In this document: one piece after another, positions 1 through 64,000 of the stretch
How positions within the stretch are numbered: position 1 is the stretch's first letter
Layout: each line of letters starts with the position of its first letter
From: Corallococcus macrosporus DSM 14697
GTDB taxonomy: Bacteria; Myxococcota; Myxococcia; Myxococcales; Myxococcaceae
Direction: 5' to 3'
Assembly: GCF_002305895.1 (NCBI RefSeq)
Contig: NZ_CP022203.1
Span: 2,644,501-2,708,500 of the forward strand
Length of the DNA: 64,000 bases
The notes under the pieces: model-generated
What the model was told of the DNA's origin: nothing
What the model saw: the letters and a program-made list of their open reading frames with translations, nothing else
Database searches by the model: none
Translations under genes and position numbers: made by a program

Positions 1-166
1 GCCCATCCGGGCCCAGGCTCCAGCCGTTGCGAACCGGCCCGCAGACGACGCCCTGGCTCACCACTTCGACGAGCCTTCCACCCTCCGGCACTTGCACGAC
101 GGGAGCGGCGGCGGCGAATCCCGCGGCCAGCAGCGAGGCGACGACGAGGAAACGGGCAGGGGGCAT
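1..166 (-). CDS. Secreted protein, N-terminal part only
   Basis: The frame starts at an ATG at 166 and runs off the left edge, so about 55 residues are visible. The N-terminus is a classical signal peptide: Met-Pro-Pro-Ala-Arg, then a hydrophobic stretch ending in several alanines (around residues 17-21), where signal peptidase I would cut. The start of the mature protein contains one cysteine (Val-Val-Cys-Gly). No family can be recognised from this fragment. The product is probably exported to the periplasm or beyond. It is transcribed leftward, like the FBP-domain gene upstream of it, with 56 bases between them. Confidence 0.6.
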   Translation of the reverse strand, partial: MPPARFLVVASLLAAGFAAAAPVVQVPEGGRLVEVVSQGVVCGPVRNGWSLGPDG

Positions 167-222
167 CACCTCGCTAAAGAGCGAAGGATGCCGCCACGGT
201 CAAGCCCGATTGCCCGAACGGC

Positions 223-693
223 TCAAGCGGCGGGCTGCGCTTCAATGCCCAAGGCCTCATGCGCGAAACGAAACATTCGTTCATTGAGCTTTCCGAGAAA
301 TTCGAGCGGGTGCCGGCCGGAGCGGTCCGCCGCGTCCTCCAGCTTCTCCTTGCACCGCAGGTCGGCGCAGAGGTTCACTCCCACGCGCCGTTTGCTGTCC
401 ACGGCGGTGGTGAGCAGGCACACCTCATGTGCGGAGCCGTAGCTGTGACACCACTCGCACATGCGGGTGACGGGCTCTCCGCCCAGCGAGTCCCGGCGGA
501 AGATGATGCCAATGGGCTTGCGGCTGCCCGGCGCGGAGAAGATGAGGTACACGCGCGCGCCCGACGTCTCCGTCCAGGCGAGGTAGTCCCGGACGAAGAG
601 CGGGAAGGTGATGCCGTCGGGCATCTCGATGACGCGTCGGTCTCTCGGGCGGAAGGACTCGATGAGCGCCCGGTCGTTTTCGAATCGGAACAC
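223..693 (-). CDS. FBP (EF-G-binding) domain zinc-finger protein
   Basis: A 156-residue protein of the FBP type. This family contains FusB/FusC-like treble-clef zinc fingers that bind elongation factor G. The C-terminal half has the zinc-ligand pattern Cys-Glu-Trp-Cys-His followed about 30 residues later by Cys-Ala-Asp-Leu-Arg-Cys, as in that family. I chose the GTG at 693 because AAGGAG lies five bases upstream and the protein then begins Val-Phe-Arg-Phe-Glu; the open frame extends to 756 without a better site. A translation-related role (ribosome or EF-G rescue) follows from the family. Fusidic acid resistance itself is not implied, because most homologues are housekeeping proteins of unknown role. 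Confidence 0.7.
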   Translation of the reverse strand: MFRFENDRALIESFRPRDRRVIEMPDGITFPLFVRDYLAWTETSGARVYLIFSAPGSRKPIGIIFRRDSLGGEPVTRMCEWCHSYGSAHEVCLLTTAVDSKRRVGVNLCADLRCKEKLEDAADRSGRHPLEFLGKLNERMFRFAHEALGIEAQPAA

Positions 694-1060
694 GGCTGCT
701 CCTTGGAGAACATCTGCCCCTAACAGTGGGGCATGTTCGCCGCCACCGGAACCCACCGGCGGGGCGAGCGCTCGCCCGGTGCACGCGCGTCCAGGGAGGG
801 CCCCGGCGGCTATTCCCCGCCGCCTCGCGCCGAGGTAGACAGGCCGTGCCGGACGGTGATGGGCACCGCCCCGCGCAACCCGCTGGAGGCTTCATGAACT
901 CGCCCCTTGTGCTCGACGCGGTGGAAGTCCTGTTCACCTCGAGGGCGCGCGCCGTCTAGCTGGCCGAGAAGGTCCCGCACAGCGCGGTATTCCGCTCCCC
1001 GGGGTGCCCTGAACAACCAGGTGCGCCGCTGGCACCGCTGTGTCCGGAGTCCTTCAAACC
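694..1060. other. Intergenic region upstream of rsgA
   Basis: This is a divergent region of 367 bases between the leftward FBP-domain gene and rightward rsgA. Apart from the short frame at 894-959 I see no convincing gene, RNA or promoter box. Open frames crossing it look like GC-driven shadows. Confidence 0.5.
894..959 (+). CDS. Possible 21-residue peptide upstream of rsgA
   Basis: A short frame starts with ATG at 894, preceded by GGAGG (885-889) with four bases between them, and stops with TAG at 957-959. It lies 101 bases upstream of the rsgA start on the same strand. It could be an upstream leader peptide or the remnant of a gene. The peptide resembles nothing I know and has no run of one amino acid. 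The strong ribosome-binding site is the only support, so confidence is low. Confidence 0.2.
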   Translation: MNSPLVLDAVEVLFTSRARAV

Positions 1061-2146
1061 ATGTCGCTCGAAACCCTCGGCTGGGGTCCAGCCTTCGAAG
1101 ACGCCTTCTCGTCGCTCCTCTCGCAGTCCACGCTCTCGCTCGTCCCTGGCCGCGTCGTGCGCCAGCAGCGCGGGCTCCTCACGGTCCAGACGGCAACGCG
1201 CACCCTGCTGGCGCGCACCGCGGGCCGGCTCCTCCACCAGGCGCCCGGCGCCGAGTCCCTGCCCACCATTGGTGACTGGGTGGCGCTCCAGCTCCCCGAC
1301 GGGGACGGCGAGGCGCTGCTCCACGCCGTGCTGCCTCGCCGCGGCGTGCTGGCGCGGCGTGAGGCCGGCAGCGAGCGGGACGGCCAGCTCATCGCCGCCA
1401 ACCTGGACGTGGTGTTCCTGGCCGCCGGGTTGGATGGCAACTTCAACCCCCGCCGCATCGAGCGGGCGCTGGCGCTGGCGTGGAGCAGCGGCGCCTCGCC
1501 CGTGGTGGTGCTCACCAAGGCGGACCTGCATCCCGACGCGGCCTCGCTCGCGGCCGAGGTGGAGGACCTGGCCCCGGGCGTGCCGGTGCTGGCCCTGAGC
1601 GCCTGGACGGGCGAGGGCGTGGAGGTGCTGCGCGCGTGGCTGCCGGCGGGGAAGACGGGCGTGCTGCTCGGCTCCTCCGGCGTGGGCAAGTCCACGCTCG
1701 TCAACCGGCTCCTGGGCGAGGCGCGGCTGGCCACCCAGGCCGTCCGCGCCGAGGACGACAAGGGCCGCCACACCACCACGCACCGGGAGCTGTTCGTGCT
1801 CCCCGGCGGCGGGATGCTCATTGACGGGCCCGGCATGCGCGAGCTGGGGTTGTGGGGCGAGGACGACGGCGTCGAGCAGACGTTCCCCGACATCCTCGAG
1901 CTCGCCGCTGGCTGCCGTTTCACGGACTGCCAGCACCAGCGCGAGCCCGGCTGCGCGGTGCGCGACGCCGTGGCGGCGGGGGCGCTGCCCGGGTCGCGGC
2001 TCGCCAGCTACGAGCGGCTGCGGCGCGAGCGGGCCTACCAGGCCCGGCAGGGCAACGCGTCCTCCGAGCGCGACAACCGGCGCCATGAGCGCAGCAGGAC
2101 GCTGATGGGCTGGGAGGCTTCACGCTCCAAGCGCCGGCGGAGCTGA
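1061..2146 (+). CDS. rsgA: Ribosome small-subunit-dependent GTPase A
   Basis: RsgA (YjeQ family) is a cytoplasmic GTPase that assists the last steps of 30S subunit maturation. The protein is 361 residues, normal for the family. The GTPase motifs are in the circularly permuted order: Thr-Lys-Ala-Asp (G4) first, then Gly-Ser-Ser-Gly-Val-Gly-Lys-Ser (P-loop), then Asp-Gly-Pro-Gly (G3). A zinc site follows, with spacing Cys-X4-Cys-X-His-X5-Cys near the C-terminus. The N-terminal region would be the OB fold. I chose ATG 1061 (Met-Ser-Leu-Glu-Thr-Leu-Gly-Trp); the frame also has a GTG at 1040. It stands alone, with the TAXI gene 113 bases downstream. Confidence 0.93.
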   Translation: MSLETLGWGPAFEDAFSSLLSQSTLSLVPGRVVRQQRGLLTVQTATRTLLARTAGRLLHQAPGAESLPTIGDWVALQLPDGDGEALLHAVLPRRGVLARREAGSERDGQLIAANLDVVFLAAGLDGNFNPRRIERALALAWSSGASPVVVLTKADLHPDAASLAAEVEDLAPGVPVLALSAWTGEGVEVLRAWLPAGKTGVLLGSSGVGKSTLVNRLLGEARLATQAVRAEDDKGRHTTTHRELFVLPGGGMLIDGPGMRELGLWGEDDGVEQTFPDILELAAGCRFTDCQHQREPGCAVRDAVAAGALPGSRLASYERLRRERAYQARQGNASSERDNRRHERSRTLMGWEASRSKRRRS

Positions 2147-2259
2147 GTCAGCCGTCCCTCGGGAGGCGGGTGGAATGACCGCCTCCTGACTGCCCGGCCG
2201 CTGGCGTGGCGGCCGGGCACGGCCTCGGGTGCGCGCGGCGTCTATACTCCGCGCCCATC

Positions 2260-3630
2260 ATGAAGAAGGACACGCTCAAGGAGCGCCTGCGCCGGACGCT
2301 GCGGTGGGACCTCTGGCTGACGCTGGGGCCCGCGCTCGTCATCGTCAGCATCGCATTCGCCGTCACGTTCTACTTCGTCAAGCCCGCGCCGCCGAAGAAG
2401 CTGGTCATCGCCGCGGCGGGGGACGAGGGCGGCTTCCGGTACTTCGCGCGCAAGTATCAGGAAATCCTCGCGAAGCACGGCGTCACGGTGGAGATCGTTC
2501 CGACGGATGGCTCCCTCACCAGCATCAAGCTGTTGGAGGACGCGGGCTCGAACGTGGACGTGGCCTTCGTCCAGAGCGGGACGTCCGACTCGACGAAGGC
2601 GCCGCACGTCGTGTCCCTGGGGAGCCTCTCCTACGTGCCGCTGTGGGTCTTCTACCGGGGGGAGCCCATCACGGACTTGTACGCCTTGCAGGGCAAGCGC
2701 ATCGTCGTGGGGCCCGACGAGAGCGGCACGCGCGCCTTGTCCACGAAGCTGCTGGAGGCCAACGGCGTGGGCGGGCCCTCCACGGTGCTGCTGAACCTGG
2801 GGCGCGACGAGGCCATCGAGCAGCTCAAGCAGGGCAAGGTGGACGCCGTCTTCATCGTGTCGCCCGCGGAGTCCCCGCCCGTGCAGCGGCTCGCGCGGGT
2901 GCCGGACATCAACCTCCTGAGCTTCTCGCGAGGCGAGGCCTACGTGCGCCGCTTCCCCTATCTGTCCCGGCAGGTGCTGCCGCGCGGCGTGCTCGACCTG
3001 GCGGCGGACGTGCCGGACCATGACGTGGTGCTGCTGGCGCCCACCGCGAACCTGGTGGCCACGGACGCGCTGCATCCGGCGCTGGCCTATCTCCTGATGC
3101 GCGCGGCCAGCGAGGTCCACGGCAAGGCCGGCATCCTGGACCGCACGGGGGAGTTCCCCGCGGCGCTCGAAGCGGGCTTCCCCCTCAGCGGCGAGGCGCG
3201 CCGGTACTACGAGTCCGGCGTTCCGCTCCTGCACCGCTACCTGCCGTTCTGGGCCGCCAACCTGGTGGACCGGCTCTGGGTGATGCTGGTGCCCTTCATC
3301 GCCGTCCTGGTGCCCCTGGGCCGGGTGGCGCCGGCGCTGTACCAGTGGCGGGTGCGCTCGCGCATCTTCCGCTGGTACGCGCGGCTGAAGGAAATCGAGC
3401 TGCAGCTTGAGGAGAGCCCGGGGCGGGAGATGCTGGACGACATGCTGACGCGGCTCGACGAGGCCGAGCGGGAGGTGAACCGCATCCCCATGCCGCTGGC
3501 CTACGCGGAGAACCTCTACTTCTTCCGCGAGCACGTCGACGTGGTCCGCCGCCGGCTCATCCGCCGCATCTCCGAGTCCGCCGAGCCCGCGCCGCCCCAG
3601 GCGCTGACGGCGCGCGAGAGCACCGGCTAG
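2260..3630 (+). CDS. TAXI-family TRAP-type solute-binding protein, membrane-anchored
   Basis: A 456-residue protein of the TAXI family, the substrate-binding components of some TRAP transporters. After a short basic N-terminus there is one hydrophobic segment (about residues 18-38). The periplasmic binding domain follows, opening with Lys-Leu-Val-Ile-Ala-Ala-Ala-Gly and containing the typical Gly-Ser-X-X-Asn/Ser-X-Lys region. Near residues 335-365 a second hydrophobic segment appears, then a charged cytoplasmic-looking tail with coiled-coil character. TRAP permease genes (DctQM) are not adjacent, so this may be a stand-alone sensor-like or orphan binding protein. ATG 2260 is preferred over the upstream in-frame start at 2206 because it places the hydrophobic anchor correctly. 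Confidence 0.82.
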   Translation: MKKDTLKERLRRTLRWDLWLTLGPALVIVSIAFAVTFYFVKPAPPKKLVIAAAGDEGGFRYFARKYQEILAKHGVTVEIVPTDGSLTSIKLLEDAGSNVDVAFVQSGTSDSTKAPHVVSLGSLSYVPLWVFYRGEPITDLYALQGKRIVVGPDESGTRALSTKLLEANGVGGPSTVLLNLGRDEAIEQLKQGKVDAVFIVSPAESPPVQRLARVPDINLLSFSRGEAYVRRFPYLSRQVLPRGVLDLAADVPDHDVVLLAPTANLVATDALHPALAYLLMRAASEVHGKAGILDRTGEFPAALEAGFPLSGEARRYYESGVPLLHRYLPFWAANLVDRLWVMLVPFIAVLVPLGRVAPALYQWRVRSRIFRWYARLKEIELQLEESPGREMLDDMLTRLDEAEREVNRIPMPLAYAENLYFFREHVDVVRRRLIRRISESAEPAPPQALTARESTG

Positions 3631-3633
3631 CCA

Positions 3634-3664
3634 GGGCGCTTCCTGGGGCCGCCCGGAAGCGCCC
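3634..3664 (+). terminator. Hairpin directly after the TAXI gene
   Basis: A perfect 10-bp stem (3634-3643 with 3655-3664) and an 11-base loop start four bases after the TAXI stop codon. No T-run follows, so it may be an RNA 3'-end stabiliser or a Rho-dependent stop rather than a classical intrinsic terminator. Confidence 0.5.
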
Positions 3665-3815
3665 GCGTCCGCGCGTCCGTCCGCGGGGCTCGCACTTCGC
3701 GTGAATGTGTGGCCGTGTGGGCCGGGCGCGGCGCCAGGCGGCTCGAAGAAAAACGCAGCGGTGGCCTCAAGGTTTTCGGCGCCGCGCGTTTTGAATTTCG
3801 AAGTGGGGATGGGGA

Positions 3816-3924
3816 GGAAGCAAGCCCGGGGGGGCTGTTGCTTCCAGGAGGGGGATGGCGCGCCGCAGTCGGGCCGCGCAGTCATTGGGAGCACGTCGAG
3901 GGGGCGTGCTCCCAATGTTTTTTT
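3816..3924 (+). ncRNA. Candidate small RNA with three stem-loops
   Basis: Between the TAXI gene and the convergent lipoprotein operon lies a 422-base gap with no gene. On the plus strand it shows three consecutive hairpins. The first is 3816-3823 with 3838-3845, continued inside by 3824-3827 with 3832-3835 around a GGGG loop. The second, weaker, is 3858-3862 with 3875-3879. The third is a 13-bp stem, 3883-3895 with 3905-3917, followed by seven Ts. The TAXI gene already has its own hairpin at 3634, so this terminator probably ends a separate short transcript. The 5' end is unknown; an AT-richer patch at 3744-3800 could hold its promoter. It could instead be a long 3' UTR. Confidence 0.45.
3883..3924 (+). 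terminator. Strong intrinsic terminator
   Basis: A perfect 13-bp stem (3883-3895 / 3905-3917) with a nine-base G-rich loop is followed immediately by seven Ts (3918-3924). The minus strand has no matching U-tract, so it acts rightward. Such AT-rich tails are rare in this GC-rich window. Confidence 0.85.
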
Positions 3925-4052
3925 CTGGAGCTCTCGTTCGAGCGGCTCACGCGGCGGGGAGTGCGTCGGGGGGCGCGCTCCCCGCTGTGTCTTTTGGGGG
4001 GCATGGCCCCGGCCGGGCCCGGTCTCCCGGGCGCCGGCCCCGCGCCGTGAGG

Positions 4053-4553
4053 CTACTCGGCGTTGGACGAGGGGAGGACCTTGATGGGCTGACCGTCGTC
4101 GCCCGTGACGGTGGTCCCCTCGGTCTTCTGCTGCGCCGCCGTGGGCGTGCCCACCGCGAAGCTGAACACCCGCGACAGGTGCGTGCCCCGGAAGTCACCG
4201 GTGACGGTGACGACGAGGTGCGACTGGCCCTCACCCGGGGTGAACTCCACGTCGAACTCGGACACGGCGTCCTGGACGAAGCTGCCACCGGTGACGGGGG
4301 TGGCGGCGCTCCGCACGGCGAGGCCGTCCACGCCGGAGATGCTGACCTGGACGTCGGTCGCCGGTGCGTCGAAGCGCACGGAGACCTGGGCCTGGTCCTC
4401 ACCCAGCTTCGCGTTCACCGTCACCGGCGCGCCGGCCTTCTGGGTGTCCGCGCTGTCTCCAGGCGTGGGGTTCGACTTCGACGGGGAGGTGCAGGCCACC
4501 TGCGCCGTGAGCGCGAGGAGGCTGGACAGGGCTGCGATTGCCTTGAAGTTCAT
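4053..4553 (-). CDS. Small lipoprotein of unknown function
   Basis: A 166-residue exported protein. It begins with a signal peptide ending Leu-Thr-Ala-Gln-Val-Ala-Cys, so lipidation at the cysteine (about residue 21) is likely, although Gln at -3 is atypical for a lipobox. A Ser/Pro/Thr/Asp-rich linker follows. The rest alternates Val/Ser/Thr-rich strands and looks like one beta-sandwich (Ig-like) domain. No catalytic motif is seen. It starts 13 bases after the stop of the metalloprotease-like lipoprotein gene, so the two are almost certainly co-transcribed and may act together at the cell surface. Confidence 0.7.
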   Translation of the reverse strand: MNFKAIAALSSLLALTAQVACTSPSKSNPTPGDSADTQKAGAPVTVNAKLGEDQAQVSVRFDAPATDVQVSISGVDGLAVRSAATPVTGGSFVQDAVSEFDVEFTPGEGQSHLVVTVTGDFRGTHLSRVFSFAVGTPTAAQQKTEGTTVTGDDGQPIKVLPSSNAE

Positions 4554-4566
4554 GTGCGCTCCGGAA

Positions 4567-6210
4567 TCACTGCGGCGTGATGGAGAGGGTGGGGAAGGGG
4601 CTGTAGTTGCCGGCTGTCTCCTTGAAGCCGAACACCACGACGACGTACGTCGTGTCCGCCTGCGTCGGGACGGTCACGGTCTCCGAGCCGGCGTAGCCGA
4701 TGTCCGACTGCGCCAGGCTCCTGCCCAGGCCATAGACTTCAACGCCGACGTCCTGATTCGGGTGGGCCGCGGTGATGGTCAGCGTCTGCCCCGTGCCAGT
4801 GAAGACGTAATACTGGTTCTGCGCGCGCTTGTTGAAGTCGAGCCCGCCCACCAGCGGCACCTCGGTGCTGTACGGGACGCGCGGCACGTTGGTGTAGATG
4901 GCCCGCAGCGGGGTGTCCCCATCCCCGAAGTCCGAGGAGATGGACCCGATGTTGTAGTGGGTCAGCAGCTGGTACACGTCCGGGGTGCTGACGCCGGACT
5001 GGGCGATGAGGCCGTTGATGAACGAGCCGATGGTGGTCAGCGCGGGCGTCGACTTCTGCGGCCCGACGAGCACGTCGTAGAGGATGCCCAGGTCGTACGA
5101 CACCATGTCGTACGGCTCGTTGGTGCCGGAGTCGTACAAGTCATAGAGCAGCCGGAAGACGCTCATCTCGGAGAAGGCGCCCTTGCGCGGGTCGTCCGGG
5201 CTGGTGGTGGGCTCGCTCTCCGCGTCGAAGCCGAAGGCGGCCAGCGTGGAGCCGCTCCACAGCGTGTCCACGTAGATGGGCTCGGGCAGCAGGATGCTGG
5301 CGAGCGCGTTGCCGTAGCCCTCGCCGAAGGCGAGGCGCGGGTCCAGGAGGTCACCGCTGGAGTGCGGCCCGCCCGGGCTGTCCGCGCGCGACAGGTTGGC
5401 CTCGAAGTAGTGCCCCCACTCGTGGACGATGACGTGGGCGTCGAACTCGTCGGTGTCCACGCCGTCCCGGCCCAGCACGTAGATTTCGTTCTCCGTGAAG
5501 GAGAAGTGCGAGGTGCCGATGTTGCCCTGGGCCTTGCTGCCCGACTGGGGCACGTTCTTCGGGCTCCAGTTCACCTTGAGCAGCGGGAACTGGACCGGCC
5601 GCACGTCCATGAAGGCCCGCGACGCGGTGTACATGCTGTCCAGGATGGCGAAGGGGGCCGCGACGCGCCGGCTGGCGGTGTAGGTGGTGCCCGCCCAGCC
5701 ATGGGTGGCGTGCAGGTCCTTGGTCGTCACGGACGTGGAGATGCTGTCACCCACCGCCCAGATGGCGTTGTTGTCGGTGTTGTCCTCAATCTGGATTTCC
5801 GGCTCGGTCGTCTTGGCGAGCGCGACCACCGTCAACGCGTCGCTGCCAGACGGCGTGTACGTGACGGTGTAGCGGCCCTCCTGGTCCGTCGTGCCATCGA
5901 CGAGCACCCGGGTGCCCTGCCGCACCTGGACGACGGCGTTGCGCACGGGCCGCACGGAGGCCTGGGTGAACTCCAGGGTCCCCCGCCGAGTGGAGGGTGA
6001 GTACACGGCCGGGACGAAGTCATACGTCACCTGGCCGCTCAGGGTGACGGGGTCTCCCGGGGGGCCGCCCCCGCCTCCGTCGCCCCCGCCACCGTCTCCA
6101 TCACCATCTCCGTCACCATCACCGGGACACGCAGTTGTGAGCGCCAGGGTGAATGCGAGCGCCAGCACCCTGCGGGTGAGGCGTCGGGTCGGCTTGCGAG
6201 TCACGTCCAT
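4567..6210 (-). CDS. Lipoprotein with HEXXH motif, putative zinc protease
   Basis: A 547-residue surface lipoprotein. The signal peptide ends Leu-Ala-Leu-Thr-Thr-Ala-Cys and is followed by an alternating Gly/Asp linker of about 20 residues. A carboxypeptidase-regulatory-like beta domain comes next (Ser-Gly-Gln-Val-Thr-Tyr-Asp opening, about 50-130). The middle contains His-Glu-Trp-Gly-His at about residue 262, the zinc-binding motif of gluzincin-type metalloproteases, so proteolytic activity is inferred. The C-terminus (about 460-547) resembles a pre-peptidase C-terminal beta domain. ATG 6210 is chosen because GGGGGAGAG lies just upstream; the frame is open to 6240. It is the first gene of a two-gene operon with the small lipoprotein downstream. 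Confidence 0.72.
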   Translation of the reverse strand: MDVTRKPTRRLTRRVLALAFTLALTTACPGDGDGDGDGDGGGGDGGGGGPPGDPVTLSGQVTYDFVPAVYSPSTRRGTLEFTQASVRPVRNAVVQVRQGTRVLVDGTTDQEGRYTVTYTPSGSDALTVVALAKTTEPEIQIEDNTDNNAIWAVGDSISTSVTTKDLHATHGWAGTTYTASRRVAAPFAILDSMYTASRAFMDVRPVQFPLLKVNWSPKNVPQSGSKAQGNIGTSHFSFTENEIYVLGRDGVDTDEFDAHVIVHEWGHYFEANLSRADSPGGPHSSGDLLDPRLAFGEGYGNALASILLPEPIYVDTLWSGSTLAAFGFDAESEPTTSPDDPRKGAFSEMSVFRLLYDLYDSGTNEPYDMVSYDLGILYDVLVGPQKSTPALTTIGSFINGLIAQSGVSTPDVYQLLTHYNIGSISSDFGDGDTPLRAIYTNVPRVPYSTEVPLVGGLDFNKRAQNQYYVFTGTGQTLTITAAHPNQDVGVEVYGLGRSLAQSDIGYAGSETVTVPTQADTTYVVVVFGFKETAGNYSPFPTLSITPQ

Positions 6211-6326
6211 TCGGTTCTCTCCCCCTTGCCTCTCGAGCATTCGAGGGCAGGCGGAGCATTGTCGACAAGTCCGCGGCCAACTTCAAACGCACATCGACCG
6301 CGGACCCGGACCCGCTGGAGGCCGAC

Positions 6327-8786
6327 TCAAGGCAGCGGCCCGTCCACCAGGCGGAGCACGTCCGCCAGCACACCGGCCGCCGTCACCGCCGCGCCCGCGC
6401 CGTAGCCGCGAATCACCAGCGGTGTGGGGCTGTAGCGCTCCGAGGTGAAGCTGAGCGCGTTCTCTCCGCCCTTCACCGCCGCCAGCGGGTGCGCCAGGGG
6501 CACCGGCACGAGCCCGACGAAGCAGCCCTCCTCCGTGACGCTGCCCAGGTAGCGCAGCACCTTGCCCTCCACGCGGAGCGCCTCCACGCGGCGCTGGAAG
6601 GCGGCGTCCACCTGGGGGAGCCGGGCCAGGAAGTCCTCCAGCGGCCCGGTGGCGTCGAAGTCCGGCGGCAGCAGGGAGTCCAGCGTCACCTGCTCCAGCT
6701 CCAGGGTGCGCCCCAGCTCGCGCGCGAGGATGAGCACCTTACGCGCCACGTCCGTGCCGTGGAGGTCATCGCGCGGGTCCGGCTCCGTGAAGCGCTTCTC
6801 CATGGCGGTGCCCACCGCCTGGGACAGGGGGACGCCTTCCTCCGTCAGGCCCAGGATGAACGACAGCGAGCCGGAGAGGATGCCCTCCACGCGCAGCACC
6901 CGGTCCCCGGTGCGCAGCATGTTCTTCAGCGTGTCGATGACGGGCAGCGCCGCGCCCACGTTCGTCTCGTAGAGGAAGCGGCGCTGGTGGCGGGAGGCCG
7001 TATCGCGCAGCTTGCGGTAGTGGCTCCACGGGCCGGCGTTGGCCTTCTTGTTCGCGGTGACGACGTGGAGCCCGGCCTCCATCAGCGACGGGTAGGCCTG
7101 GGCGATGTCCTCGCTGCTGGTGCAGTCCACGAAGACGGGCCGGCCCGGGCGCTTGGCGCGGGCCCAGTCCCGGAAGGCGTCCAGGGGCGCGCCGTCACCG
7201 CTGGCCGACAGCCGCTGCTTCCAGTCCTCCAGGGGGAGGCCCTCGCTCGCCGCGACGAAGCGCTTGCTGTTGGCGATGACGCACACGCGCAGGTCCAGGC
7301 CGTGCGCGCGCAGCTTGGGGGCCTGTTGGTGGACCTGCTTGAGCAGCTCGCCGCCCACGCTGCCCACGCCGGCCAGCAGCAGCTCCACCACCTCCGTGGT
7401 GCCGAAGCAGCGCCCGTGCACGTGCGCCAGGGCGCGCGGGCCATCCGTCTCCGCGATGACGGCGGAGATGCTGCGCTCGCTGGAGCCCTGGGCGATGGCG
7501 GCGATGCTGCACCCCACGTCCGCCAGCGCGCTGAAGAAGGTGCCGGCCACGCCCACGCGGTGGCGCATGCCGTCGCCGACGATGCTGAGCACCGCGAGCC
7601 CGCGCTGCTGTTCGATGGTGTCCACCTTGCCCGCCGCGCGCTCCATCTCGAACGCCGCTTGGAGGGCCTGCACCGCGCGCTCCGCGTCCGCCTGCTGGAC
7701 GCAGAAGCTGATGGAGCACTCGCTGGAGCCCTGGGTGATGAGCACCACGGAGATGCTGGCGTGGGCCATGGCCTCGAAGACGCGGGCGGCGGTGCCGGGG
7801 ACGCCCTTGAGGCCCGCGCCGGCCAGGTTCACCAGCGCGATGCCGGGCAGGAAGGAGAGGCCCCGCACCGGGTGCTCGGGCGGCGCGGCGTCGTCGGTGA
7901 CGCGGGTGCCCGGGTGCTCGGGGCGGAAGCTGTTGCAGACGCGCACGGGGATGCCGCGCTCGCGCGCCGGCGCAATCGTCTTGGGGTGGAGCACCTTGGC
8001 GCCGAAGTACGCCAGCTCCATGGCCTCCTCGAAGCTCACCTCTGGCAGGGGGAAGGCCTCCGGCACCAGGCGCGGGTCCGCGCTGAAGATGCCGTCCACG
8101 TCCGTCCAGATTTCCAGCAGCTCCGCGTCCAGCGCCGCCGCCGCCAGCGCCGCCGAGTAGTCCGAGCCGCCCCGGCCCAGGCACATCGTCTTGCCCCGGG
8201 CGTCACCGCCGAAGAAGCCCGGCATCAGCATCAGGCCCGGGCCGCTGGCCTCGCGCAGCGGCGTGAAGCGCGCCCGGCTCTCCTCCTGGAGCGGCGTGGC
8301 CTGGAGCGGGTCCCCCGCGCAGAGGATGACGTCCCGCGGCTCCACCGCGTGCGGCGCCAGGCCGCGCGCGTGCATCAGCGCGCCCAGAATCAGGCACGAG
8401 GCGCGCTCGCCCAGGCCGGACAGGTGCGCGAGCACGGCGGGCGAGCACTCGCGCAGCAGCCCCACGCCCTGGAGCAGGCCCCGCAGCTCCGTGGCAAGCG
8501 TGGACAGGCCCTCCTCCAGGGAGCGCAGCCGGGCCTCCCCCAGCTCCGCCGCCAGCTCGCTGACGATGCCCCGGTGGATGTCCTCGAAGCGGCCGTGGAG
8601 CGACTCCACCGGCTGGCCCTCCTGCGCGGCGCGGGCCGCGTCCACCAGGAGGTTGGTGATGCCGGACACGGCCGAGGCCACCACCATCACCCGCGTCTCC
8701 CTGCGCGCCGCCGCGGCCAGGTCCGCCACGCCGCGCATCCGCTCGGCGTTGCCCACGCTCGTCCCGCCGAACTTCATCACCCTCAT
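6327..8786 (-). CDS. thrA: Bifunctional aspartokinase / homoserine dehydrogenase I
   Basis: ThrA phosphorylates aspartate and later reduces aspartate semialdehyde to homoserine, the committed steps toward threonine (and methionine). The 819-residue length is essentially that of enterobacterial ThrA. The aspartokinase signature Lys-Phe-Gly-Gly-Thr-Ser-Val-Gly opens the protein. Two ACT-type regulatory regions with the Gln-Gly-Ser-Ser-Glu motif lie in the middle (about 325-460). The homoserine dehydrogenase Rossmann motif (Gly-Val-Gly-Ser-Val-Gly-Gly) begins near 470. The start ATG 8786 has GGGGGAGGTG just upstream. Threonine feedback through the ACT domains is known for the family, and the sequence upstream adds transcriptional attenuation by a Thr-rich leader peptide. 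No thrB or thrC is adjacent. Confidence 0.95.
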
Positions 8787-8882
8787 GAGCGCACCTCCCC
8801 CGGGCGTGCGGCGGGGCGGGGCGGCTGCTTCGGCGAAGTCGTCTGCGGGGAGGGCTGCATGTCGGGGCTCCTACGGCATGTG

Positions 8883-8918
8883 AAAACAAAAAAGCCCCGC
8901 GCCGGAGAGCGCGGGGCC
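8883..8918 (-). terminator. Attenuator terminator of thrA
   Basis: On the minus strand the arms 8910-8917 and 8894-8901 form a perfect 8-bp GC stem with an eight-base loop. A U-rich tract follows (UUUUUUGUUUU, 8893-8883). It lies between the leader peptide stop (8945) and the thrA start (8786), so it would end transcription before thrA unless the antiterminator forms. Confidence 0.85.
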
Positions 8919-8959
8919 GAGCTGGAAACGAGATGTTCCCGAAGCTAGACCGCCCGCGC
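8909..8959 (-). promoter_or_regulatory. Antiterminator pairing in the thrA leader
   Basis: The end of the leader-peptide frame (8953-8959, transcript GCGCGGG) is perfectly complementary over 7 bases to the upstream arm of the terminator (8909-8915, transcript CCCGCGC). If a ribosome stalls on the Thr codons just upstream (8966-8995), this pairing can form and pre-empt the terminator. If the ribosome moves on to the stop codon it covers 8953-8959 and the terminator folds. This is the usual logic of amino-acid attenuators; here it is inferred from complementarity only. Confidence 0.7.
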
Positions 8960-9076
8960 CCGGCGGGTCGTCGTGGTCGTCGTCGTGGTGGTGGTCAGGG
9001 CGGTCGACAGGGCGCGCGTGCGGGCGGGGAACGCCGTTCCCTCGCGCTGCACCTGGTGGCCGTTGACGCCGTTCAT
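8945..9076 (-). CDS. thrL: Threonine-rich leader peptide of the thrA attenuator
   Basis: A 43-codon frame starts with ATG at 9076 and ends with TAG at 8945-8947. Ten consecutive Thr codons (8966-8995, a mix of ACC and ACG) stand 13 residues before the C-terminus of a peptide otherwise rich in Ala and Arg. A terminator follows 27 bases later and then thrA, which is the arrangement of enterobacterial thrL. An in-frame stop at 9110-9112 bounds it upstream and ATG 9076 is the only good start. No Shine-Dalgarno sequence precedes it; a TTGACT box 31 bases upstream suggests a nearly leaderless transcript. Unlike the E. coli peptide it has no Ile codons mixed in, so it should sense threonyl-tRNA alone. 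The gene name is by analogy. Confidence 0.8.
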   Translation of the reverse strand: MNGVNGHQVQREGTAFPARTRALSTALTTTTTTTTTTRRARAV

Positions 9077-9084
9077 GAAGGGAA

Positions 9085-9113
9085 GGCTGGCCGAACTCGA
9101 CGCGCCAAGTCAA
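9085..9113 (-). promoter_or_regulatory. Possible promoter of the thrL-thrA transcript
   Basis: TTGACT (9113-9108) matches a sigma-70 -35 box in five of six positions. At the standard 17-base spacing the -10 position reads CCAGCC, which is poor. Transcription would then begin within a few bases of the thrL ATG at 9076. Only the -35 box supports this. Confidence 0.3.
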
Positions 9114-9147
9114 GCAGGGGACCCGGCAGGTCCCTGCATGACGGGGC

Positions 9148-9175
9148 AGGGCTCGCGGAGGTGAACGCGAGCCCT
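9148..9175 (-). terminator. Hairpin after the phosphate transporter gene
   Basis: A perfect 10-bp stem (9148-9157 with 9166-9175) with an eight-base loop begins ten bases after the transporter's stop codon on the minus strand. There is no U-tract. It probably marks the 3' end of the phosphate operon and separates it from the thrL-thrA transcript. Confidence 0.55.
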
Positions 9176-9184
9176 CCCCAGGGT

Positions 9185-10210
9185 TCAGCTCGCCAGGCGG
9201 ACGACCACCTGGGTGAGGCCATAGACGACCACCGCCGTCAGCGCCGCGGCCGGGATGGTGAACACCCAGGCCCAGATGATGCGGCCGGCGACGCCCCACT
9301 TCACCGCGCGCCAGCCCTTGGTGGCGCCCACGCCGACGATGGCGCCGGTGATGGTGTGCGTGGTGGACACGGGGATGCCGAGCTGGGCGAGCGCGATGAT
9401 GGTGACGCCGCCGCCCGTCTCCGCCGCGAAGCCGCCGATGGGCGCCAGCTTGGTGAGGCTGTGGCCCATGGTGCGCACGATGCGCCAGCCGCCGAAGAAG
9501 GTCCCCAGGGCGATGGCCGCGTGGCAGGAGATGATCATCCACCAGTCGATGTGGAACGGCCGGTCCTTCCAGATGGTGCCGAAGAGCACCACCGCGATGA
9601 TGCCCATCACCTTCTGCGCGTCATTGGTGCCGTGGCTGTAGGAGAAGATGGCGGAGGACACGAGCTGCAGCCGGCGGAACCACGAGTCCACCTTCAGTGG
9701 CGTCTGCCGGTGCACCACCCAGGTGCTCAGCACCATCAGGCTGATGCCCAGCGTCATGCCGATGAGGGGCGACAGCACGATGAAGGCGGCGATCTTCGCG
9801 ATGCCGGAGCCCACCAGGCCCGCGACGCCGAGCACCGGCAGCGTGGCGCCAATCATGCCGCCGGCCAGCGCGTGCGACGACGAGGAGGGCAGGCCCCACC
9901 ACCACGTCAGCAGGTTCCAGACGATGGCGCCCATGAGGGCGGAGAAGATGACGGCGAGCACCGCGCTGGGGCCCTGGGCCCGGAGCATCTCGAAGTTGAT
10001 GATGCCCTTGCCCATGGTGTTGGCCACGTGGACGCCCCCGCCAAAGGCCGCCACGAAGTTGAAGAAGGCGGCCCAGGCCACGGCCAGGTTGGGCGACAGC
10101 ACCCGGGTGGAGACCACGGTGGCGATGGAGTTCGCCGCGTCGTGGAATCCATTGATGAAGTCGAAGATGAGTGCGACCGCGACGATGAGGATGACGGCGG
10201 CGAGTAGCAT
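9185..10210 (-). CDS. PiT-family inorganic phosphate transporter
   Basis: A 341-residue polytopic inner-membrane protein of the PiT family, low-affinity phosphate symporters. The family signature is seen twice: near the N-terminus (Asp-Phe-Ile-Asn-Gly-Phe-His-Asp-Ala-Ala-Asn-Ser) and in the second half (Ser-His-Gly-Thr-Asn-Asp-Ala-Gln-Lys). About eight to ten hydrophobic segments are present, and the protein is shorter than E. coli PitA (499), as in many non-enteric bacteria. Its ATG directly follows the TAA of the PhoU-like gene with no spacer, so the two form one operon and translation is probably coupled. The partner presumably modulates transport. No Pho box could be recognised with confidence. 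Confidence 0.92.
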   Translation of the reverse strand: MLLAAVILIVAVALIFDFINGFHDAANSIATVVSTRVLSPNLAVAWAAFFNFVAAFGGGVHVANTMGKGIINFEMLRAQGPSAVLAVIFSALMGAIVWNLLTWWWGLPSSSSHALAGGMIGATLPVLGVAGLVGSGIAKIAAFIVLSPLIGMTLGISLMVLSTWVVHRQTPLKVDSWFRRLQLVSSAIFSYSHGTNDAQKVMGIIAVVLFGTIWKDRPFHIDWWMIISCHAAIALGTFFGGWRIVRTMGHSLTKLAPIGGFAAETGGGVTIIALAQLGIPVSTTHTITGAIVGVGATKGWRAVKWGVAGRIIWAWVFTIPAAALTAVVVYGLTQVVVRLAS

Positions 10211-10837
10211 TTAGCTGTGCTCCAGCACCACGCCTTCGATGACGTTGGCCACCGACTGGCACTTGTCGGTGGCGGTCTCGATGAAGTCGTAAATCTCCTT
10301 CCACTTGATGATGAGCAGCGTGTCCGCGCCGCTCTTGAAGAGCCGGCCGACGCCCGCGCGCAGCGCCTCATCCGCCTGCGTCTCCAGGCGCTTGATCTCC
10401 TTGCACCCGGCCAGGATCTGCTCCGGCTTCTTGATGAGCCGGAGCGCCGCCACGACCTCCTGCACCTTCTGCGTGGACAGCACCAGCAGGCGCGCCAGCT
10501 CCGTGGCGTCCGGCAGGCTCGCCGGGATTTCGTAGTAGTGCAGGCGGGCGGCGGCGGCGTTGGTCAAGTCCAGCACGTCGTCGATGCGGGAGAGCAGCGT
10601 GTGAATCTGCCCCCGGTCGAACGGGGTGATGAACTGCTGGTGCAGACGGTTGAAGGCGGTGTGGGTGACCTCGTCCCCACGGTGCTCCACGTCCTTGAGC
10701 GCCTGGACCCGCGTGGCGACGTCGCGGTAGTCGCTGAGCAGCTCATAGAGCATCTTCGCGCCTTCGACGGTGACGGCACATTGCGCATCGAAGTCGTCGA
10801 AGAACTCGTCCGACTTCGGCATCAGCTTCTCGAGCAT
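10211..10837 (-). CDS. DUF47 / PhoU-like phosphate transport regulator
   Basis: A 208-residue cytoplasmic, mostly alpha-helical protein of the DUF47 (PhoU-like) family, which habitually lies just upstream of PiT transporters. Recognisable stretches include Phe-Phe-Asp-Asp-Phe near the start, a Glu/Asp metal-ligand pattern (Glu-His-Arg-Gly-Asp-Glu, about residue 50), and a C-terminal region with Lys-Trp-Lys-Glu-Ile-Tyr and Asp-Lys-Cys. I chose ATG 10837 because GGAG lies six bases upstream; the frame extends four codons further to a TTG. It is the first gene of the two-gene phosphate operon. Regulation of the transporter is inferred from context and family. Confidence 0.85.
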   Translation of the reverse strand: MLEKLMPKSDEFFDDFDAQCAVTVEGAKMLYELLSDYRDVATRVQALKDVEHRGDEVTHTAFNRLHQQFITPFDRGQIHTLLSRIDDVLDLTNAAAARLHYYEIPASLPDATELARLLVLSTQKVQEVVAALRLIKKPEQILAGCKEIKRLETQADEALRAGVGRLFKSGADTLLIIKWKEIYDFIETATDKCQSVANVIEGVVLEHS

Positions 10838-11008
10838 CCGTCTCTCCAAGTCCCCTGGGGGCAGGCGATAACGCGCCCGTGACTACCCTAAGTGGAGAGA
10901 ATCTCCAGCCTTCCTTTCTACTTGCCTGTGGCTCCCACCCTCGCTAGGGCGCGCCCGCCTGGGCCAGGGGGGAGCCAGGGCCCGCCACCTGGCTCGTGGG
11001 CCGGCCGC

Positions 11009-12019
11009 TCAGACGGCCACGACAATCTTTCCGAAGTGGGCGCCGGACTCCATGTAGCGCAGGGCCTCGCGCGCCTCGTCGAAGGGGAAGCTCCGGTCGA
11101 TGACGGGCTTGAGCCGGTGCTGGGTGAGGAGGCGGTTCAGGTCCTCGAACATGGCCCGGCTGCCCACATAGGTCCGCTGGACGTCGAGCTTCTTGGGCTC
11201 CACCAGGGCGGGGTCCGGCTTCGCGAAGCCGCCGCTGAGCATGCCGATGAGGGAGATGTGGCCGCCGGGCTTCGTGGCCCGGACGGAGCGGGGGAAGGTC
11301 TCCTCGCCGGCCACCTCCAGGACGTGGTCCACGCCCTGGCCGCCGGTGAGCGCCAGCACCTGCTCCTCCCAGTCCGGGTGCTTCTTGTAGTTGATGGTGC
11401 CATCCGCACCCAGCGTCCGGGCGTGCGCCAGCTTCGCGTCCTGGCTGGAGGTGATGAGGACGCGCGCCCCCAGGGCCTTGGCCAGTTGGAGCGCGAAGAT
11501 GGACACGCCGCCGGTGCCCTGGGCCAGCACCGTCTGCCCCGGCTGGAGCCGGCCTTCGGAGACCAGCGCGTTCCAGGCCGTGACGGCCGCGCAGGGGAGG
11601 GTGGCGCCTTCCTCGAAGGACAGGTGGTCCGGGAGGAGCACCAGCCCCTCCGCGTCCACGACGACGTACTCCGCCAGCATGCCGTTCACACTGCCGCCCA
11701 GGGCGTTCTGCGTCTTCTCCGGCGAGGGCGCGCCGTCCGTCCACGTCTGGAAGAAGGTGGCGGCCACGCGGTCACCCGGCGTCACGCGCGAGACGCCGTC
11801 GCCCACGGCCACCACTTCGCCCGCGCCGTCCGACACGGGGATGAGGGAGGCCGGGCGCTCGCCGGGGTAGCGGCCCAGGGCGATGTAGAGGTCCCGGTAG
11901 TTGAGGGACACCGCGCGAACCCGGACCAGCGCCTGGCCCGGGCCCGGCGTGGGCTTCGGCCGTTCCACCTGCACCCACGCATCGGCGCTCCCCACCTGCT
12001 GCAGTTCGTAAGCTCTCAT
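11009..12019 (-). CDS. Zinc-independent alcohol dehydrogenase / quinone oxidoreductase
   Basis: A 336-residue medium-chain dehydrogenase/reductase. The N-terminal GroES-like domain contains Ser-Asp-Gly-Ala-Gly-Glu-Val. The Rossmann domain has Gln-Gly-Thr-Gly-Gly-Val-Ser-Ile-Phe-Ala, which binds NADP(H). The catalytic and structural zinc cysteines of classical alcohol dehydrogenases are missing, so a quinone-oxidoreductase-like reduction is more likely; the substrate is unknown. ATG 12019 gives the usual Met-Arg-Ala-Tyr start. It stands alone, divergent from dusA. A close paralogue lies at 46084-47097. Confidence 0.85.
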   Translation of the reverse strand: MRAYELQQVGSADAWVQVERPKPTPGPGQALVRVRAVSLNYRDLYIALGRYPGERPASLIPVSDGAGEVVAVGDGVSRVTPGDRVAATFFQTWTDGAPSPEKTQNALGGSVNGMLAEYVVVDAEGLVLLPDHLSFEEGATLPCAAVTAWNALVSEGRLQPGQTVLAQGTGGVSIFALQLAKALGARVLITSSQDAKLAHARTLGADGTINYKKHPDWEEQVLALTGGQGVDHVLEVAGEETFPRSVRATKPGGHISLIGMLSGGFAKPDPALVEPKKLDVQRTYVGSRAMFEDLNRLLTQHRLKPVIDRSFPFDEAREALRYMESGAHFGKIVVAV

Positions 12020-12193
12020 GCGCGCATGACTATCCACGGACGGTCAGGGCCGCCAGGCAAGCGATTCGGGAAGGGCTGGCTGGCTGGGTGGATTTGCCCG
12101 GAGTGAAATGTTCTGCCCCGGGCGCCTGCTCGGAGTCCGTGGAAGCGGGGCGGCAAAGGGATGGGCAGGGGCGGCAAACCCAGCTACATGCTG

Positions 12194-12234
12194 GCGGCGG
12201 GGGAGCGGCCTGTTGAACGGGACGCTCCCGCCGC
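12194..12234 (+). promoter_or_regulatory. Hairpin in the dusA leader
   Basis: Arms 12194-12207 and 12223-12234 pair over 12 bp with a two-base bulge, leaving a 15-base loop. The structure ends 16 bases before the dusA ATG at 12251 and would lie in its 5' UTR if transcription starts upstream. A regulatory role is only a possibility. Confidence 0.3.
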
Positions 12235-12250
12235 TGCCCCGGGTTCTCGC

Positions 12251-13249
12251 ATGATGCCGACTTCGCCCACGCCGCTGTCCGTCGCGCCGATGATGGACTG
12301 GACGGACCGCAACTGCCGGTACTTCCACCGGCTGCTCAGCCGCCACACGCTGCTGTACACGGAGATGGTGACCACGGGCGCCGTGCTGCACGGGGACCGG
12401 GAGCGGCTGTTGGGTTACGACGCCGCGGAGCACCCGGTGGCGCTCCAGCTCGGCGGCTCGGAGCCCGCGGCGCTCGCCGAGTCGGCCCGGATTGGCGAGC
12501 AGTGGGGCTATGACGAAATCAACCTCAACGTCGGCTGCCCCAGCGACCGCGTCCAGTCGGGCCGCTTCGGCGCCTGCCTGATGGCGGAGCCGGCCCTGGT
12601 GGCGCGGCTGGTGGGGGCCATGCGGGAGGCGGTGAGCATCCCGGTGACGGTGAAGTCGCGCATCGCCATCGACGAGCTGGAGGAGTGGCCGACGCTGGAG
12701 GGGTTCATCCGGAAGGTGTCCGCCGCGGGCTGCACCCGCTTCATCGTGCACGCGCGCAAGGCGTGGCTCCAGGGGTTGAGCCCCAGGGAGAACCGCGACG
12801 TCCCGCCGCTGCGCTACGAGCTGGTCCACCGACTCAAGGCGGAGTTCCCGCACCTGGACATCAGCATCAACGGCGGCATCAAGACGCTGGACGCCGCCGC
12901 GGAGCAGTTGCAGCACGTGGACGGGGTGATGATGGGGCGCGCGCCCTATGAGAACCCGTACCTGCTGGCGGAGGCGGACCGCCGCTTCTTCGGCGCGACG
13001 ACGCCGGTGCCGCAGCGGCACGACGTGGTGGAGGCCATGCTGCCGTACATCGAGAAGGCCATGCTGCGCGGCGCGCCGCTGGGCGCCATCACCCGGCACA
13101 TGCTGGGGCTGTTCCAGGGGCTTCCCGGTGCGCGCGCGTGGCGCCGGCACCTGAGCGAGAACGCCCACAAGCAGGGCGCGGGGCCGGAGGTCGTCGTGGC
13201 GGCGCTGGCGAAGGTGCGGCGCGAGCCTGAAGCCGACGTGGCGGCCTGA
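12251..13249 (+). CDS. dusA: tRNA-dihydrouridine synthase A
   Basis: DusA is an FMN enzyme that reduces uridines in the D-loop of tRNAs (U20/U20a in E. coli). The protein is 332 residues, against 330 in E. coli. The motif Val-Ala-Pro-Met-Met-Asp-Trp-Thr-Asp at the N-terminus and the active-site segment Gly-Cys-Pro-Ser-X2-Val-Gln-X-Gly-X-Phe-Gly-Ala-Cys-Leu-Met are diagnostic of the DusA subgroup. So is the FMN-phosphate motif Asn-Gly-Gly-Ile. ATG 12251 gives the right length; the frame is open upstream to 12161 but that part is unlike the family. It is monocistronic, with an imperfect 19-bp hairpin shortly after its stop. Confidence 0.94.
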   Translation: MMPTSPTPLSVAPMMDWTDRNCRYFHRLLSRHTLLYTEMVTTGAVLHGDRERLLGYDAAEHPVALQLGGSEPAALAESARIGEQWGYDEINLNVGCPSDRVQSGRFGACLMAEPALVARLVGAMREAVSIPVTVKSRIAIDELEEWPTLEGFIRKVSAAGCTRFIVHARKAWLQGLSPRENRDVPPLRYELVHRLKAEFPHLDISINGGIKTLDAAAEQLQHVDGVMMGRAPYENPYLLAEADRRFFGATTPVPQRHDVVEAMLPYIEKAMLRGAPLGAITRHMLGLFQGLPGARAWRRHLSENAHKQGAGPEVVVAALAKVRREPEADVAA

Positions 13250-13267
13250 GCGTCGGGGCCCCTGACA

Positions 13268-13326
13268 CCAGAGGGAACCGCAGGCCGGAACAACCCTCCC
13301 CAGGGCCGGCATGCGATTCCCTCTGG
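13268..13326. repeat. Long imperfect inverted repeat after dusA
   Basis: Positions 13268-13288 pair with 13306-13326 in 19 base pairs with two single mismatches, around a 17-base loop. It lies in the 308-base gap between the convergent dusA and TPR genes. No T-run follows on either strand. It may be a bidirectional terminator or a structured RNA 3' end. I see nothing else in the gap 13250-13557. Confidence 0.55.
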
Positions 13327-13557
13327 CTCACGCCCTTTGCGCGAAGCTCCGCGCCGCTGGTTCGTGCCGGTGCTCCAGGTGTCCTGAACTCCGCTCCAAG
13401 CCGGCGTCCTCACCCGGGCATCTGACGCGCCCCATGGCGCGGCGCTCCGCATCCGCGCCCCTGTCCATCCGGGTGCATCACGCCCGGACATGCACGCCCG
13501 GACGAAACCGCCACGTGCATGGACAGGGTTGTCGCATCCCAGGCGCGGGCGCGCCCG

Positions 13558-14274
13558 TCATGGTTTGCGCATGGTTCCTTCACGGAGCGCGTCCAGCAGC
13601 GCGGGCGGGTCGCCGACGCGGAAGGCGGCGAGCCCCGCCTCGAAGTCCGCGTGCGCGCCGGCCAGGTCGCCCAGCCGCGCGCGCAGCGCACCACGCGCGT
13701 GCAGCAGCTCCGGGTCCACCTCGCCCCCCGTCTGGACGGACAGCGCCAGGGTGAGGTCTGTCACCGCGTCGTCCAGCCGCCCCAGTCGAGCCCGAGCGGC
13801 GGCGCGTTGCTGGAGCAGCCACGGGTTGCCCGGGGCCTCGTCAATCGCGAGCGTCCAGTCCCGCTCCGCCGCTTCATCCCGCCCCAGCGCCTCCAGCGCC
13901 TCGGCGCGCTTCATGTGCAGCACCAGCGCCTTGCGGTAGCCCGAGGCGACGAGCGCGTCGAAGTCCACCACCGCCTCTTCATTGCGGCCCAGCCGGCACA
14001 GCGCCAGCGCGCGGTACAGCCGGCTGGTGAGGTGTCCGGGCGCCAGCGACAGCACGCGCTCGTACCACTCCAGCGCCTCGGCGGGGACGCCGCCCCAGAT
14101 GGCCAGCGTCTGCGCCACCTCCAGCAGCACGCGCGCCTGACGGGGATTCGCCTCCGCCAGCGTCCGGGCGAGGGTGAGCGCGGACGCATACCGCCCGCTG
14201 CGTCGCAGGCGGTCCACCTCGCGGAGCTGGGCAGCCAGCTCCGGGGGACAGGCTTCGCGGCCGTTGCGCTCCAC
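13558..14274 (-). CDS. TPR-repeat protein
   Basis: A 238-residue protein made almost entirely of tetratricopeptide-like helical pairs; Ala/Leu/Gly at TPR positions recur about every 34 residues from residue 15 to 215. There is no signal peptide, so it is probably cytoplasmic and acts as a protein-interaction scaffold. Its GTG start at 14274 comes one base after the TGA of the CoA-transferase gene, so the two are translationally coupled. The functional link to CoA-transferase is unknown. Confidence 0.72.
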   Translation of the reverse strand: MERNGREACPPELAAQLREVDRLRRSGRYASALTLARTLAEANPRQARVLLEVAQTLAIWGGVPAEALEWYERVLSLAPGHLTSRLYRALALCRLGRNEEAVVDFDALVASGYRKALVLHMKRAEALEALGRDEAAERDWTLAIDEAPGNPWLLQQRAAARARLGRLDDAVTDLTLALSVQTGGEVDPELLHARGALRARLGDLAGAHADFEAGLAAFRVGDPPALLDALREGTMRKP

Positions 14275-14275
14275 C

Positions 14276-15805
14276 TCAGCCGTTCTGGGGGAAGGCGCGC
14301 GTCGCCGCGTCGTAGTCCGCCCACCAGCCCTGGAGGACCTTCATGTCGCTGGCGCGCGGCTCGTCACCGGGGCCCGCCATGTCCAGGTACGCGTGCAGCA
14401 GCGGCCGGAAGTAGGGGTGCGCGCACCGGTCGATGATGTCCTGGGCGCGCCGCTTCGGTGAGCGGATGTCCATGTTGAGCGCGTAGCCCTGCTCGGTGAC
14501 GACGCACTTGATGTCGTGCTCGGTGTGGTCGATGTGCCGCACGTACGGCATGACACAGCTCACCGTGCGCCCATCCCTCAGTCGGCGCGTGGATGGCGTG
14601 TGGACGATGCTCAGGTACGCGTTGCGGAAGAAGTCACCCGAGCCGCCCAGGCCGTTGACGATGCGCGAGCCGTCGATGTGCGTGGAGTTGACGTGCCCGT
14701 AGATGTCCACCTCGATGGGGGTGTTCATCGCGATGACGAAGAGGCGCGAGATGATCTCCGGGCTGTTGGACAGCCACATGGGCCGCAGCACCAGCCGGTC
14801 CTTGCTGCGCTCGAACATGTCGAGGAAGCGCTGGCGGCCCTCGGCGGAGAAGGACACCGCGGTGGCGGACGCGTACTCGAACTTCTGGTCGTCCTCCACG
14901 TAGCGCAGCATCCCGTCCTGGAAGACCTCGGTCCAGAAGCGGATCTTCTGGAAGGGCGAGTCGTAGAGCTGGCCGATGATGGCGTTGGCCACGTTGCCCA
15001 CGCCGGACTGGATGGGCGGCAGCCGCTTGCCCCACTGGTACTGCTCGCGGCAGCGCAGCAGGAAGTCGATGACGTGCTCCGCGATGCGCTTCGCCGTGTC
15101 GTCCGCCGCCTTGAAGGGCACCGGGTGGTCGGGCGTGCGGGACTCCACCACCGCCACCACCTTGCTCAGGTCGAACTCCACGTAGGGGGTGCCGATGCGG
15201 TCCCGTACATTCACGAGCGGCAGCGGCCAGCCCACGTGCGGGTGGACGGCGGGCAGGACGATGTCGTGGAAGCCCGTGTAGTCCGGCCCCGAGGTGTTGA
15301 CCTCCAGGACAATCTTCTTCGCGCGGGCCAGCGCCTCCGCGCTGATGCCCACCGACGACGTGAGGATGACGCTGCCGTTCTTCCGGATGCGCGACACCTC
15401 GACGACGGCCACGTCGATGTCGCCGTAGAAGCCGTACATCAGGTTGCGCGCGAAGGCGGACAGGTGGACGTCCGTGAAGTCCATCTCCCCCGCGTGGATG
15501 CGGCGCCGCGAGGCGGGCGAGGACATGTAGGGACCGCGCCTGGCGATGAAGGGCGCCATGGGGCCCTCCACGTCCTCGGACAGCGACGCGCCCGACAGCA
15601 GGGTGATGCGGGCCTCCGGTGACGTCTGGGAGAAGTGCCAGGCGAGCGCGGGCAGGAACGTCTTGGGCTCCCCGGACTTGGTGAAGCCGCTGATGGCCAC
15701 GGTGCTGCCGTGGACCACGTGCTTCACCGCGTCTTCGACAGGGACGACCTTCGCCAGCAGTTCGGCGTTCTCGATGCGGTCCTTCAGCGTGCTCGTCACG
15801 GTCAT
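14276..15805 (-). CDS. Acetyl-CoA hydrolase/transferase family protein (succinate CoA-transferase type)
   Basis: A 509-residue enzyme of the Cat1/AarC group, which transfers CoA between succinyl- or acetyl-CoA and a carboxylic acid. Near the N-terminus is Ile-Ser-Gly-Phe-Thr, and in the middle Gly-Val-Gly-Asn-Val-Ala-Asn-Ala, the CoA-binding glycine motif. The segment Thr-Glu-Val-Phe-Gln-Asp-Gly contains the expected catalytic glutamate. Length fits the succinate:acetate CoA-transferase subfamily better than simple hydrolases. I chose ATG 15805 (Met-Thr-Val-Thr-Ser), with AGGA just before it; the frame is open to 15991. It is followed one base later by the TPR gene in the same operon. Confidence 0.87.
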   Translation of the reverse strand: MTVTSTLKDRIENAELLAKVVPVEDAVKHVVHGSTVAISGFTKSGEPKTFLPALAWHFSQTSPEARITLLSGASLSEDVEGPMAPFIARRGPYMSSPASRRRIHAGEMDFTDVHLSAFARNLMYGFYGDIDVAVVEVSRIRKNGSVILTSSVGISAEALARAKKIVLEVNTSGPDYTGFHDIVLPAVHPHVGWPLPLVNVRDRIGTPYVEFDLSKVVAVVESRTPDHPVPFKAADDTAKRIAEHVIDFLLRCREQYQWGKRLPPIQSGVGNVANAIIGQLYDSPFQKIRFWTEVFQDGMLRYVEDDQKFEYASATAVSFSAEGRQRFLDMFERSKDRLVLRPMWLSNSPEIISRLFVIAMNTPIEVDIYGHVNSTHIDGSRIVNGLGGSGDFFRNAYLSIVHTPSTRRLRDGRTVSCVMPYVRHIDHTEHDIKCVVTEQGYALNMDIRSPKRRAQDIIDRCAHPYFRPLLHAYLDMAGPGDEPRASDMKVLQGWWADYDAATRAFPQNG

Positions 15806-15998
15806 TCCTGGAGGGTGAATGCTGTGGGGGGATGGATGTAACACACCGCGTCTTCCTCGTGGCCACGGTGTTCGCCGGGAACAGACGGGCAGGCGGGCGT
15901 GTTGGTGCGCCCGCGATTCCGTCCCCGGTTCGCGGCGCGATGCCGCTAGGCTGCGCCCGTCTTCAGTTATCCCCCTTTCGTCCGGAGACATTCTCTAC

Positions 15999-18203
15999 AT
16001 GCGTAAGCTCTTCTTCGCTGGCGCGGGCATGGCCGCTCTCGTGTCTGCTGGCTGTGCGACGACCTCGCAGGAGTCCCAGACCATGGCCACCGCGCCTCAA
16101 ACTTCCGCCCCCGCGACCCCGGCCGCGCCGGAGCAGTCCAACCCGCTGCTGGCGAAGTGGACCGGCCCCCATGGGGGCGTGCCGCCGTTCGACCAGGTGA
16201 AGGTGGAGCTCTTCAAGCCGGCGCTCGAGGCGGCGATTGAAAAGACGCGCGGCGAGCTGGCGGCCATCGCCAACGACACCGCGGCGCCCACGTTCGAGAA
16301 CACCATCGTCGCGCTGGAGTCCGCCGGCAAGACGCAGGGCGACGTGGAGACGCTCTACGGCATCTGGAGCTCGTCCATGAGCGGGCCGGAGTTCCAGGCG
16401 CTGGAGCGGGAGATGGCGCCGAAGCTGGCCGCCTTCGACGACGAAATCTACCAGAACGAGGCGCTCTTCCGCCGCATCGAGGCGGTGTACCAGTCGCCTG
16501 ACAAGGCGAAGCTGACGCCCGAGCAGCAGCGCCTCGCCTGGCTGCACTACACGCGCTTCGTCCGCTCCGGCGCGAAGCTGGACGCGGCGGCCAAGCAGAA
16601 GCTGGCGGCCATCAACCAGCGGCTGGCGTCGCTCTACACGAACTTCAGCCAGAACGTGCTCGCGGACGAGGAGGGCTACACCGTCGTCCTGGAGTCCGAG
16701 GCGGACCTGGCGGGCCTGCCGGACTCCGTGCGCGCGGGCGCCGCCGCCGCGGCCGAGTCGCGCGGCCAGAAGGGCAAGTGGGTCATCACCAACACGCGCT
16801 CCTCCATGGAGCCGTTCCTGACGTACTCGTCGCGGCGCGACCTGCGCGAGAAGGTGTGGCGCAACTACGTCAACCGCGGTGACAACGGCGACGCGCGCGA
16901 CAACAACGCCATCATCGCCGAAATCCTGAAGCTGCGCGCCGAGCGCGCCACGCTGCTGGGCTACAAGACGCACGCGCACTGGCGGCTGGAGAACGCCATG
17001 GCCCGCACGCCCGAGCGCGCCATGGAGCTGATGGAGGCCGTCTGGAAGCCCGCGGTGGCCCGCGTCCACGAAGAGGTCGCGGACATGCAGGCCGTGGCCA
17101 ACCAGGAGGGCGCGAAGTTCAAGATCGAGCCCTGGGACTACCGCTACTACGCGGAGAAGGTCCGCAAGGCGAAGTACGACCTGGACCAGAACGAGGTGAA
17201 GCCCTACCTCCAACTGGAGAAGCTGCGCGAGGGCATGTTCTGGGTGGCCGGCGAGCTGTTCGGCTTCGCCTTCACGCCCGTGACGGACGTGCCGGTGTTC
17301 CACCCCGACGTGCGCGTCTGGGAGGTGAAGGACCAGGCCAGCGGACGTCACGTGGGCCTGTGGTACTTCGACCCCTACGCGCGCAAGGGCAAGCGCTCCG
17401 GCGCGTGGATGAACGCGTACCGCAGCCAGGAGCGGTTCCGGGGCGAGGTCACCACCATCGTCTCCAACAACTCCAACTTCGTGAAGGGCCAGCCCGGTGA
17501 GCCCGTCCTCATCAGTTGGGAGGACGCCTCCACGCTGTTCCACGAGTTCGGCCACGCGCTGCACGGCCTCAGCTCCAACGTGACGTACCCGTCGTTGGCC
17601 GGCACGGCGGTGGCGCGCGACTACGTGGAGTTCCCCTCGCAGCTCCTGGAGCACTGGCTGTCCACGCCCGAGGTGCTGAACACCTACGCGCTGCACTACC
17701 AGACGGGGAAGCCCATCCCCCAGGCGCTGGTGGACCGCATCGAGAAGGCCGCGACCTTCAACCAGGGCTTCGGGACGGTGGAGTACCTGGCCAGCGCGCT
17801 GGTGGACATGAAGCTGCACCTGGCGGGCGCCACGCCCATCGACGCGGACGCCTTCGAGCGCGACACGCTGAACGCGCTGGGCATGCCGAAGGAAATCGTG
17901 ATGCGGCACCGCACGCCGCAGTTCGGCCACGTCTTCGCCGGGGACGGGTACTCGGCGGGCTACTACAGCTACCTGTGGTCCGACACGCTGACGGCGGACG
18001 CCTACGAGCGCTTCACCGAAGGCAAGGGCGCCTACGACAAGGACGTGGCCGCGCTGCTGCGCAAGCACGTCTTCTCCGTGGGCAACACGCTGGACCCGGC
18101 CGAGGCCTACCGCGCCTTCCGGGGCCGCGAGGCGGGCATCCAGGCGCTGATGCGCAAGCGCGGCTTCCCCGTGCCCGCCGCGCCGAAGAACGCCGCGAAG
18201 TAG
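15999..18203 (+). CDS. M3-family zinc metallopeptidase (peptidyl-dipeptidase type), lipoprotein
   Basis: A 734-residue oligopeptidase of the M3 family (Dcp/oligopeptidase A/thimet). The active site His-Glu-Phe-Gly-His-Ala-Leu-His-Gly is present near residue 513, and the third zinc ligand lies downstream in Glu-Phe-Pro-Ser-Gln-Leu-Leu-Glu-His. The protein starts with a signal peptide ending Leu-Val-Ser-Ala-Gly-Cys, a good lipobox, and a Thr/Pro/Ala-rich linker. It is therefore an exported membrane-attached form, unlike cytoplasmic E. coli enzymes. GGAG lies 12 bases before ATG 15999. It probably degrades small peptides in the periplasm or from prey. It converges with thiD. Confidence 0.93.
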   Translation: MRKLFFAGAGMAALVSAGCATTSQESQTMATAPQTSAPATPAAPEQSNPLLAKWTGPHGGVPPFDQVKVELFKPALEAAIEKTRGELAAIANDTAAPTFENTIVALESAGKTQGDVETLYGIWSSSMSGPEFQALEREMAPKLAAFDDEIYQNEALFRRIEAVYQSPDKAKLTPEQQRLAWLHYTRFVRSGAKLDAAAKQKLAAINQRLASLYTNFSQNVLADEEGYTVVLESEADLAGLPDSVRAGAAAAAESRGQKGKWVITNTRSSMEPFLTYSSRRDLREKVWRNYVNRGDNGDARDNNAIIAEILKLRAERATLLGYKTHAHWRLENAMARTPERAMELMEAVWKPAVARVHEEVADMQAVANQEGAKFKIEPWDYRYYAEKVRKAKYDLDQNEVKPYLQLEKLREGMFWVAGELFGFAFTPVTDVPVFHPDVRVWEVKDQASGRHVGLWYFDPYARKGKRSGAWMNAYRSQERFRGEVTTIVSNNSNFVKGQPGEPVLISWEDASTLFHEFGHALHGLSSNVTYPSLAGTAVARDYVEFPSQLLEHWLSTPEVLNTYALHYQTGKPIPQALVDRIEKAATFNQGFGTVEYLASALVDMKLHLAGATPIDADAFERDTLNALGMPKEIVMRHRTPQFGHVFAGDGYSAGYYSYLWSDTLTADAYERFTEGKGAYDKDVAALLRKHVFSVGNTLDPAEAYRAFRGREAGIQALMRKRGFPVPAAPKNAAK

Positions 18204-18224
18204 CCGCCCGGTGACGGGCCCGGG

Positions 18225-19043
<819 letters not shown>

Positions 19044-19083
19044 GGTGCGGGAGCGGGCGCGCCGCCGCCAGTGCTTCCAGCGC

Positions 19084-20874
19084 TCACGGGTCCAGGAAGG
19101 CGTGTTTCACCGCGTCCAGCAGCGGGTCCCTGTGGCCGTTCTCCGGCTGGAGGAAGTGGCCCTGGCTGAGGGTCCAGATGATGGCGCCGCCCAGGTTCTT
19201 CTCGCGCGCGTACTGGCCCTTGGCGGCGATGGAGCGCGGGTCCTCGTACGAGACGTAGTTGCACAGCCCCGGGCCGTGGCCGGTGGGGAAGGAGAGGTAG
19301 GGCACCTTCGCCTCGTCGTCCCAGCGGCTGGCGTCCGCGCGGTAGTAGTGCGTCATGATGTTGGTGTAGCTCATGAAGTTGTCGCTCTGGCCCTCGAAGA
19401 CGCCCTCGCGGCCATCCAGCGGCGTGTGCGGCTCCGTCACGCCACCCCAGCACGTCCCGAAGAAGCCGATGCCCACGCCCAGCCGCCCCGCCGGGACGCC
19501 CGCGTCCAGATAGCCCTCCACGGAGTGCGAGACGGAGGTGGGGTGGAACCGCGAGTGGCCGTGGAGCGGGCTGGAGTGCCAGCTCTCCCAGCCGCCCCAG
19601 TGGCCGCTCATCTTGTAGGACATGATGTTGAGCTGGTCCACGCGCGCCGCCAGCTTCTTCATGAACTCCGCGCGGTGGCGGCTCATGGGGAAGTTGGAGT
19701 TCAGCCAGTCCACCGGCACCGTGAGGAGGATGTCCGGCCGCGCGGCGCGCAGGCCCTCCAGCAGCGCGAGCAGCGGCTCGCCGTCATCGGGCGCCATGGG
19801 CGCGCCTTCGGGGATGTCCGCGGCCAGGATGATGGGCTCCCAGTCCACGTCGACGCCGTCGTAGCCCAGTTCGTCCATGAGCTGGAGGATGTTGCGGATG
19901 AAGTGCGCGCGCTGGGGAGCGGACGCCGCGTGCACGAAGTTCTGGTGCTCGCCGAAGCCGCCCAGCATCAGCAGCGCCTTGCGCCCGTGCTGGTGCGCGC
20001 GCGCCGCCAGCGCCTTGGCCATGGCGCGGCCGTGGCTGTCGTCGACGTTGGCGTCGAAGTTCGCGTTGAGGGTGCCGTTGGGGTTCGGCTTGACGCGGCC
20101 CACCACGAGGTGCGTGAGGCCCGAGACGTCCACCGCGTCCACCGGCTGCATCCAGAGCTGGTAGCCCACGAAGTAGCCCGTCACCCAGTCCGTGGGCTCG
20201 CCCCCGGCGCGGGGCTGGACGGCGTTGGCGACCGCGGCGGGGCCTTCCCCCTGCGCGTTGGTGGCCGCCACGGTGATGCGGTAGGGCACGCCATTGACCA
20301 GCCCGGGGATGACGGCGCTGGCGGCCGGCGCGTCCACCGTCACGGTGACGTCTCCGGGCTGCGCCGTCAGCCGGTACTGCTGCAGCGGCCGGCCGCCGTA
20401 GCTCGCCGGCGCCAGCCAGCTCACGAAGGCGTGCCCGTTGCCCGGCGTGGCCCGGACGCCGCGAGGCTGGCCCGGCACGGTGGGGTTGGAGATGGACAGG
20501 CCGGGCTGCGGCGTCACCAGCTCCGACTGCACGGAGGCCGGGCCTTCCCCGTGGATGTTCACCGCCGACACCTTGAAGGTGTAGGCGAAGCCGTTGTGCA
20601 GGCCCCTCACGGTGGCCTGGAACTGGTCCGACGTGACGATGGCGCCGCCGCAGGCCGGCTCACATCGCACGATGTAGTACATGATGGGGGTGCCCCCGTC
20701 GCTGGTGGGCGGCCGCCAGGTCACCAGCGCCTCGGCGTCGGCCGCCTGGGCCGTGGCGGCGCCAGGGGCGCCGGGCAGTCCCGGGGCCGCCTCGCCTCCG
20801 CCCATGCAGCCCGCCAGGGTCCCCACCACCAGGCCGAGCCAGAGCTGTCTCCACACCGCGGTTGGCTTTCTCAC
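19084..20874 (-). CDS. GH18 chitinase-like lipoprotein with fibronectin type III domains
   Basis: A 596-residue surface glycoside hydrolase. The GTG start at 20874 gives a signal peptide ending Gly-Thr-Leu-Ala-Gly-Cys (lipobox). Two fibronectin type III domains follow (about 45-145 and 146-245). The rest is a GH18 barrel with the catalytic motif Asp-Gly-Val-Asp-Val-Asp-Trp-Glu, in which the last Glu is the acid/base. Chitin or a related N-acetylglucosamine polymer is the likely substrate. The C-terminus contains Gly-Gly-Ala-Ile-Ile-Trp, typical of the last strand. A predatory or saprophytic feeding role is inferred. thiD follows on the same strand. Confidence 0.9.
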
Positions 20875-21064
20875 CGCACACCCCCTACGACAGTGCGCGT
20901 CATCTACATGACTTCCAATTCGCCGTGAAGCTGGAAAATGGTCGCAATGCTGTAAAGCTGTAATTCGTGGCGTTGCGCGCCGGTGCACGCCTCGCCCCCC
21001 GAGAGTCGGCGGGGTGGCGGGCCGCCTTTGCTAGCGTGGGGCGTCCCCACCGCGAGCCTGTCCG

Positions 21065-22525
21065 ATGAAACGCATCCTCCTGTCGTTGTTGGTCGTCGTC
21101 GTCGCCCTCGCGGGGGTTCTCCTCACGAAGGCGTTTCGCTTCACCTCGCGGCAGGTCCAGCCGGAGGCGCCCGTGGCGTTCAGCGTGGACGCCGAGGCCG
21201 CCGCGGCCCGGCTGGGCGGCGCGCTGCGGCTCAAGACGCTGGCGGCGGCGGAGGGGCTGCCCGCGGAGGACGCCGCCTTCGCCGCGCTCCATGACTACAT
21301 GCGGGAGCAGTACCCGCGCCTCCACCAGGCGCTGAAGCGCGAGGCCGTGGGGCCGCACTCGGTGCTGTACACCTGGGCGGGGACGGACGCGTCGCTGCGC
21401 CCTGCGCTGCTGCTGGCGCACCTGGACGTGGTGCCGGTGGCGCCCGGCACGGAGGCGTCCTGGACGCACCCGCCCTACAGCGGCCTGGTGGCGGACGGCT
21501 ACGTCTGGGGCCGCGGCGCCCTGGATGACAAGGGGAGCGCGTTCGGCATCCTGGAGTCCGTGGAGGCCCTGCTCGCGGCGGGCTTCCAGCCCAGGCGCAC
21601 GGTGCTGCTCGCCTTCGGTGGCGATGAGGAGGTGGGCGGGCACGAGGGCGCGGAGGCGATGGCGAAGCTGCTGCGCGAGCGGGGCGTGACGCTGGAGTCG
21701 GTGCTCGACGAGGGCGGGATGATCATGTCCGGCACCGTGCCCGGGGTGACGTCGCCAGTGGCCCTGGTCGGCGTGTCGGAGAAGGGCTTCGCCAGCGCCG
21801 AGCTCATCGTGGCCGGGGAGGGGGGCCACTCCTCCATGCCGCCGCCCCAGACCGCCGTGGGCGTGCTGAGCCGCGCCATCACCCGGCTGGAGGCGTCCCC
21901 CATGCCCGCGCGGCTGCGCGGTGGCAGCCGGGCCCTCTTCGAGTTCGCGGGGCCGGAGATGGGCTTCGGCATGCGGCTGCTCTTCGCCAACCTGTGGCTG
22001 TTCGAGCCGCTGGTGCTGCGCCAGCTCACCGCCAAGGCCACCACCAACGCCGCGGTGCGCACCACCACCGCGGCCACCATGTTCGAGGGCAGCGAGCGCG
22101 ACAACGTGCTGCCCGCCCGCGCCCGCGCCGTGGTGAACTTCCGCGTCCTGCCGGGGGACTCCGTGGAGGGTGTGCTGGAGCACGTGCGGCGCGTGGTGGA
22201 TGACCCGAGGGTGAAGGTGGGCACCCTGGGCTTCATCAGCGAGCCATCGCCGGTGTCGCGCATGGACTCCGAGGCGTGGACCCTGCTCCAGCGCAGCGTG
22301 CGCCAGGTGTTCCCGGACGTCGTCGTGGCGCCCTACCTCATGCTGGGCGCCACCGACTCGCGCTACTTCACGGGACTGAGCGAGAACGTCTACCGCTTCA
22401 TGCCCCTGCGCCTGGACAGCGCCGACCTGTCACGGCTCCATGGCAAGGACGAGCGCGTGTCGGTGGAGGGCTACGCGGACGCGATTCGCTTCTACGCGCA
22501 GTACGTCCGCAACGTCTCGAACTGA
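21065..22525 (+). CDS. M20-family metallopeptidase, membrane-anchored (carboxypeptidase S-like)
   Basis: A 486-residue dipeptidase/carboxypeptidase of the M20 family. The N-terminus is a single hydrophobic segment without a clear cleavage site (about residues 5-22), so it is probably anchored on the outer face of the inner membrane. Zinc-site motifs are in order: Leu-Ala-His-Leu-Asp-Val-Val-Pro-Val (first His and Asp), Gly-Ala-Leu-Asp-Asp-Lys-Gly, and Gly-Gly-Asp-Glu-Glu-Val-Gly-Gly with the general-base Glu. The carboxypeptidase S-like length and the inserted dimerisation domain fit. It stands alone, divergent from the chitinase-like gene. Confidence 0.9.
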   Translation: MKRILLSLLVVVVALAGVLLTKAFRFTSRQVQPEAPVAFSVDAEAAAARLGGALRLKTLAAAEGLPAEDAAFAALHDYMREQYPRLHQALKREAVGPHSVLYTWAGTDASLRPALLLAHLDVVPVAPGTEASWTHPPYSGLVADGYVWGRGALDDKGSAFGILESVEALLAAGFQPRRTVLLAFGGDEEVGGHEGAEAMAKLLRERGVTLESVLDEGGMIMSGTVPGVTSPVALVGVSEKGFASAELIVAGEGGHSSMPPPQTAVGVLSRAITRLEASPMPARLRGGSRALFEFAGPEMGFGMRLLFANLWLFEPLVLRQLTAKATTNAAVRTTTAATMFEGSERDNVLPARARAVVNFRVLPGDSVEGVLEHVRRVVDDPRVKVGTLGFISEPSPVSRMDSEAWTLLQRSVRQVFPDVVVAPYLMLGATDSRYFTGLSENVYRFMPLRLDSADLSRLHGKDERVSVEGYADAIRFYAQYVRNVSN

Positions 22526-22738
22526 AGCCGGGCGGGGCACCGGGGCTCGCGTGGCGCGCCCATACACAGCGTGTGACACGCGTGGCCACCCCCTTCTGGC
22601 TTTCTGGGAAAGTGGTGTTTCACCCGCTGTTATCATGAGTGTGGATGTGCGCTGGCTGCGGGGAGCGCGCGGAAAGTCCGTTCCGCCTGCACATCTGTGT
22701 ACCGTCTGCACGCCCCTCCGCTCATTGGCCGTGACGCG

Positions 22739-22767
22739 TTGACAGGCGTGCGAAGCAATTTCAGCAT
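22739..22767 (+). promoter_or_regulatory. Possible promoter of the fibro-slime lipoprotein gene
   Basis: A perfect TTGACA (22739-22744) is followed after 17 bases by CAGCAT (22762-22767), which matches the -10 consensus in three of six positions. A start 6-8 bases further on would coincide with the ATG at 22776, giving a leaderless or nearly leaderless mRNA. This agrees with the absence of a Shine-Dalgarno sequence. Confidence 0.4.
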
Positions 22768-22775
22768 TTGCTCCC

Positions 22776-24536
<1,761 letters not shown>

Positions 24537-24566
24537 GCCCGTCGTCCTGACGTAGGGGTCGAGGCG

Positions 24567-24597
24567 CCGCTCCGGGAGCCGTGGGCTTCCGGAGCGG
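24567..24597 (+). terminator. Hairpin after the fibro-slime gene
   Basis: Arms 24567-24580 and 24584-24597 pair over 14 positions (one G-U) with a three-base loop, 30 bases after the stop codon. Only short T-runs follow, so intrinsic termination is likely but weak. Confidence 0.6.
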
Positions 24598-24684
24598 GGC
24601 TTCCCTGAATTTGCTGGCTCCGGGCCGCCAAGGGAGCAGGCGGCCTCCGCGTTGATGGGCGTCTGCTATCGTCCTCCGCGCTCC

Positions 24685-26139
24685 ATGGCCTCTCCTTCGT
24701 TCACGCGTCTGCTGTGCCTCGTGTTGTTCGTGCTCGGTGCTTCGGCACGGGGGGCGGTGACGCGCCCGGCATTGCCCCCACCCGAGGAGGTCATGGCGAC
24801 GCTGCGCGAGCTGGAGACGGCGCGGGCGAAGGGCCGCGCCAGCGCGATGGACAGCGAGTTGGAGGCGCGGGCCCGGGCGCGGCCCGGAGACTTGATGCCG
24901 CGGATGTACCGGGCGTGGCTCACCTTTCCGTCGGACGGGTGCTGGAACGAGCTGAAGGCCCTGTCCACCCTGGACCCGGAGAACCCCTGGCCCTTCGTGG
25001 GCATGGGGCTCGTCTACGTGCGCTGGGGGCTCTTGGCGGAGGCGCGTCCACCCATCGCCGCCGCGCTGAAGCAGGCGCCGGGGTTCGCGCCGGCGCTGTG
25101 GGCGCAGGGCGTGCTGCTCCAGGCGGAGGGCAAACCCGCGGAGGCCGAGGCCCGGTTCCGCGAGGCGCTGGCGGCGCTGGACGCGCCGCAGATTCGGACG
25201 TCCCTGGCGATGTTGCTGGCGGGGATTCCCGCGCGGGAGGCGGACGCGCGCGCGGAGCTGACCCGGACGGTGGAGGCCTGGCCGGAGCAACCCGAGGCGC
25301 TGCGGAAGCTGGCGCAGCTCGCCCGGGCCGCCAACGACGTGCGCGCCGCGGCGACGGCGGGCGAGAAGCTGGTGGCCCTCAAGCCCCGGGACAAGGAGGC
25401 GCACCGGCTCCAGGCGGACCTGTGGCTGGCGGCCTCGGAGAAGGAGAAGGCCACCCAGTCCCTGGAGCGCTACGCGGCGCTGGGCGGCGGGGAGCCCGCG
25501 CCCCTCGCGCTGCTCGCGCGGCTGTACCGGGAGCTGGCGCGCGCCGACGCGGAGGAGAAGGCCCTGGTCCGGTTGGCCGCCGCGGCGCCAGAGGACCCGG
25601 AGCCGCTGCTCCGGCTGGCCGAGCTGACCGAGGCGCGAGGCGACGCCGGGGCGGCGGAGGCCCACCTGGTCAAGGCCTCCGAGCGAGCGCCGGCCCGCGC
25701 CGACGTCCACGTGCTGCGCGCCCGGCTGGTGCTGAAGCAGGCGCGTCACCAGGACGCGCTGGCGGCGTACCGCGCGGCGCTCGCCGCCCCGGAACGCAAG
25801 GTCCCCCAGGCCGAGGCCGAGGCCGCCGCGCTGGCGCGTCACTTCCGCCTGCCGTCCCAACCCGCCCGGGGGACGCAGGAGCAGATCTACAACCGGGTAT
25901 CCATGGGCCTGGTCGCGCTCTACATGAACCGGCTCCAGGAGACGCCCGGCATCAAGGGCAACCTCAAGGTCCAGGTCCAGGTGGACGCGTCCGGGCGGGC
26001 CACCGGCGTGACGGTGCTCTACGACAGCCTCAAGGAGGCCGTCATCACCGGCCACGCCCACTTCGCCTTCATGGACGCGCAGTACCCGCCGGGGCCCGAC
26101 ACGCCCGTCTTCCAGTACGTCTTCCGTCCGCCGAAGTGA
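24685..26139 (+). CDS. Secreted TPR-repeat protein with a TonB-C-like end
   Basis: A 484-residue exported protein. It has a signal peptide (about residues 1-24, ending around Ala-Ser-Ala-Arg-Gly-Ala) and then a long array of TPR-like helices (about 80-390, Ala/Leu/Glu rich). The C-terminal 60 residues are different: Val-Gln-Val-Gln-Val-Asp-Ala-Ser-Gly-Arg-Ala resembles the strand pattern of TonB C-terminal domains. The protein may be a periplasmic scaffold contacting other envelope proteins. ATG 24685 is chosen because it gives a clean signal peptide. Convergent with the coiled-coil lipoprotein. Function unknown. Confidence 0.75.
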   Translation: MASPSFTRLLCLVLFVLGASARGAVTRPALPPPEEVMATLRELETARAKGRASAMDSELEARARARPGDLMPRMYRAWLTFPSDGCWNELKALSTLDPENPWPFVGMGLVYVRWGLLAEARPPIAAALKQAPGFAPALWAQGVLLQAEGKPAEAEARFREALAALDAPQIRTSLAMLLAGIPAREADARAELTRTVEAWPEQPEALRKLAQLARAANDVRAAATAGEKLVALKPRDKEAHRLQADLWLAASEKEKATQSLERYAALGGGEPAPLALLARLYRELARADAEEKALVRLAAAAPEDPEPLLRLAELTEARGDAGAAEAHLVKASERAPARADVHVLRARLVLKQARHQDALAAYRAALAAPERKVPQAEAEAAALARHFRLPSQPARGTQEQIYNRVSMGLVALYMNRLQETPGIKGNLKVQVQVDASGRATGVTVLYDSLKEAVITGHAHFAFMDAQYPPGPDTPVFQYVFRPPK

Positions 26140-26145
26140 GCCACG

Positions 26146-26178
26146 GGCCCGGCCGCGCGCGTCCTGGCCGGCCGGGCC
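26146..26178. terminator. Hairpin between convergent genes
   Basis: A 9-bp perfect GC stem (26146-26154 / 26170-26178) with a 15-base loop lies between the stops of the TPR gene (26139) and the coiled-coil lipoprotein gene (26189). It could act on both strands. No T-run is present. Confidence 0.45.
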
Positions 26179-26188
26179 GGTGTGGCGG

Positions 26189-26905
26189 TTACGGGTTGCG
26201 CTGCTCGGACTCGATGCCGCTGCCGCCGTAGCCCTGCACCTGGCTGCGCATCCGCTGCCAGTTGGCGCGGGCCTGCTGCTCCGAGCGCTGCTCCGACTGG
26301 AGCTTGCGCTGGGACTCCTCCACCTTGCGCTGGGCGTCCGCCGTGGCGGCGGAGAAGTCGGCCTCGGACAGCTCCTGGGCGCGCACGTCCTGGTTCGCCT
26401 CCAGGGCCTGGTACTCCGCCATGTCGAGCTTCGCGTCGGCCACTGCCAGCTCGGCCTCACGCAGCTCCTTCTGGGCCTCCATCGTCTGGATGGCCTGCTC
26501 GCGGTAGCGCACCTGGGCCTGGGCCGCGTTCAGGCTGGTCTCCGCGTTCTTCCGCTCGGACTGCGCCTGGGTGATGTTGTCGCTCTGGCCGGTGGCCCTG
26601 GCGGCCTTCAGCGCGGCCTCATGCGCCTCCAGGCGGGCCTTGGCGGCGTCCTCGTTGCGCTTGGCCACCTCCAGCTCCCGGCGCGCGTCGTTCAAGGCCA
26701 CATCGGAACGGGTCACCGCGTCCTGGGCGATGCGCCGCTCCGACTGGGCCTCCCGGACGCCGCCCAACTGGGCCTCGGGCACCCGGGCCAGCCAGGACTC
26801 CTCCACCTGCGCCGAGCGCGTCGAGCTGCAGCCAACGCTCGCCACCGACAGGGCCGCTCCCATCATCACGCCCGCGAAAACCCGACGCCTTCTCGATTGA
26901 AACAT
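26189..26905 (-). CDS. Coiled-coil lipoprotein
   Basis: A 238-residue envelope protein. The signal peptide ends Ala-Ser-Val-Gly-Cys-Ser-Ser, a good lipobox. Beyond a short linker, nearly all the mature protein (about 30-225) is a continuous Ala/Glu/Gln/Arg-rich helix with heptad-like spacing, suggesting a long coiled coil; a few breaks at Gly-Gln-Ser-Asp and similar sites may be hairpin turns. The C-terminus is Gly/Ser-rich. No family was recognised. A structural role such as a spacer between outer membrane and peptidoglycan is possible but not shown. ATG 26905 was chosen for its signal peptide; the frame extends to 27019. Confidence 0.7.
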   Translation of the reverse strand: MFQSRRRRVFAGVMMGAALSVASVGCSSTRSAQVEESWLARVPEAQLGGVREAQSERRIAQDAVTRSDVALNDARRELEVAKRNEDAAKARLEAHEAALKAARATGQSDNITQAQSERKNAETSLNAAQAQVRYREQAIQTMEAQKELREAELAVADAKLDMAEYQALEANQDVRAQELSEADFSAATADAQRKVEESQRKLQSEQRSEQQARANWQRMRSQVQGYGGSGIESEQRNP

Positions 26906-27058
26906 GCTCCGTCTCCTCTCCGTGTGCGCGTGTTGCCTGCAAAGACGGTAGTCACGCGCCGCTGGGGAGGCAGACGGCAAGGAGGCGTGTCGAGGCGTCG
27001 CCCCAGCGGGTGCGGGCACGAGGGCCTGCTCGCACGCCCGCCCCGCACGGAAGGGGGC

Positions 27059-27871
27059 TCAGCGCTTCTCCAGGACGACGGCGTAGAACTCGATGCCCAC
27101 GCCTTCCCGGTCCTCGTCGGTGATGTGCTCCGGGGGCAGGCCGAGGAACTCGCGCACGGGGAGCACGCCGGTGGCGTCGCGGGCCCAGGGGCCGCACAGG
27201 TCCAGGTACTCGGGCAGCGAGTAGAGCTGGAACCGCTCGCCCATCTGCCGGAACATGCCGACGAACTGCTCCCACTTCGGCGTGCTGAGGTCCGGGGACT
27301 TCGTCTCGAAGGTAGCGAAGAGCTTCGAGCCGGGCGCCGCCCACTCATAGAGGTCGCGGAAGAACTGGCGGTTCTCCTCGGCGGACAGGAACACGGTGAT
27401 GCCGTTGGCGCCGAACGCGACGCGGCGCTCGCCGCCCAGGAAGTCATTCACGTCCGGCCGCCGCAGGAAGGCGCCCGCGTTGCGGATGTCGCATTCCAGG
27501 TAGCGGACGTTGGGCGTGGCCCCCAGCAGGTGCTGGGCGGTGGTGATGGTGAGCGGGTTGATGTCGCTGTAGAGGACGCGGGCGTCCGGCGGCAGCACGG
27601 CGTGGACATGGTCCCCGGTGGGCAGGCCCGACGCGAAGTCCACCCAGTGGTGGAAGCCATCGGCCGCGAGGCGCTGCGCGGCGGTGCGCAGGCAGGCGCG
27701 CAGCATGCGCACCCACTTCCGCGTGGAGGGCACCAGCGAGAACATGGACTCCGCCGCCTGCCGGTCGGCCTCGAAGTGGTGGGTGCCTCCCAGCGTGTAG
27801 TCGTAGATGCGGGCGGCGTTGGGGATGTTCGGGTTGACGCCGGGGATGTGTGCGAGCGCTTCGGTATCCAT
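27059..27871 (-). CDS. SAM-dependent methyltransferase, DUF574 type
   Basis: A 270-residue cytoplasmic protein of the DUF574 S-adenosyl-methyltransferase family, best known from actinomycetes. Diagnostic features are the N-terminal Asn-Ala-Ala-Arg-Ile-Tyr-Asp-Tyr-Thr-Leu-Gly-Gly-Thr-His-His-Phe motif, the segment Asp-Phe-Ala-Ser-Gly-Leu-Pro-Thr-Gly (SAM loop), and Val-Leu-Tyr-Ser-Asp-Ile-Asn-Pro. The substrate is unknown. GGAGG lies about ten bases upstream of ATG 27871. It is divergent from the fused spermidine synthase gene with only 45 bases between the starts, so the two promoters must overlap. Confidence 0.87.
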   Translation of the reverse strand: MDTEALAHIPGVNPNIPNAARIYDYTLGGTHHFEADRQAAESMFSLVPSTRKWVRMLRACLRTAAQRLAADGFHHWVDFASGLPTGDHVHAVLPPDARVLYSDINPLTITTAQHLLGATPNVRYLECDIRNAGAFLRRPDVNDFLGGERRVAFGANGITVFLSAEENRQFFRDLYEWAAPGSKLFATFETKSPDLSTPKWEQFVGMFRQMGERFQLYSLPEYLDLCGPWARDATGVLPVREFLGLPPEHITDEDREGVGIEFYAVVLEKR

Positions 27872-27916
27872 GTGGTCAAGGCCTCCAACCCGGAATGCTA
27901 CAGTCGCGGCCACCGC

Positions 27917-30142
27917 ATGGCTCCTCTCACCGCGTCTCGTCTGGATGTGCTTCGCGCCGCCCTCCTCGTATGGGTGACGAGCTGCGCCACCCTGGTGCTG
28001 GAGCTGGCGGCCGCCCGGCTCCTGGCGCCCTTCATCGGGGCCTCGCTCCACACATGGACGAGCATCATCGGCGTGGTGCTCGCGGGCATCAGCCTGGGCA
28101 GCTACGCGGGGGGCCGGCTGTCGGAGCGGGGCGCGTCGTTCCGCTGGCTGGCGGGCCTCACCGCGCTGGGGGCGGTGCTGGCGCTGCTGCCGCTGGGCTG
28201 GGTGGCGGTGCTCGGCGATGGCGCCTCGCTGCGCCCCATCCCCGTGCTGCCCCGCACCTTCCTGCTCACCTTCCTGGGCTTCTTCCCCGTCAGCTTCGTG
28301 CTGGCCATGGTGACGCCGCTGGCGCTGCGGCTGCTGCTGCCGGAGCTGGGGCGCGCGGGGCGAATCGTCGGCCTGCTGTACGCGCTGGGCACGCTGGGGA
28401 GCCTCGCGGGAAACTTCCTCACCGGCTTCGTGCTGGTGGCGTGGTTCCCGGTGCCCACCATCGTCCTCACCGTTTCGGGCGCGCTGCTGCTGTGCGCGCT
28501 GCTGGCGCTGCCCAGGGCCTCCGTGGCCGCGCCGCCCGTCGTCCCGGCGGCCCCCGTGGCGGAGGCCGCGGCGGTGCGCCCGGGCGCCGCGCCGTCCGCC
28601 GCTGGCGTGGACCTGCGGACCCGGCCCATGCTGGCGTGCTTCCTGGTGGCCAGCGCGAGCTTCTGCACGCTCGCCATCGAGCTGGCGGCCAGCCGCATCC
28701 TGGCGCCCACCGTGGGCGTGTCGCTGCTGAGCTGGACGGGCATCATCGGCGTGGTGCTGACGGGCATGGCGCTGGGCAACTTCGTGGGCGGCCACCTCGC
28801 GGACCGCTGGCCCCGGCAGGGCGTGCTCGCCGGGTCCATGCTGCTGGCGGCGGCGAGCTGCCTGCTGATTCCGCCCGTCCACCAGTGGCTGGTGCTGAAG
28901 GGCCACTTCGACGGCCTGGGCCTCCAGGCGCGCATCGTCGCGTACACGGCCGCGGTGTTCCTCCTGCCGGTGACGGCGCTGGGGACGCTGTCGCCCCAGG
29001 TGCTTCGGCTGACGTTGGCGGACGTGGGGCGGGCGGGGCGCACGGTGGGCCTGCTGTACGCGTGGAGCACCGCGGGCGCGCTGCTGGGCTCGTTCCTCAC
29101 CGGCTGGTGGCTCATCGCGAAGGTGGGCGTCTACCCGCTGGTGATGGGGGCCAGCCTGGGGCTGGTGGCGCTGGCGGCGTTCGTGGGGCAGGTGTGGCGG
29201 CAGCCGCGCCTCTTCGGAGCCAGCGTGGGCACGCTCGCGCTGGCGGGCTCGCTCGGCGCGCTGGGCCTCTTCGCGTCTCCCTGCACGGAGGAGACGGACT
29301 ACTTCTGCATCCAGATCAACCAGGTGGAGCACGACGGCCGGCGCATCCTGGCGATGCAGTTGGACCACCTGACGCACACCACGGTGGACCTGGGGGACCC
29401 GTCGTACCTGGGCTACCCGTACTGCTACATCCACTCGGAGCTGATACGGCACGTGGCCGCGCGCACGCCCACGCCGCGGGTGCTGATGATTGGCGGCGGC
29501 GGCTACGTGGTGCCTCGCTGGGTGGAGACCTACGTCCCGCAGGTGCGCATGGAGGTGGTGGAGATAGACCCGGCCGTCACGCGCATCGCCCGGGAGCGCT
29601 TCGGCGTGCGGCCGGACACGCGCATCGCCTCCTTCAACCTGGATGGGCGCCAGTACCTCCAGGAGATGGCGGAGCGCGGCGCGTATGACTTGATTGTGCA
29701 GGACGCGGTGAATGACCTGTCGGTGCCCTATCACCTGATGACGCGCGAGTACGACGTGCTGGTGCGCTCGCTGCTCAAGCCGGAGGGCATCTACCTGTTG
29801 ACGGTCATCGACGAGATTCCCCGGGGCGCCTTCCTGCGCTCGGCCCTCCGGACGATGCAGGACGTCTTCCCCCACGTGGAGCTGCTCCACGACGCGCGCA
29901 GCGGCTCGAAGGGGCAGGGCGTCTACATCGTCGCGGGCTCGGGCCAGCCCATGGCGCTGGAGCGCCTGCCGGCGCTGCTGCGCGGCGCGGGCATCGAACG
30001 GCCGCGCACCGGCCGGGTGCCTCGCGCGGAGATTGACGCCTACATGGCCGCGGGCCCGGCGCATCTGCTCACGGATGACTTCGCGCCGGTGGACAACCTG
30101 CTCGCGGAGTTCTTCCTCCTCCGCGAGCAGGTCTCACCGTAG
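27917..30142 (+). CDS. Fused transporter-like / spermidine synthase-like membrane protein
   Basis: A 741-residue protein. The N-terminal 450 residues are membrane-embedded in two homologous halves: the first begins near residue 10 and the second near 238. Both contain Thr-Leu-Val/Ala-X-Glu-Leu-Ala-Ala-Ala/Ser-Arg followed by Leu-Ala-Pro. About twelve hydrophobic segments are present. The C-terminal domain (about 455-741) is of the spermidine-synthase type, with Met-Ile-Gly-Gly-Gly-Gly-Tyr (SAM/dcSAM loop), Val-Glu-Ile-Asp-Pro and Gln-Asp-Ala-Val-Asn-Asp. The activity of such fusions is not established; an aminopropyl- or methyltransferase reaction at the membrane is inferred. It ends one base before the stop of a convergent methyltransferase. 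Confidence 0.85.
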   Translation: MAPLTASRLDVLRAALLVWVTSCATLVLELAAARLLAPFIGASLHTWTSIIGVVLAGISLGSYAGGRLSERGASFRWLAGLTALGAVLALLPLGWVAVLGDGASLRPIPVLPRTFLLTFLGFFPVSFVLAMVTPLALRLLLPELGRAGRIVGLLYALGTLGSLAGNFLTGFVLVAWFPVPTIVLTVSGALLLCALLALPRASVAAPPVVPAAPVAEAAAVRPGAAPSAAGVDLRTRPMLACFLVASASFCTLAIELAASRILAPTVGVSLLSWTGIIGVVLTGMALGNFVGGHLADRWPRQGVLAGSMLLAAASCLLIPPVHQWLVLKGHFDGLGLQARIVAYTAAVFLLPVTALGTLSPQVLRLTLADVGRAGRTVGLLYAWSTAGALLGSFLTGWWLIAKVGVYPLVMGASLGLVALAAFVGQVWRQPRLFGASVGTLALAGSLGALGLFASPCTEETDYFCIQINQVEHDGRRILAMQLDHLTHTTVDLGDPSYLGYPYCYIHSELIRHVAARTPTPRVLMIGGGGYVVPRWVETYVPQVRMEVVEIDPAVTRIARERFGVRPDTRIASFNLDGRQYLQEMAERGAYDLIVQDAVNDLSVPYHLMTREYDVLVRSLLKPEGIYLLTVIDEIPRGAFLRSALRTMQDVFPHVELLHDARSGSKGQGVYIVAGSGQPMALERLPALLRGAGIERPRTGRVPRAEIDAYMAAGPAHLLTDDFAPVDNLLAEFFLLREQVSP

Positions 30143-30143
30143 C

Positions 30144-31169
30144 TCAGCGCTTCACGGCTTCGATGATGCACGTGCCGGCCTGGGTGGGGCGGATGCCCAC
30201 CAGCTCCCAGGACGTCTGCGTCAGCAGCGCCTGGAATTCGGGGACCGTGCGCTCCCGTCCGTCCACCAGCACCAGCATGTTGAGGTCCAGCAGGGGCACG
30301 GGCGAGGGCGTCTGGTTGTCGGGCATCACCAGCTCCAGCACGAAGAGCCGGGCCCCCGCGGGCGCCGCCGCGTGGAGGTTCCGCAGGAGGGTGGTGGCGG
30401 CGCCGTCATCCCAGTCGTGGAGGATGTGCTTGAGCAGGTAGGCCTCGGCGGCCGGGAGGCCCGGCTCGAAGAAGCTGCCCTTGACGAGCTCCACCCGCCC
30501 GGCGAGCCCCTGGGCCTCCAGCGGGGCCCGCGCGCCCTCCAGGACATGCGGCAGGTCGAAGAGGATGCCCCGGCAGGAGGGGTTGGCGCGCAGCACCTGC
30601 GCCAGCAACGCCCCCTGGCTGCCGCCAATGTCCGCCACGTGGGCGAAGGGGGAGAAGTCGACCTGCTGGGTCAGCTCGTGGGCCACCAGGGCGGACAGGT
30701 TGCCCATGGCCCGGGCGAAGTGCCCCGCCTCTTCGGGGTGCCTCGCGAAGTGCTCCCAGATGTCCGTCCCCAGGGCCTCGCGCACCGTGGACTTCCCGGT
30801 GCGGATGGCCTCCGTGAGCTGCCCCCAGGGCAGCCAGTGGGAGCGGTCGCTCTGGGAAATGGCAATCTCCCGCAGCGAGCCCGGGACGTCCGAGCGGAGC
30901 CCTTCACCCATGGGCGTCAGGGCGAAGGTCCGCGCTCCCACCTCCTGGAAGATGCCCACGGTGATGCCGCCGCGCAGCAGCCGGTACAGGCCGTCCGGAC
31001 TGATGCCGAGCTCCGCCGCCAGCGCGTCACTGCTCCGAGGGCCCCTGGCAAGCAGGTCCGCGATACCCAGACGGGCCGCCGCGCCAATGACCTGGGTATG
31101 CCAATAGCCGCCAATCCGCTCATAGAGGAGCTGCGTGGGAAACGGAGTCCCGCCGGGGGTCTTGTCCAT
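30144..31169 (-). CDS. O-methyltransferase (class II, hydroxyindole/caffeate type)
   Basis: A 341-residue SAM-dependent O-methyltransferase with the fold used by acetylserotonin and antibiotic O-methyltransferases. An N-terminal winged-helix dimerisation domain (about 15-100, Leu-Gly-Ile-Ala-Asp-Leu-Leu) is followed by the SAM motif Val-Ala-Asp-Ile-Gly-Gly-Ser-Gln-Gly. The catalytic His region is Lys-His-Ile-Leu-His-Asp-Trp-Asp-Asp. The substrate is probably a phenol or a secondary metabolite, but no biosynthetic genes are adjacent. The gene follows the coiled-coil gene (31255-32283) by 85 bases on the same strand. Its stop nearly touches that of the convergent fused synthase. Confidence 0.87.
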   Translation of the reverse strand: MDKTPGGTPFPTQLLYERIGGYWHTQVIGAAARLGIADLLARGPRSSDALAAELGISPDGLYRLLRGGITVGIFQEVGARTFALTPMGEGLRSDVPGSLREIAISQSDRSHWLPWGQLTEAIRTGKSTVREALGTDIWEHFARHPEEAGHFARAMGNLSALVAHELTQQVDFSPFAHVADIGGSQGALLAQVLRANPSCRGILFDLPHVLEGARAPLEAQGLAGRVELVKGSFFEPGLPAAEAYLLKHILHDWDDGAATTLLRNLHAAAPAGARLFVLELVMPDNQTPSPVPLLDLNMLVLVDGRERTVPEFQALLTQTSWELVGIRPTQAGTCIIEAVKR

Positions 31170-31254
31170 GCCTGGAGTCTAACATTGCTCAATGCCTGTC
31201 ATCACCAGGGCTGGCGGCAATAAGCCGTGAGCCGAGACACCCCGGCGGCGAGGG

Positions 31255-32283
31255 CTACTTGCCCTTGCTATAGTCGCGGCTGGCGATGACGCCCTGGACC
31301 TCGGCCAGCGCGCGGGCGCCGGAGGCGGACTCGAGTGCCTTCTCGGCGATGGCCTGGACCTGGCGCTTGGCCTCGGCCAGGTCCGTCTGGAGCGTCTGGA
31401 GCGCCTGGGCCTGCTTGGAGGCGGTCTCCTTGAGCGAGGCAATCTCCATGGCGGCGACGCGCTGCGCCGTCTCCGCGTCCTTGGTGGCCAGGGTGAGCTT
31501 CAGCTCCCACTCCGACTTCACCCGGTTGCCCGTCACGGTGGCGGCGGTGTCCGTCTCCTTCTTGAGCACCAGCGGGAAGTCCGCCACCTGCTTGCGCAGG
31601 TCCTCCAGCTCCTTCTCGCGCTGCTTCAGCGCCTCCTCGCGGGCGGCCCACTCCTTCTCCAGCTTCTCCTTGCGGTCGCGCTCGGCGGCGGCCTGCTGGC
31701 GCAGGGACTCCGCGAAGGCGTCCTGCTCCTTCTTGCGCTGGAGCTGGGTGTCATAGGCGTACGCCTCCTCGGCGCGCCTGCGGGCCAGCTCGGTGGCCTG
31801 CCGCTCCTCGGCCTGGTCCGCGGTGGCCTTCGCCCGGGTGTCCTCGATGTCCTTCTGGAGCCGCTCCATCTCCGCTTCCAGCTCCGCCTTCTTCTTGTCG
31901 TACTCGGCCACGAGCACGTCGATGGCGCTGGCGGCCACGTCCTTGCCGTGCAGCCCGCTCAGCTCCTCCGTCTTGAGCTGGATGGCCTCGTCGAGCTGCT
32001 TCAGCTCCTCCACCAGCGAGATGACCTGCTCGTTGATGCCGGCCAGCGTCTTGTTGATGGTGAGGCCCGCCTCGGTGACCTTCTTCACGGCGGATTCGGC
32101 GGTGAGGCTGGACACGTCCGCGAGGACGTTCTTCGCGTGGGCGTCCTGCGCGTCCTGCTCCTTGGCGGAGACAATGGGCTTGTTGCGCGCCTTGCGAGCG
32201 AGCTCCTCGAAGGCGGCCTTGGTGGCCTCGGTGGAGCGGTTGCGGGCGACGACGTTGCGCTTGGACGTCTTGCGAGTAGCCAT
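31255..32283 (-). CDS. Cytoplasmic coiled-coil protein
   Basis: A 342-residue protein without signal peptide or membrane segment. The N-terminus is basic (Met-Ala-Thr-Arg-Lys-Thr-Ser-Lys-Arg). From about residue 70 to 330 it is a nearly uninterrupted Glu/Lys/Ala/Gln-rich helix with heptads, so a long coiled coil is expected. No known family was recognised. It could be a cytoskeletal or scaffold protein. ATG 32283 is the natural start; the frame upstream lacks coding character. It is divergent from asnS with 272 bases between. Confidence 0.7.
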   Translation of the reverse strand: MATRKTSKRNVVARNRSTEATKAAFEELARKARNKPIVSAKEQDAQDAHAKNVLADVSSLTAESAVKKVTEAGLTINKTLAGINEQVISLVEELKQLDEAIQLKTEELSGLHGKDVAASAIDVLVAEYDKKKAELEAEMERLQKDIEDTRAKATADQAEERQATELARRRAEEAYAYDTQLQRKKEQDAFAESLRQQAAAERDRKEKLEKEWAAREEALKQREKELEDLRKQVADFPLVLKKETDTAATVTGNRVKSEWELKLTLATKDAETAQRVAAMEIASLKETASKQAQALQTLQTDLAEAKRQVQAIAEKALESASGARALAEVQGVIASRDYSKGK

Positions 32284-32555
32284 GTGACTCTCCGGGTAGG
32301 GCACGGCCAGGGCAGGCCGCAAGGCCCGCGAGGGACGTGAGGGTTTCGTGGAATCGCTGGTCCCCTTTTCGGGCGACCATGGAGAAAAGATACCTGGAGG
32401 GTCTGACATGGTTGGCCGGGTTTCAGGCGGCCGGACGGGGTGCTTGGAGCCCCCAGCAGCGCCCGCCAGCGGCCCTGGGGGCCACAGCGCCCTTGTCCTC
32501 GGGGCCGGGGCCCGGCTAACTCGCAGTCCCCGAAACGGCTCAAGGGAGAGCGTCA

Positions 32556-33956
<1,401 letters not shown>

Positions 33957-33972
33957 CCACCGCGCCCTGGGC

Positions 33973-35712
33973 TCAAGGGAGCGCGCTCTCCAGCGCGCCC
34001 CAGCGGGTCCGAATCCACTGGCGCACGTACTCGACCTCCTCCTCGTAGGAGTTGAAGTCCTGGCGCGTGTGCCAGTGGGGGAAGTTGCCGTAGCCGCCCC
34101 ACGGGTCGTTCGGGTCGCCGAAGCCCTGGTGCTTCGCGCCCCACTTCGCCCAGTCCCGCCGCGCGGAGGGCGCCGTCTCCCGGACGTAGCCGTCGATGAG
34201 GGCCATCATCACCTCCACGTTCAGCGTGTCGCGCAGCAGCGCCCGGTAGCGCTCGCGCATGGGCCCGGCGAAGGTGGCGTCAGCCAGCATGCGTTGGAAG
34301 AGGAGGTTGTCCGCCCGGAAGTCGGGCCGCGACGTGGGCGAGGTCCGGGTGGTGTCGTAGGACTGCCCGAAGCTCGCGTCCAGATCCCAGGGGATGAAGC
34401 GCCAGGGGCCGCCGGTGGCCGGGTCGTAGGCGTGGTAGGCGTTCTTCGCGGACGAGTCCACGCCCAGGATGAGCGTGTTGAAGATCCACCAGTCCTGGTA
34501 GTCCTGCACGTTCATCCGCTGCGGGAAGCCGGCGCGGAAGGCCTCCGCGTCCGAGTCCGCGATGAAGGCGGTCAGCGCCTCCATGGGGGTGAAGGCACCC
34601 GGCTCGCCTTCCTCGGGAGAGCCTTCCTTCTTCTCATAGCCCTCGCGGAGGGCGTCCTTGGGCGTGCCGTCCTTGCGCAGCCGGGAGAAGTTGGCGCGGT
34701 TGTCCACGGCCTTGAAGAGGTCCGCGTCCTTGTCGACGCCGTGCGCGGCCATCAGGCGCTTGTTGACGTGGTCCGCCACCGTGTAGAGGCCGACGTACTC
34801 GTTGTTGACGTAGAGCACCGCGCTGTAGGTGCGCAGGTGGAGGTGGCCCGGGCTCATCCGGCTCCACACGTCGAAGGCGAGCCGCGAGCGCAGGTAGGCG
34901 TTGTCATTGAACGTGGTGATGAGCACCACGCGCTTGCGGTCCTTGAAGCCATTGCCGAAGACGGGCTCGCTGAACAGGTCCTCGTCCGGGAACTTCAGCG
35001 TGAGGCTGCGCTTGGGGAAGACGCTGGAGGTGGCGCCGCGGTATTTCGCCTCCAGGTTGAAGCGCCGCCCCCGGTAGACGAGCTGCACCGGCCGGTGGCT
35101 GCCCCCGGTCAGCTTGCCCTCGAAGGAGAGGTGGAACACTGGCAGGCCGTACTCCTCCGTGTAGGCCACCGGGTCGACGATGGGGACGTTGCCGGGCGCG
35201 GACTCGTTCTCCGCCACGCCGACCTTGAGCGTGCCCGTCTCGCCGGTGCCCTGCTCGCGCAGCGTGAGCTGCCACACGGCGGCCTGGTCCTTTCCGGGCG
35301 TCCAGCTCAGGGTGCCGCTAATCTCATCGAACCGGGCGCCCGGAGGCAGGTTGTCCACGGTGAAGCGCGTGCCCGGCTCGGCGTGGCCGGTGGCGCACGT
35401 CACGGTGGCGGAGACGGGCTCGCCCTCGAGCACCCACTGCGGCTCGCCCGCGGTGGGCATACAGCGACTGGACTGCGGCGGCGGGCCGCCATCGGGCTCG
35501 CCCGCGTCTGGCTCGCCTGGGCCCGTTCCGCCGTCGGGCGTCGTGCCTCCGTCCGGGCGGGTGGAGGGCGTGCCCGCGTCGGGGAGGGCGCCGTCGTCAG
35601 GCGCCCCGTTGATGGGGTCCGGCGCGCCATGGCCTCCGGCGCCGCCACCACACGCCACCACCAACCCCGCGACCCCTGCCAGAAACAACCTTGGAAAGCG
35701 CTTCCCGCCCAC
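33973..35712 (-). CDS. CotH-kinase-family lipoprotein
   Basis: A 579-residue exported protein. The GTG start at 35712 has GGGGGGAGGG upstream and yields a signal peptide ending Gly-Leu-Val-Val-Ala-Cys (lipobox). A long Asp/Pro/Gly-rich linker (about 25-75) follows, then a putative Ig-like domain. The C-terminal 400 residues are a CotH domain: Lys-Tyr-Arg-Gly-Ala-Thr-Ser and Lys-Arg-Ser-Leu-Thr-Leu-Lys in the first lobe, then Pro-Trp-Asp-Leu-Asp-Ala-Ser-Phe-Gly, the typical metal-binding Asp segment. CotH proteins of Bacillus are spore-coat protein kinases. Here an extracellular kinase or cohesin-like role is inferred only. It follows the AbiGi-like gene by 159 bases on the same strand. Confidence 0.86.
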   Translation of the reverse strand: MGGKRFPRLFLAGVAGLVVACGGGAGGHGAPDPINGAPDDGALPDAGTPSTRPDGGTTPDGGTGPGEPDAGEPDGGPPPQSSRCMPTAGEPQWVLEGEPVSATVTCATGHAEPGTRFTVDNLPPGARFDEISGTLSWTPGKDQAAVWQLTLREQGTGETGTLKVGVAENESAPGNVPIVDPVAYTEEYGLPVFHLSFEGKLTGGSHRPVQLVYRGRRFNLEAKYRGATSSVFPKRSLTLKFPDEDLFSEPVFGNGFKDRKRVVLITTFNDNAYLRSRLAFDVWSRMSPGHLHLRTYSAVLYVNNEYVGLYTVADHVNKRLMAAHGVDKDADLFKAVDNRANFSRLRKDGTPKDALREGYEKKEGSPEEGEPGAFTPMEALTAFIADSDAEAFRAGFPQRMNVQDYQDWWIFNTLILGVDSSAKNAYHAYDPATGGPWRFIPWDLDASFGQSYDTTRTSPTSRPDFRADNLLFQRMLADATFAGPMRERYRALLRDTLNVEVMMALIDGYVRETAPSARRDWAKWGAKHQGFGDPNDPWGGYGNFPHWHTRQDFNSYEEEVEYVRQWIRTRWGALESALP

Positions 35713-35871
35713 CGGGTCCCTCCCCCCTCGAACGCAACGTCCCGGCATGCAGGGTTAACCATTCCGTGACGCGCCCGGCACCCCCCTCGGTGCTGGCCGG
35801 TGTCGGCCCGTGGACGTCCGGGCGCTACGCCGCGGCCGGTGGCCCGAACCAGGTCGTCAGCGCGCCAGGCG

Positions 35872-36582
35872 CTACCCGGCCTTGAGGCGCACGGCGTCCG
35901 AGGCGTGCCTGGCGAGCGCCTCGGCGATCTGCTCCGCCTTCCACAGCGGGTCCAGGCAGGGGCAGAAGTAGCCGGGGCCCGCCTTCTCGCGCACGGCCCA
36001 GGCGAAGAAGTCGCGGGCGGTGTCGTGGAGCTCCTCGGGGAGGAAGAGGGCGGAGACGTCGTACTCGGTGAAGCGCAGCAGGCCCGGCACGCGCCACTCG
36101 CGCTCCCAGTCGAAGCGGTAGCTGTAGGGGGCGTTGTGGTGGTCGCCCTGGATGTCCACGAAGGGCGTCATGGACCAGATGGGCTCTTGCTGCGGCGAGG
36201 GCGACGCGAGCGCGCGCTCCACCTGGTGCTTCAAGGCGGCGTGGGCGGGGGAGGCGTACTGGACGTACCAGACGGGGCCGCCGCCCTGGGAGAGGATGTA
36301 GCTCTTGCTGAAGCCAATGCCATACAGGCTCCGGCGCTGGACGAGCCGGGCGAGCTGGTCCAGGGGTATCTCACTGAAGCAGACGGAGCGGTGGCGCTCG
36401 GCGACGGCGGGCTCGCGGCGGGCGATGCCGAAGCCCTCGGCGCCAGGGATGAGCGTCCGGGCGCCCAGGATGCTCATCATGTTCTGGTAGGCGTCATGAT
36501 AGGGCGGTCCCGGCTTCGTGAAGTGGACCACGAAGTCAGACATGTCCCGCCACTGTGGATTCGTCTGGTAGCCGAGCATCAT
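35872..36582 (-). CDS. AbiGi-like protein (possible abortive-infection component)
   Basis: A 236-residue cytoplasmic protein. Segments Val-His-Phe-Thr-Lys near the start, Ser-Val-Cys-Phe-Ser-Glu-Ile-Pro-Leu-Asp, Tyr-Gly-Ile-Gly-Phe-Ser-Lys and Gly-Gly-Gly-Pro-Val-Trp-Tyr-Val resemble proteins annotated as AbiGi, the partner of the phage-abortive AbiG system. The resemblance is from memory and should be checked. ATG 36582 has GGAG five bases upstream, whereas the frame is open to 36645 without one. No AbiGii-like partner is adjacent, so it may be an orphan or act with an unlinked gene. Phage defence is inferred. Confidence 0.5.
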   Translation of the reverse strand: MMLGYQTNPQWRDMSDFVVHFTKPGPPYHDAYQNMMSILGARTLIPGAEGFGIARREPAVAERHRSVCFSEIPLDQLARLVQRRSLYGIGFSKSYILSQGGGPVWYVQYASPAHAALKHQVERALASPSPQQEPIWSMTPFVDIQGDHHNAPYSYRFDWEREWRVPGLLRFTEYDVSALFLPEELHDTARDFFAWAVREKAGPGYFCPCLDPLWKAEQIAEALARHASDAVRLKAG

Positions 36583-36874
36583 CCCTACTCCGTGGGCAAT
36601 GTCCCGGACGGTGCGGGGGGATGCAACCCGAACGTCGCGCGGCACGCGGCGCCTGCCTGTCTTGCATTCGGGCGGGCGGGGGCGCGGCGGTCGATGCGCC
36701 AGCGGGGTGAATGGACATGGCGTGCACTGCCTTCCAGTCAGCGAAGCTTCAGCCCGCGCATGGGCTGTTCATTCCCGTCCGGCGCGCATCCGAGGCCGGC
36801 GCCAGCTCGTTGGAGGCCCCGCGCGGGCGGGCTACCATGGGGCGCTTCTTGACGAGGGAACGCTCCTGAAAACC

Positions 36875-37279
36875 ATGCTCCGAAATGGCCGCCTGGCGCT
36901 CGCCGCCGTGCTCGTCCTGGCCCTGTCGCCCCTGGCCCTGGCCGCCGCGGGCAGTCCGCGGCTCCAGGCCTTCTTCCAGCAGGACCTGACCAGCACGGCC
37001 TACCAGCAGAAGGTCTACTCGCGCGTCGCGGGCAAGTGGCGGCAACCCGGCGCCAAGGGCACGCCCAAGCTGGGGCAGAAGACCGTGGTCCGGGCCGTGA
37101 TTGGCCGGGACGGCAAGCTCATCTCCGCCGAGGTGTCCACCGAGTCCGGCTCGAAGTCGTGGGACGCGGCCGCGCTGTCGGCGGTGAAGAAGGCCGCGCC
37201 CTTTCCGCCGCTGCCGGCGAGCTTCCCCCTGGCCACGCTGGATGCCCACTTCCACGTGGCCTGGGTGGCCAGCCCGTAG
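36875..37279 (+). CDS. Small secreted TonB-C-like protein
   Basis: A 134-residue protein with a signal peptide (Leu-Ala-Ala-Val-Leu-Val-Leu-Ala-Leu, cleavage near residue 23). The mature part resembles one TonB C-terminal domain: Tyr-Ser-Arg-Val-Ala-Gly-Lys-Trp, then Thr-Val-Val-Arg-Ala-Val-Ile-Gly-Arg-Asp-Gly-Lys-Leu. A typical Lys-Lys-Ala-Ala-Pro-Phe-Pro-Pro-Leu-Pro ending appears, with a final beta strand. It lacks the N-terminal membrane anchor and Pro-rich spacer of true TonB, so it cannot transmit energy by itself. Possibly a periplasmic adaptor. It lies 58 bases upstream of deoD. Confidence 0.7.
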   Translation: MLRNGRLALAAVLVLALSPLALAAAGSPRLQAFFQQDLTSTAYQQKVYSRVAGKWRQPGAKGTPKLGQKTVVRAVIGRDGKLISAEVSTESGSKSWDAAALSAVKKAAPFPPLPASFPLATLDAHFHVAWVASP

Positions 37280-37337
37280 GCCGGGCCGGTGAATGGGGAG
37301 GGCGCTGGCGGGCGGGCACGCGGTATATGGTTCGCCC

Positions 37338-38057
37338 ATGGCGACTCCTCATATCTCCGCTGCTCCTGGTGACTTCGCTGACGTGGTCCTCATGCCCGGC
37401 GACCCGCTCCGGGCCCGTTACATCTCCGAGCGCTTCCTGGAGGGGGCTCGCGAGGTCAACTCCGTGCGCAACATGCTCGGCTTCACCGGCACCTTCCGGA
37501 GCCGCCGGGTGTCGGTGATGGGGCACGGCATGGGGGTGCCCTCCATCTCCATCTACGCCACGGAGCTCGTCAAGGTGTACGGCGCCCGCGTCCTCATCCG
37601 CGTGGGGAGCTGCGGCGCGCTGAGCACCGACGTGAAGGTCCGCGACGTCATCGTCGCGACGGGCGCCGGCACGGACTCGAACGTGAACCGGATGCGGCTG
37701 ATGGGCCATGACTTCGCCGCGGTGGCGGACTTCACGCTCGCGCGCCGGGCCATGGAGGCCGCGGAGCGGCGCAACAAGGCTGTACGCGCCGGCCCCGTCT
37801 TCACCTCCGACCTCTTCTACCACCCGCAGGAGCAGCTCAACGCCACCCTGGCGCGCATGGGCGTGCTGGCCGTGGAGATGGAGGTCGCCGGGCTCTATGG
37901 CGTGGCCGCCGAGTCGGGCGCCCGCGCGCTGGCGCTCCTCACGGTGTCCGACCACATCATCACCGGGGAGAAGCTCACGCCCCAGGAGCGGCAGACGACG
38001 TTCGACGAGATGATTGAGCTGGCGCTGGACGTCGCGCACGCCGAGCCCACCCCGTAG
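37338..38057 (+). CDS. deoD: Purine-nucleoside phosphorylase, DeoD type
   Basis: DeoD cleaves purine nucleosides with phosphate, releasing the base and ribose-1-phosphate, for salvage. The protein is 239 residues, as in E. coli. Characteristic segments are Met-Pro-Gly-Asp-Pro-Leu-Arg-Ala (phosphate site), Arg-Val-Gly-Ser-Cys-Gly-Ala, Glu-Met-Glu-Val-Ala-Gly-Leu-Tyr (ribose site), and Ser-Asp-His-Ile, which carries the catalytic Asp. ATG 37338 is chosen for length. The gene is probably monocistronic, possibly read with the preceding small TonB-like gene. Confidence 0.94.
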
Positions 38058-38216
38058 GGCCTTGATGGAGAGCAGGCGGGCAAGGTGCCGTCACGGCCCG
38101 TCCGCTCTGGATGTACGAGACGGCCGCTCTCGGAGCGCTTCCGGGCGCGGGGGGGCGGCCAGATTTCCTGGACGGTGCTTTGTGCCCAGCAGGATTCCGG
38201 GCCATCCTCCGCCCCG

Positions 38217-39899
38217 GTGCGTTACCCAATCTGGCTCCTGCTTGTCTGCGCCGGCTGTGCCGCGCGTGTTTCCCCCCATGCTGGCACTGTGCCGGCCGCC
38301 GCCGTGCGTGCCCAGGACTCCGTCCCCGTGGCCCCCGAGCCGCCCCCGGAGGCCGCTCCCACGCTGGCGTCCGCGCCCGCCCAGCCGGAGGCCCCGGTTC
38401 CGGAGGCCACGCCCGACGCCAGGGTGGCCGCGGATGACTGCGCGCTGAGCGCGGAGGACCTGGAGTCCGACGAGGAGGCGCTGGCCGAAGGGGAGGGCGA
38501 TGACGGCGAGAAGGAGACGCCGGACGCCGTCGCCACGGGCGCCGTGCCGACGGGGCCCATCTACTCGGCGGACATCTCCGACGAGGAGCTGGCGCGGCGG
38601 TGGAAGGACGAGCTTGCCTCGCTGGGCTCCATGGCCGTGGGCTTCGCGCACAGCGGCCGGCTGGTGAACGCCAGGCAGTTCCCGCAAGGGGAGGACTGGA
38701 TTGTCGTCACGCCCGCCGGGGCCTGGGCCACCGAGGAGACCGTCAACTACCTGGCCGAGGCCATCCGTGACGTGCGCGCCCGCTTCCCGAACGCGCCCCC
38801 GCTTCGCGTCAACGGCATGAGCCATAAGGAGGGCGGCTACATGCGCCCCCACAAGAGCCACCAGAACGGCCGCGACGTGGACGTGGGCTTCTACTACCCG
38901 ACGGTGGACCCCATCCGGACCCGCGCGCGCGAGCGCGTCATCGACGTGGGGTTGAACTGGGCGCTCATCCGGTCGCTGCTCATCAAGACGGATGTGCAGA
39001 TGATTCTCGTCGACCGTCGCGTGCGGAAGGTCATCTATGACCACGCGGTCCGGGCTGGCGAGGACAAGGCGTGGCTGGACTCGATTTTCAATGACGGCCC
39101 CAACGGCGTCGTCCGGCACGCGCGTGGCCACCGCGACCACTTCCACATCCGGTTCCACAACCCGCGGGCTCAGGAGCTGGGCCGCCGGGTGCAGCCGTTC
39201 CTGGCGCTCCAGCCAGAGCACAACGTGACGACGCACCGCATCCGGAGCGGCGACACGCTGGGCGGCATCGCGCTCAAGTACGGGTCGACGGTGGCGATGA
39301 TCAAGAAGGCCAACCGGATGAAGAGCAACTTCCTGCGTGCGGGGAACCGGCTGTCCGTGCCCCTGCGCGGGCCCTGCACGCACTGTCCGGTGCCGCCCCC
39401 GTTCGTGCTGCCGTCCCGCCGCCTGCCGCCGGACGCGGTGGCGCCCGCGATGGTGGCCTCGGCTCCCGCGGCCAAGGCGACGGAGGACGGTTGCGCGCGG
39501 CCCGCGGTGGCGGGTGCCACCCCGGCGGCCTCCGTCGTTCCGGCGGTGGGCGCGGCGTCCGTCGAGGCGGCTTCGACGGAGCTGGCCGCTCCCGCGGGGG
39601 CGGTGGCCTCCGAGGGGACGGCTGACGTGACGGTGAAGCGCGCGGGTGGCGCTCCGGTGGACGTGGCCTCGACGGTGAAGCCCGCCGCTGGCGCGCTGGT
39701 GAAGCCCGTGGTGGGGACCGTGGACGTGGCCGCGCCGGTAACGCCCGCTGCGGCCGTCAACGTGGCCTCGACGTCCGTGCCGGCCCCTGCCGCTCAGGGG
39801 CCCGCGGGTGGCGAGGCGGCGGCCGCGTCCGCCGGGAAGCCCGCCGCTCCGCTCCGGGAGACCGGAGAGGGGGCCGCGGGCGTCACCCACGGTCGCTGA
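38217..39899 (+). CDS. Murein endopeptidase (MepA/M74 type) with LysM domain
   Basis: A 560-residue peptidoglycan hydrolase. After a signal/lipobox region (Leu-Leu-Val-Cys-Ala-Gly-Cys) and an acidic Pro/Ala linker comes a penicillin-insensitive murein endopeptidase domain (about 125-340). It has the zinc motif Met-Arg-Pro-His-Lys-Ser-His-Gln-Asn-Gly-Arg-Asp-Val-Asp and the final His-X-His in His-Phe-His-Ile. A LysM domain follows (about 340-385: His-Arg-Ile-Arg-Ser-Gly-Asp-Thr-Leu). The last 170 residues are a low-complexity Ala/Val/Pro/Thr tail. The start is uncertain: GTG 38217 is preferred because it leads straight into the signal peptide, but the frame is open to 38085 and no ribosome-binding site is clear. 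Confidence 0.85.
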   Translation: MRYPIWLLLVCAGCAARVSPHAGTVPAAAVRAQDSVPVAPEPPPEAAPTLASAPAQPEAPVPEATPDARVAADDCALSAEDLESDEEALAEGEGDDGEKETPDAVATGAVPTGPIYSADISDEELARRWKDELASLGSMAVGFAHSGRLVNARQFPQGEDWIVVTPAGAWATEETVNYLAEAIRDVRARFPNAPPLRVNGMSHKEGGYMRPHKSHQNGRDVDVGFYYPTVDPIRTRARERVIDVGLNWALIRSLLIKTDVQMILVDRRVRKVIYDHAVRAGEDKAWLDSIFNDGPNGVVRHARGHRDHFHIRFHNPRAQELGRRVQPFLALQPEHNVTTHRIRSGDTLGGIALKYGSTVAMIKKANRMKSNFLRAGNRLSVPLRGPCTHCPVPPPFVLPSRRLPPDAVAPAMVASAPAAKATEDGCARPAVAGATPAASVVPAVGAASVEAASTELAAPAGAVASEGTADVTVKRAGGAPVDVASTVKPAAGALVKPVVGTVDVAAPVTPAAAVNVASTSVPAPAAQGPAGGEAAAASAGKPAAPLRETGEGAAGVTHGR

Positions 39900-39995
39900 C
39901 CTGTCATCGACCGGCCATGCAGGCTCGGGCCCCGTGTCTCCCTGGCGGTGACACGGGGCTCGTTCGTTCCGGAGTGTGGTAGGCACGGGCCGTCC

Positions 39996-40877
39996 ATGGC
40001 GTTTCCCCCGTACAAGGGCCGCTCGCTGGCCCACAAGGCCCGTCAGCGCTCACCCGGCCACCACTACAACGCGAGCTTCCTGTCCGCCGCCGACCGCGCG
40101 GAGGCCTTGAGCTGGCTCGCGACGCTGCACCCGCTCTGGGAAGAGCGCTACTCCAAGCACTTCCCACCGCCACCGGGGCAGTCGCAGCGGCGCCTGCTCC
40201 GGCCGGTGTACTGGCTCGGCAACTGGCAGTTCGCGTGCCTCGACTACTACCACCCGCCCAAGGGCGTGCTGAACCGCTGCGTCCAGGCCGAGCCCTTCCC
40301 GGCCGTGCTCCAGCGCCAGGTGGTGAAGATCGAGGAGCTGGCGAGGCGGATGTACCGCGGGCCGGACCTGCCTTCGCGCTGGCACCTCAACACCTGCCTG
40401 GTGAACTTCTACGGCAGCCGGTTGGAGGACGGCCGCTGGGTGGACACCGCGCGCGTGGGCGAGCACAAGGACTTCGAGCCCGGCCCCGTGGCCTCGCTGT
40501 CCTTCGGTGAGCGCGCCCTCATCCAGTTCGTCACCTCCACCCGCCCGGGCGAGCGCGACGCCGTGGTGCTGGAGCAGTGGCTGGATGACGGCTCACTCCA
40601 GCTCTTCGGCGGCGCGCGCTGGAAGGAGCAGACGTTCCACCGCGTGCAGCGGGTGGACACACGCACGGGCAGGACGCTGGCGCCGGAGCTGCCGGACTTC
40701 CGCACCCGCCGCATCAACCTCACGTTCCGCTACGTGCCGGACGAGCACGTCATCCCCTTCGCGGCGCTCACGCCCGAAGCACGCGAGGACGTGCGGCCCT
40801 ACATGGAGCAGCTCGCCCGGGGCAGCGAGTTCTTCCGGTCCGCCCTCGCGCGCGAGACGCCGGCCCCATCGGCCTGA
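39996..40877 (+). CDS. AlkB-like 2-oxoglutarate/Fe(II) oxygenase
   Basis: A 293-residue cytoplasmic protein of the AlkB-like class. AlkB enzymes repair alkylated bases by oxidative demethylation. The iron ligands can be recognised as His-Lys-Asp in Gly-Glu-His-Lys-Asp-Phe-Glu-Pro-Gly, with a later His in Phe-His-Arg-Val. The 2-oxoglutarate-binding Arg lies in Arg-Arg-Ile-Asn-Leu-Thr-Phe-Arg. The protein is longer than E. coli AlkB (216), like eukaryotic ALKBH-type forms, with an extra N-terminal region. DNA, RNA or protein could be the substrate. Convergent with the DEAD-box gene, 18 bases between stops. Confidence 0.82.
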   Translation: MAFPPYKGRSLAHKARQRSPGHHYNASFLSAADRAEALSWLATLHPLWEERYSKHFPPPPGQSQRRLLRPVYWLGNWQFACLDYYHPPKGVLNRCVQAEPFPAVLQRQVVKIEELARRMYRGPDLPSRWHLNTCLVNFYGSRLEDGRWVDTARVGEHKDFEPGPVASLSFGERALIQFVTSTRPGERDAVVLEQWLDDGSLQLFGGARWKEQTFHRVQRVDTRTGRTLAPELPDFRTRRINLTFRYVPDEHVIPFAALTPEAREDVRPYMEQLARGSEFFRSALARETPAPSA

Positions 40878-40895
40878 CGCGAGCCGCCCGCGCGG

Positions 40896-42152
40896 CTACG
40901 GGCGCCGCTTGCCGTGCGTGCGCGCGTGCCGCCCCGGCGCCTGGTCCGACGTGCGCTTCGACTGACCATGGTCCTGTTGCGGCGGGCCCGGGTCCTTCTG
41001 CGCGGCGAGGAAGGCCTCCCAGGCCTCCTTGAAGACGGGGTCCTCGCGCGGCACCTGGACGCGGGGAATCTCCGAGCGCATCAGGTGCTCGATGCGCGTG
41101 ATGACCTGGCCCTCGCGGGTGGTGGCGAAGGTCGAGGCGACACCGCTGGCGGCGGCGCGGGCCGTGCGGCCGATGCGGTGGACGTAGTCCTCGGGCGCGT
41201 GGGGCAGGTCGTAGTTGATGACGTGGCCCACGTCCTCCACGTCCAGGCCGCGCGCCGCGATGTCGGTGGCCACGAGGCACCGGTAGGTCCCGTTCCGGAA
41301 GCCGTCCATGGCCTGCTTGCGCTGGTTCTGCGTGCGGTCCGCGTGCAGCACGGCGGTCCGGTGCCCCGCCCGCTGGAGCGCCCGTTGAACCTTGTCCGCG
41401 CGCTCCTTGGCCCGGGTGAACACGAGCGCCGTCGCCGAGTCCCGGGCCAGCAGGGTCAGCAGCAGGGGCGTCTTCTCCTCCGGGCGCAGGAAGTACAGCC
41501 GTTGCTCGGCGCGCTCGGCGGGCGTGCCGCTGCGGGTGACCTCCAGGCGCACGGGCCTGTACAGCCGGCTCTTGGCGAAGCGGGTGACGTCGGGGCCCAG
41601 CGTCGCGGAGAAGAGCAGCGTCTGCCGGCGGCGAGGCAGGTGGGTGACGATGCGCTCGAGCTGCGGCAGGAAGCCCATGTCGAGCATCCGGTCCGCCTCA
41701 TCCAGGACGAGCGCCTCCAGGTGCGGGAAGCGGACGGAGGCGTTCTCCATCAGGTCCACCAGCCGCCCCGGCGTGGCGATGACGAAGGAGGGCAGGGCCT
41801 TCAGCGCATCGACCTGCGCGCCCATGTCCTCGCCGCCAATGATGGTGGTGTGCGTGAGGCGGCGGGGCTCCGCGAAGAAGCGCGCGGGTTCGGCAATCTG
41901 CTGGACCAGCTCGCGCGTGGGCGCCAGCACCAGGGCGACCGTGCCTTTCTTGCCCGCGAGGCGCTCCACCAGGGGGATGACGTACGCGGCCGTCTTGCCC
42001 GTCCCGGTGGCCGCGCAGCCAATGACGTCCCGGCCCGCCAGCGCGGGAGGGATGGCCTGCTGCTGGATGGGCGTGGGCTGCGTGAAACGCGCGCGGCGCA
42101 GGGCGCCCAGCGTCTCCCGCGAGAGGCCCAGTGGTTCGAAGGAGTCGCTCAC
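40896..42152 (-). CDS. DEAD-box ATP-dependent RNA helicase
   Basis: A 418-residue RNA helicase. Motifs in order are Q motif (Phe-X6-Leu and Pro-Thr-Pro-Ile-Gln), Walker A Ala-Thr-Gly-Thr-Gly-Lys-Thr, Pro-Thr-Arg-Glu-Leu, Thr-Pro-Gly-Arg, Asp-Glu-Ala-Asp, Ser-Ala-Thr, and His-Arg-Ile-Gly-Arg-Thr-Ala-Arg. The C-terminal tail is basic (Thr-His-Gly-Lys-Arg), as in RhlE-like helicases. Ribosome assembly or mRNA decay are the usual roles. The GTG at 42152 fits the family start, with GAGG very close before it; the frame is open much further upstream, so the start is uncertain. The gene is divergent from the PIN gene. Confidence 0.92.
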   Translation of the reverse strand: MSDSFEPLGLSRETLGALRRARFTQPTPIQQQAIPPALAGRDVIGCAATGTGKTAAYVIPLVERLAGKKGTVALVLAPTRELVQQIAEPARFFAEPRRLTHTTIIGGEDMGAQVDALKALPSFVIATPGRLVDLMENASVRFPHLEALVLDEADRMLDMGFLPQLERIVTHLPRRRQTLLFSATLGPDVTRFAKSRLYRPVRLEVTRSGTPAERAEQRLYFLRPEEKTPLLLTLLARDSATALVFTRAKERADKVQRALQRAGHRTAVLHADRTQNQRKQAMDGFRNGTYRCLVATDIAARGLDVEDVGHVINYDLPHAPEDYVHRIGRTARAAASGVASTFATTREGQVITRIEHLMRSEIPRVQVPREDPVFKEAWEAFLAAQKDPGPPQQDHGQSKRTSDQAPGRHARTHGKRRP

Positions 42153-42258
42153 GACCTCGGGGGTACCACGTCGCGAGGCCTCGTGGGAAAGGGCGTCGCG
42201 GGCAGCCGTCGTGATTCCCGCCCGCCCGGAGTGCATGATGGCCGTCCTGGAACACCGA

Positions 42259-42720
42259 ATGTCCTCCGTCACCCTCCCGCCGCTGCCAGTGGTCCTCGAC
42301 ACCAACGTGGTGCTGGACCTGTTCGTGTTCGATGACCCACACACGCGCCCCCTGGCCGAGGCGCTGGCGGACGGGACGCTGAGCGCCTGGACGGACGCGG
42401 ACACGCTGGCGGAGCTGGGCTACGTGCTGGCCTCGCGCAACTTCCAGCCCGGGCTGCCAGCGCCTCGGCGGACCGCCGCCTTCGAGCGCTACCGGGCCCA
42501 GGTCCACATGGCGCCGTCCGCTGAGTCCGTGGCCACGCCGGCGCTGCCCCGCTGCAGGGACAGGGACGACCAGAAGTTCCTGCTCCTGGCCGCGCGCGCC
42601 CAGGCGGCGTGGCTGGTGAGCAAGGACAAGCGGGTGTTGTCCATGGCGGACCGTGCGGGCCTGCCCTTCGCCATCCTCACGCCCCGGCAGGCCGTGAGCC
42701 GCCTACCACCCAGGAGGTAG
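42259..42720 (+). CDS. PIN-domain protein, putative toxin
   Basis: A 153-residue protein with a PIN ribonuclease fold of the PIN-family toxin type. The first acidic residue is in Val-Val-Leu-Asp-Thr-Asn-Val-Val-Leu-Asp. A second acidic site (Ala-Glu-Leu-Gly-Tyr) and the third Arg-Asp-Arg-Asp-Asp-Gln-Lys-Phe follow, with Leu-Val-Ser-Lys-Asp-Lys-Arg at the end. The four-acid active site seems intact, so it should cleave RNA. There is no short antitoxin-like frame directly before or after it; the neighbour downstream is a lipoprotein. It may be an orphan toxin or a domesticated nuclease. ATG 42259 was chosen by homology with the motif position. Confidence 0.8.
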   Translation: MSSVTLPPLPVVLDTNVVLDLFVFDDPHTRPLAEALADGTLSAWTDADTLAELGYVLASRNFQPGLPAPRRTAAFERYRAQVHMAPSAESVATPALPRCRDRDDQKFLLLAARAQAAWLVSKDKRVLSMADRAGLPFAILTPRQAVSRLPPRR

Positions 42721-42791
42721 ATACACGCCGCCCGCGCCGGAACATCTTTCGCGTCGAGCTGCACAGGCACTCGAATTCCAAGCGAGAAAAC

Positions 42792-43421
42792 ATGTTCCGG
42801 ATTGCGATGGTCGCGGCGCTGGCCCTGTCCACCCTCGTTGGCTGCGGTGGAGATGATGACGACAACCCTGGCGGCCCGCCGCAGACGGTGCAGTGCGATG
42901 CCTCGAACTGCGCCGGGTGTTGTTTCAACAATGTCTGTCAGACGGGGACGGCGGCCTCGGCCTGTGGAAAGGCCGGCGCGGTGTGCCGGACCTGCGGCAA
43001 CGCTCAGGTGTGCAAGGCGGACCAGACCTGCGGCGTGGACCCGGAGGGGGTCTGGCGCGTGCAGCCCGTCTCCGCCCAGGTGGCCGCCAGCAACAATGGC
43101 TCGGCGTGGGATGTGGACAGCTCTGCTCCGGACGTGTTCGTCGAGATGGCATGTCCGGGCGCCACGTCCGCGTTCAGCACGCCCGTGGTGCAGAGCTACA
43201 CGCCCACGTGGACCACCGGGGGCTGCACGGCGAGAGCGAGCCAGTTGATGGCGGAGGGGTGGGCCTTCCGCCTCTGGGATGAGGACCTGGCGTCCAATGA
43301 CACCATCACCGACGTCCTGGTCACGCGCTTCACCGAGCAGCAGTTCACCGCGGGGACCGTCTCGTTCGGCGCGTCCGGTGGCATGACGTCCCTGACGGTG
43401 CAGCTCCAGAAGCAGCCCTGA
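42792..43421 (+). CDS. Cysteine-rich lipoprotein with C2-like domain
   Basis: A 209-residue lipoprotein. The signal peptide ends Leu-Val-Gly-Cys-Gly-Gly with an Asp-rich linker. A region with about ten cysteines (about 30-82: Cys-X-X-Cys-Cys and Cys-Gly spacings) resembles the short cysteine modules common in myxobacterial surface proteins. The C-terminal 120 residues look like a beta-sandwich; Gly-Ser-Ala-Trp-Asp-Val-Asp-Ser-Ser-Ala-Pro-Asp-Val carries Asp residues where C2 domains bind calcium. The function is unknown. It is followed by an 11-bp hairpin before the convergent gene. Confidence 0.72.
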   Translation: MFRIAMVAALALSTLVGCGGDDDDNPGGPPQTVQCDASNCAGCCFNNVCQTGTAASACGKAGAVCRTCGNAQVCKADQTCGVDPEGVWRVQPVSAQVAASNNGSAWDVDSSAPDVFVEMACPGATSAFSTPVVQSYTPTWTTGGCTARASQLMAEGWAFRLWDEDLASNDTITDVLVTRFTEQQFTAGTVSFGASGGMTSLTVQLQKQP

Positions 43422-43442
43422 GCTCGGGGTTGAAGCGCGCAC

Positions 43443-43473
43443 GGCGGACCCGGAGGCGGTTTCCGGGCCCGCC
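43443..43473. terminator. Hairpin between convergent genes
   Basis: Positions 43443-43454 pair with 43462-43473 (11 bp, one mismatch) around a seven-base loop. It lies 21 bases after the stop of the cysteine-rich lipoprotein gene and 25 bases from the stop of the convergent gene. No T-run is present. Confidence 0.45.
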
Positions 43474-43498
43474 GGAGGCGTTGGCACGTCGAGGCAGC

Positions 43499-45028
43499 TC
43501 AGGTCCGCTGCACCGGGCGGTAGCGCGTCACCCGGACGTAGGTCTCGGAGACGAGGAAGGTGGTGATGGTCGACAGGCTCGCCTTTCCGTTCGCCTCGCT
43601 CCAGTCGAGGACATGGACGCGTATGGGGATGGCGTTCCCCCTCTTGGCTTCTGGGTCGTCGTATGTGAGCACGGTCCCTGCCTTCTCTCCGGCATAGGTG
43701 ATGAGCGTCTGGCGGAAGGTGGCCCAGGACTCACGGGTTCCGGCGAGTTCGAACCTTCCATGCAGGAAGGCGGTGGGACGGGCGAGTGAGCCGAGGAGGA
43801 AGGCACCGCCGGTGCGCTGGTGCTTCTTTGGCGAGAGGCTGATGAATCTCTTGCATCCGCCCAGGCACTCGAGCGCGCAGGAGCAGTCGGAACGATTCTC
43901 GGGCGGGCCGAACGTATTGCGCTGGTCCTCGCATCTGCTTATGCAGACCCTGGCCTCCCGGGCCTCCTTTTCGCGGGACTGCTCAATGGCCGCCAGCATC
44001 TGCGCCGGGCTGGCATCCGCCTCGAAGAAGAACGCGTCTTCCAGGTGGAGCAGACCGGCGACGGGAAAGAGGCCGTCGCTCTCCATGCTGGAGAGCGCCG
44101 CGCGCGCCGCGGTCTTCTGGGCCCGGGGTTGCGTGGGGTTGACGCGTTTCCACTTCGCGCGCGCCTCGGAGTCTTGACCCTCGTAGTCGAGGTTCACCCG
44201 GTCGAAGAGCTCGGCCGTCTTCTTCGCGCGGTCCAGCTCCGACTTGTAGCTGTCCTTCACGGGAATCGTGGAGAGCTGTCCGACGGCGTAGGTCAGCCCC
44301 CGCGCATATTCGCCCTCCTCACGGGAGCGGTTCAGCGTGAACAGAATCTCCCCCTCGTAGCGGGGCGCCCACTCGATCTTGGCTGCGTTGCCGCCAGGAG
44401 CGGAGGCCTGCTTCCGTTTGAGCGCGAAGGCGCGGATCTGCTCGAAGGCCGCGGCCTCTGCCTCGGGCTTGTATGGATCTTCCCCCTCCACGTACACGCG
44501 CAAGTCACTGAGGCAGGTGTCGTCGCGCGCCGCGCCCGGATAGGTCGAGACGAGCGTGAGCCGCACCCCGTGGACCTTGTTCGGGACGGGCAGGCGGACC
44601 TCCTGCCATCCGAGCACGTCCTTTAGCTCGGTCTCCAGCGCGGTGCCCGTCACCTGGGGACCCGTCTCTCCCTGGACCAGCGGCTCCAGCTTCACCTTGC
44701 GCGGCCGGGCGTTGGCGCGGAAGAGCTTGTCGGACTTCTGGAAGCCATTGCGGATGAACAGGCGGTACGTCTTCGCGCGCGACAGCTCCGGGCCCCACCA
44801 CTCCAGGGCTTCGCCTTCGCCGCGGCCCTTGGCGCCTTCCACCCAGGCCGTGGCCGGGTCGTCATCCGCGATGTAGAGCGGCAGGTAGTTCTGCGAGCCC
44901 TTGTTCCTGCCATCCTCCAGGAAGGAAGAGGCCGTCACGCGGCGCGGGTGCAGCCGGTGGGCGCCACCGGCGTCGGGTTCGAGCAGGACCGGCGGCGCTG
45001 CGGCGAGGATGAGCGACAGGAGAATCAT
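43499..45028 (-). CDS. Secreted protein with NADase-type glycan-binding (discoidin-like) domain
   Basis: A 509-residue exported protein with a short signal peptide (Leu-Leu-Ser-Leu-Ile-Leu-Ala-Ala-Ala). The first 190 residues match the pattern of NADase-type glycan-binding domains: Thr-Ala-Ser-Ser-Phe-Leu-Glu-Asp, Ala-Asp-Asp-Asp-Pro-Ala-Thr-Ala-Trp-Val-Glu-Gly, then Leu-Phe-Ile-Arg-Asn-Gly, ending in Leu-Arg-Val-Tyr-Val. The remaining 300 residues are unfamiliar and hold a compact cysteine cluster (eight Cys within about 40 residues). Rare codons ATA and AGA occur near that cluster, unlike the neighbours, which may point to recent acquisition. Its ATG overlaps the TGA of the cytochrome gene (ATGA), so they are translated together. 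Confidence 0.7.
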   Translation of the reverse strand: MILLSLILAAAPPVLLEPDAGGAHRLHPRRVTASSFLEDGRNKGSQNYLPLYIADDDPATAWVEGAKGRGEGEALEWWGPELSRAKTYRLFIRNGFQKSDKLFRANARPRKVKLEPLVQGETGPQVTGTALETELKDVLGWQEVRLPVPNKVHGVRLTLVSTYPGAARDDTCLSDLRVYVEGEDPYKPEAEAAAFEQIRAFALKRKQASAPGGNAAKIEWAPRYEGEILFTLNRSREEGEYARGLTYAVGQLSTIPVKDSYKSELDRAKKTAELFDRVNLDYEGQDSEARAKWKRVNPTQPRAQKTAARAALSSMESDGLFPVAGLLHLEDAFFFEADASPAQMLAAIEQSREKEAREARVCISRCEDQRNTFGPPENRSDCSCALECLGGCKRFISLSPKKHQRTGGAFLLGSLARPTAFLHGRFELAGTRESWATFRQTLITYAGEKAGTVLTYDDPEAKRGNAIPIRVHVLDWSEANGKASLSTITTFLVSETYVRVTRYRPVQRT

Positions 45029-46029
45029 GGCTTGCGCTCCTTCGGGGTGCGGGACGTCGGAAAGGGATGGAGGGGCGAGGCCCACAGCGCGAACTGGGAC
45101 AGGCCCGGTGGGTAGAGCCCGGAGTCTTCCTGCTCACGGGACACGAGGTGATAGACGACGCGCGCGTAGCGGGCTCCCGGGGGAAGTGGCACGTGGCGCG
45201 TCTCGCCTGGAAGCAGGCGGGTGTCCTCCACGGCGCCCAGGTGGGGCAGGGGCTCGTGAGGCCACTCCCGCACCTCCAGGCTGCGGCCGAACGTGGCCAC
45301 GGTGCGGGGGGATTCGAAGAGGGGCTCCCCGGCGACCTCCACGCTCACCCAGCGCATGACGTCACCCGAGGGGAACGCGTGGCCCACCTCGCGCGTGGAG
45401 ACGCGAAGCGACGCGCCCGCCTGCTCCACCCTGAGCGCCGCCTTCAGCGACTCGGTGCGCCGCGTGCCGCCCAGGCCGTGGTCGCCTCGGGGCATGTGGC
45501 AGGCCGTGCAATGGCGCGTGTCTCCGCTCTGGGCCTGCCAACGGCGCCACTCGCCCACGGTGTCCTGCTGAAGCTGCGTCGAGGACAGGCGCACCCGTTG
45601 GCCCGCGCTCGTCACCACGGGGAAGCCGAACTGGTGGCAGCCCGCGCAGGGCATCCCAGGGGCCTGGCCTTCATTGCCCGTGGGCGCGTGGCAGCCGGCG
45701 CAGGTGACGCCGCGCTCCTCGGGCGGGCTGTCCTTGGGGAGCGGGCCTCGCTCCAGGTTGAGGGCGAGTGGTGCGTGACATTGCACGCACCAGCCGGGGC
45801 GGTCCTCGGTCAACGCCACCTGGAAGACGGCGTCCACGCGGGCCGTCGCATGTCCACTGTGCCGCCAGGCCTCCACCTGGGGGGCGTGACATTCCGCGCA
45901 GCGTTGGACGCTCCAGTCCGGCAGGCCATGCGGCGCGGGCCCCACGTCCATGCGCGCGGTGCCCTGGGGGAAGCGCGGCGTGGGGGCTGTGGCCAACAGC
46001 GAACAGGTGAAGAGGACGAGCGCGGACAC
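45025..46029 (-). CDS. Secreted pentaheme cytochrome c
   Basis: A 334-residue exported multiheme cytochrome. A signal peptide covers about the first 15 residues. Five heme-binding Cys-X-X-Cys-His motifs lie at residues 44, 81, 110, 128 and 174, in a cytochrome c554-like arrangement. The C-terminal 150 residues have no heme motif and look like a beta domain. It probably takes part in periplasmic or extracellular electron transfer. The start is a GTG at 46029. Its stop overlaps the ATG of the glycan-binding protein gene, making a two-gene operon. No terminal reductase is visible nearby. Confidence 0.85.
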   Translation of the reverse strand: MSALVLFTCSLLATAPTPRFPQGTARMDVGPAPHGLPDWSVQRCAECHAPQVEAWRHSGHATARVDAVFQVALTEDRPGWCVQCHAPLALNLERGPLPKDSPPEERGVTCAGCHAPTGNEGQAPGMPCAGCHQFGFPVVTSAGQRVRLSSTQLQQDTVGEWRRWQAQSGDTRHCTACHMPRGDHGLGGTRRTESLKAALRVEQAGASLRVSTREVGHAFPSGDVMRWVSVEVAGEPLFESPRTVATFGRSLEVREWPHEPLPHLGAVEDTRLLPGETRHVPLPPGARYARVVYHLVSREQEDSGLYPPGLSQFALWASPLHPFPTSRTPKERKP

Positions 46030-46083
46030 GATGGAACCGCACTGTAGGCGTGATTGGGACGGGCGCGGTACAACGCCTCACTC

Positions 46084-47097
46084 ATGAAAGCATATGAAGT
46101 CCAGGCGGGGTTCGGGTTGGACAAGCTGGTGCAGGTCGAGCGGCCCGACCCGGTGCCCGGCCCGATGCAGGTGCGGGTCCGGGTGAAGGCCACCAGCCTG
46201 AATTCGCGTGACCTGATGATGGTGGAGGGGCGCTACAACCCCCGGCAGAAGCTGCCCCTGGTTCCCAACTCGGATGGGGCGGGCGTGGTGGACGCCGTGG
46301 GGCCGGGCGTGACGCGGGTGAAGCCGGGCGACCGGGTGATGAGCCTCTTCGCCCAGGCGTGGAGCGCCGGAGCGCCCACCCGCGCCGCGCAGGTGAGCAC
46401 GCTTGGCGGCCCGCTGGACGGGGCGCTCGCGGACACGGTGTTGCTGCACGAGGACGGCGCGGTGCCCACACCGGCCTATCTCTCCGACGAAGAGGCGGCG
46501 ACGCTGCCGTGCGCGGCCGTGACGGCGTGGAGCGCGCTCGTCACCCATGGCGCCATCAAGGCGGGAGACACCGTGTTGCTGCAGGGCACCGGTGGCGTGT
46601 CCATCTTCGCGTTGCAGATCGCCCGGTTGATGGGCGCGCGAATCATCATCACCTCCAGCCATGACGCCAAGCTGGCGCGAGCCCGGACGCTGGGCGCGCA
46701 CGACGGCATCAACTACGTGACGACGCCGGACTGGGACAAGGCGGCGCGCGCGCTGACGGGCGGCGTGGGCGTGGACCACGTGGTGGAGGTGGGTGGCGCG
46801 GAGACCTTCGAGAAGTCCCTGCGCGCGGTCCGGCCCGGCGGGACGGTGTCTGTCATTGGCGTGCTCAGCGGCGGCGCGGGGGCCGTGCCGCTGACGCCCA
46901 TCCTGATGCAGAACCTGCGGGTGCAGGGCATCTTCGTGGGCCACCGTCAGAGCTTCGAGGCCCTCAACCGGGCCTTCACGCTGCACGCGGTGCGCCCGGT
47001 GGTGGACCGCGTGTTCGACTTCTCCGAGGCGCGCGCCGCCTTCGAGCACCTCAAGAGCGGGGCTCACTTCGGGAAGGTGGTCATCCGGGTGGCTTGA
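46084..47097 (+). CDS. Zinc-independent quinone oxidoreductase-like dehydrogenase
   Basis: A 337-residue medium-chain dehydrogenase/reductase. The N-terminus has Met-Lys-Ala-Tyr-Glu-Val and Ser-Asp-Gly-Ala-Gly-Val-Val; the nucleotide-binding site reads Gln-Gly-Thr-Gly-Gly-Val-Ser-Ile-Phe-Ala-Leu-Gln. It lacks the Cys ligands of zinc alcohol dehydrogenases. The protein is clearly paralogous to the one at 11009-12019, with many identical blocks (for example Thr-Leu-Pro-Cys-Ala-Ala-Val-Thr-Ala-Trp). NADPH and a quinone or enal are the likely substrates. It stands alone, divergent from the cytochrome gene and convergent with the RIO kinase gene. Confidence 0.86.
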   Translation: MKAYEVQAGFGLDKLVQVERPDPVPGPMQVRVRVKATSLNSRDLMMVEGRYNPRQKLPLVPNSDGAGVVDAVGPGVTRVKPGDRVMSLFAQAWSAGAPTRAAQVSTLGGPLDGALADTVLLHEDGAVPTPAYLSDEEAATLPCAAVTAWSALVTHGAIKAGDTVLLQGTGGVSIFALQIARLMGARIIITSSHDAKLARARTLGAHDGINYVTTPDWDKAARALTGGVGVDHVVEVGGAETFEKSLRAVRPGGTVSVIGVLSGGAGAVPLTPILMQNLRVQGIFVGHRQSFEALNRAFTLHAVRPVVDRVFDFSEARAAFEHLKSGAHFGKVVIRVA

Positions 47098-47202
47098 GAC
47101 AGGTGGCGGGGGCTCGTCCCACGCCGGGACGCTGCGCCGCGGCCGGGCACCGGCGTTCTTCACTTCAGGCCGGTGCCAGGCGTGGAGCCATCCTGTCACG
47201 GA

Positions 47203-47228
47203 CCCGGAGCAGCGGTGGCTGCTCCGGG
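47203..47228. terminator. Hairpin between convergent genes
   Basis: A perfect 11-bp stem (47203-47213 with 47218-47228) with a GGTG loop lies between the stops at 47097 and 47244. It is the strongest structure in the gap and may stop transcription from both sides, although no T-run follows. Confidence 0.6.
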
Positions 47229-47243
47229 AGTCCCGACGACGGC

Positions 47244-49247
47244 TCAGGAACCTGCTTCGTGCGAGCCGGGGTCGGACGAGGAGCCTGGACGGGCCACGTA
47301 GGAGACCTGGGGCCCGCCCGGCCGAGGTGGACGCGGGCCGCCCCGACCCTGAGGTTGGCGTTGCGGTCGCGGTCCACCGCTGTTGCCGCCGTTCCCCTGC
47401 CGGGGTTCGCGGACCAGGTTCTGGGGCGGAGCGCCTGGGTCGGCGCGGGTCTCCACGACGGGGTCCTGCCGGCCGTTGCCCCGCCGCTCGTTCCGGTCCG
47501 CGCGCGGCCCGCCGCCGCGCGGTCCGCCGCCCTGGCTCATCGGTGAGGTGGGCGCGTCGCCGCGAGGCTCATTCCTTGGCGGGCGGGCGTTTCCGAACAC
47601 GCGCTGCTCGGCGCCGGACACGTCCGAGTCGCCGCCGCGCGCGTTGTTGGAGCGGGGCGGCCTGCCATTGCGTGGGTCGCTCTGACGCGGGCCCCCCGCG
47701 GACGCGCCTTCCGCGAATCGTTCGCGGGGAAGGGGACCGCCCGTGCCGCCACCGTCCGCACGCGGCTCGTTCTGACGCCAGCCTCCGTTGTCACGGCGCC
47801 CGGTCGCGCGCGAGCCATCCGTCGGACCGCCATTCGAGCGTGGCTCGTTCTGGCGAGGCCCGCCCGGGAGCCGGCCCTTCGCACGCGGTTCGTTCGAGCG
47901 CGGGCCGCCCTGGAATGCCCCGTTCGAGGAACGCGGTTCGTTCGAGCGCGGACCGCCCTGCGGACCACCATTCGAGGCACGCGGTTCATTCGAGCGCGGA
48001 CCACCCTGCGGACCACCATTCGAGGCACGCGGTTCGTTCGAGCGCGGACCACCCTGGAACGCCCCGTTCGCGGCACGCGGTTCATTCGAGCGCGGGCCGC
48101 CCTGCGGGCCACCATTCGCACGCGGCGCGTTCGAGCCCGGTCGCCCCGGCCCGCCGCCTCCCATCCGCTGCCCGTTCGGCGGGGGCCGAGCGCCATTGCC
48201 CGCGCCGTTCCGCGGCGGGGGCCGGCCTCCGCCAGCGCCTCGATTGCGCCCGCCCCGAGGCGGAGGCGCCGCCACGGCGGGCTTGCCTCTCTCTCCTCCG
48301 CCCTGCCGGAGCACCAGCGCCTCCAACTCGCGGAGCTCGGCCTCGGCGGCCTCCTCGGGCGTCAGGTCGCGCTGGGGCGCGGCGGCCTGCTCGGCCGGCG
48401 CGGGCTGCGGCGGCGGCCGGAATCCGCCCCGGCGCTCCTCACCCTGGGGCCGGGAGCCCTGGCCCCTGGCGCCACCGCGCCCGTTCTGCCGGGGGCCTTC
48501 CCGGAAGTTGCCCGACGGCACGAAGTCCGGGGTCAGCTCCCGCCGCACATAGGCGTTCCAGATTTCGCCCGTCTCACCGGCGGTGCCGTGCAGCCAGGGC
48601 GCCGTGCTCGCGAGGAAGTTGCGGACGTTGTCCAGGTCGCGGCGGAAGTAGAACTCCGCGCTGTTGTTGCGCGCGGCCGCCACCGTCTGCGGGAAGTCGA
48701 TGATGACCGGCCCCGCATAGCTCATGAGGATGTTGTACGGGGACAGGTCGCCGTGGATGAGGTCGGCGCACAGCATGTTGATGACCTGCGCCCGCAGGTC
48801 CACGTAGAGCGCGTGCGCGTCCTCGGGGGTGGCGGGTGGCGCCTCCACCATGCGCGGGGCGGGGTGGCCCTCCGCGTCCAGCACCACCTCCATGAGGAGG
48901 ATGCCCTCGTAGAACAGCACCGGGGTGGGGACGCGCACCCCCTGGGCGTGCAGCTTGTAGAGCGAGTCCGACTCCGCGCTCTTCCACGCGTCCTCGGCGG
49001 CGTTCTGCCCGAAGCGGCTGCCCTTCTCGATGGCGCGGCGCGTGCGCGAGTTGCGCACCTCGCGCCCCTCCCGGTAGCCCGCGTTGTTGCGGAAGTTGCG
49101 CTCGTGGCGCTCCTTGTACAGCTTGGCCGCGACCACCTCACCGGCATGCTGGACCAGCCATACCTCTGCCTCCTTGCCCGTCTTCAACTGGCCGATGATG
49201 GCTTCGATGATGCCATCGGCCAGGAGGGTCTCTAGCGAGTCATTCAT
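47244..49247 (-). CDS. RIO-type protein kinase with long Arg/Gly/Pro repeat tail
   Basis: A 667-residue protein. The first 250 residues are a RIO-like atypical kinase: Lys-Thr-Gly-Lys-Glu-Ala-Glu-Val (nucleotide loop), Ala-Ala-Lys-Leu-Tyr-Lys (ATP Lys), the catalytic His-Gly-Asp-Leu-Ser-Pro-Tyr-Asn-Ile-Leu, and Ile-Ile-Asp-Phe-Pro (metal Asp). RIO kinases act in ribosome maturation in archaea and eukaryotes. The other 415 residues are disordered Gly/Arg/Pro/Asn sequence. They include five 16-residue repeats of the form GGPRSNEPRA plus a short variable end, and RGG-like motifs. Such tails bind RNA or drive condensates in other organisms, so that is inferred here. ATG 49247 begins Met-Asn-Asp-Ser-Leu-Glu-Thr-Leu-Leu. 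Divergent from the histone-like gene. Confidence 0.88.
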   Translation of the reverse strand: MNDSLETLLADGIIEAIIGQLKTGKEAEVWLVQHAGEVVAAKLYKERHERNFRNNAGYREGREVRNSRTRRAIEKGSRFGQNAAEDAWKSAESDSLYKLHAQGVRVPTPVLFYEGILLMEVVLDAEGHPAPRMVEAPPATPEDAHALYVDLRAQVINMLCADLIHGDLSPYNILMSYAGPVIIDFPQTVAAARNNSAEFYFRRDLDNVRNFLASTAPWLHGTAGETGEIWNAYVRRELTPDFVPSGNFREGPRQNGRGGARGQGSRPQGEERRGGFRPPPQPAPAEQAAAPQRDLTPEEAAEAELRELEALVLRQGGGERGKPAVAAPPPRGGRNRGAGGGRPPPRNGAGNGARPPPNGQRMGGGGPGRPGSNAPRANGGPQGGPRSNEPRAANGAFQGGPRSNEPRASNGGPQGGPRSNEPRASNGGPQGGPRSNEPRSSNGAFQGGPRSNEPRAKGRLPGGPRQNEPRSNGGPTDGSRATGRRDNGGWRQNEPRADGGGTGGPLPRERFAEGASAGGPRQSDPRNGRPPRSNNARGGDSDVSGAEQRVFGNARPPRNEPRGDAPTSPMSQGGGPRGGGPRADRNERRGNGRQDPVVETRADPGAPPQNLVREPRQGNGGNSGGPRPQRQPQGRGGPRPPRPGGPQVSYVARPGSSSDPGSHEAGS
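47887..48123 (-). repeat. 48-bp tandem repeat inside the RIO kinase gene
   Basis: Four exact-length 48-base units start at 47887, 47935, 47983 and 48031, and a fifth of 45 bases starts at 48079. They are highly similar; differences lie mostly in the variable end of the 16-residue peptide unit. Because the unit is a multiple of three, changes in copy number keep the frame open. Degenerate copies continue on both sides. Confidence 0.85.
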
Positions 49248-49631
49248 TCCGACGCGGGGTTCCAGTGGGGGCCGGGCGGGATTGGCGGCGCAGTGGCGAG
49301 CGTGCGGGCGGCCCTGTTCGCGGCGCACGGCGGCATGTGAACATCTCGCGGGGCCTTCTTGCTACCAACACAGTGCGGCAAGCAGCCAGGAAGCCTGGCG
49401 GATGGCCTGCTAGCAGGTTGCCTCCCGAGGTTCCAGGAAAGCCAGGGCTTTGAAGGGCCTGGGTGGGTCATCTTGGACCAGGGGGCGAGCGGGTTCCAGG
49501 CCTTCCCACCGGGAGCGTTCACCCGGGAAAGGTGCTGGGAGGCCGTGACGGGTGGGCACCTGGGCGCGCGTGGGCTCTTGGACCCGCCCGAGGGGGCGCT
49601 ACGATGCGCGCCGTCCAGGGAGGGGTTCAGC
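49248..49631. other. Divergent promoter region between the RIO kinase and histone-like genes
   Basis: This is a 384-base gap between two divergent starts and must hold both promoters. It includes a slightly AT-richer patch at 49330-49400. I found no convincing sigma-70 or sigma-54 boxes, no RNA gene and no perfect inverted repeat of ten or more bases. Frames running through it look non-coding. Confidence 0.5.
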
Positions 49632-50258
49632 ATGGCGACGAAGTCACGCAAGACGGCTGTTGCGAAGAAGTCATCCCGGCGTAGCGCCACGGCGAAGAAG
49701 GCCACGCCGAAGAAGGCGGCATCCAAGAAGGCCGGCGGCGCGAAGAAGCGCGCCGCGAAGAAGCGCGCCGCGAAGAAGACGACGGCGAAGAAGACGACGG
49801 CGAAGAAGCGCGCCGCGAAGAAGGCGACGCTGAAGAAGCCCTCCGCCAGGAAGGCCGCGACGAAGCCGCGCGCCGCGAGGAAGGCGACGGCGAAGAAGAC
49901 CACCGCGCGCAAGACGGCGACGCGGCGGACCTCCGCGGCTCGGCGTGAGCGGCCCGCGACGGGTGCTTTGTTGGTCGAGCAGGTGGAGACGACGTCCGCG
50001 GGGCTCCAGCCCCTGGCGCCGGCCCACGCGCCGGTGGACGAGTTCACCAGCACCGGCAACGAGGTGCTCGACATCTTCCAGCGCTACGACCGCGACCGGA
50101 CCGGCACCATCGACCGCGCCGAGTTCGCCCGCCTGCTGGAGGCGCTGGGGCAGAACATCTCCGACGAAGAGCTGGAAATCGCGGTCGACATCGTCGACAC
50201 GGACCGCACCGGGAAGATTTCCTGGAACGAGTTCAAGGCGTGGTGGAACAGCCGTTGA
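49632..50258 (+). CDS. Histone H1-like protein fused to an EF-hand pair
   Basis: A 208-residue cytoplasmic protein in two parts. Residues 1-105 are almost only Lys, Ala, Arg, Thr and Ser in repeats such as Ala-Ala-Lys-Lys and Thr-Thr-Ala-Lys-Lys, like the tail of histone H1 and bacterial H1-like proteins, which bind DNA. After a linker, residues 143-205 form two canonical EF hands. Loop 1 starts at Asp153, with acid or oxygen ligands at 155, 157 and 161 and Glu164. Loop 2 starts at Asp189, with 191, 193 and Glu200. DNA binding controlled by calcium is the obvious inference. ATG 49632 follows GGAGGGG. The hybrid kinase gene begins 87 bases downstream on the same strand. Confidence 0.85.
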   Translation: MATKSRKTAVAKKSSRRSATAKKATPKKAASKKAGGAKKRAAKKRAAKKTTAKKTTAKKRAAKKATLKKPSARKAATKPRAARKATAKKTTARKTATRRTSAARRERPATGALLVEQVETTSAGLQPLAPAHAPVDEFTSTGNEVLDIFQRYDRDRTGTIDRAEFARLLEALGQNISDEELEIAVDIVDTDRTGKISWNEFKAWWNSR

Positions 50259-50345
50259 CCGGCTGTCGCAACACCCCCCAGGGCCGCGCCCGCGTCTGGC
50301 ATGATGCGGCCCGAGCGGACCGTCATTCTCGTGGTAGGGGGAAGG

Positions 50346-53135
50346 GTGTCTGACCTGGCGTCGAGCGCACATGCGGCCGTCTTCGAGCACTCGCGGGACG
50401 GGGTGCTCGTGCTGGATGCTGCGCAGCGCATCGTGGAGGTCAACCGCGCCGCGGAGCGAATCTTCGGGCCGCGCGCCGGACTGGTGGGGCAGCCCGTGGG
50501 GGCGCTCCTGCCAGGGTGGCGTCCTCCGGAGCCTCGCGCCTCCGCCGATACCGCCTCGCGGGAGACGGAGCTGGCCGGTCAGCGTCCGGGCGGCACCGGC
50601 CCCGCGCACTATCTGCGGGTGGTGACATTGCCGGTGTCGGGGACGGGCGCGGAGGGCTGGGTCCTCCAGCTCCACGACATGACGGCCCGCCTCGAAGTGG
50701 AAGCCTCCTTGCGGCAGCAGAAGGAGTTCTTCGAAGCGGTGGTCATCAACAGCCCGGTGGCCATCATCACCATCACCCGTCAGTTCCGCGTGTTGTCGTG
50801 GAACCCGGAGGCCACGCGCCTCTTCGGGTACTCGCCGGCCGAGGCGCTGGGCAAGCACATCTTCGAGCTGGTGGCCACCGAGCCCACCGTCCTCCCGGAG
50901 GCGCAGCAGGCGTCCCGCGAAGTCGTGCAGCGGGGGAAGCTGCGCTCCGTCACCCGGCGGGTCCGCAAGGACGGGAGCGTGGTGGACGTGGAGCTGCGCG
51001 CGCTGCCGGTGTCGGTGGGCGGCCGGCAGTTGGGCTTCATCGCCATCTACCACGACATCACCGACCTGGAGCGGGCGCGCAGGGCGGCGGAGGCGGCCAA
51101 CCAGGCCAAGAGCCTGTTCCTGGCCACCATGAGCCACGAAATCCGCACGCCGATGAACGCCATCATCGGCATGACGGGGCTGCTGCTGGACCGCACGCTG
51201 ACGGAGGAGCAGCGCGACTTCGTGGCCACCATCCGGCAGAGCAGCGAGGCGCTGCTGACGCTGCTCAACGACGTGCTGGACTTCTCCAAGATTGAGGCCG
51301 GCCGCTTCGAGGCGGAGCTGCGCCCCTTCGACCTGCGCCAGTGCGTGGAGTCCGTGCTGGACCTGATGGCCGTGCGCGCCAGCGAGAAGGGCCTGGACCT
51401 GGGCTGCGACATGGCGCCGGAGCTGCCGCAGATGCTGGTGGGGGACGCGTCCCGCCTGCGCCAGGTGCTGCTCAACCTGGTGGGCAACGCGCTCAAGTTC
51501 ACCGAGCACGGCGGCGCCGTGGTGAGCGTGGAGGGCGCGCCGCTGGCCGGCGCGGAGGGCGAGGCGGACTGGGCGCTGACCTTCAGCGTGCAGGACACCG
51601 GCCCCGGCATCCCCGAGGACCGGCGCGCGGGCTTGTTCCAGCCGTTCAACCAGCTCGACGCGTCCGTGTCCCGGCGCTTCGGCGGCACGGGGCTGGGGCT
51701 GGCCATCTGCAAGCGGCTGGTGGAGGCCATGGGCGGCACCATCTGGGTGGAGAGCGAAGGGGTTCCCGGCCGGGGCACCACCTTCCGCTTCACCCTGCGC
51801 GCCCAGGCGGCGCCGCAGGCCTACGCGGTTCAGCCACGGCAGGAGCAGGCGCTGCTCCAAGGCCGGCGCGTGCTCATCGTGGACGACAACGCCCTGTTCC
51901 GGCGGCTGCTGGGCCGGCAGCTCCAGGCCTGGGGCCTGCAACCGGCGGAGGCGGCGTCGGGGATGGAGGCGCTGGCCCAGCTCCAGGCGGGGGCCCGCTT
52001 CGAGGCGGTGCTCATCGACCACCACATGCCGGGGCTGGATGGCACCGCGCTGGCCGAGCGCATCCGCGAGCGCGAGGAGACGCGCGCCCTGCCCCTGGTG
52101 CTGGTGTCGACCCCGGGCCGCCGGGGCAACCCGCCCGAGGGGCTCTTCGCCGGGGTGCTGTCGCGTCCGCTGAAGGACTCGCAGCTCTACGACGCGCTGA
52201 TGTCGTGCTTCTCGCAGCACATCCCCCAGCTCACGGCGGCCCGGCAGGCGCGGCCCTCGCGCGCGGGGCCCTTCCCGGGGGAGCGGCCGGGGGACACCGT
52301 GCCGCTCGACATCCTCCTGGTGGAGGACAACGCGACCAACCAGAAGCTGGCGCTGCTCGTGCTGGAGCGGCTGGGCTACCGCGCCGACGTGGCGTTGAAC
52401 GGGCGCCAGGCGCTGCAGGCCCTGAACCAGAAGCGCTACGACGTGGTGCTCATGGACCTCCAGATGCCGGAGATGGACGGCCTGGAGGCCACCCGCCGCA
52501 TCCGCGAGGAGCTGCCGCCCAAGGTGCAGCCCTGGGTCATCGCGATGACGGCCAACGCCATGGACTCCGACCGGGAGCAGTGCTTCTCGGCGGGCATGGA
52601 CGACTTCCTGGGCAAGCCCATCCGCGTGGAGGCGCTGACGGCCGCGCTGCTGCGCTGTCAAGGCCGGCGCTCGGAGGTCGCGCCGGAGCGGCGTGTCGCG
52701 GTGAGCAGCGCGACGGCGGCGCCCCTGGCCCCCGACCTGGACGGCCTGCCGGAGTCCGCGCGCATCCCGGGCCTGGAGCCCGAGGCGCTGGCCCGGCTGT
52801 GGGCGGAGCTGGGGGCGCAGGCGGCGCAGATCCTCCCCGAGCTCATCGACACCGCGCTGCACAGCATGCCGGCCCTCCTGGACGACGCGTACTCCGCCCT
52901 GGGGCGAGGCCACGCGGATGACCTGGGCCGGGCCGCGCACACGCTCAAGTCGAACGCGGCCTGGTTCGGCGCGAGCGCGCTGGAGGCCCAGGCTCGGCAC
53001 ATCGAGCTGCAGGCGGATGGCGGCGCCCTGGAGGGCATGGCCGAGCGGCTGGACCGGTGCCGCGCGGAGCTGGAGGTGACGCGGCTGCTGCTGGGCCGCC
53101 TGCGCGACAGCGTCCTCGCCCTGTCCGGCGGCTGA
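50346..53135 (+). CDS. Hybrid sensor histidine kinase with two receivers and HPt
   Basis: A 929-residue cytoplasmic hybrid kinase with no membrane segment. Domains in order are PAS (about 5-115), PAS (about 125-245), HisKA with Met-Ser-His-Glu-Ile-Arg-Thr-Pro (phospho-His near 263), HATPase with Asn and Gly boxes (about 370-490), receiver 1 (about 505-625), receiver 2 (about 652-775) and HPt (about 805-929, His near 865 in His-Thr-Leu-Lys-Ser). Receiver 2 keeps all key residues including Gly-Lys-Pro. Receiver 1 has the acceptor Asp in Ile-Asp-His-His-Met-Pro but Arg-Pro in place of Lys-Pro. GTG 50346 is chosen for GGGGGAAGG just upstream; an in-frame ATG at 50301 is the alternative. Signal unknown. 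Confidence 0.93.
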   Translation: MSDLASSAHAAVFEHSRDGVLVLDAAQRIVEVNRAAERIFGPRAGLVGQPVGALLPGWRPPEPRASADTASRETELAGQRPGGTGPAHYLRVVTLPVSGTGAEGWVLQLHDMTARLEVEASLRQQKEFFEAVVINSPVAIITITRQFRVLSWNPEATRLFGYSPAEALGKHIFELVATEPTVLPEAQQASREVVQRGKLRSVTRRVRKDGSVVDVELRALPVSVGGRQLGFIAIYHDITDLERARRAAEAANQAKSLFLATMSHEIRTPMNAIIGMTGLLLDRTLTEEQRDFVATIRQSSEALLTLLNDVLDFSKIEAGRFEAELRPFDLRQCVESVLDLMAVRASEKGLDLGCDMAPELPQMLVGDASRLRQVLLNLVGNALKFTEHGGAVVSVEGAPLAGAEGEADWALTFSVQDTGPGIPEDRRAGLFQPFNQLDASVSRRFGGTGLGLAICKRLVEAMGGTIWVESEGVPGRGTTFRFTLRAQAAPQAYAVQPRQEQALLQGRRVLIVDDNALFRRLLGRQLQAWGLQPAEAASGMEALAQLQAGARFEAVLIDHHMPGLDGTALAERIREREETRALPLVLVSTPGRRGNPPEGLFAGVLSRPLKDSQLYDALMSCFSQHIPQLTAARQARPSRAGPFPGERPGDTVPLDILLVEDNATNQKLALLVLERLGYRADVALNGRQALQALNQKRYDVVLMDLQMPEMDGLEATRRIREELPPKVQPWVIAMTANAMDSDREQCFSAGMDDFLGKPIRVEALTAALLRCQGRRSEVAPERRVAVSSATAAPLAPDLDGLPESARIPGLEPEALARLWAELGAQAAQILPELIDTALHSMPALLDDAYSALGRGHADDLGRAAHTLKSNAAWFGASALEAQARHIELQADGGALEGMAERLDRCRAELEVTRLLLGRLRDSVLALSGG

Positions 53136-53258
53136 CACGCGGCGGGTGGCGCTACGCGGATTGCGCGACGGCGGGCCACGTCGGCCGTGCCAGCGGCCCC
53201 GTCCGGGCGCTATCTCTTCGGGCCCATTCGAGGATGCCTCCGAGGAGACGCAAAGCAC

Positions 53259-54674
53259 ATGGCCCGATACGACTTCGACCTGTTCACCATTGGCGGAGGC
53301 TCTGGCGGCGTGGCGGCCAGCCGCAGGGCCGGGGCCCACGGCGCCCGGGTGGCGGTGTGTGAGGACCGCGACGTGGGCGGCACCTGTGTCCACCGCGGCT
53401 GCGTGCCCAAGAAGCTGCTGGTGTACGGCAGCCACTTCCGGGAGGAGTTCGAGGACGCGGAGGGCTACGGCTGGAGCGTCCAGGCGCCGGTGTTCACCTG
53501 GAGCAAGCTGCTGGCCGCCAAGGACAAGGAGCTGGACCGGCTGCGCGGCGTGTACGGCCGGCTGCTGCGGGACTCCGGCGTGACGTTGATGGAGGGGCGC
53601 GGCCGGGTGGTGGACGCCCACACGGTGGAGGTGGCCGGCGAGCTGTACACGGCGGAGCGCATCCTGGTCGCCACCGGCTCCCGGCCCTACCTCCCGCCCG
53701 ACATCACGGGCATCGAGCACGCCATCACCTCGGATGAAGCGCTGTCGTTCCCGGAGCTGCCCAAGCGGCTGGCCATCGTCGGGGCCGGGTACATCGGCGT
53801 GGAGCTGGCGGGCGTCTTCCACGGCCTGGGCTCGAAGGTGACGATGCTGATTCGCGGCGCCAGCGTGCTGGGCGGGTTCGACGAGGACGTCCGCTCCTTC
53901 CTCACGGAGGAGATGCGCAAGAAGGGCATCGACCTGATGACGGACACCTTCATCCGGGACATCGAGAAGCGGGCCGAGGGTGGGGTGAGCCTGCTGACGG
54001 GCGGGGGTGAGACGGTGGAGGCGGACGCGGTGCTCTTCGCCACCGGCCGCGTGCCGAACACCACGGGGCTGGGGCTGGAGGAGGCGGGCGTGGTGCTGGA
54101 CGGGCGGGGCGCGGTGGTGGTGGACGAGTGGTCCCGCTCGTCCGTGGAGAGCATCTACGCGGTGGGGGACGTCACCGACCGCATCAACCTCACCCCGGTG
54201 GCCATCGCGGAGGGGCGGGCCCTGGCGGAGACGCTCTTCAACGACAACCCCACGCAGATGAACCACACCAACGTCCCGTCCGCCGTCTTCAGCCAGCCGC
54301 CCGTGGCGTCCGTGGGCCTGACGGAGCTGGAGGCGCGGGAGCGGCACGGGAAGCTGGACATCTACGTCGCCAGCTTCCGCCCCATGAAGCACACGCTGAG
54401 CGGCCGCAACGAGCGCACCATGATGAAGGTGGTGGTGGAGCGCGACTCCAATCGCGTGCTCGGCTGCCACATGGTGGGGACGGACGCGCCGGAAATCATC
54501 CAGGGCCTGGCCGTGGCGGTGAAGTGCGGCGTCACCAAGAAGCAGCTCGACGCCACCGTGGGCATCCACCCCACCGCGGCCGAGGAGTTCGTCACCCTGC
54601 GGGACAAGCGGCCGGACCCCGACGAGCGCCTGGCGGCGGAGCTGGGGCATGATGCGGCGGCGCCCCGGCGCTGA
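53259..54674 (+). CDS. gor: Glutathione-disulfide reductase-like flavoprotein
   Basis: A 471-residue FAD-dependent pyridine-nucleotide disulfide reductase. The FAD motif Gly-Gly-Gly-Ser-Gly-Gly-Val is followed by the redox pair Gly-Gly-Thr-Cys-Val-His-Arg-Gly-Cys-Val-Pro-Lys-Lys, the form seen in glutathione reductases. The NADPH motif Gly-Ala-Gly-Tyr-Ile-Gly-Val-Glu and the C-terminal catalytic His in Gly-Ile-His-Pro-Thr-Ala-Ala-Glu-Glu follow. It would keep the cytoplasmic thiol pool reduced. GAGGAG lies upstream of ATG 53259. Whether the substrate is glutathione or another low-molecular thiol cannot be read from sequence. Confidence 0.88.
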   Translation: MARYDFDLFTIGGGSGGVAASRRAGAHGARVAVCEDRDVGGTCVHRGCVPKKLLVYGSHFREEFEDAEGYGWSVQAPVFTWSKLLAAKDKELDRLRGVYGRLLRDSGVTLMEGRGRVVDAHTVEVAGELYTAERILVATGSRPYLPPDITGIEHAITSDEALSFPELPKRLAIVGAGYIGVELAGVFHGLGSKVTMLIRGASVLGGFDEDVRSFLTEEMRKKGIDLMTDTFIRDIEKRAEGGVSLLTGGGETVEADAVLFATGRVPNTTGLGLEEAGVVLDGRGAVVVDEWSRSSVESIYAVGDVTDRINLTPVAIAEGRALAETLFNDNPTQMNHTNVPSAVFSQPPVASVGLTELEARERHGKLDIYVASFRPMKHTLSGRNERTMMKVVVERDSNRVLGCHMVGTDAPEIIQGLAVAVKCGVTKKQLDATVGIHPTAAEEFVTLRDKRPDPDERLAAELGHDAAAPRR

Positions 54675-54759
54675 AGCCGCGTCCCGAGGGCGGGTCAGGG
54701 CCCCGTCCCTGACGCCGTCCTTGCGCGGCTTCCGGACCGCATCGAGAGGTGACGACGCC

Positions 54760-56055
54760 ATGAGTGATTCTCCAACGGACTCTCCGGCCACGGGCGCCGC
54801 GCGCATCCGGGGGCTGGAGCAGGTGGACCGCTTGTCGGTGCCGCTGCCCCACGGCACCGAGGTGACGACGCGCGTGGAGCGCCTGGCCTCGGGCGGCCGG
54901 CGCATCCCGCAGGGCGTGGTGGGGCGCGTGGTTCGCGCGCATGACGGCGGCTTCGACGTGCAGATTGTCGGCGTGGGCGAGGTGTGGTTCGCGCGGGACG
55001 AGTTGGTGCCGCGGCGCCCGGGACAGGTGCAGTTCGCCCAGCGCCGCGAGGCGGCCTGGAGCGCGCTGACGCCCTGCGTGGTGCTGGAGACGCGCGTGGG
55101 CAGCCACGCGTGGGGCCTGGCCGACGAGCGCTCGGACGTGGACGTGCGCGGCGTGTTCGCGCTGCCGCTGCCCTGGACCTTCGGCCTGACGGAGGCGCCA
55201 AGGGATTTGGTGAGCGCGGATGGCAGCACCACGTACTGGGAGGTCCAGAAGGCGGTGGAGCAGGCGCTGCGCGCGGACCCGAACACGCTGGAGACGCTCT
55301 TCGTCCCGGGCGCGAAGGCGTTGGACCCGGTGGGCGCGTGGCTGCTGGAGGAGCGCGACGCCTTCGTGTCCAAGGCCCTGTTCGGCAGCTTCGGGCGCTA
55401 TGCCATGAGCCAGCTCGACAAGCTCACGCGCAGTCAGCGGCTGGCGGAGCATCGGGACTTGCTGCTCGAATGGCTGTGCGAGGAGCCCGCGCCGGACCTG
55501 GATGAGGTGGCGCGCCGGCTGTCGGCGGTGTCGCCTCGCGAGGCACCGACGGCGCAGGACGCGCTGCTGGCGGCGAAGACGTACGTGAAGCAGCTCTACC
55601 GCTCGCTCTGGGACCAGGGGCTGCTGGCGGCCAACGACTTCAAGGCGCTCACCGCCTATGCGCGGAGCGGCGGCCAGCGGCCTCCCTCCGCGCGCGAGCT
55701 GCGGCCGAAGAACGCCTACAACCTGCTGCGGCTGGTGGCCACGGCGACGGGCTGGCTGCGCGAGGGGGCGCCTGTCTTCGAGGCCTCCGGTGCGCTGAAG
55801 GCGCGGCTGCTGGACATCAAGGCGGGCCGCGTGCCGCTGGAGGACGTGCTGCGGGACGCGGAGGCCCTGGCGCCGGAGCTGGAGGCGGCGCACCGGGAGA
55901 GCCGCCTGCCGGAGCACCCGGACTACGCGCGCGCGGACCGGCTGCTGCGGCGCGTGGGCGAGGAGCTGGCGCGGCGCTGGGTGCTGAAGGAGCCCGGGCC
56001 GCTGGGACGTGACGCGCCGGAGGCCCCGGCCACCGCGTGGAGGGATTCGGAATGA
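54760..56055 (+). CDS. RlaP-like nucleotidyltransferase with extra N-terminal domain
   Basis: A 431-residue cytoplasmic protein. Residues about 20-100 form a beta-rich region (Val-Val-Gly-Arg-Val-Val-Arg-Ala-His-Asp-Gly-Gly-Phe-Asp-Val) resembling an SH3-like or KOW domain. A polymerase-beta-type nucleotidyltransferase follows with Val-Gly-Ser-His-Ala-Trp-Gly-X4-Arg-Ser-Asp-Val-Asp-Val (two metal Asps) and a long helical C-terminus. This is the RlaP class, found with RNA-repair ligases. GAGAGG lies before ATG 54760. The next gene, a second nucleotidyltransferase, starts in ATGA overlap with its stop, so the pair is one operon. Confidence 0.8.
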   Translation: MSDSPTDSPATGAARIRGLEQVDRLSVPLPHGTEVTTRVERLASGGRRIPQGVVGRVVRAHDGGFDVQIVGVGEVWFARDELVPRRPGQVQFAQRREAAWSALTPCVVLETRVGSHAWGLADERSDVDVRGVFALPLPWTFGLTEAPRDLVSADGSTTYWEVQKAVEQALRADPNTLETLFVPGAKALDPVGAWLLEERDAFVSKALFGSFGRYAMSQLDKLTRSQRLAEHRDLLLEWLCEEPAPDLDEVARRLSAVSPREAPTAQDALLAAKTYVKQLYRSLWDQGLLAANDFKALTAYARSGGQRPPSARELRPKNAYNLLRLVATATGWLREGAPVFEASGALKARLLDIKAGRVPLEDVLRDAEALAPELEAAHRESRLPEHPDYARADRLLRRVGEELARRWVLKEPGPLGRDAPEAPATAWRDSE

Positions 56056-56840
56056 AGGGCACCTTGACGGAACATCAGCGCGCCATGGCGGACCGGGTGC
56101 TGGATGAGGAGTCCCGCCACCGCTCGCACCTGGTCGTGTCGCTCTCGGGCGCGCATGCGTATGGCTTCCCCTCGCCGGACAGCGACCTGGACCTGAAGTC
56201 CATCCACGTCGCGCCCACCGCCGCGTTGCTCGCGCTCCAGCCCACGCACGTCCCCACGGAGCGGCTGGAGGTGGTGGAGGGCGTGGAGGTGGACTACTCC
56301 TCCAACGAGCTGCTGCCCGTGTTGCAGGGCATCCTGCAAGGCAATGGGAACTACCTGGAGCGCGTGCTGGGGGCCATCCCCCTGCGCGAGTCTCCAGAGC
56401 TGGCGTCGCTGCGCCCGCTGGTGCGCGCGGTGCTGTCCCGCCGGATGAACCGCCACTACAACGGCTTCGCCATGGGGCAGTTGCGCGAGTGGGAGAAGAG
56501 CGGCTTCCGGTCCGCGAAGCGGCTGCTCTATGTCCTGCGCACCACGCTGACGGGGGCGCATGCGCTGCGGACGGGCGTGGTGGAGACGGACGTCACGGAG
56601 TTGCTGGCGCTGTATGGCTTCGCGGACGCGCATGCGCTGGTGGAGCAGAAGCTCCGCGGAGAGAAGAGCGAGCTTCCCGAGGACCTCAGCGCGAAGTGGC
56701 GTGGTGAGGTGGCGCGCTCGTTCGAGGTGCTGGAGGCCGCGCGGGCGGACTCCGTGCTCCCCGAAGCTCCCACCGCCGAGGCCGTGGCCGCGCTGGAAGC
56801 GTGGATGCTGGACCTCCGCCGGAGGTGTTTCGGCGGGTAG
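56052..56840 (+). CDS. RlaP-like nucleotidyltransferase (second copy)
   Basis: A 262-residue polymerase-beta-type nucleotidyltransferase. The active site is Leu-Ser-Gly-Ala-His-Ala-Tyr-Gly-X4-Asp-Ser-Asp-Leu-Asp-Leu-Lys, followed by an acidic strand with Val-Asp-Tyr-Ser. The C-terminal helices carry Lys/Arg clusters (Arg-Arg-Met-Asn-Arg-His-Tyr-Asn-Gly) as in RlaP proteins. It starts at ATG 56052, overlapping the TGA of the preceding nucleotidyltransferase by four bases. The two are divergent paralogues, not a recent duplication. No RNA ligase or Hen1 gene is adjacent, but an MJ1316-domain gene lies just downstream on the other strand. Confidence 0.82.
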   Translation: MKGTLTEHQRAMADRVLDEESRHRSHLVVSLSGAHAYGFPSPDSDLDLKSIHVAPTAALLALQPTHVPTERLEVVEGVEVDYSSNELLPVLQGILQGNGNYLERVLGAIPLRESPELASLRPLVRAVLSRRMNRHYNGFAMGQLREWEKSGFRSAKRLLYVLRTTLTGAHALRTGVVETDVTELLALYGFADAHALVEQKLRGEKSELPEDLSAKWRGEVARSFEVLEAARADSVLPEAPTAEAVAALEAWMLDLRRRCFGG

Positions 56841-56912
56841 CCTGACGCCGGCAAGGACCCGCGGGGCTCGGAGGACGCGCGTGATGTGCGCCTCCGAGCC
56901 CCATCAACGCGC

Positions 56913-57170
56913 CTACGCGGGTGTCGGTTGCGAAGCGTCAAGCAGGTCCAGGCGCTCGCGCCGGTCCCAGACGATGTGATGGCGCTGCTTGAAGTACCAG
57001 ACGCGGTGCCATGGAATCTCGCCATCCGGGACGAAGGCGTTGAAGGGCATCTCCTCCAGCGTCTCGCCATGGGCGTCATACCCGATGCTGAACTCGCGGG
57101 AGTCGAACCGCTCGTCCCACCGGATGCGGTGGTAGACCTCGCGGCTGGTCGTGAATCGCTCGTGGGACAT
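56913..57170 (-). CDS. MJ1316 (DUF504) RNA cyclic-end recognition domain protein
   Basis: An 85-residue protein made of a single MJ1316/DUF504 domain: Thr-Ser-Arg-Glu-Val-Tyr-His-Arg-Ile-Arg-Trp-Asp, Phe-Ser-Ile-Gly-Tyr-Asp-Ala-His, Phe-Val-Pro-Asp-Gly-Glu-Ile-Pro-Trp-His-Arg-Val and Val-Trp-Asp-Arg-Arg. This domain is predicted to recognise RNA ends with 2',3'-cyclic phosphates. Its place next to two RlaP-like nucleotidyltransferases, converging with them 72 bases apart, supports a role in RNA repair. ATG 57170 is chosen; the frame runs on upstream without homology. It follows the BamA-like gene (stop 57338) on the same strand. Confidence 0.82.
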   Translation of the reverse strand: MSHERFTTSREVYHRIRWDERFDSREFSIGYDAHGETLEEMPFNAFVPDGEIPWHRVWYFKQRHHIVWDRRERLDLLDASQPTPA

Positions 57171-57337
57171 GGCCGGGCTCGCAGGAAGAAGGGGAGGGAA
57201 GCGCCCGCCCTCATTCATGTCACCGGGGCCTGGCGCGTCGCACCTGACGCCCTGCCTGGGGGCCGGCTGACACGTCGCTCCTGGTGCGACATCGTCGCCG
57301 CCGTGAGGGGCGCGCCCCTTGAAGTGACGCTGGTGAG

Positions 57338-58708
57338 TCAGGACGGATTCACGCCCGCCACGAGATAGAAGCGGAACTCCCCCGAGTTGACGCCATAGGC
57401 CGCGTCCACGCCCACCAGGGGCAGCACGAGGTTGCGTAGGTACAGGCGCAGCCCGGCGCCCACGCCCTGGGCCACCGTGGCGTTGCCCAGCCCGCCTCGC
57501 GCGTCCGGCAGGTAGCTGCGCACCACGCGCCCGCTCACATTCCGCAGCTCCCGGTCCCCCGGCAGCTTGCGCCACATCATCAGCCCCGTGTCGGAGAAGG
57601 CCACGCCCCGGAAGGACAGCGGGCTCACCGTGAACAGGGGGAAGTGGTACTCGGCGGTGAAGGACAGGCGCGTGTCGCCGCGGAACTGGCGGTAGACGAA
57701 GCCCCGCAGCGAGTTGCCGCCCATCACGAGCTCCTGGTGGAAGGGCAGGTCCACGCCAGCCACCGCCTCGCCGCGCAGCACCAGGTTGTGCTCCCCCACC
57801 AGCCGCAGCCCGTGACGGTAGAGCAGCCCGAAGCGCTCGTAGCGGAAGTCACTGCCGACGCCGGGGTTGGAGACTTCATAGGAGGCCTCCAGGTTGAGGC
57901 CCTCCATCACCGCGTGCAGGTTCTGCCGCGTGTCGATGCCCACCATCAGCCGCAGGGACGCGTCCTGCTGCGAGGGCCCCAGGGAGAAGGCGGGCGTCGT
58001 CACCTCCTCCTGGGCGTCCGGGGACTTCGCGTCAATGGACATCAGCCGGTACTTGGCCGCCGCGCGCACGCGTTCGAACAGCAGGAAGCCCAGCTCCCCG
58101 GCGAGGGAGGCGGAGTTCATCCGCGTGCGGCGCACCACCTCCGGGCGCCGCTGACCGGAGCCGGGCTGGTATTCGTCCACCCGGTCGCTGCGCAGCTGAC
58201 CTTCCAGGCTGAAGCGGAGCTGGGGCAGCCCGAAGAGGTTCGGGTCCAGGAAGCCCGCGAAGAGGCCGCTCTCCGCCGTGCTGACCTGGGCCGCCGTCGC
58301 GAACTTCTTGCTGCGGCCGAACAGGTTGTTCTCCGCGTACAGCACGCCGCCGCCCACGTTGTCGGACTGCAGCACGAAGGTGGGCGCCACCACCCAGGAC
58401 GCCTTGTCCTCCACCTCCAGCACCAGCCGCACCCGGCCTGGCCCCGTCGGCTCGAAGCCGACCTTCACCTCCTGGAACAGGCCCGTGGCGACGAGCCGCC
58501 GCTCCACCCTGGCCAGGTCCTCCAGGGTGAGCGGGTCTCCTTCGTCCACGCGCGCATAGGCGCGCACCGTCTCTGGCCGGGTCTTCTCCGGGCCCTTGAC
58601 GACCACTTCCTCCACCACCGGGTCGGCCTCCGTGACTTGCGCCGTTGCCCGCGGCGCCAGGAGGCTCGACACCAGCGCCGCGCATCCAACCCACACGCGT
58701 CTGCTCAT
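57338..58708 (-). CDS. BamA/TamA-like outer-membrane protein
   Basis: A 456-residue outer-membrane beta-barrel with one POTRA domain. A signal peptide ends around Thr-Ala-Gln (residue 24). Residues about 34-110 form a single POTRA (Glu-Val-Val-Val-Lys-Gly, then Leu-Phe-Gln-Glu-Val). The remaining 340 residues are strand-rich with alternating hydrophobics and the family motif Met-Gly-Gly-Asn-Ser-Leu-Arg-Gly-Phe. The last residue before the stop is Ser rather than the usual aromatic, which is unusual for barrel insertion. ATG 58708 is preferred over 58720. It is much shorter than BamA (about 800) and may serve a specialised translocation or assembly role. Confidence 0.8.
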   Translation of the reverse strand: MSRRVWVGCAALVSSLLAPRATAQVTEADPVVEEVVVKGPEKTRPETVRAYARVDEGDPLTLEDLARVERRLVATGLFQEVKVGFEPTGPGRVRLVLEVEDKASWVVAPTFVLQSDNVGGGVLYAENNLFGRSKKFATAAQVSTAESGLFAGFLDPNLFGLPQLRFSLEGQLRSDRVDEYQPGSGQRRPEVVRRTRMNSASLAGELGFLLFERVRAAAKYRLMSIDAKSPDAQEEVTTPAFSLGPSQQDASLRLMVGIDTRQNLHAVMEGLNLEASYEVSNPGVGSDFRYERFGLLYRHGLRLVGEHNLVLRGEAVAGVDLPFHQELVMGGNSLRGFVYRQFRGDTRLSFTAEYHFPLFTVSPLSFRGVAFSDTGLMMWRKLPGDRELRNVSGRVVRSYLPDARGGLGNATVAQGVGAGLRLYLRNLVLPLVGVDAAYGVNSGEFRFYLVAGVNPS

Positions 58709-58825
58709 CGCTCGTTGCACGTCCGTGAAAGGGGCTGCCGGCCAGCGCCCGCCCGCCGGAATCTACCTCCAGTTTCGTTCCGGGAGGTGCACCTCCCGCT
58801 GTGCCCGTCTGCTATGCCTGGGCGC

Positions 58826-59557
58826 ATGGTCTCCTTCATCCGCCAGCTCCGGCGCCGGCGCCTGCTGCGCCGCCCCTTTCCGGAGGCCTGGCTGGGTTAC
58901 CTCGACGCGCGCGTGCCCTTCTTCCGCACGCTCTCCCCGGAGCTGCGCCAGCCCTTCCTGGACAAGCTGAAGGTGTTCGCCTGGGAGAAGGAGTTCATCG
59001 GCGCGGGCGGCCTGGAGGTCACCGACGAGATGCGCGTGGTCATCTCCGCCACCGCGGTGCAGCTCGTGCTGCACCTGGGCCTGTCCTATTACGACCGGCT
59101 GCGGGAGGTCATCGTCTATCCCGGCGCCTTCCGCATCCCGGACCGCACCGGCGTGGTGCTGGGGGAGGCGAAGCACTGGGGCTCGGTCATCCTCTCCTGG
59201 GAGTCGGTGCTCACCGGCCTGCGCAACCCGGATGACGGCCACGACACCGCCACGCACGAGTTCGCCCACGTCCTGGACCGGGCGGATGGCGCCTTCGACG
59301 GCACGCCCAGCCTGCGCGCGTATTCGCACTACCGCGCCTGGAGCGCGGTGATGAGCGAGCACTTCCACAAGCTCCAGCAGGGCCGGCGCCGGGAGCGGCA
59401 GGTCCTGGATGACTACGGCGGACTCAACGAGGCCGAGTTCTTCGCGGTGGCCACCGAATCGTTTTTCGAGAAACCCCGGCAAATGCGGGAGAAGACGCCG
59501 GAGCTCTACGAGGAGCTGAGGCGCTTCTACGGGTGGGATCCCGCGGCCGGGGCCTGA
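58826..59557 (+). CDS. mtfA: M90-family zinc peptidase MtfA
   Basis: A 243-residue cytoplasmic metallopeptidase. Arg-Arg-Arg-Arg-Leu-Leu-Arg-Arg-Pro at the start and Ile-Val-Tyr-Pro-Gly-Ala-Phe in the middle are typical of MtfA. The active site His-Glu-Phe-Ala-His-Val-Leu-Asp lies near residue 152, with a downstream Glu in Ala-Glu-Phe-Phe-Ala-Val-Ala-Thr-Glu. In enterobacteria MtfA interacts with the glucose-repressor Mlc; here the target is unknown. An in-frame ATG four codons upstream (58814) is an equally possible start. Divergent from the BamA-like gene, with 117 bases between starts. Confidence 0.88.
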   Translation: MVSFIRQLRRRRLLRRPFPEAWLGYLDARVPFFRTLSPELRQPFLDKLKVFAWEKEFIGAGGLEVTDEMRVVISATAVQLVLHLGLSYYDRLREVIVYPGAFRIPDRTGVVLGEAKHWGSVILSWESVLTGLRNPDDGHDTATHEFAHVLDRADGAFDGTPSLRAYSHYRAWSAVMSEHFHKLQQGRRRERQVLDDYGGLNEAEFFAVATESFFEKPRQMREKTPELYEELRRFYGWDPAAGA

Positions 59558-59626
59558 ACGTCCGAGCGTGAATGCCCCGGCTGTGCTACGCGGCGGCCTG
59601 GATGTTCATCTCTTGGAGTGGAATCC

Positions 59627-60580
59627 ATGGCCTCAGGCTCCAGCCCGTCCCCATCCATGTTCATCGACCTGGAACGGGAGGCCTGGCGGGCGCTGCGTGC
59701 CGCCACGCCCCTGCCGCTGGAGTCCGCGGAGATTGATGGCCTGCGGGGCCTGGGGGAGCACCTGGACCTGGACGAGGTGGTGGATGTCTATCTGCCCTTG
59801 TCCCGGCTGTTGAACCTGCAGGTGGCCGCGGCGCAGCGGCTGTGGGCGGAGCAGCAGGCGTTCCTGGGCGGCTCGGCGCGGAAGGTGCCGTACATCATCG
59901 CCATCGCCGGGAGCGTGGCGGTGGGCAAGAGCACCACGGCGCGCATCCTCCAGGCGCTGCTGAAGCGGTGGCCGGACCACCCGCGCGTGGAGCTGGTGAC
60001 GACGGACGGCTTCCTCTTCCCCAACGGCGTCCTCACCGAGCGCGGCCTGATGAAGCGCAAGGGCTTCCCGGAGAGCTATGACAGGCGCGGCCTGGTGCGC
60101 TTCCTGGCGGAGCTGAAGGCCGGGCGCGCCGAGGTGTCGGCGCCGGTGTACTCGCACCTCGTCTATGACGTGCTGCCCGGCGAGGCGCAGGTCATCCGCC
60201 AGCCCGACATCCTCATCCTGGAGGGGCTCAACGTCCTCCAGGCCGGGGCGCAGGAGGGGAAGCAGATGCCGGCGACGTTCCTCTCCGACTTCTTCGACTT
60301 CTCCATCTACGTGGACGCGCACGAGAGCGACATCCGCCGCTGGTACGTGGACCGCTTCCTCAAGCTCCAGCAGACGGCGTTCCGCGACGAGCGCAGCTAC
60401 TTCCGCCGCTTCTCCGAGCTGAACCACGAGCAGGCGATTCAGCTCGCCGAGTCCGTGTGGGGCGAAATCAACGGGCCCAACCTGGCGCAGAACATCGCGC
60501 CCACGCGCTCGCGCGCCCGCCTCATCCTCCTCAAGGGCCCCGACCACAAGGTGAAGCGGGTGCGGCTGCGCAAGCTGTAG
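59627..60580 (+). CDS. coaA: Pantothenate kinase, type I
   Basis: CoaA phosphorylates pantothenate, the first step to coenzyme A. The protein is 317 residues (E. coli 316). The Walker A is [12 protein letters not shown], followed by Thr-Thr-Asp-Gly-Phe-Leu and Lys-Gly-Phe-Pro-Glu-Ser-Tyr-Asp. The substrate-binding Tyr-Ser-His-Leu-Val-Tyr-Asp and Glu-Gly-Leu-Asn-Val-Leu-Gln are conserved. ATG 59627 has GGAG eight bases before it. This type is usually feedback-inhibited by CoA. It ends seven bases before the stop of the convergent aldehyde dehydrogenase gene. Confidence 0.95.
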
Positions 60581-60587
60581 GCGCGTC

Positions 60588-61979
60588 TCAGAAGCGCAGG
60601 CGGTAGTGCAGCGCCTTGGGCCGCGTCAGGGCGTCGAAGCCCAGCGCGCTCAGCGTCACGCCGCGCCCGGAGTCCTTCACGCCGCTCCAGGGCAGCGCGG
60701 GGTCCAGCGCGTCGCAGCGGTTCATGTAGACGGTGCCCGCCTCCAGCGCGCGCGCCAGCCGGTCCGCGCGCTCCCGGTCGGACGTCCACACGCTCGCGGT
60801 GAGGCCCAGCCGCGAGGCGTTCATCAACGCCAGGGCCTCCTCATCCGAGTCGACCGGCGCGACGGGCAGCAGCGGCCCGAAGGACTCCTCGCGCATCAGC
60901 CGCGCCTGGGGGCTCACGTCGCGGAGCAGGGTGGGCTCGAAGAAGCGGCCCCGCCCGTCCACCTGCGTGGGGCGGCCCCCGGTGACGAGCCGCGCGCCCA
61001 GGCCCGTGGCGTCCTGGACGAAGGCCTCCAGCTCGGCGGGGTGCCAGGGCTGGGCGATGGGGCCCATCGTCGTCGTGTCGGACTCCGGGTCGCCCAGCAC
61101 GTAGGTGCGGACGAGCGGCTCCGCGGCGGCGATGAAGCGCTCATACAGCGAGCGGTGCACGTACACCCGCTCCACGGCGCAGCAGCTCTGCCCCGCGTTG
61201 TACATGGCGCCGTCGACGATGTTCTCCACCGCCTTGTCCAGGTCGCAGTCCGGCGCGACGTAGGCCGGGTCATTGCCGCCCAGCTCCAGGCCGATGTGCA
61301 GGAAGCGCTCGCGCGCGGCCGCCTGCATCTTGTGGCCGCCGAGCACCGAGCCGGTGAAGAGCACGTGGTCCACCCGCGCGTCGCCGACGAGCTGCTCCGT
61401 GCGCGGGTAGTCCAGGAAGAGGGCCTGCACGGCGCCGTCGGGCGCGCCCGCTTCGGCGAAGGCCCGCGCGAAGTGCCCGCCGCACAGGGGCGTGCGGGGC
61501 GAGTGCTTCACGATGACCGCGTTGCCCGCGAGCACCGCTGGCGCGATGGCATTCACCGCGGTGAGCAGCGGGTAGTTCCACGCGGGCAGGTCCAACACCA
61601 CGCCCAGGGGCTCCTTCGCGATTCTGCGCTCGAAGCCGTCCTTGGGCGGCAGGACGATGTCCGCCAGCGACTCGGCGGCGATGGCGGCCATGTGGCGCAA
61701 GCGGCCCGCCATGCCCGCCACCTCGCCCCGGGCCTGCGACAGCGGCTTTCCCATCTGCCGGGTGATGTCCCGCGCGATGGACTCCGTGTCCTTCTCCATC
61801 GCCTCGCACGCGCGCAGCACCAGCTTCACGCGGTCCTCCACGCTCAGGGCACGCAGGGCGCGTGACGCGGCGCGGGCGCGCTCCAGCACGGCGTCCAGCG
61901 CCTCGGGCGGCGTGGGCTCGACCGACGCGGCGACGTCGCCGGTGAAGGGATTGTCGACGGTGTGAGGGCTCTGGCTCAT
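60588..61979 (-). CDS. NAD(P)-dependent aldehyde dehydrogenase
   Basis: A 463-residue member of the aldehyde dehydrogenase superfamily, similar in size to succinate-semialdehyde dehydrogenase-type enzymes. The catalytic Cys is in Gly-Gln-Ser-Cys-Cys-Ala-Val-Glu-Arg and the general-base Glu in Leu-Glu-Leu-Gly-Gly-Asn-Asp-Pro. The cofactor site Pro-Ala-Trp-Asn-Tyr-Pro-Leu, Lys-His-Ser-Pro and the C-terminal Glu-Ser-Phe-Gly-Pro are present. The substrate aldehyde cannot be deduced. It stands alone between coaA and the DUF1570 lipoprotein gene. The 144 bases upstream hold no other gene. Confidence 0.9.
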   Translation of the reverse strand: MSQSPHTVDNPFTGDVAASVEPTPPEALDAVLERARAASRALRALSVEDRVKLVLRACEAMEKDTESIARDITRQMGKPLSQARGEVAGMAGRLRHMAAIAAESLADIVLPPKDGFERRIAKEPLGVVLDLPAWNYPLLTAVNAIAPAVLAGNAVIVKHSPRTPLCGGHFARAFAEAGAPDGAVQALFLDYPRTEQLVGDARVDHVLFTGSVLGGHKMQAAARERFLHIGLELGGNDPAYVAPDCDLDKAVENIVDGAMYNAGQSCCAVERVYVHRSLYERFIAAAEPLVRTYVLGDPESDTTTMGPIAQPWHPAELEAFVQDATGLGARLVTGGRPTQVDGRGRFFEPTLLRDVSPQARLMREESFGPLLPVAPVDSDEEALALMNASRLGLTASVWTSDRERADRLARALEAGTVYMNRCDALDPALPWSGVKDSGRGVTLSALGFDALTRPKALHYRLRF

Positions 61980-62123
61980 GGCCTCGGAGGAAAGCCACGG
62001 GCGCGCACCGCGTCATGGGCCCGCGAAGGCGCCCGCCACCCGGGCGGCCCTGGCGCGTGCGGTACGCGACAGAAGCCGGCCCGGAAGTGTTGGCGGCCCA
62101 TCGCCAGCGGGCCCCGCCGCGCT

Positions 62124-63698
62124 TCAGGCGCCGGGCGGAGCCGCCGTGCAGAGGCGCCCGTCCTCGAGCCCCGCGATGCGCTCGCGCAGCAGGCGCTCCA
62201 GCTCCGGCGCGCCTTCTTCCTGGATGAACTCCAGGGCCCGGTGCTCCACCTGCCGCGCTTCCTCGCAGGCGCCGCTGCCGGCCAGGGCCAGGGCCAGCGT
62301 GTCGAGGGCGTTGGGGCTCCACGGCGCGAGCGTCACCGCCCAGCGCGCCAGGGGGAGGGCCTCGGCGTTCCGGCCCTGGGTGACGAACATCCAGGCCAGC
62401 TCGCGCGCCGCATTGGCGTTGCGCGGGTCGAGCCGCAAGGCCTCGCGGTAGGCGGCCTCGCGCTCCCGCGCCGCGGTGAGCTCGTGCCGCAGCGCCTTGC
62501 CCAGCAGCAGCCAGGCCTCGCTCTCGTGGGGATGGGCCGCCACCGCGCTCCGGCCAATGGCCACGTGTTCGGCTTCAGGCGCGCTGCGCAGCTTCGCGGC
62601 CAACGCCAGCAGCCCCGTGGGGTTCAAGCGCAGCGCCTCGTCGAGCTCGGTCTTCGCCACCTTCTTGCGGTTGGTGATGAAGGGCTCGCGGTGGGCCAGG
62701 TGCGCCCCCAGCGCGGCGAGCCTGGCGCGGACGGCGTGGGACTGGGCGTCGTCGAGGACCTCCTCGATGAAGGCCATTCCGCTGGGAGGCACGGGGACGG
62801 TCCGCTCCATGAAACGTCGGCCGCGCAGGTAGGTGTAGAGCAATCCGTCGAGCGAGGGAGAGGTCAGCTCGGGGAGGGCCCGCGTGAGCGCCTGGTCAGG
62901 GGCGACGCCCTGGTTGAGCAGCGCCAGGTACTCCGCGAAGGGTTGGGGCCGCTCGTTCAGCAGCCAGTGCACCAGCAGCCAGCTCCCCGCGTAGTTCGCG
63001 CCGACCTCCTTGTCCTTCTCACGAGCCTCCAGGGTGCGGTCCCAGTGGAGCACCCGCTGCATCGTCCAGCCTTGCGACAGGCCCCGCTGGACGGCGTTGA
63101 GCCAGGAATGCATGAGCGCGATGGCGTGCCGGTGCGGTGCGCCGACCACGGCGCTCCGTCCGTCGTCGGAGAGACGCAGGGTCTCCAGGTACTCGGCGAG
63201 CCCCTCGGACAGCCAGCGCGGCTGACGGGTGAGGGGGTAGGCGCTCAGGTAATGGGCCAGCTCATGGTTCAGCGGCGACGACGACGCCAGCTCAAAGCCG
63301 TTGAAGGGCTGCCGCCAGGTGTCGGGCCGGCCCGACAGGACGATGAGGGCCTCGTTGTCGGAGCGGAAGAAGAAGGCGCGCACCCGGCGCGGAAAGAGGC
63401 CCTCGAACTCGCGCGGGCTCTGGAGCACGTAGACGTCCAGCTTCGTCATCTGCTGGCCCAGGGCCTGCGGCCACATCGCGGTGAGGATGGCGGTCCGCGT
63501 CCGCTCCAGGCGCCGCATGGCCACGCGGGCGTCCTCGGCGGGGAGGTCGGTGTGCAGCGTGTAGTGGTCGCTGTCCAGGCGCACCCAGGGCCGGCCACCC
63601 TCGCCCGGGCAGGTGGTGAAGCGCGGGCCCACGACGCAAGCGAGCTGGGTGGTGGAGAGCAGGGCGAGCAATGCCCCCATCGCGAGGCCGTGGCGCAC
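62124..63698 (-). CDS. DUF1570-type peptidase-like lipoprotein with TPR repeats
   Basis: A 524-residue protein. A GTG start at 63698 with GAGGAG nine bases upstream gives a signal peptide ending Thr-Thr-Gln-Leu-Ala-Cys (lipobox). A metalloprotease-like domain (about 40-290) contains Asn-His-Glu-Leu-Ala-His-Tyr-Leu, the HEXXH zinc motif, with a following Trp-Leu-Ser-Glu-Gly-Leu-Ala-Glu, the typical third-ligand segment. The second half (about 330-500) is a TPR array. DUF1570 proteins have this architecture in myxobacteria and planctomycetes. Activity is inferred; the substrate is unknown. It lies downstream of the GNAT gene on the same strand, 100 bases apart. Confidence 0.83.
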   Translation of the reverse strand: MRHGLAMGALLALLSTTQLACVVGPRFTTCPGEGGRPWVRLDSDHYTLHTDLPAEDARVAMRRLERTRTAILTAMWPQALGQQMTKLDVYVLQSPREFEGLFPRRVRAFFFRSDNEALIVLSGRPDTWRQPFNGFELASSSPLNHELAHYLSAYPLTRQPRWLSEGLAEYLETLRLSDDGRSAVVGAPHRHAIALMHSWLNAVQRGLSQGWTMQRVLHWDRTLEAREKDKEVGANYAGSWLLVHWLLNERPQPFAEYLALLNQGVAPDQALTRALPELTSPSLDGLLYTYLRGRRFMERTVPVPPSGMAFIEEVLDDAQSHAVRARLAALGAHLAHREPFITNRKKVAKTELDEALRLNPTGLLALAAKLRSAPEAEHVAIGRSAVAAHPHESEAWLLLGKALRHELTAAREREAAYREALRLDPRNANAARELAWMFVTQGRNAEALPLARWAVTLAPWSPNALDTLALALAGSGACEEARQVEHRALEFIQEEGAPELERLLRERIAGLEDGRLCTAAPPGA

Positions 63699-63798
63699 GT
63701 CGGTTGTCTCCTCGGGGAAGGGTGCGGTTCCTGGCGCACGGCCAGTCTAACGCCGGCCCCTCCACGACATAGCGTCGCATGCGCCCCTCCGCGGGGCG

Positions 63799-64000
63799 TC
63801 AGCGCGGCCCGCGCGCCGGCCGCACCATGTCGATGTGGGGAATGCCATCCTCGTCGTAGACGTCGCCCCGCGCCTGGAAGCCGAAGCCTTCGTAGAAGCG
63901 CTGGAGGTAGTGCTGCGCGCCGATGTGGATGGGGGCCTCCGGGTAGAGGCTGTCGAGCCGGGCGATGCCTTGGGCCACCAGCTCGCGCCCCAGCCCCTGC
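63799..64000 (-). CDS. GNAT-family N-acetyltransferase (ElaA-like), C-terminal part
   Basis: The last 66 codons of a gene whose start lies beyond the right edge. The fragment begins Gln-Gly-Leu-Gly-Arg-Glu-Leu, the acetyl-CoA phosphate-binding turn of GNAT enzymes. It ends with Gln-Arg-Phe-Tyr-Glu-Gly-Phe-Gly-Phe and Asp-Glu-Asp-Gly-Ile-Pro-His-Ile, the ending typical of the ElaA subgroup. The stop TGA is at 63799-63801. The substrate is unknown. It precedes the DUF1570 lipoprotein gene on the same strand. Confidence 0.82.
   Translation of the reverse strand, partial: QGLGRELVAQGIARLDSLYPEAPIHIGAQHYLQRFYEGFGFQARGDVYDEDGIPHIDMVRPARGPR

Follow-up and report, generated by a model that had tools for sequence, protein, structure and literature searches.

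In the enterobacterial thr leader (thrL; Rfam family RF00506, Thr_leader), codons for product amino acids, a stop codon and competing antiterminator and terminator structures lie directly before thrA. In Sinorhizobium meliloti the trpL RNA begins directly with the leader ATG, and transcription attenuation there depends on the ribosome (PMC7298713). Leaderless short ORFs with clustered cysteine codons precede genes of the cysteine pathway in mycobacteria (PMC4633059), and this form of regulation has been described as translation attenuation (PMC13236596). According to a survey of attenuators, hardly any of the predictions in Acidobacteria came with an associated function (PMC2965389). Here we describe an arrangement upstream of thrA in the window (the whole 64-kb stretch of DNA that was analysed) which shares with the enterobacterial leader its codons for the product amino acid, its stop codon, its competing structures and its position directly before thrA. 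Judging from the sequence and from a simple model of ribosome states, it is very probably a ribosome-mediated transcription attenuator that couples transcription of thrA to the supply of charged tRNA-Thr.

The first-pass annotation of this DNA had equated the design with the enterobacterial thr attenuator, restricted to Thr. The same class does apply and Ile codons are indeed missing from the window leader, but the equation fails on two points, since the window has a probable leaderless start and lacks thrBC downstream of thrA. The enterobacterial and Myxococcus ThrA lineages adjoin in the ThrA tree. The RF00506 model left the Myxococcus and Holophagae leaders unmatched and matched those of Aeromonas and Shewanella weakly; the matches that an Rfam search returned for the window leader were all sub-threshold and terminator-like, and were discarded. 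No similar DNA was found in E. coli genomes. A leaderless start and ribosome-dependent attenuation, as known for S. meliloti trpL, are predicted for the window, although trpL responds to Trp, belongs to the Alphaproteobacteria and has a mapped start whereas that of the window is predicted. The mycobacterial leaderless short ORFs with polycysteine, which Canestrari et al. reportedly treated in 2020, resemble the window leader in clustering codons for one amino acid, which in these Actinobacteria is Cys, and probably also in lacking an untranslated leader. The mechanism is thus of a known class, while the lineage, the Thr-only code and the leaderless layout look to be unreported in the open-access literature searched; in that literature no Thr attenuation was found in myxobacteria or Acidobacteria.

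The leader ORF, its predicted alternative RNA structures and thrA

The putatively regulated gene lies on the minus strand at 6327..8786 and encodes an 819-residue bifunctional aspartokinase I/homoserine dehydrogenase I. The first-pass annotation had named it thrA, and the identity is supported by the NCBIfam match (997 bits, where the cutoff is 726) and by the presence of the expected Pfam domains. The same genome encodes a second fused ThrA, 40% identical (G000:C1:1176695-1179148), the upstream region of which was read directly and contains neither a Thr leader nor a terminator. Upstream of thrA, a thrL-like leader peptide ORF of 43 codons (9076..8945, minus strand; translation MNGVNGHQVQREGTAFPARTRALSTALTTTTTTTTTTRRARAV) ends in UAG and has no Shine-Dalgarno sequence, and its frame and Thr codons are kept in all Myxococcus leaders read. 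Ten successive Thr codons (8995-8966, minus strand), all of them ACC or ACG, form the predicted sensing run, and similar runs occur in other Myxococcus leaders. Re-reading the ORF therefore places the 43-codon frame with ten consecutive Thr codons where it had been reported, and the accompanying judgement that the chance of such a run is very small agrees with the finding of just three runs of at least eight identical residues in the six frames of the 64-kb window, namely the Thr run, the Val run that lies antisense to it, and a single run of Arg. Twelve Arg codons in a row stand at 49771 in one plus-strand frame. The clustering of codons for the amino acid of the downstream pathway is that expected of ribosome-mediated attenuators.

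An intrinsic terminator, recognised by folding, by a terminator scan and in the alignment, follows at 8918-8888 (minus strand). It consists of an 11-pair hairpin at 8918-8893 (GGCCCCGCGCU-CUCC-GGCGCGGGGCU, -23.2 kcal/mol by folding) and a U tract at 8893-8888, which agrees with the GC hairpin and U-tract noted earlier behind the leader. The hairpin begins after a gap of 26 nt from the leader UAG, and the scan ranked 8918-8893 best among three overlapping sites, with 0.3 expected from shuffled sequences. Arm B with the loop (8918-8901, minus strand) serves both as the 5′ arm of the terminator and as the 3′ arm of a predicted antiterminator, and these uses are mutually exclusive. The 5′ arm of the antiterminator, arm A (8964-8953, minus strand), lies within the end of the leader ORF and, according to the fold and the state model, would be under a ribosome at the stop codon. 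An inner hairpin of the form GGGAA...UUUCC (8940-8923, minus strand) sits between the stop codon and arm B; its pairing is kept with changed bases in relatives. When folded without arm C, 8964-8953 is predicted to pair with 8915-8909 and 8905-8901, enclosing the inner hairpin, at -37.0 kcal/mol. The antiterminator of the first-pass annotation was limited to GCGCGGG (8959-8953) as the exact complement of CCCGCGC (8915-8909); the complementarity is real, but 7 bp is too short and the predicted pairing is longer and includes the inner hairpin. In the window, the antiterminator is no stronger than arms so rich in GC would commonly give: of 1000 shuffles of the arms, 219 were as strong. Over 20 leaders, which are related and do not amount to 20 independent tests, the pairing of the arms gave a mean z of -2.3, and it is across species rather than from the window alone that the predicted pairing becomes convincing. 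The features that characterise the attenuator class, a terminator between leader ORF and gene and a mutually exclusive antiterminator with an arm that is covered at the stop codon, are thus present in the predicted structures.

A putative promoter precedes the leader at 9113..9084 (minus strand), with a -35 element TTGACT (9113-9108), an 18-nt spacer, a -10-like element CAGCCT (9089-9084) and a predicted +1 at about 9077. TTGACT and CAGC(C/G)T are conserved across Myxococcus. This putative promoter was not scored by a strict sigma-70 promoter scan of the window, so that the -10 element is proposed from conservation and spacing. The leader AUG falls at about +2, its place being the predicted +1 or 1-2 nt beyond. 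Among 49 leaders that contain TTGAC, nearly all have their start codon 35-38 nt from the first T of this motif, a distance which with a spacer of 17-18 nt corresponds to the expected +1 or to 1-3 nt beyond it; six automatic start calls at 29 nt are in-frame ATG or TTG codons in the -10 region, with another ATG at about 35 nt. In Corallococcus, TAGGAT is followed about 9 nt later by the leader start codon. In the window, and in several lineages, the mRNA that encodes the leader peptide is probably leaderless.

Between the terminator and thrA begins a second small ORF of 25 codons (8860..8783, minus strand), which has a Shine-Dalgarno sequence (AGGAG) and a UGA that overlaps the AUG of thrA. It is found in all 36 distinct Myxococcus and Corallococcus leader regions, with 21-28 codons, length changes that are all in frame and, in most of the 36, a purine-rich ribosome site. 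On these grounds it probably couples thrA translation. In some species the small ORF begins Thr-rich (MKTQTSTTTT).

Conservation of the unit in Myxococcus and Corallococcus

Loci were gathered by similarity to ThrA, after which a covariance model of the unit was run on 195 Myxococcota genomes. Genus g26 was taken as Corallococcus because of shared loci. The model found a single copy in each of the 27 genomes of Myxococcus, the genus of the window, and in each of 15 among the 16 of Corallococcus. Among the loci found through ThrA, the unit was seen in Myxococcus, Pyxidicoccus-named and Corallococcus genomes, standing before thrA in the copies read. Elsewhere among the 195 Myxococcota genomes the covariance model recovered no true copy and two false matches only, in G060 and G162, which proved to be plain terminator-like hairpins with no Thr leader. 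Other genera of Myxococcaceae have distant ThrA homologues, and the genome-wide covariance search found no unit in them. Within the Myxococcota genomes scanned, the switch is confined to Myxococcus and Corallococcus.

The leaders of the two genera differ in their Thr codons. Those of Myxococcus have a dense run near the end, with 8-12 Thr in the densest 12 codons, and those of Corallococcus just 5-7 Thr codons, which are spaced. In one genome of the latter genus (G031; L086 and L141) the end of the leader frame is changed and the antiterminator arm weakened; this leader is perhaps a decaying attenuator. One record titled Comamonas sp. KCTC 72670 (BNCN01000014.1; L004) carries a 95% identical thrA and a Myxococcus-like leader, and seems to be misnamed.

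That a threonine attenuator precedes thrA, and that its elements should be sought in relatives, had been put forward in the first-pass annotation; the Thr codons, the stop codon, the arm and the terminator are kept before thrA in Myxococcus and Corallococcus and also in Holophagae, which supports the proposal. The compensatory changes looked for in the stems were found in part. Three pairs have changes on both sides, of which two are in the inner hairpin, with CG/GC and GC/AU exchanges (helix 3), and none in the terminator. Pairs with double changes are not more frequent than in column shuffles but exceed those in slid versions. Compensatory changes are few overall because the cores of the stems are nearly invariant GC, and with so few changes we do not take covariation as proof of the stems.

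Related leaders in Holophagae and the history of thrA

The first search had returned four Acidobacteriota MAGs with a Thr leader before thrA, and the covariance model matched 43 of 93 Holophagae genomes. The best of these matches, when read, had Thr-rich leaders before thrA, often with Ile, Met or Asn. Like the window, the Holophagae thrA leaders have a TTGAC-type promoter, a start codon at the expected +1, a Thr-rich end, a stop codon, the arm, the terminator and thrA, and GGCCGGTCTAGCT is common to a Myxococcus leader (L012) and a Holophagaceae leader (L017). They differ from the window in mixing Thr, Ile, Met and Asn codons, in a shorter spacer and, in some, in having a homoserine-kinase-like gene downstream; the Holophagaceae regions read are without the second small ORF, unlike those of Myxococcus and Corallococcus.

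In a ThrA tree of 50 sequences, Myxococcus and Corallococcus fall inside a group with Holophagae (support 99/97), with gammaproteobacterial ThrA next to this group and the other Myxococcota ThrA proteins apart; their attachment to one particular subgroup of Holophagae has lower support (89/78). The tree suggests that Myxococcus thrA was probably acquired from the Holophagae ThrA lineage, and in this sense we infer the direction of the transfer. Analogous leaders stand in Holophagae before thrBC, ilvDB and lysR-ilvA genes. We give an even chance to a wider scenario in which a leaderless Thr attenuator and thrA moved as one portable unit between Holophagae and the ancestor of Myxococcus and Corallococcus, Holophagae use attenuators broadly for Thr and branched-chain genes, and the coupled small ORF was added in myxobacteria.

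Several leaders of this kind were identified by eye. In two Holophagae loci (L183 and L191) the first 350 nt hold a Val/Ile-rich leader (LSVVVIIDHGAGAI) and a terminator before a LysR gene, followed in L183 by an ilvA-like threonine dehydratase that was recognised by eye and not by HMM. Three further loci (L185, L190 and L194) have Val/Ile/Leu-rich leaders before ilvD-ilvB-like operons, and in L195 (G268:C304) a Thr-rich leader (ISTITGITTTTTARVRRV) is followed by two genes, one homoserine-kinase-like and the other probably thrC. One Holophagaceae MAG also has a Thr-rich leader (LTTPTTTTAAIWFRVRAV) ahead of a gene for a LysR-type regulator (L136; G195:C170). In Thermoflexus, of the Chloroflexota, Thr/Met-rich frames (for example SMTTTMTGMMTTGLPSSRGDV) lie about 100 nt before an aspartokinase gene (L047, L049, L050 and L051) and resemble a Thr/Met leader.

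Proposed mechanism, alternatives and meaning

The ORF, the Thr run, the two possible structures, their conservation and the link to thrA can be read directly in the DNA, and from them we infer a leaderless start, ribosome stalling and a regulatory outcome as follows. Transcription would start at the leader start codon, or 1-3 nt before it, and give a leaderless or nearly leaderless mRNA that is translated. With ample Thr-tRNA the ribosome would pass the Thr codons, reach the UAG and cover arm A, so that arm B would pair with arm C to form the terminator and the RNA would end near 8888. With scarce Thr-tRNA it would stall in the Thr run and leave the arm at 8964-8953 free to pair with arm B ahead of the synthesis of arm C, in which case no terminator would form and thrA would be transcribed. 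In the simple state model, as long as arm C has not been transcribed, a ribosome at any of Thr codons 1-9 gives an antiterminator pairing of 0.97-0.99, and one at the tenth Thr codon 0.66; with the ribosome at the stop codon arm A is covered and the terminator has a probability of 1.0, the zero for the antiterminator being a matter of geometry. In an equilibrium fold of the whole window leader the terminator wins for stalls at Thr 1-5, and the model accordingly needs co-transcriptional kinetics, that is, the order of transcription.

Upstream, a Pit phosphate-transporter gene that shares the strand of thrA ends at 9185, and the hairpin might be its terminator, with the Thr run an unrelated ACN triplet repeat, as its use of ACC and ACG only within very GC-rich DNA might suggest. 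We regard this as highly improbable. The gene upstream of the unit varies between species and the unit still stands before thrA where that gene is a different one, which indicates that the unit follows thrA and that the terminator belongs to thrA; promoter-like elements lie between the Pit gene and the leader, and conservation of the stop codon and of the arm just ahead of the hairpin reaches as far as Holophagae. Nor do the Thr codons behave as a triplet repeat: in codon columns that hold Thr, changes at position 2 are about three times rarer than at position 3 (546 against 1840), the third position provides most of the variation, and ACT occurs among the Thr codons of relatives.

The leader might instead act mainly on translation, as has been reported for the mycobacterial cysteine leaders, with a stalled ribosome changing access to the start of thrA or of the second ORF. 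The presence after the leader of a small ORF that overlaps the thrA start makes translational effects possible, but as the main mode of action we consider them very unlikely. What has been conserved, about 100 nt upstream of thrA, is an intrinsic terminator that ends in a U tract and has an arm in common with the antiterminator, and neither structure includes the Shine-Dalgarno site of thrA or that of the second ORF. It is also barely credible that a working attenuator responds to slow translation in general and not to Thr in particular. A ribosome halted for any reason a little ahead of the final codons could free the arm, and Arg and Ala codons do follow the Thr run; against this, the leaders of a Thr-pathway gene retain their Thr codons in different species and phyla, and in Holophagae the leaders of ilvDB-like and lysR-ilvA genes have Val and Ile instead.

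Transcription attenuation in response to Thr-tRNA at this locus would extend translation-coupled amino-acid sensing to Myxococcota and Holophagae. It would also point to leaderless starts as a recurring design of attenuators, and to genes that are transferred along with their attenuators. Development in Myxococcus is triggered by amino-acid starvation, and a direct sensor of Thr-tRNA on thrA would therefore be relevant there.

Follow-up and report, generated by a model that had tools for sequence, protein, structure and literature searches.

A myxobacterial protein that joins a histone H1-like basic tail to an EF-hand pair: a candidate nucleoid-tethered adaptor

What does a protein do that carries a Lys/Ala-rich, histone H1-like tail on one side and a pair of calcium-binding EF hands on the other? 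The gene that raises this question lies in a stretch of 64,000 nucleotides from Corallococcus macrosporus DSM 14697 (NZ_CP022203.1, positions 2,644,501 to 2,708,500; the window), and a sequence-only reading of it had proposed that calcium controls the binding of the protein to DNA. The explanation that we consider best, at a probability of about 0.5, is a cytoplasmic EF-hand adaptor that is tethered to the nucleoid by its tail.

The fused gene, its distribution and its neighbours

The two halves meet in a single frame that opens with an ATG at 49632 and closes with a stop codon at 50256-50258 (Table 1). The window holds 313 stop-to-stop frames of at least 100 aa; a K/A-rich 40-mer occurs in one of them and EF-hand pattern matches number only two, all in the frame of this gene. 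Searching 96 genomes of the family with the EF half found an orthologue in 53 and none in 43, which gives 54 orthologues (one genome has two copies), while three further matches (in L064 and L065), four-EF-hand calmodulin-like proteins without a tail, were excluded. The sequence-only reading had taken the gene for a histone-type tail fused to EF hands, and orthologues lacking either half were looked for: tail and EF half are both present in 54/54. The fusion is neither a product of chance nor a stray gene. Orthologue starts were assigned by a rule favouring lysine-rich starts (that of L063 was picked by hand), and a Shine-Dalgarno-like word precedes the chosen start in 45 of the 52 orthologues scored, L022 and L063 lying outside the table behind this count and being included in the Glu12 and tail tallies below. 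The stop-to-stop peptides of the orthologues contain the tail in the same frame. No signal peptide was seen by eye in the N-terminus and composition of the 208-aa protein, which we therefore take to be cytoplasmic.

Table 1. Positions of the gene, its parts and its two neighbours (window coordinates)
Feature	Position	Strand	Basis or remark
CDS, K/A/R-rich tail and EF-hand pair, 208 aa	49632..50258	+	orthologues, dN/dS
Shine-Dalgarno-like AGGGAGGGG	49617..49625	+	six bases 5' of the ATG
H1/Hc2-like tail, aa 1-110, predicted disordered	49632..49961	+
Conserved linker VETTSAGLQPLAPAHAPVD, aa 118-136, possible docking motif	49983..50039	+
EF-hand loop 1, DRDRTGTIDRAE, aa 153-164	50088..50123	+	Pfam, pattern scan
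EF-hand loop 2, DTDRTGKISWNE, aa 189-200	50196..50231	+	Pfam, pattern scan
Last helix WNEFKAWWNSR, aa 198-208	50223..50255	+	invariant alignment columns
RIO-domain kinase, divergent neighbour, context only	47244..49328	-	PF01163, E 9.6e-32
Hybrid histidine kinase (PAS, receiver, Hpt), downstream neighbour, context	50301..53135	+

The gene is present in 27/27 genomes of its own genus and in none of those of genera g6, g3 and g7 (0/16, 0/6 and 0/4, respectively). As it is missing from 43 of the 96 family genomes, including all 16 of g6, it is not an essential gene throughout the family. In g6, four flanking stretches from two genomes contained no K/A-rich ORF, and the RIO locus and the histidine-kinase locus lie apart there. 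Across 195 genomes of the phylum, the EF-half profile (E up to 1e-10) detected no orthologue outside the family, its only match there being one genome (G189) with two tail-less EF pairs. These two (L086 1972-2226 and L087 1889-2236) end in a similar WW helix and may be unfused relatives of the EF half.

The RIO-domain kinase lies near the gene within the genus only, and the hybrid histidine kinase is found at 23 of 27 same-genus loci (with two further same-genus loci on longer stretches) and at 0/27 of the other orthologue loci; none of the neighbours at the window's locus recurs outside the genus. An operon or a partner deduced from the neighbourhood was rejected, because the kinases are confined to the genus and the neighbours in other genera are unrelated. 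One divergent gene block does recur in g4, g13, g25 and g26; a Pfam search of its members in L048 and L061 identified a dihydroorotate dehydrogenase, with no functional link seen. The gene behaves as a stand-alone gene.

Several features around these loci are recorded here in their own right. The C-terminal extension of the RIO-domain kinase is several hundred residues long, has a high content of Gly, Asn, Pro and Arg and contains repeated SNEPRA-like units. A 1900-aa open frame (49671-55373, minus strand) runs antisense to the gene and its neighbours and is in all likelihood an artefact of the high GC content of the coding DNA. In a g8 genome, a 420-aa protein (L041 2801-4063, minus strand) starts 13 bases past the orthologue's stop and has a weak match, below the cut-off, to the CxxCxxCC family (E 2.2e-4); standing beside a lysine-rich tail, it recalls the FliB-type lysine N-methylases. 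A GMC oxidoreductase directly follows the gene in L085 (g9), as do related ORFs in L083 and L084.

The basic tail

The description of the N-terminal half as Lys/Ala-rich is borne out by a 110-residue tail that contains 30 K, 15 R and 12 KK pairs, for a net charge of +44. Its K/R residues recur with a five-residue period (autocorrelation 0.51, 0.47 and 0.38 at lags 5, 10 and 15), and AlphaFold assigns it no secondary structure and a pLDDT below 55 in every ten-residue block. Residues 4-104 match Pfam HC2 (PF07382) at 47.8 bits (cut-off 40), the profile being composition-driven, and the scores stay below the cut-offs of the NCBIfam models for Hc2 (NF038052, 35 versus 135 bits) and for the Burkholderia H1-like proteins (NF038053, 38.6 versus 80 bits). 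It is the strongest of three HC2 matches in the whole genome (8.97 Mb). One of the other two is a protein of 571 aa whose tail is C-terminal (L068 1504-3219, minus strand), and the other is a DUF1801 protein that carries its tail at the N-terminus (L069 1546-2046).

Tails of this type are not specific to the gene, as they also occur in genomes without it. HC2-like K/A-rich tails are found in other bacteria on a sigma-70 factor, on Ku and on a DksA-like protein (L035, L037, L039), a pattern suggestive of a nucleic-acid anchor that can be reused. Among the matches listed in the genome-contig scan, only tail-like ones were present (L032-L039); the listed matches may leave out near relatives, and the scan is not informative on absence beyond the phylum.

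Among the 54 orthologues, tail length ranges from 25 to 184 aa, the A/T/S/P/V spacers drift and indels are present, which, together with the K/A-rich tails on other proteins of the same genome, would fit a tail that repeat slippage generated incidentally in a genome of high GC content and that is functionless by itself. We hold this to be highly improbable, since every one of the 54 orthologues keeps the tail, with K+R at 26% or more and a median D+E of 2.6%, and since K/R positions are seldom altered: in four close pairs, which are not independent and whose repeat alignment is uncertain, only 6 of the 49 non-synonymous differences in the tail involve K/R, 4 of these 6 being K/R swaps, at a K/R share of 45 of the 110 tail residues. 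With K/R rarely changed while the spacers drift, the basic, repeated character is what selection keeps.

The tail probably binds DNA, by analogy with characterised AKKA and KPAA tails and with the similar tails on Ku, sigma-70 and DksA-like proteins. The AKKA tail of mycobacterial HbhA is both necessary and sufficient for DNA binding (sections of PMC10665949), and the KPAA tails of AlgP and PhaF bind DNA or are thought to do so (sections of PMC9239181). In the adaptor that we favour, the disordered tail of some 110 residues, built from five-residue K/R-rich units, would bind DNA without sequence preference and thereby anchor the protein to the chromosome.

With a charge of +44 the tail would bind polyanions of any kind, and the protein might instead be a granule organiser whose tail links the chromosome to a polyphosphate or other storage granule, with the EF pair on the granule or enzyme side. 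PhaF, whose folded part is a phasin domain, offers a model for such a role. Like the protein here, AlgP and PhaF combine a folded domain with a disordered K/A-rich tail, and AlgP spaces polyP granules (sections of PMC9239181). However, the tail here is N-terminal rather than C-terminal and has no KPAA repeat, Pfam gave no phasin match, and the flanking ORFs searched against Pfam include no granule-related neighbour, so that we consider a granule organiser quite unlikely.

The EF-hand pair and the place of calcium

Returning to the nucleoid-tethered adaptor, its head would be a single EF-hand pair (residues 144-208), a helix-loop-helix pair with two canonical 12-residue loops. Pfam EF-hand_7 (PF13499) matches aa 146-204 at 56.5 bits (cut-off 30), its single match in the whole genome. 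AlphaFold models the pair with a pLDDT of 83-89 per ten-residue block, the best PDB structure matches include calmodulin N-lobe entries (target TM 0.82-0.90), and sequence matches of the protein are to calmodulin and centrin. The calcium ligands that the sequence-only reading had seen in both hands are there: each loop fits the PROSITE EF-hand pattern, with a Thr, which the pattern allows, as fifth residue (Z ligand). Thr at this position is less common in EF-hand loops than Asp, Asn or Ser.

Conservation of the ligands is uneven. Asp1 is kept in both loops in 54/54 orthologues and Glu12 of loop 1 in 50/54, while the bidentate Glu12 of loop 2 is kept in 35 and lost in 19 (Q 12, A 6, K 1), and both are missing in four; across the two loops the replacements are Gln, Ala, Lys or Gly. 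In the laboratory, E12Q is the standard substitution for knocking out a site of calmodulin. Each of the 17 copies that fall outside the crown clade retains both Glu12 residues (one of these copies, in L061, has Ala in place of the loop-1 glycine), and both loops are intact in 9/9 of the window's closest group. On a poorly resolved tree, with 12 of 40 inner branches starred, the losses amount to about six changes in loop 2 and two in loop 1.

The fold itself is under strong purifying selection, with a dN/dS of 0.044 over the last 65 codons of nine close orthologues. Where loop 2 is degenerate, dN/dS is 0.014 and 0.081, and it is 0.025 in one pair that has lost both Glu12 residues; another such pair reaches 0.595, a value from two sequences with a dS of 0.07 and very few changes, which hints at decay there. 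Thus, purifying selection on the fold was seen in three of four loop-loss groups tested. W198, F201, W204 and W205 are invariant in a 53-row alignment, the strict linker motif is found in 34 of 37 crown-clade orthologues, and its P.HA.V form in 37/37 of these and in 5 of the other 17.

These patterns shape what the head may do. About a third of the relatives lack one calcium-binding residue, so calcium is not the protein's whole job, and, as judged from the sequences, the loss of Glu12 within a constrained fold fits better with a docking fold than with an obligatory calcium sensor. The calmodulin-lobe-like head of the adaptor would dock a putative partner protein, a role suited by the conserved aromatic last helix and linker motif. 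Ancestrally, both loops would have bound Ca2+; in the window's species group they probably still bind it, and it would tune partner docking there, while several later lineages would have lost one or both sites and kept fold and tail, which makes docking in those lineages Ca2+-independent. Calcium gating would thus be ancestral, probably retained in the close group and dispensable elsewhere.

Two readings assign calcium a greater part. The narrower is a Ca2+-controlled nucleoid compactor, in which Ca2+ on the EF pair directly alters the grip of the tail on DNA or its condensation, as the sequence-only reading had envisaged. The canonical loops in the window and in the nine members of the closest group, and the retention of both Glu12 residues outside the crown clade, speak for it, as does CdbA of Myxococcus xanthus, a nucleoid protein switched by the ligand c-di-GMP (sections of PMC7156744). 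Against it stand the 19/54 losses in loop 2 and 4/54 in both loops, the modelled disorder of the tail, and the net charges of +44 on the tail versus -6 on the EF pair, at which two Ca2+ ions would change little and a direct electrostatic switch is improbable. On balance the intact loops of the close group keep calcium control of DNA binding in play, the Glu12 losses and the charge imbalance weigh against it, and we judge the compactor unlikely. More broadly, we entertain, as a rather unlikely possibility, a calcium-responsive chromosome protein in the window's species group, with two intact EF hands and with intracellular Ca2+ governing either the grip of the tail on DNA or the docking of a partner on the nucleoid.

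The opposite view, that the pair is a Ca2+/Mg2+ buffer or a metal-stabilised fold and the basic tail serves merely for solubility or for holding on to RNA or ribosomes, draws on the varying ligand quality of the loops among orthologues and on the fact that EF pairs can be structural. The linker motif of the crown orthologues and the invariant aromatic last helix suggest a specific interaction instead, and we think such a buffer very unlikely.

Comparison with known systems

The sequence-only reading knew of no described system with this combination, and in the open-licence literature we likewise found no described protein that pairs EF hands with a histone H1-like or nucleoid-type part; the pairing is not described in the available portions of PMC5906684 and PMC10574481. 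Nucleoid proteins with K/A-rich tails are already known, and it is the pair of tail and EF hands, as it appears from the sequence, for which no described precedent was found. The fold of the pair is like the lobes of calmodulin and centrin, unlike which the protein has a single pair, an attached basic tail and three Trp in the last helix. The nucleobindins NUCB1/2, for which we know of no H1-like tail, differ in being eukaryotic and larger, with an acidic region and a leucine zipper. They are EF-hand proteins of animals, and NUCB1 is reported to bind DNA (PMC10093973 and PMC8361300).

On the side of the tail, the protein is like chlamydial Hc2 (HctB) in its Lys/Ala-rich make-up of short lysine-rich repeats, and unlike it in falling below the Hc2 model. 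To our knowledge, Hc2 itself is without EF hands. Hc2 has lysine-rich pentamers and shows repeat-driven length variation (PMC2848022), and the five-residue K/R period of the tail here resembles these pentamers. Mycobacterial HbhA and HupB also carry a DNA-binding tail of AKKA type (sections of PMC10665949), but on a coiled coil or an HU domain, where the protein here has an EF-hand pair. AlgP and PhaF of pseudomonads, as covered by the available part of PMC9239181, have C-terminal KPAA repeats, with a helical domain in AlgP, in place of EF hands and an N-terminal tail.

CdbA, from the same or a related genus, is nucleoid-associated and under small-ligand control; it is a ribbon-helix-helix protein controlled by c-di-GMP, unlike the EF-hand protein here, and the term EF-hand is absent from the paper that describes it (PMC7156744). 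Relatives that have lost Glu12 beside intact ones make the role of calcium directly testable. Few cytoplasmic readers of bacterial calcium signalling are known to us, and here the reader would be located on a probable chromosome anchor. If the protein is indeed calcium-responsive, it would be a calcium counterpart of CdbA, with several sister lineages as natural loop knock-outs.
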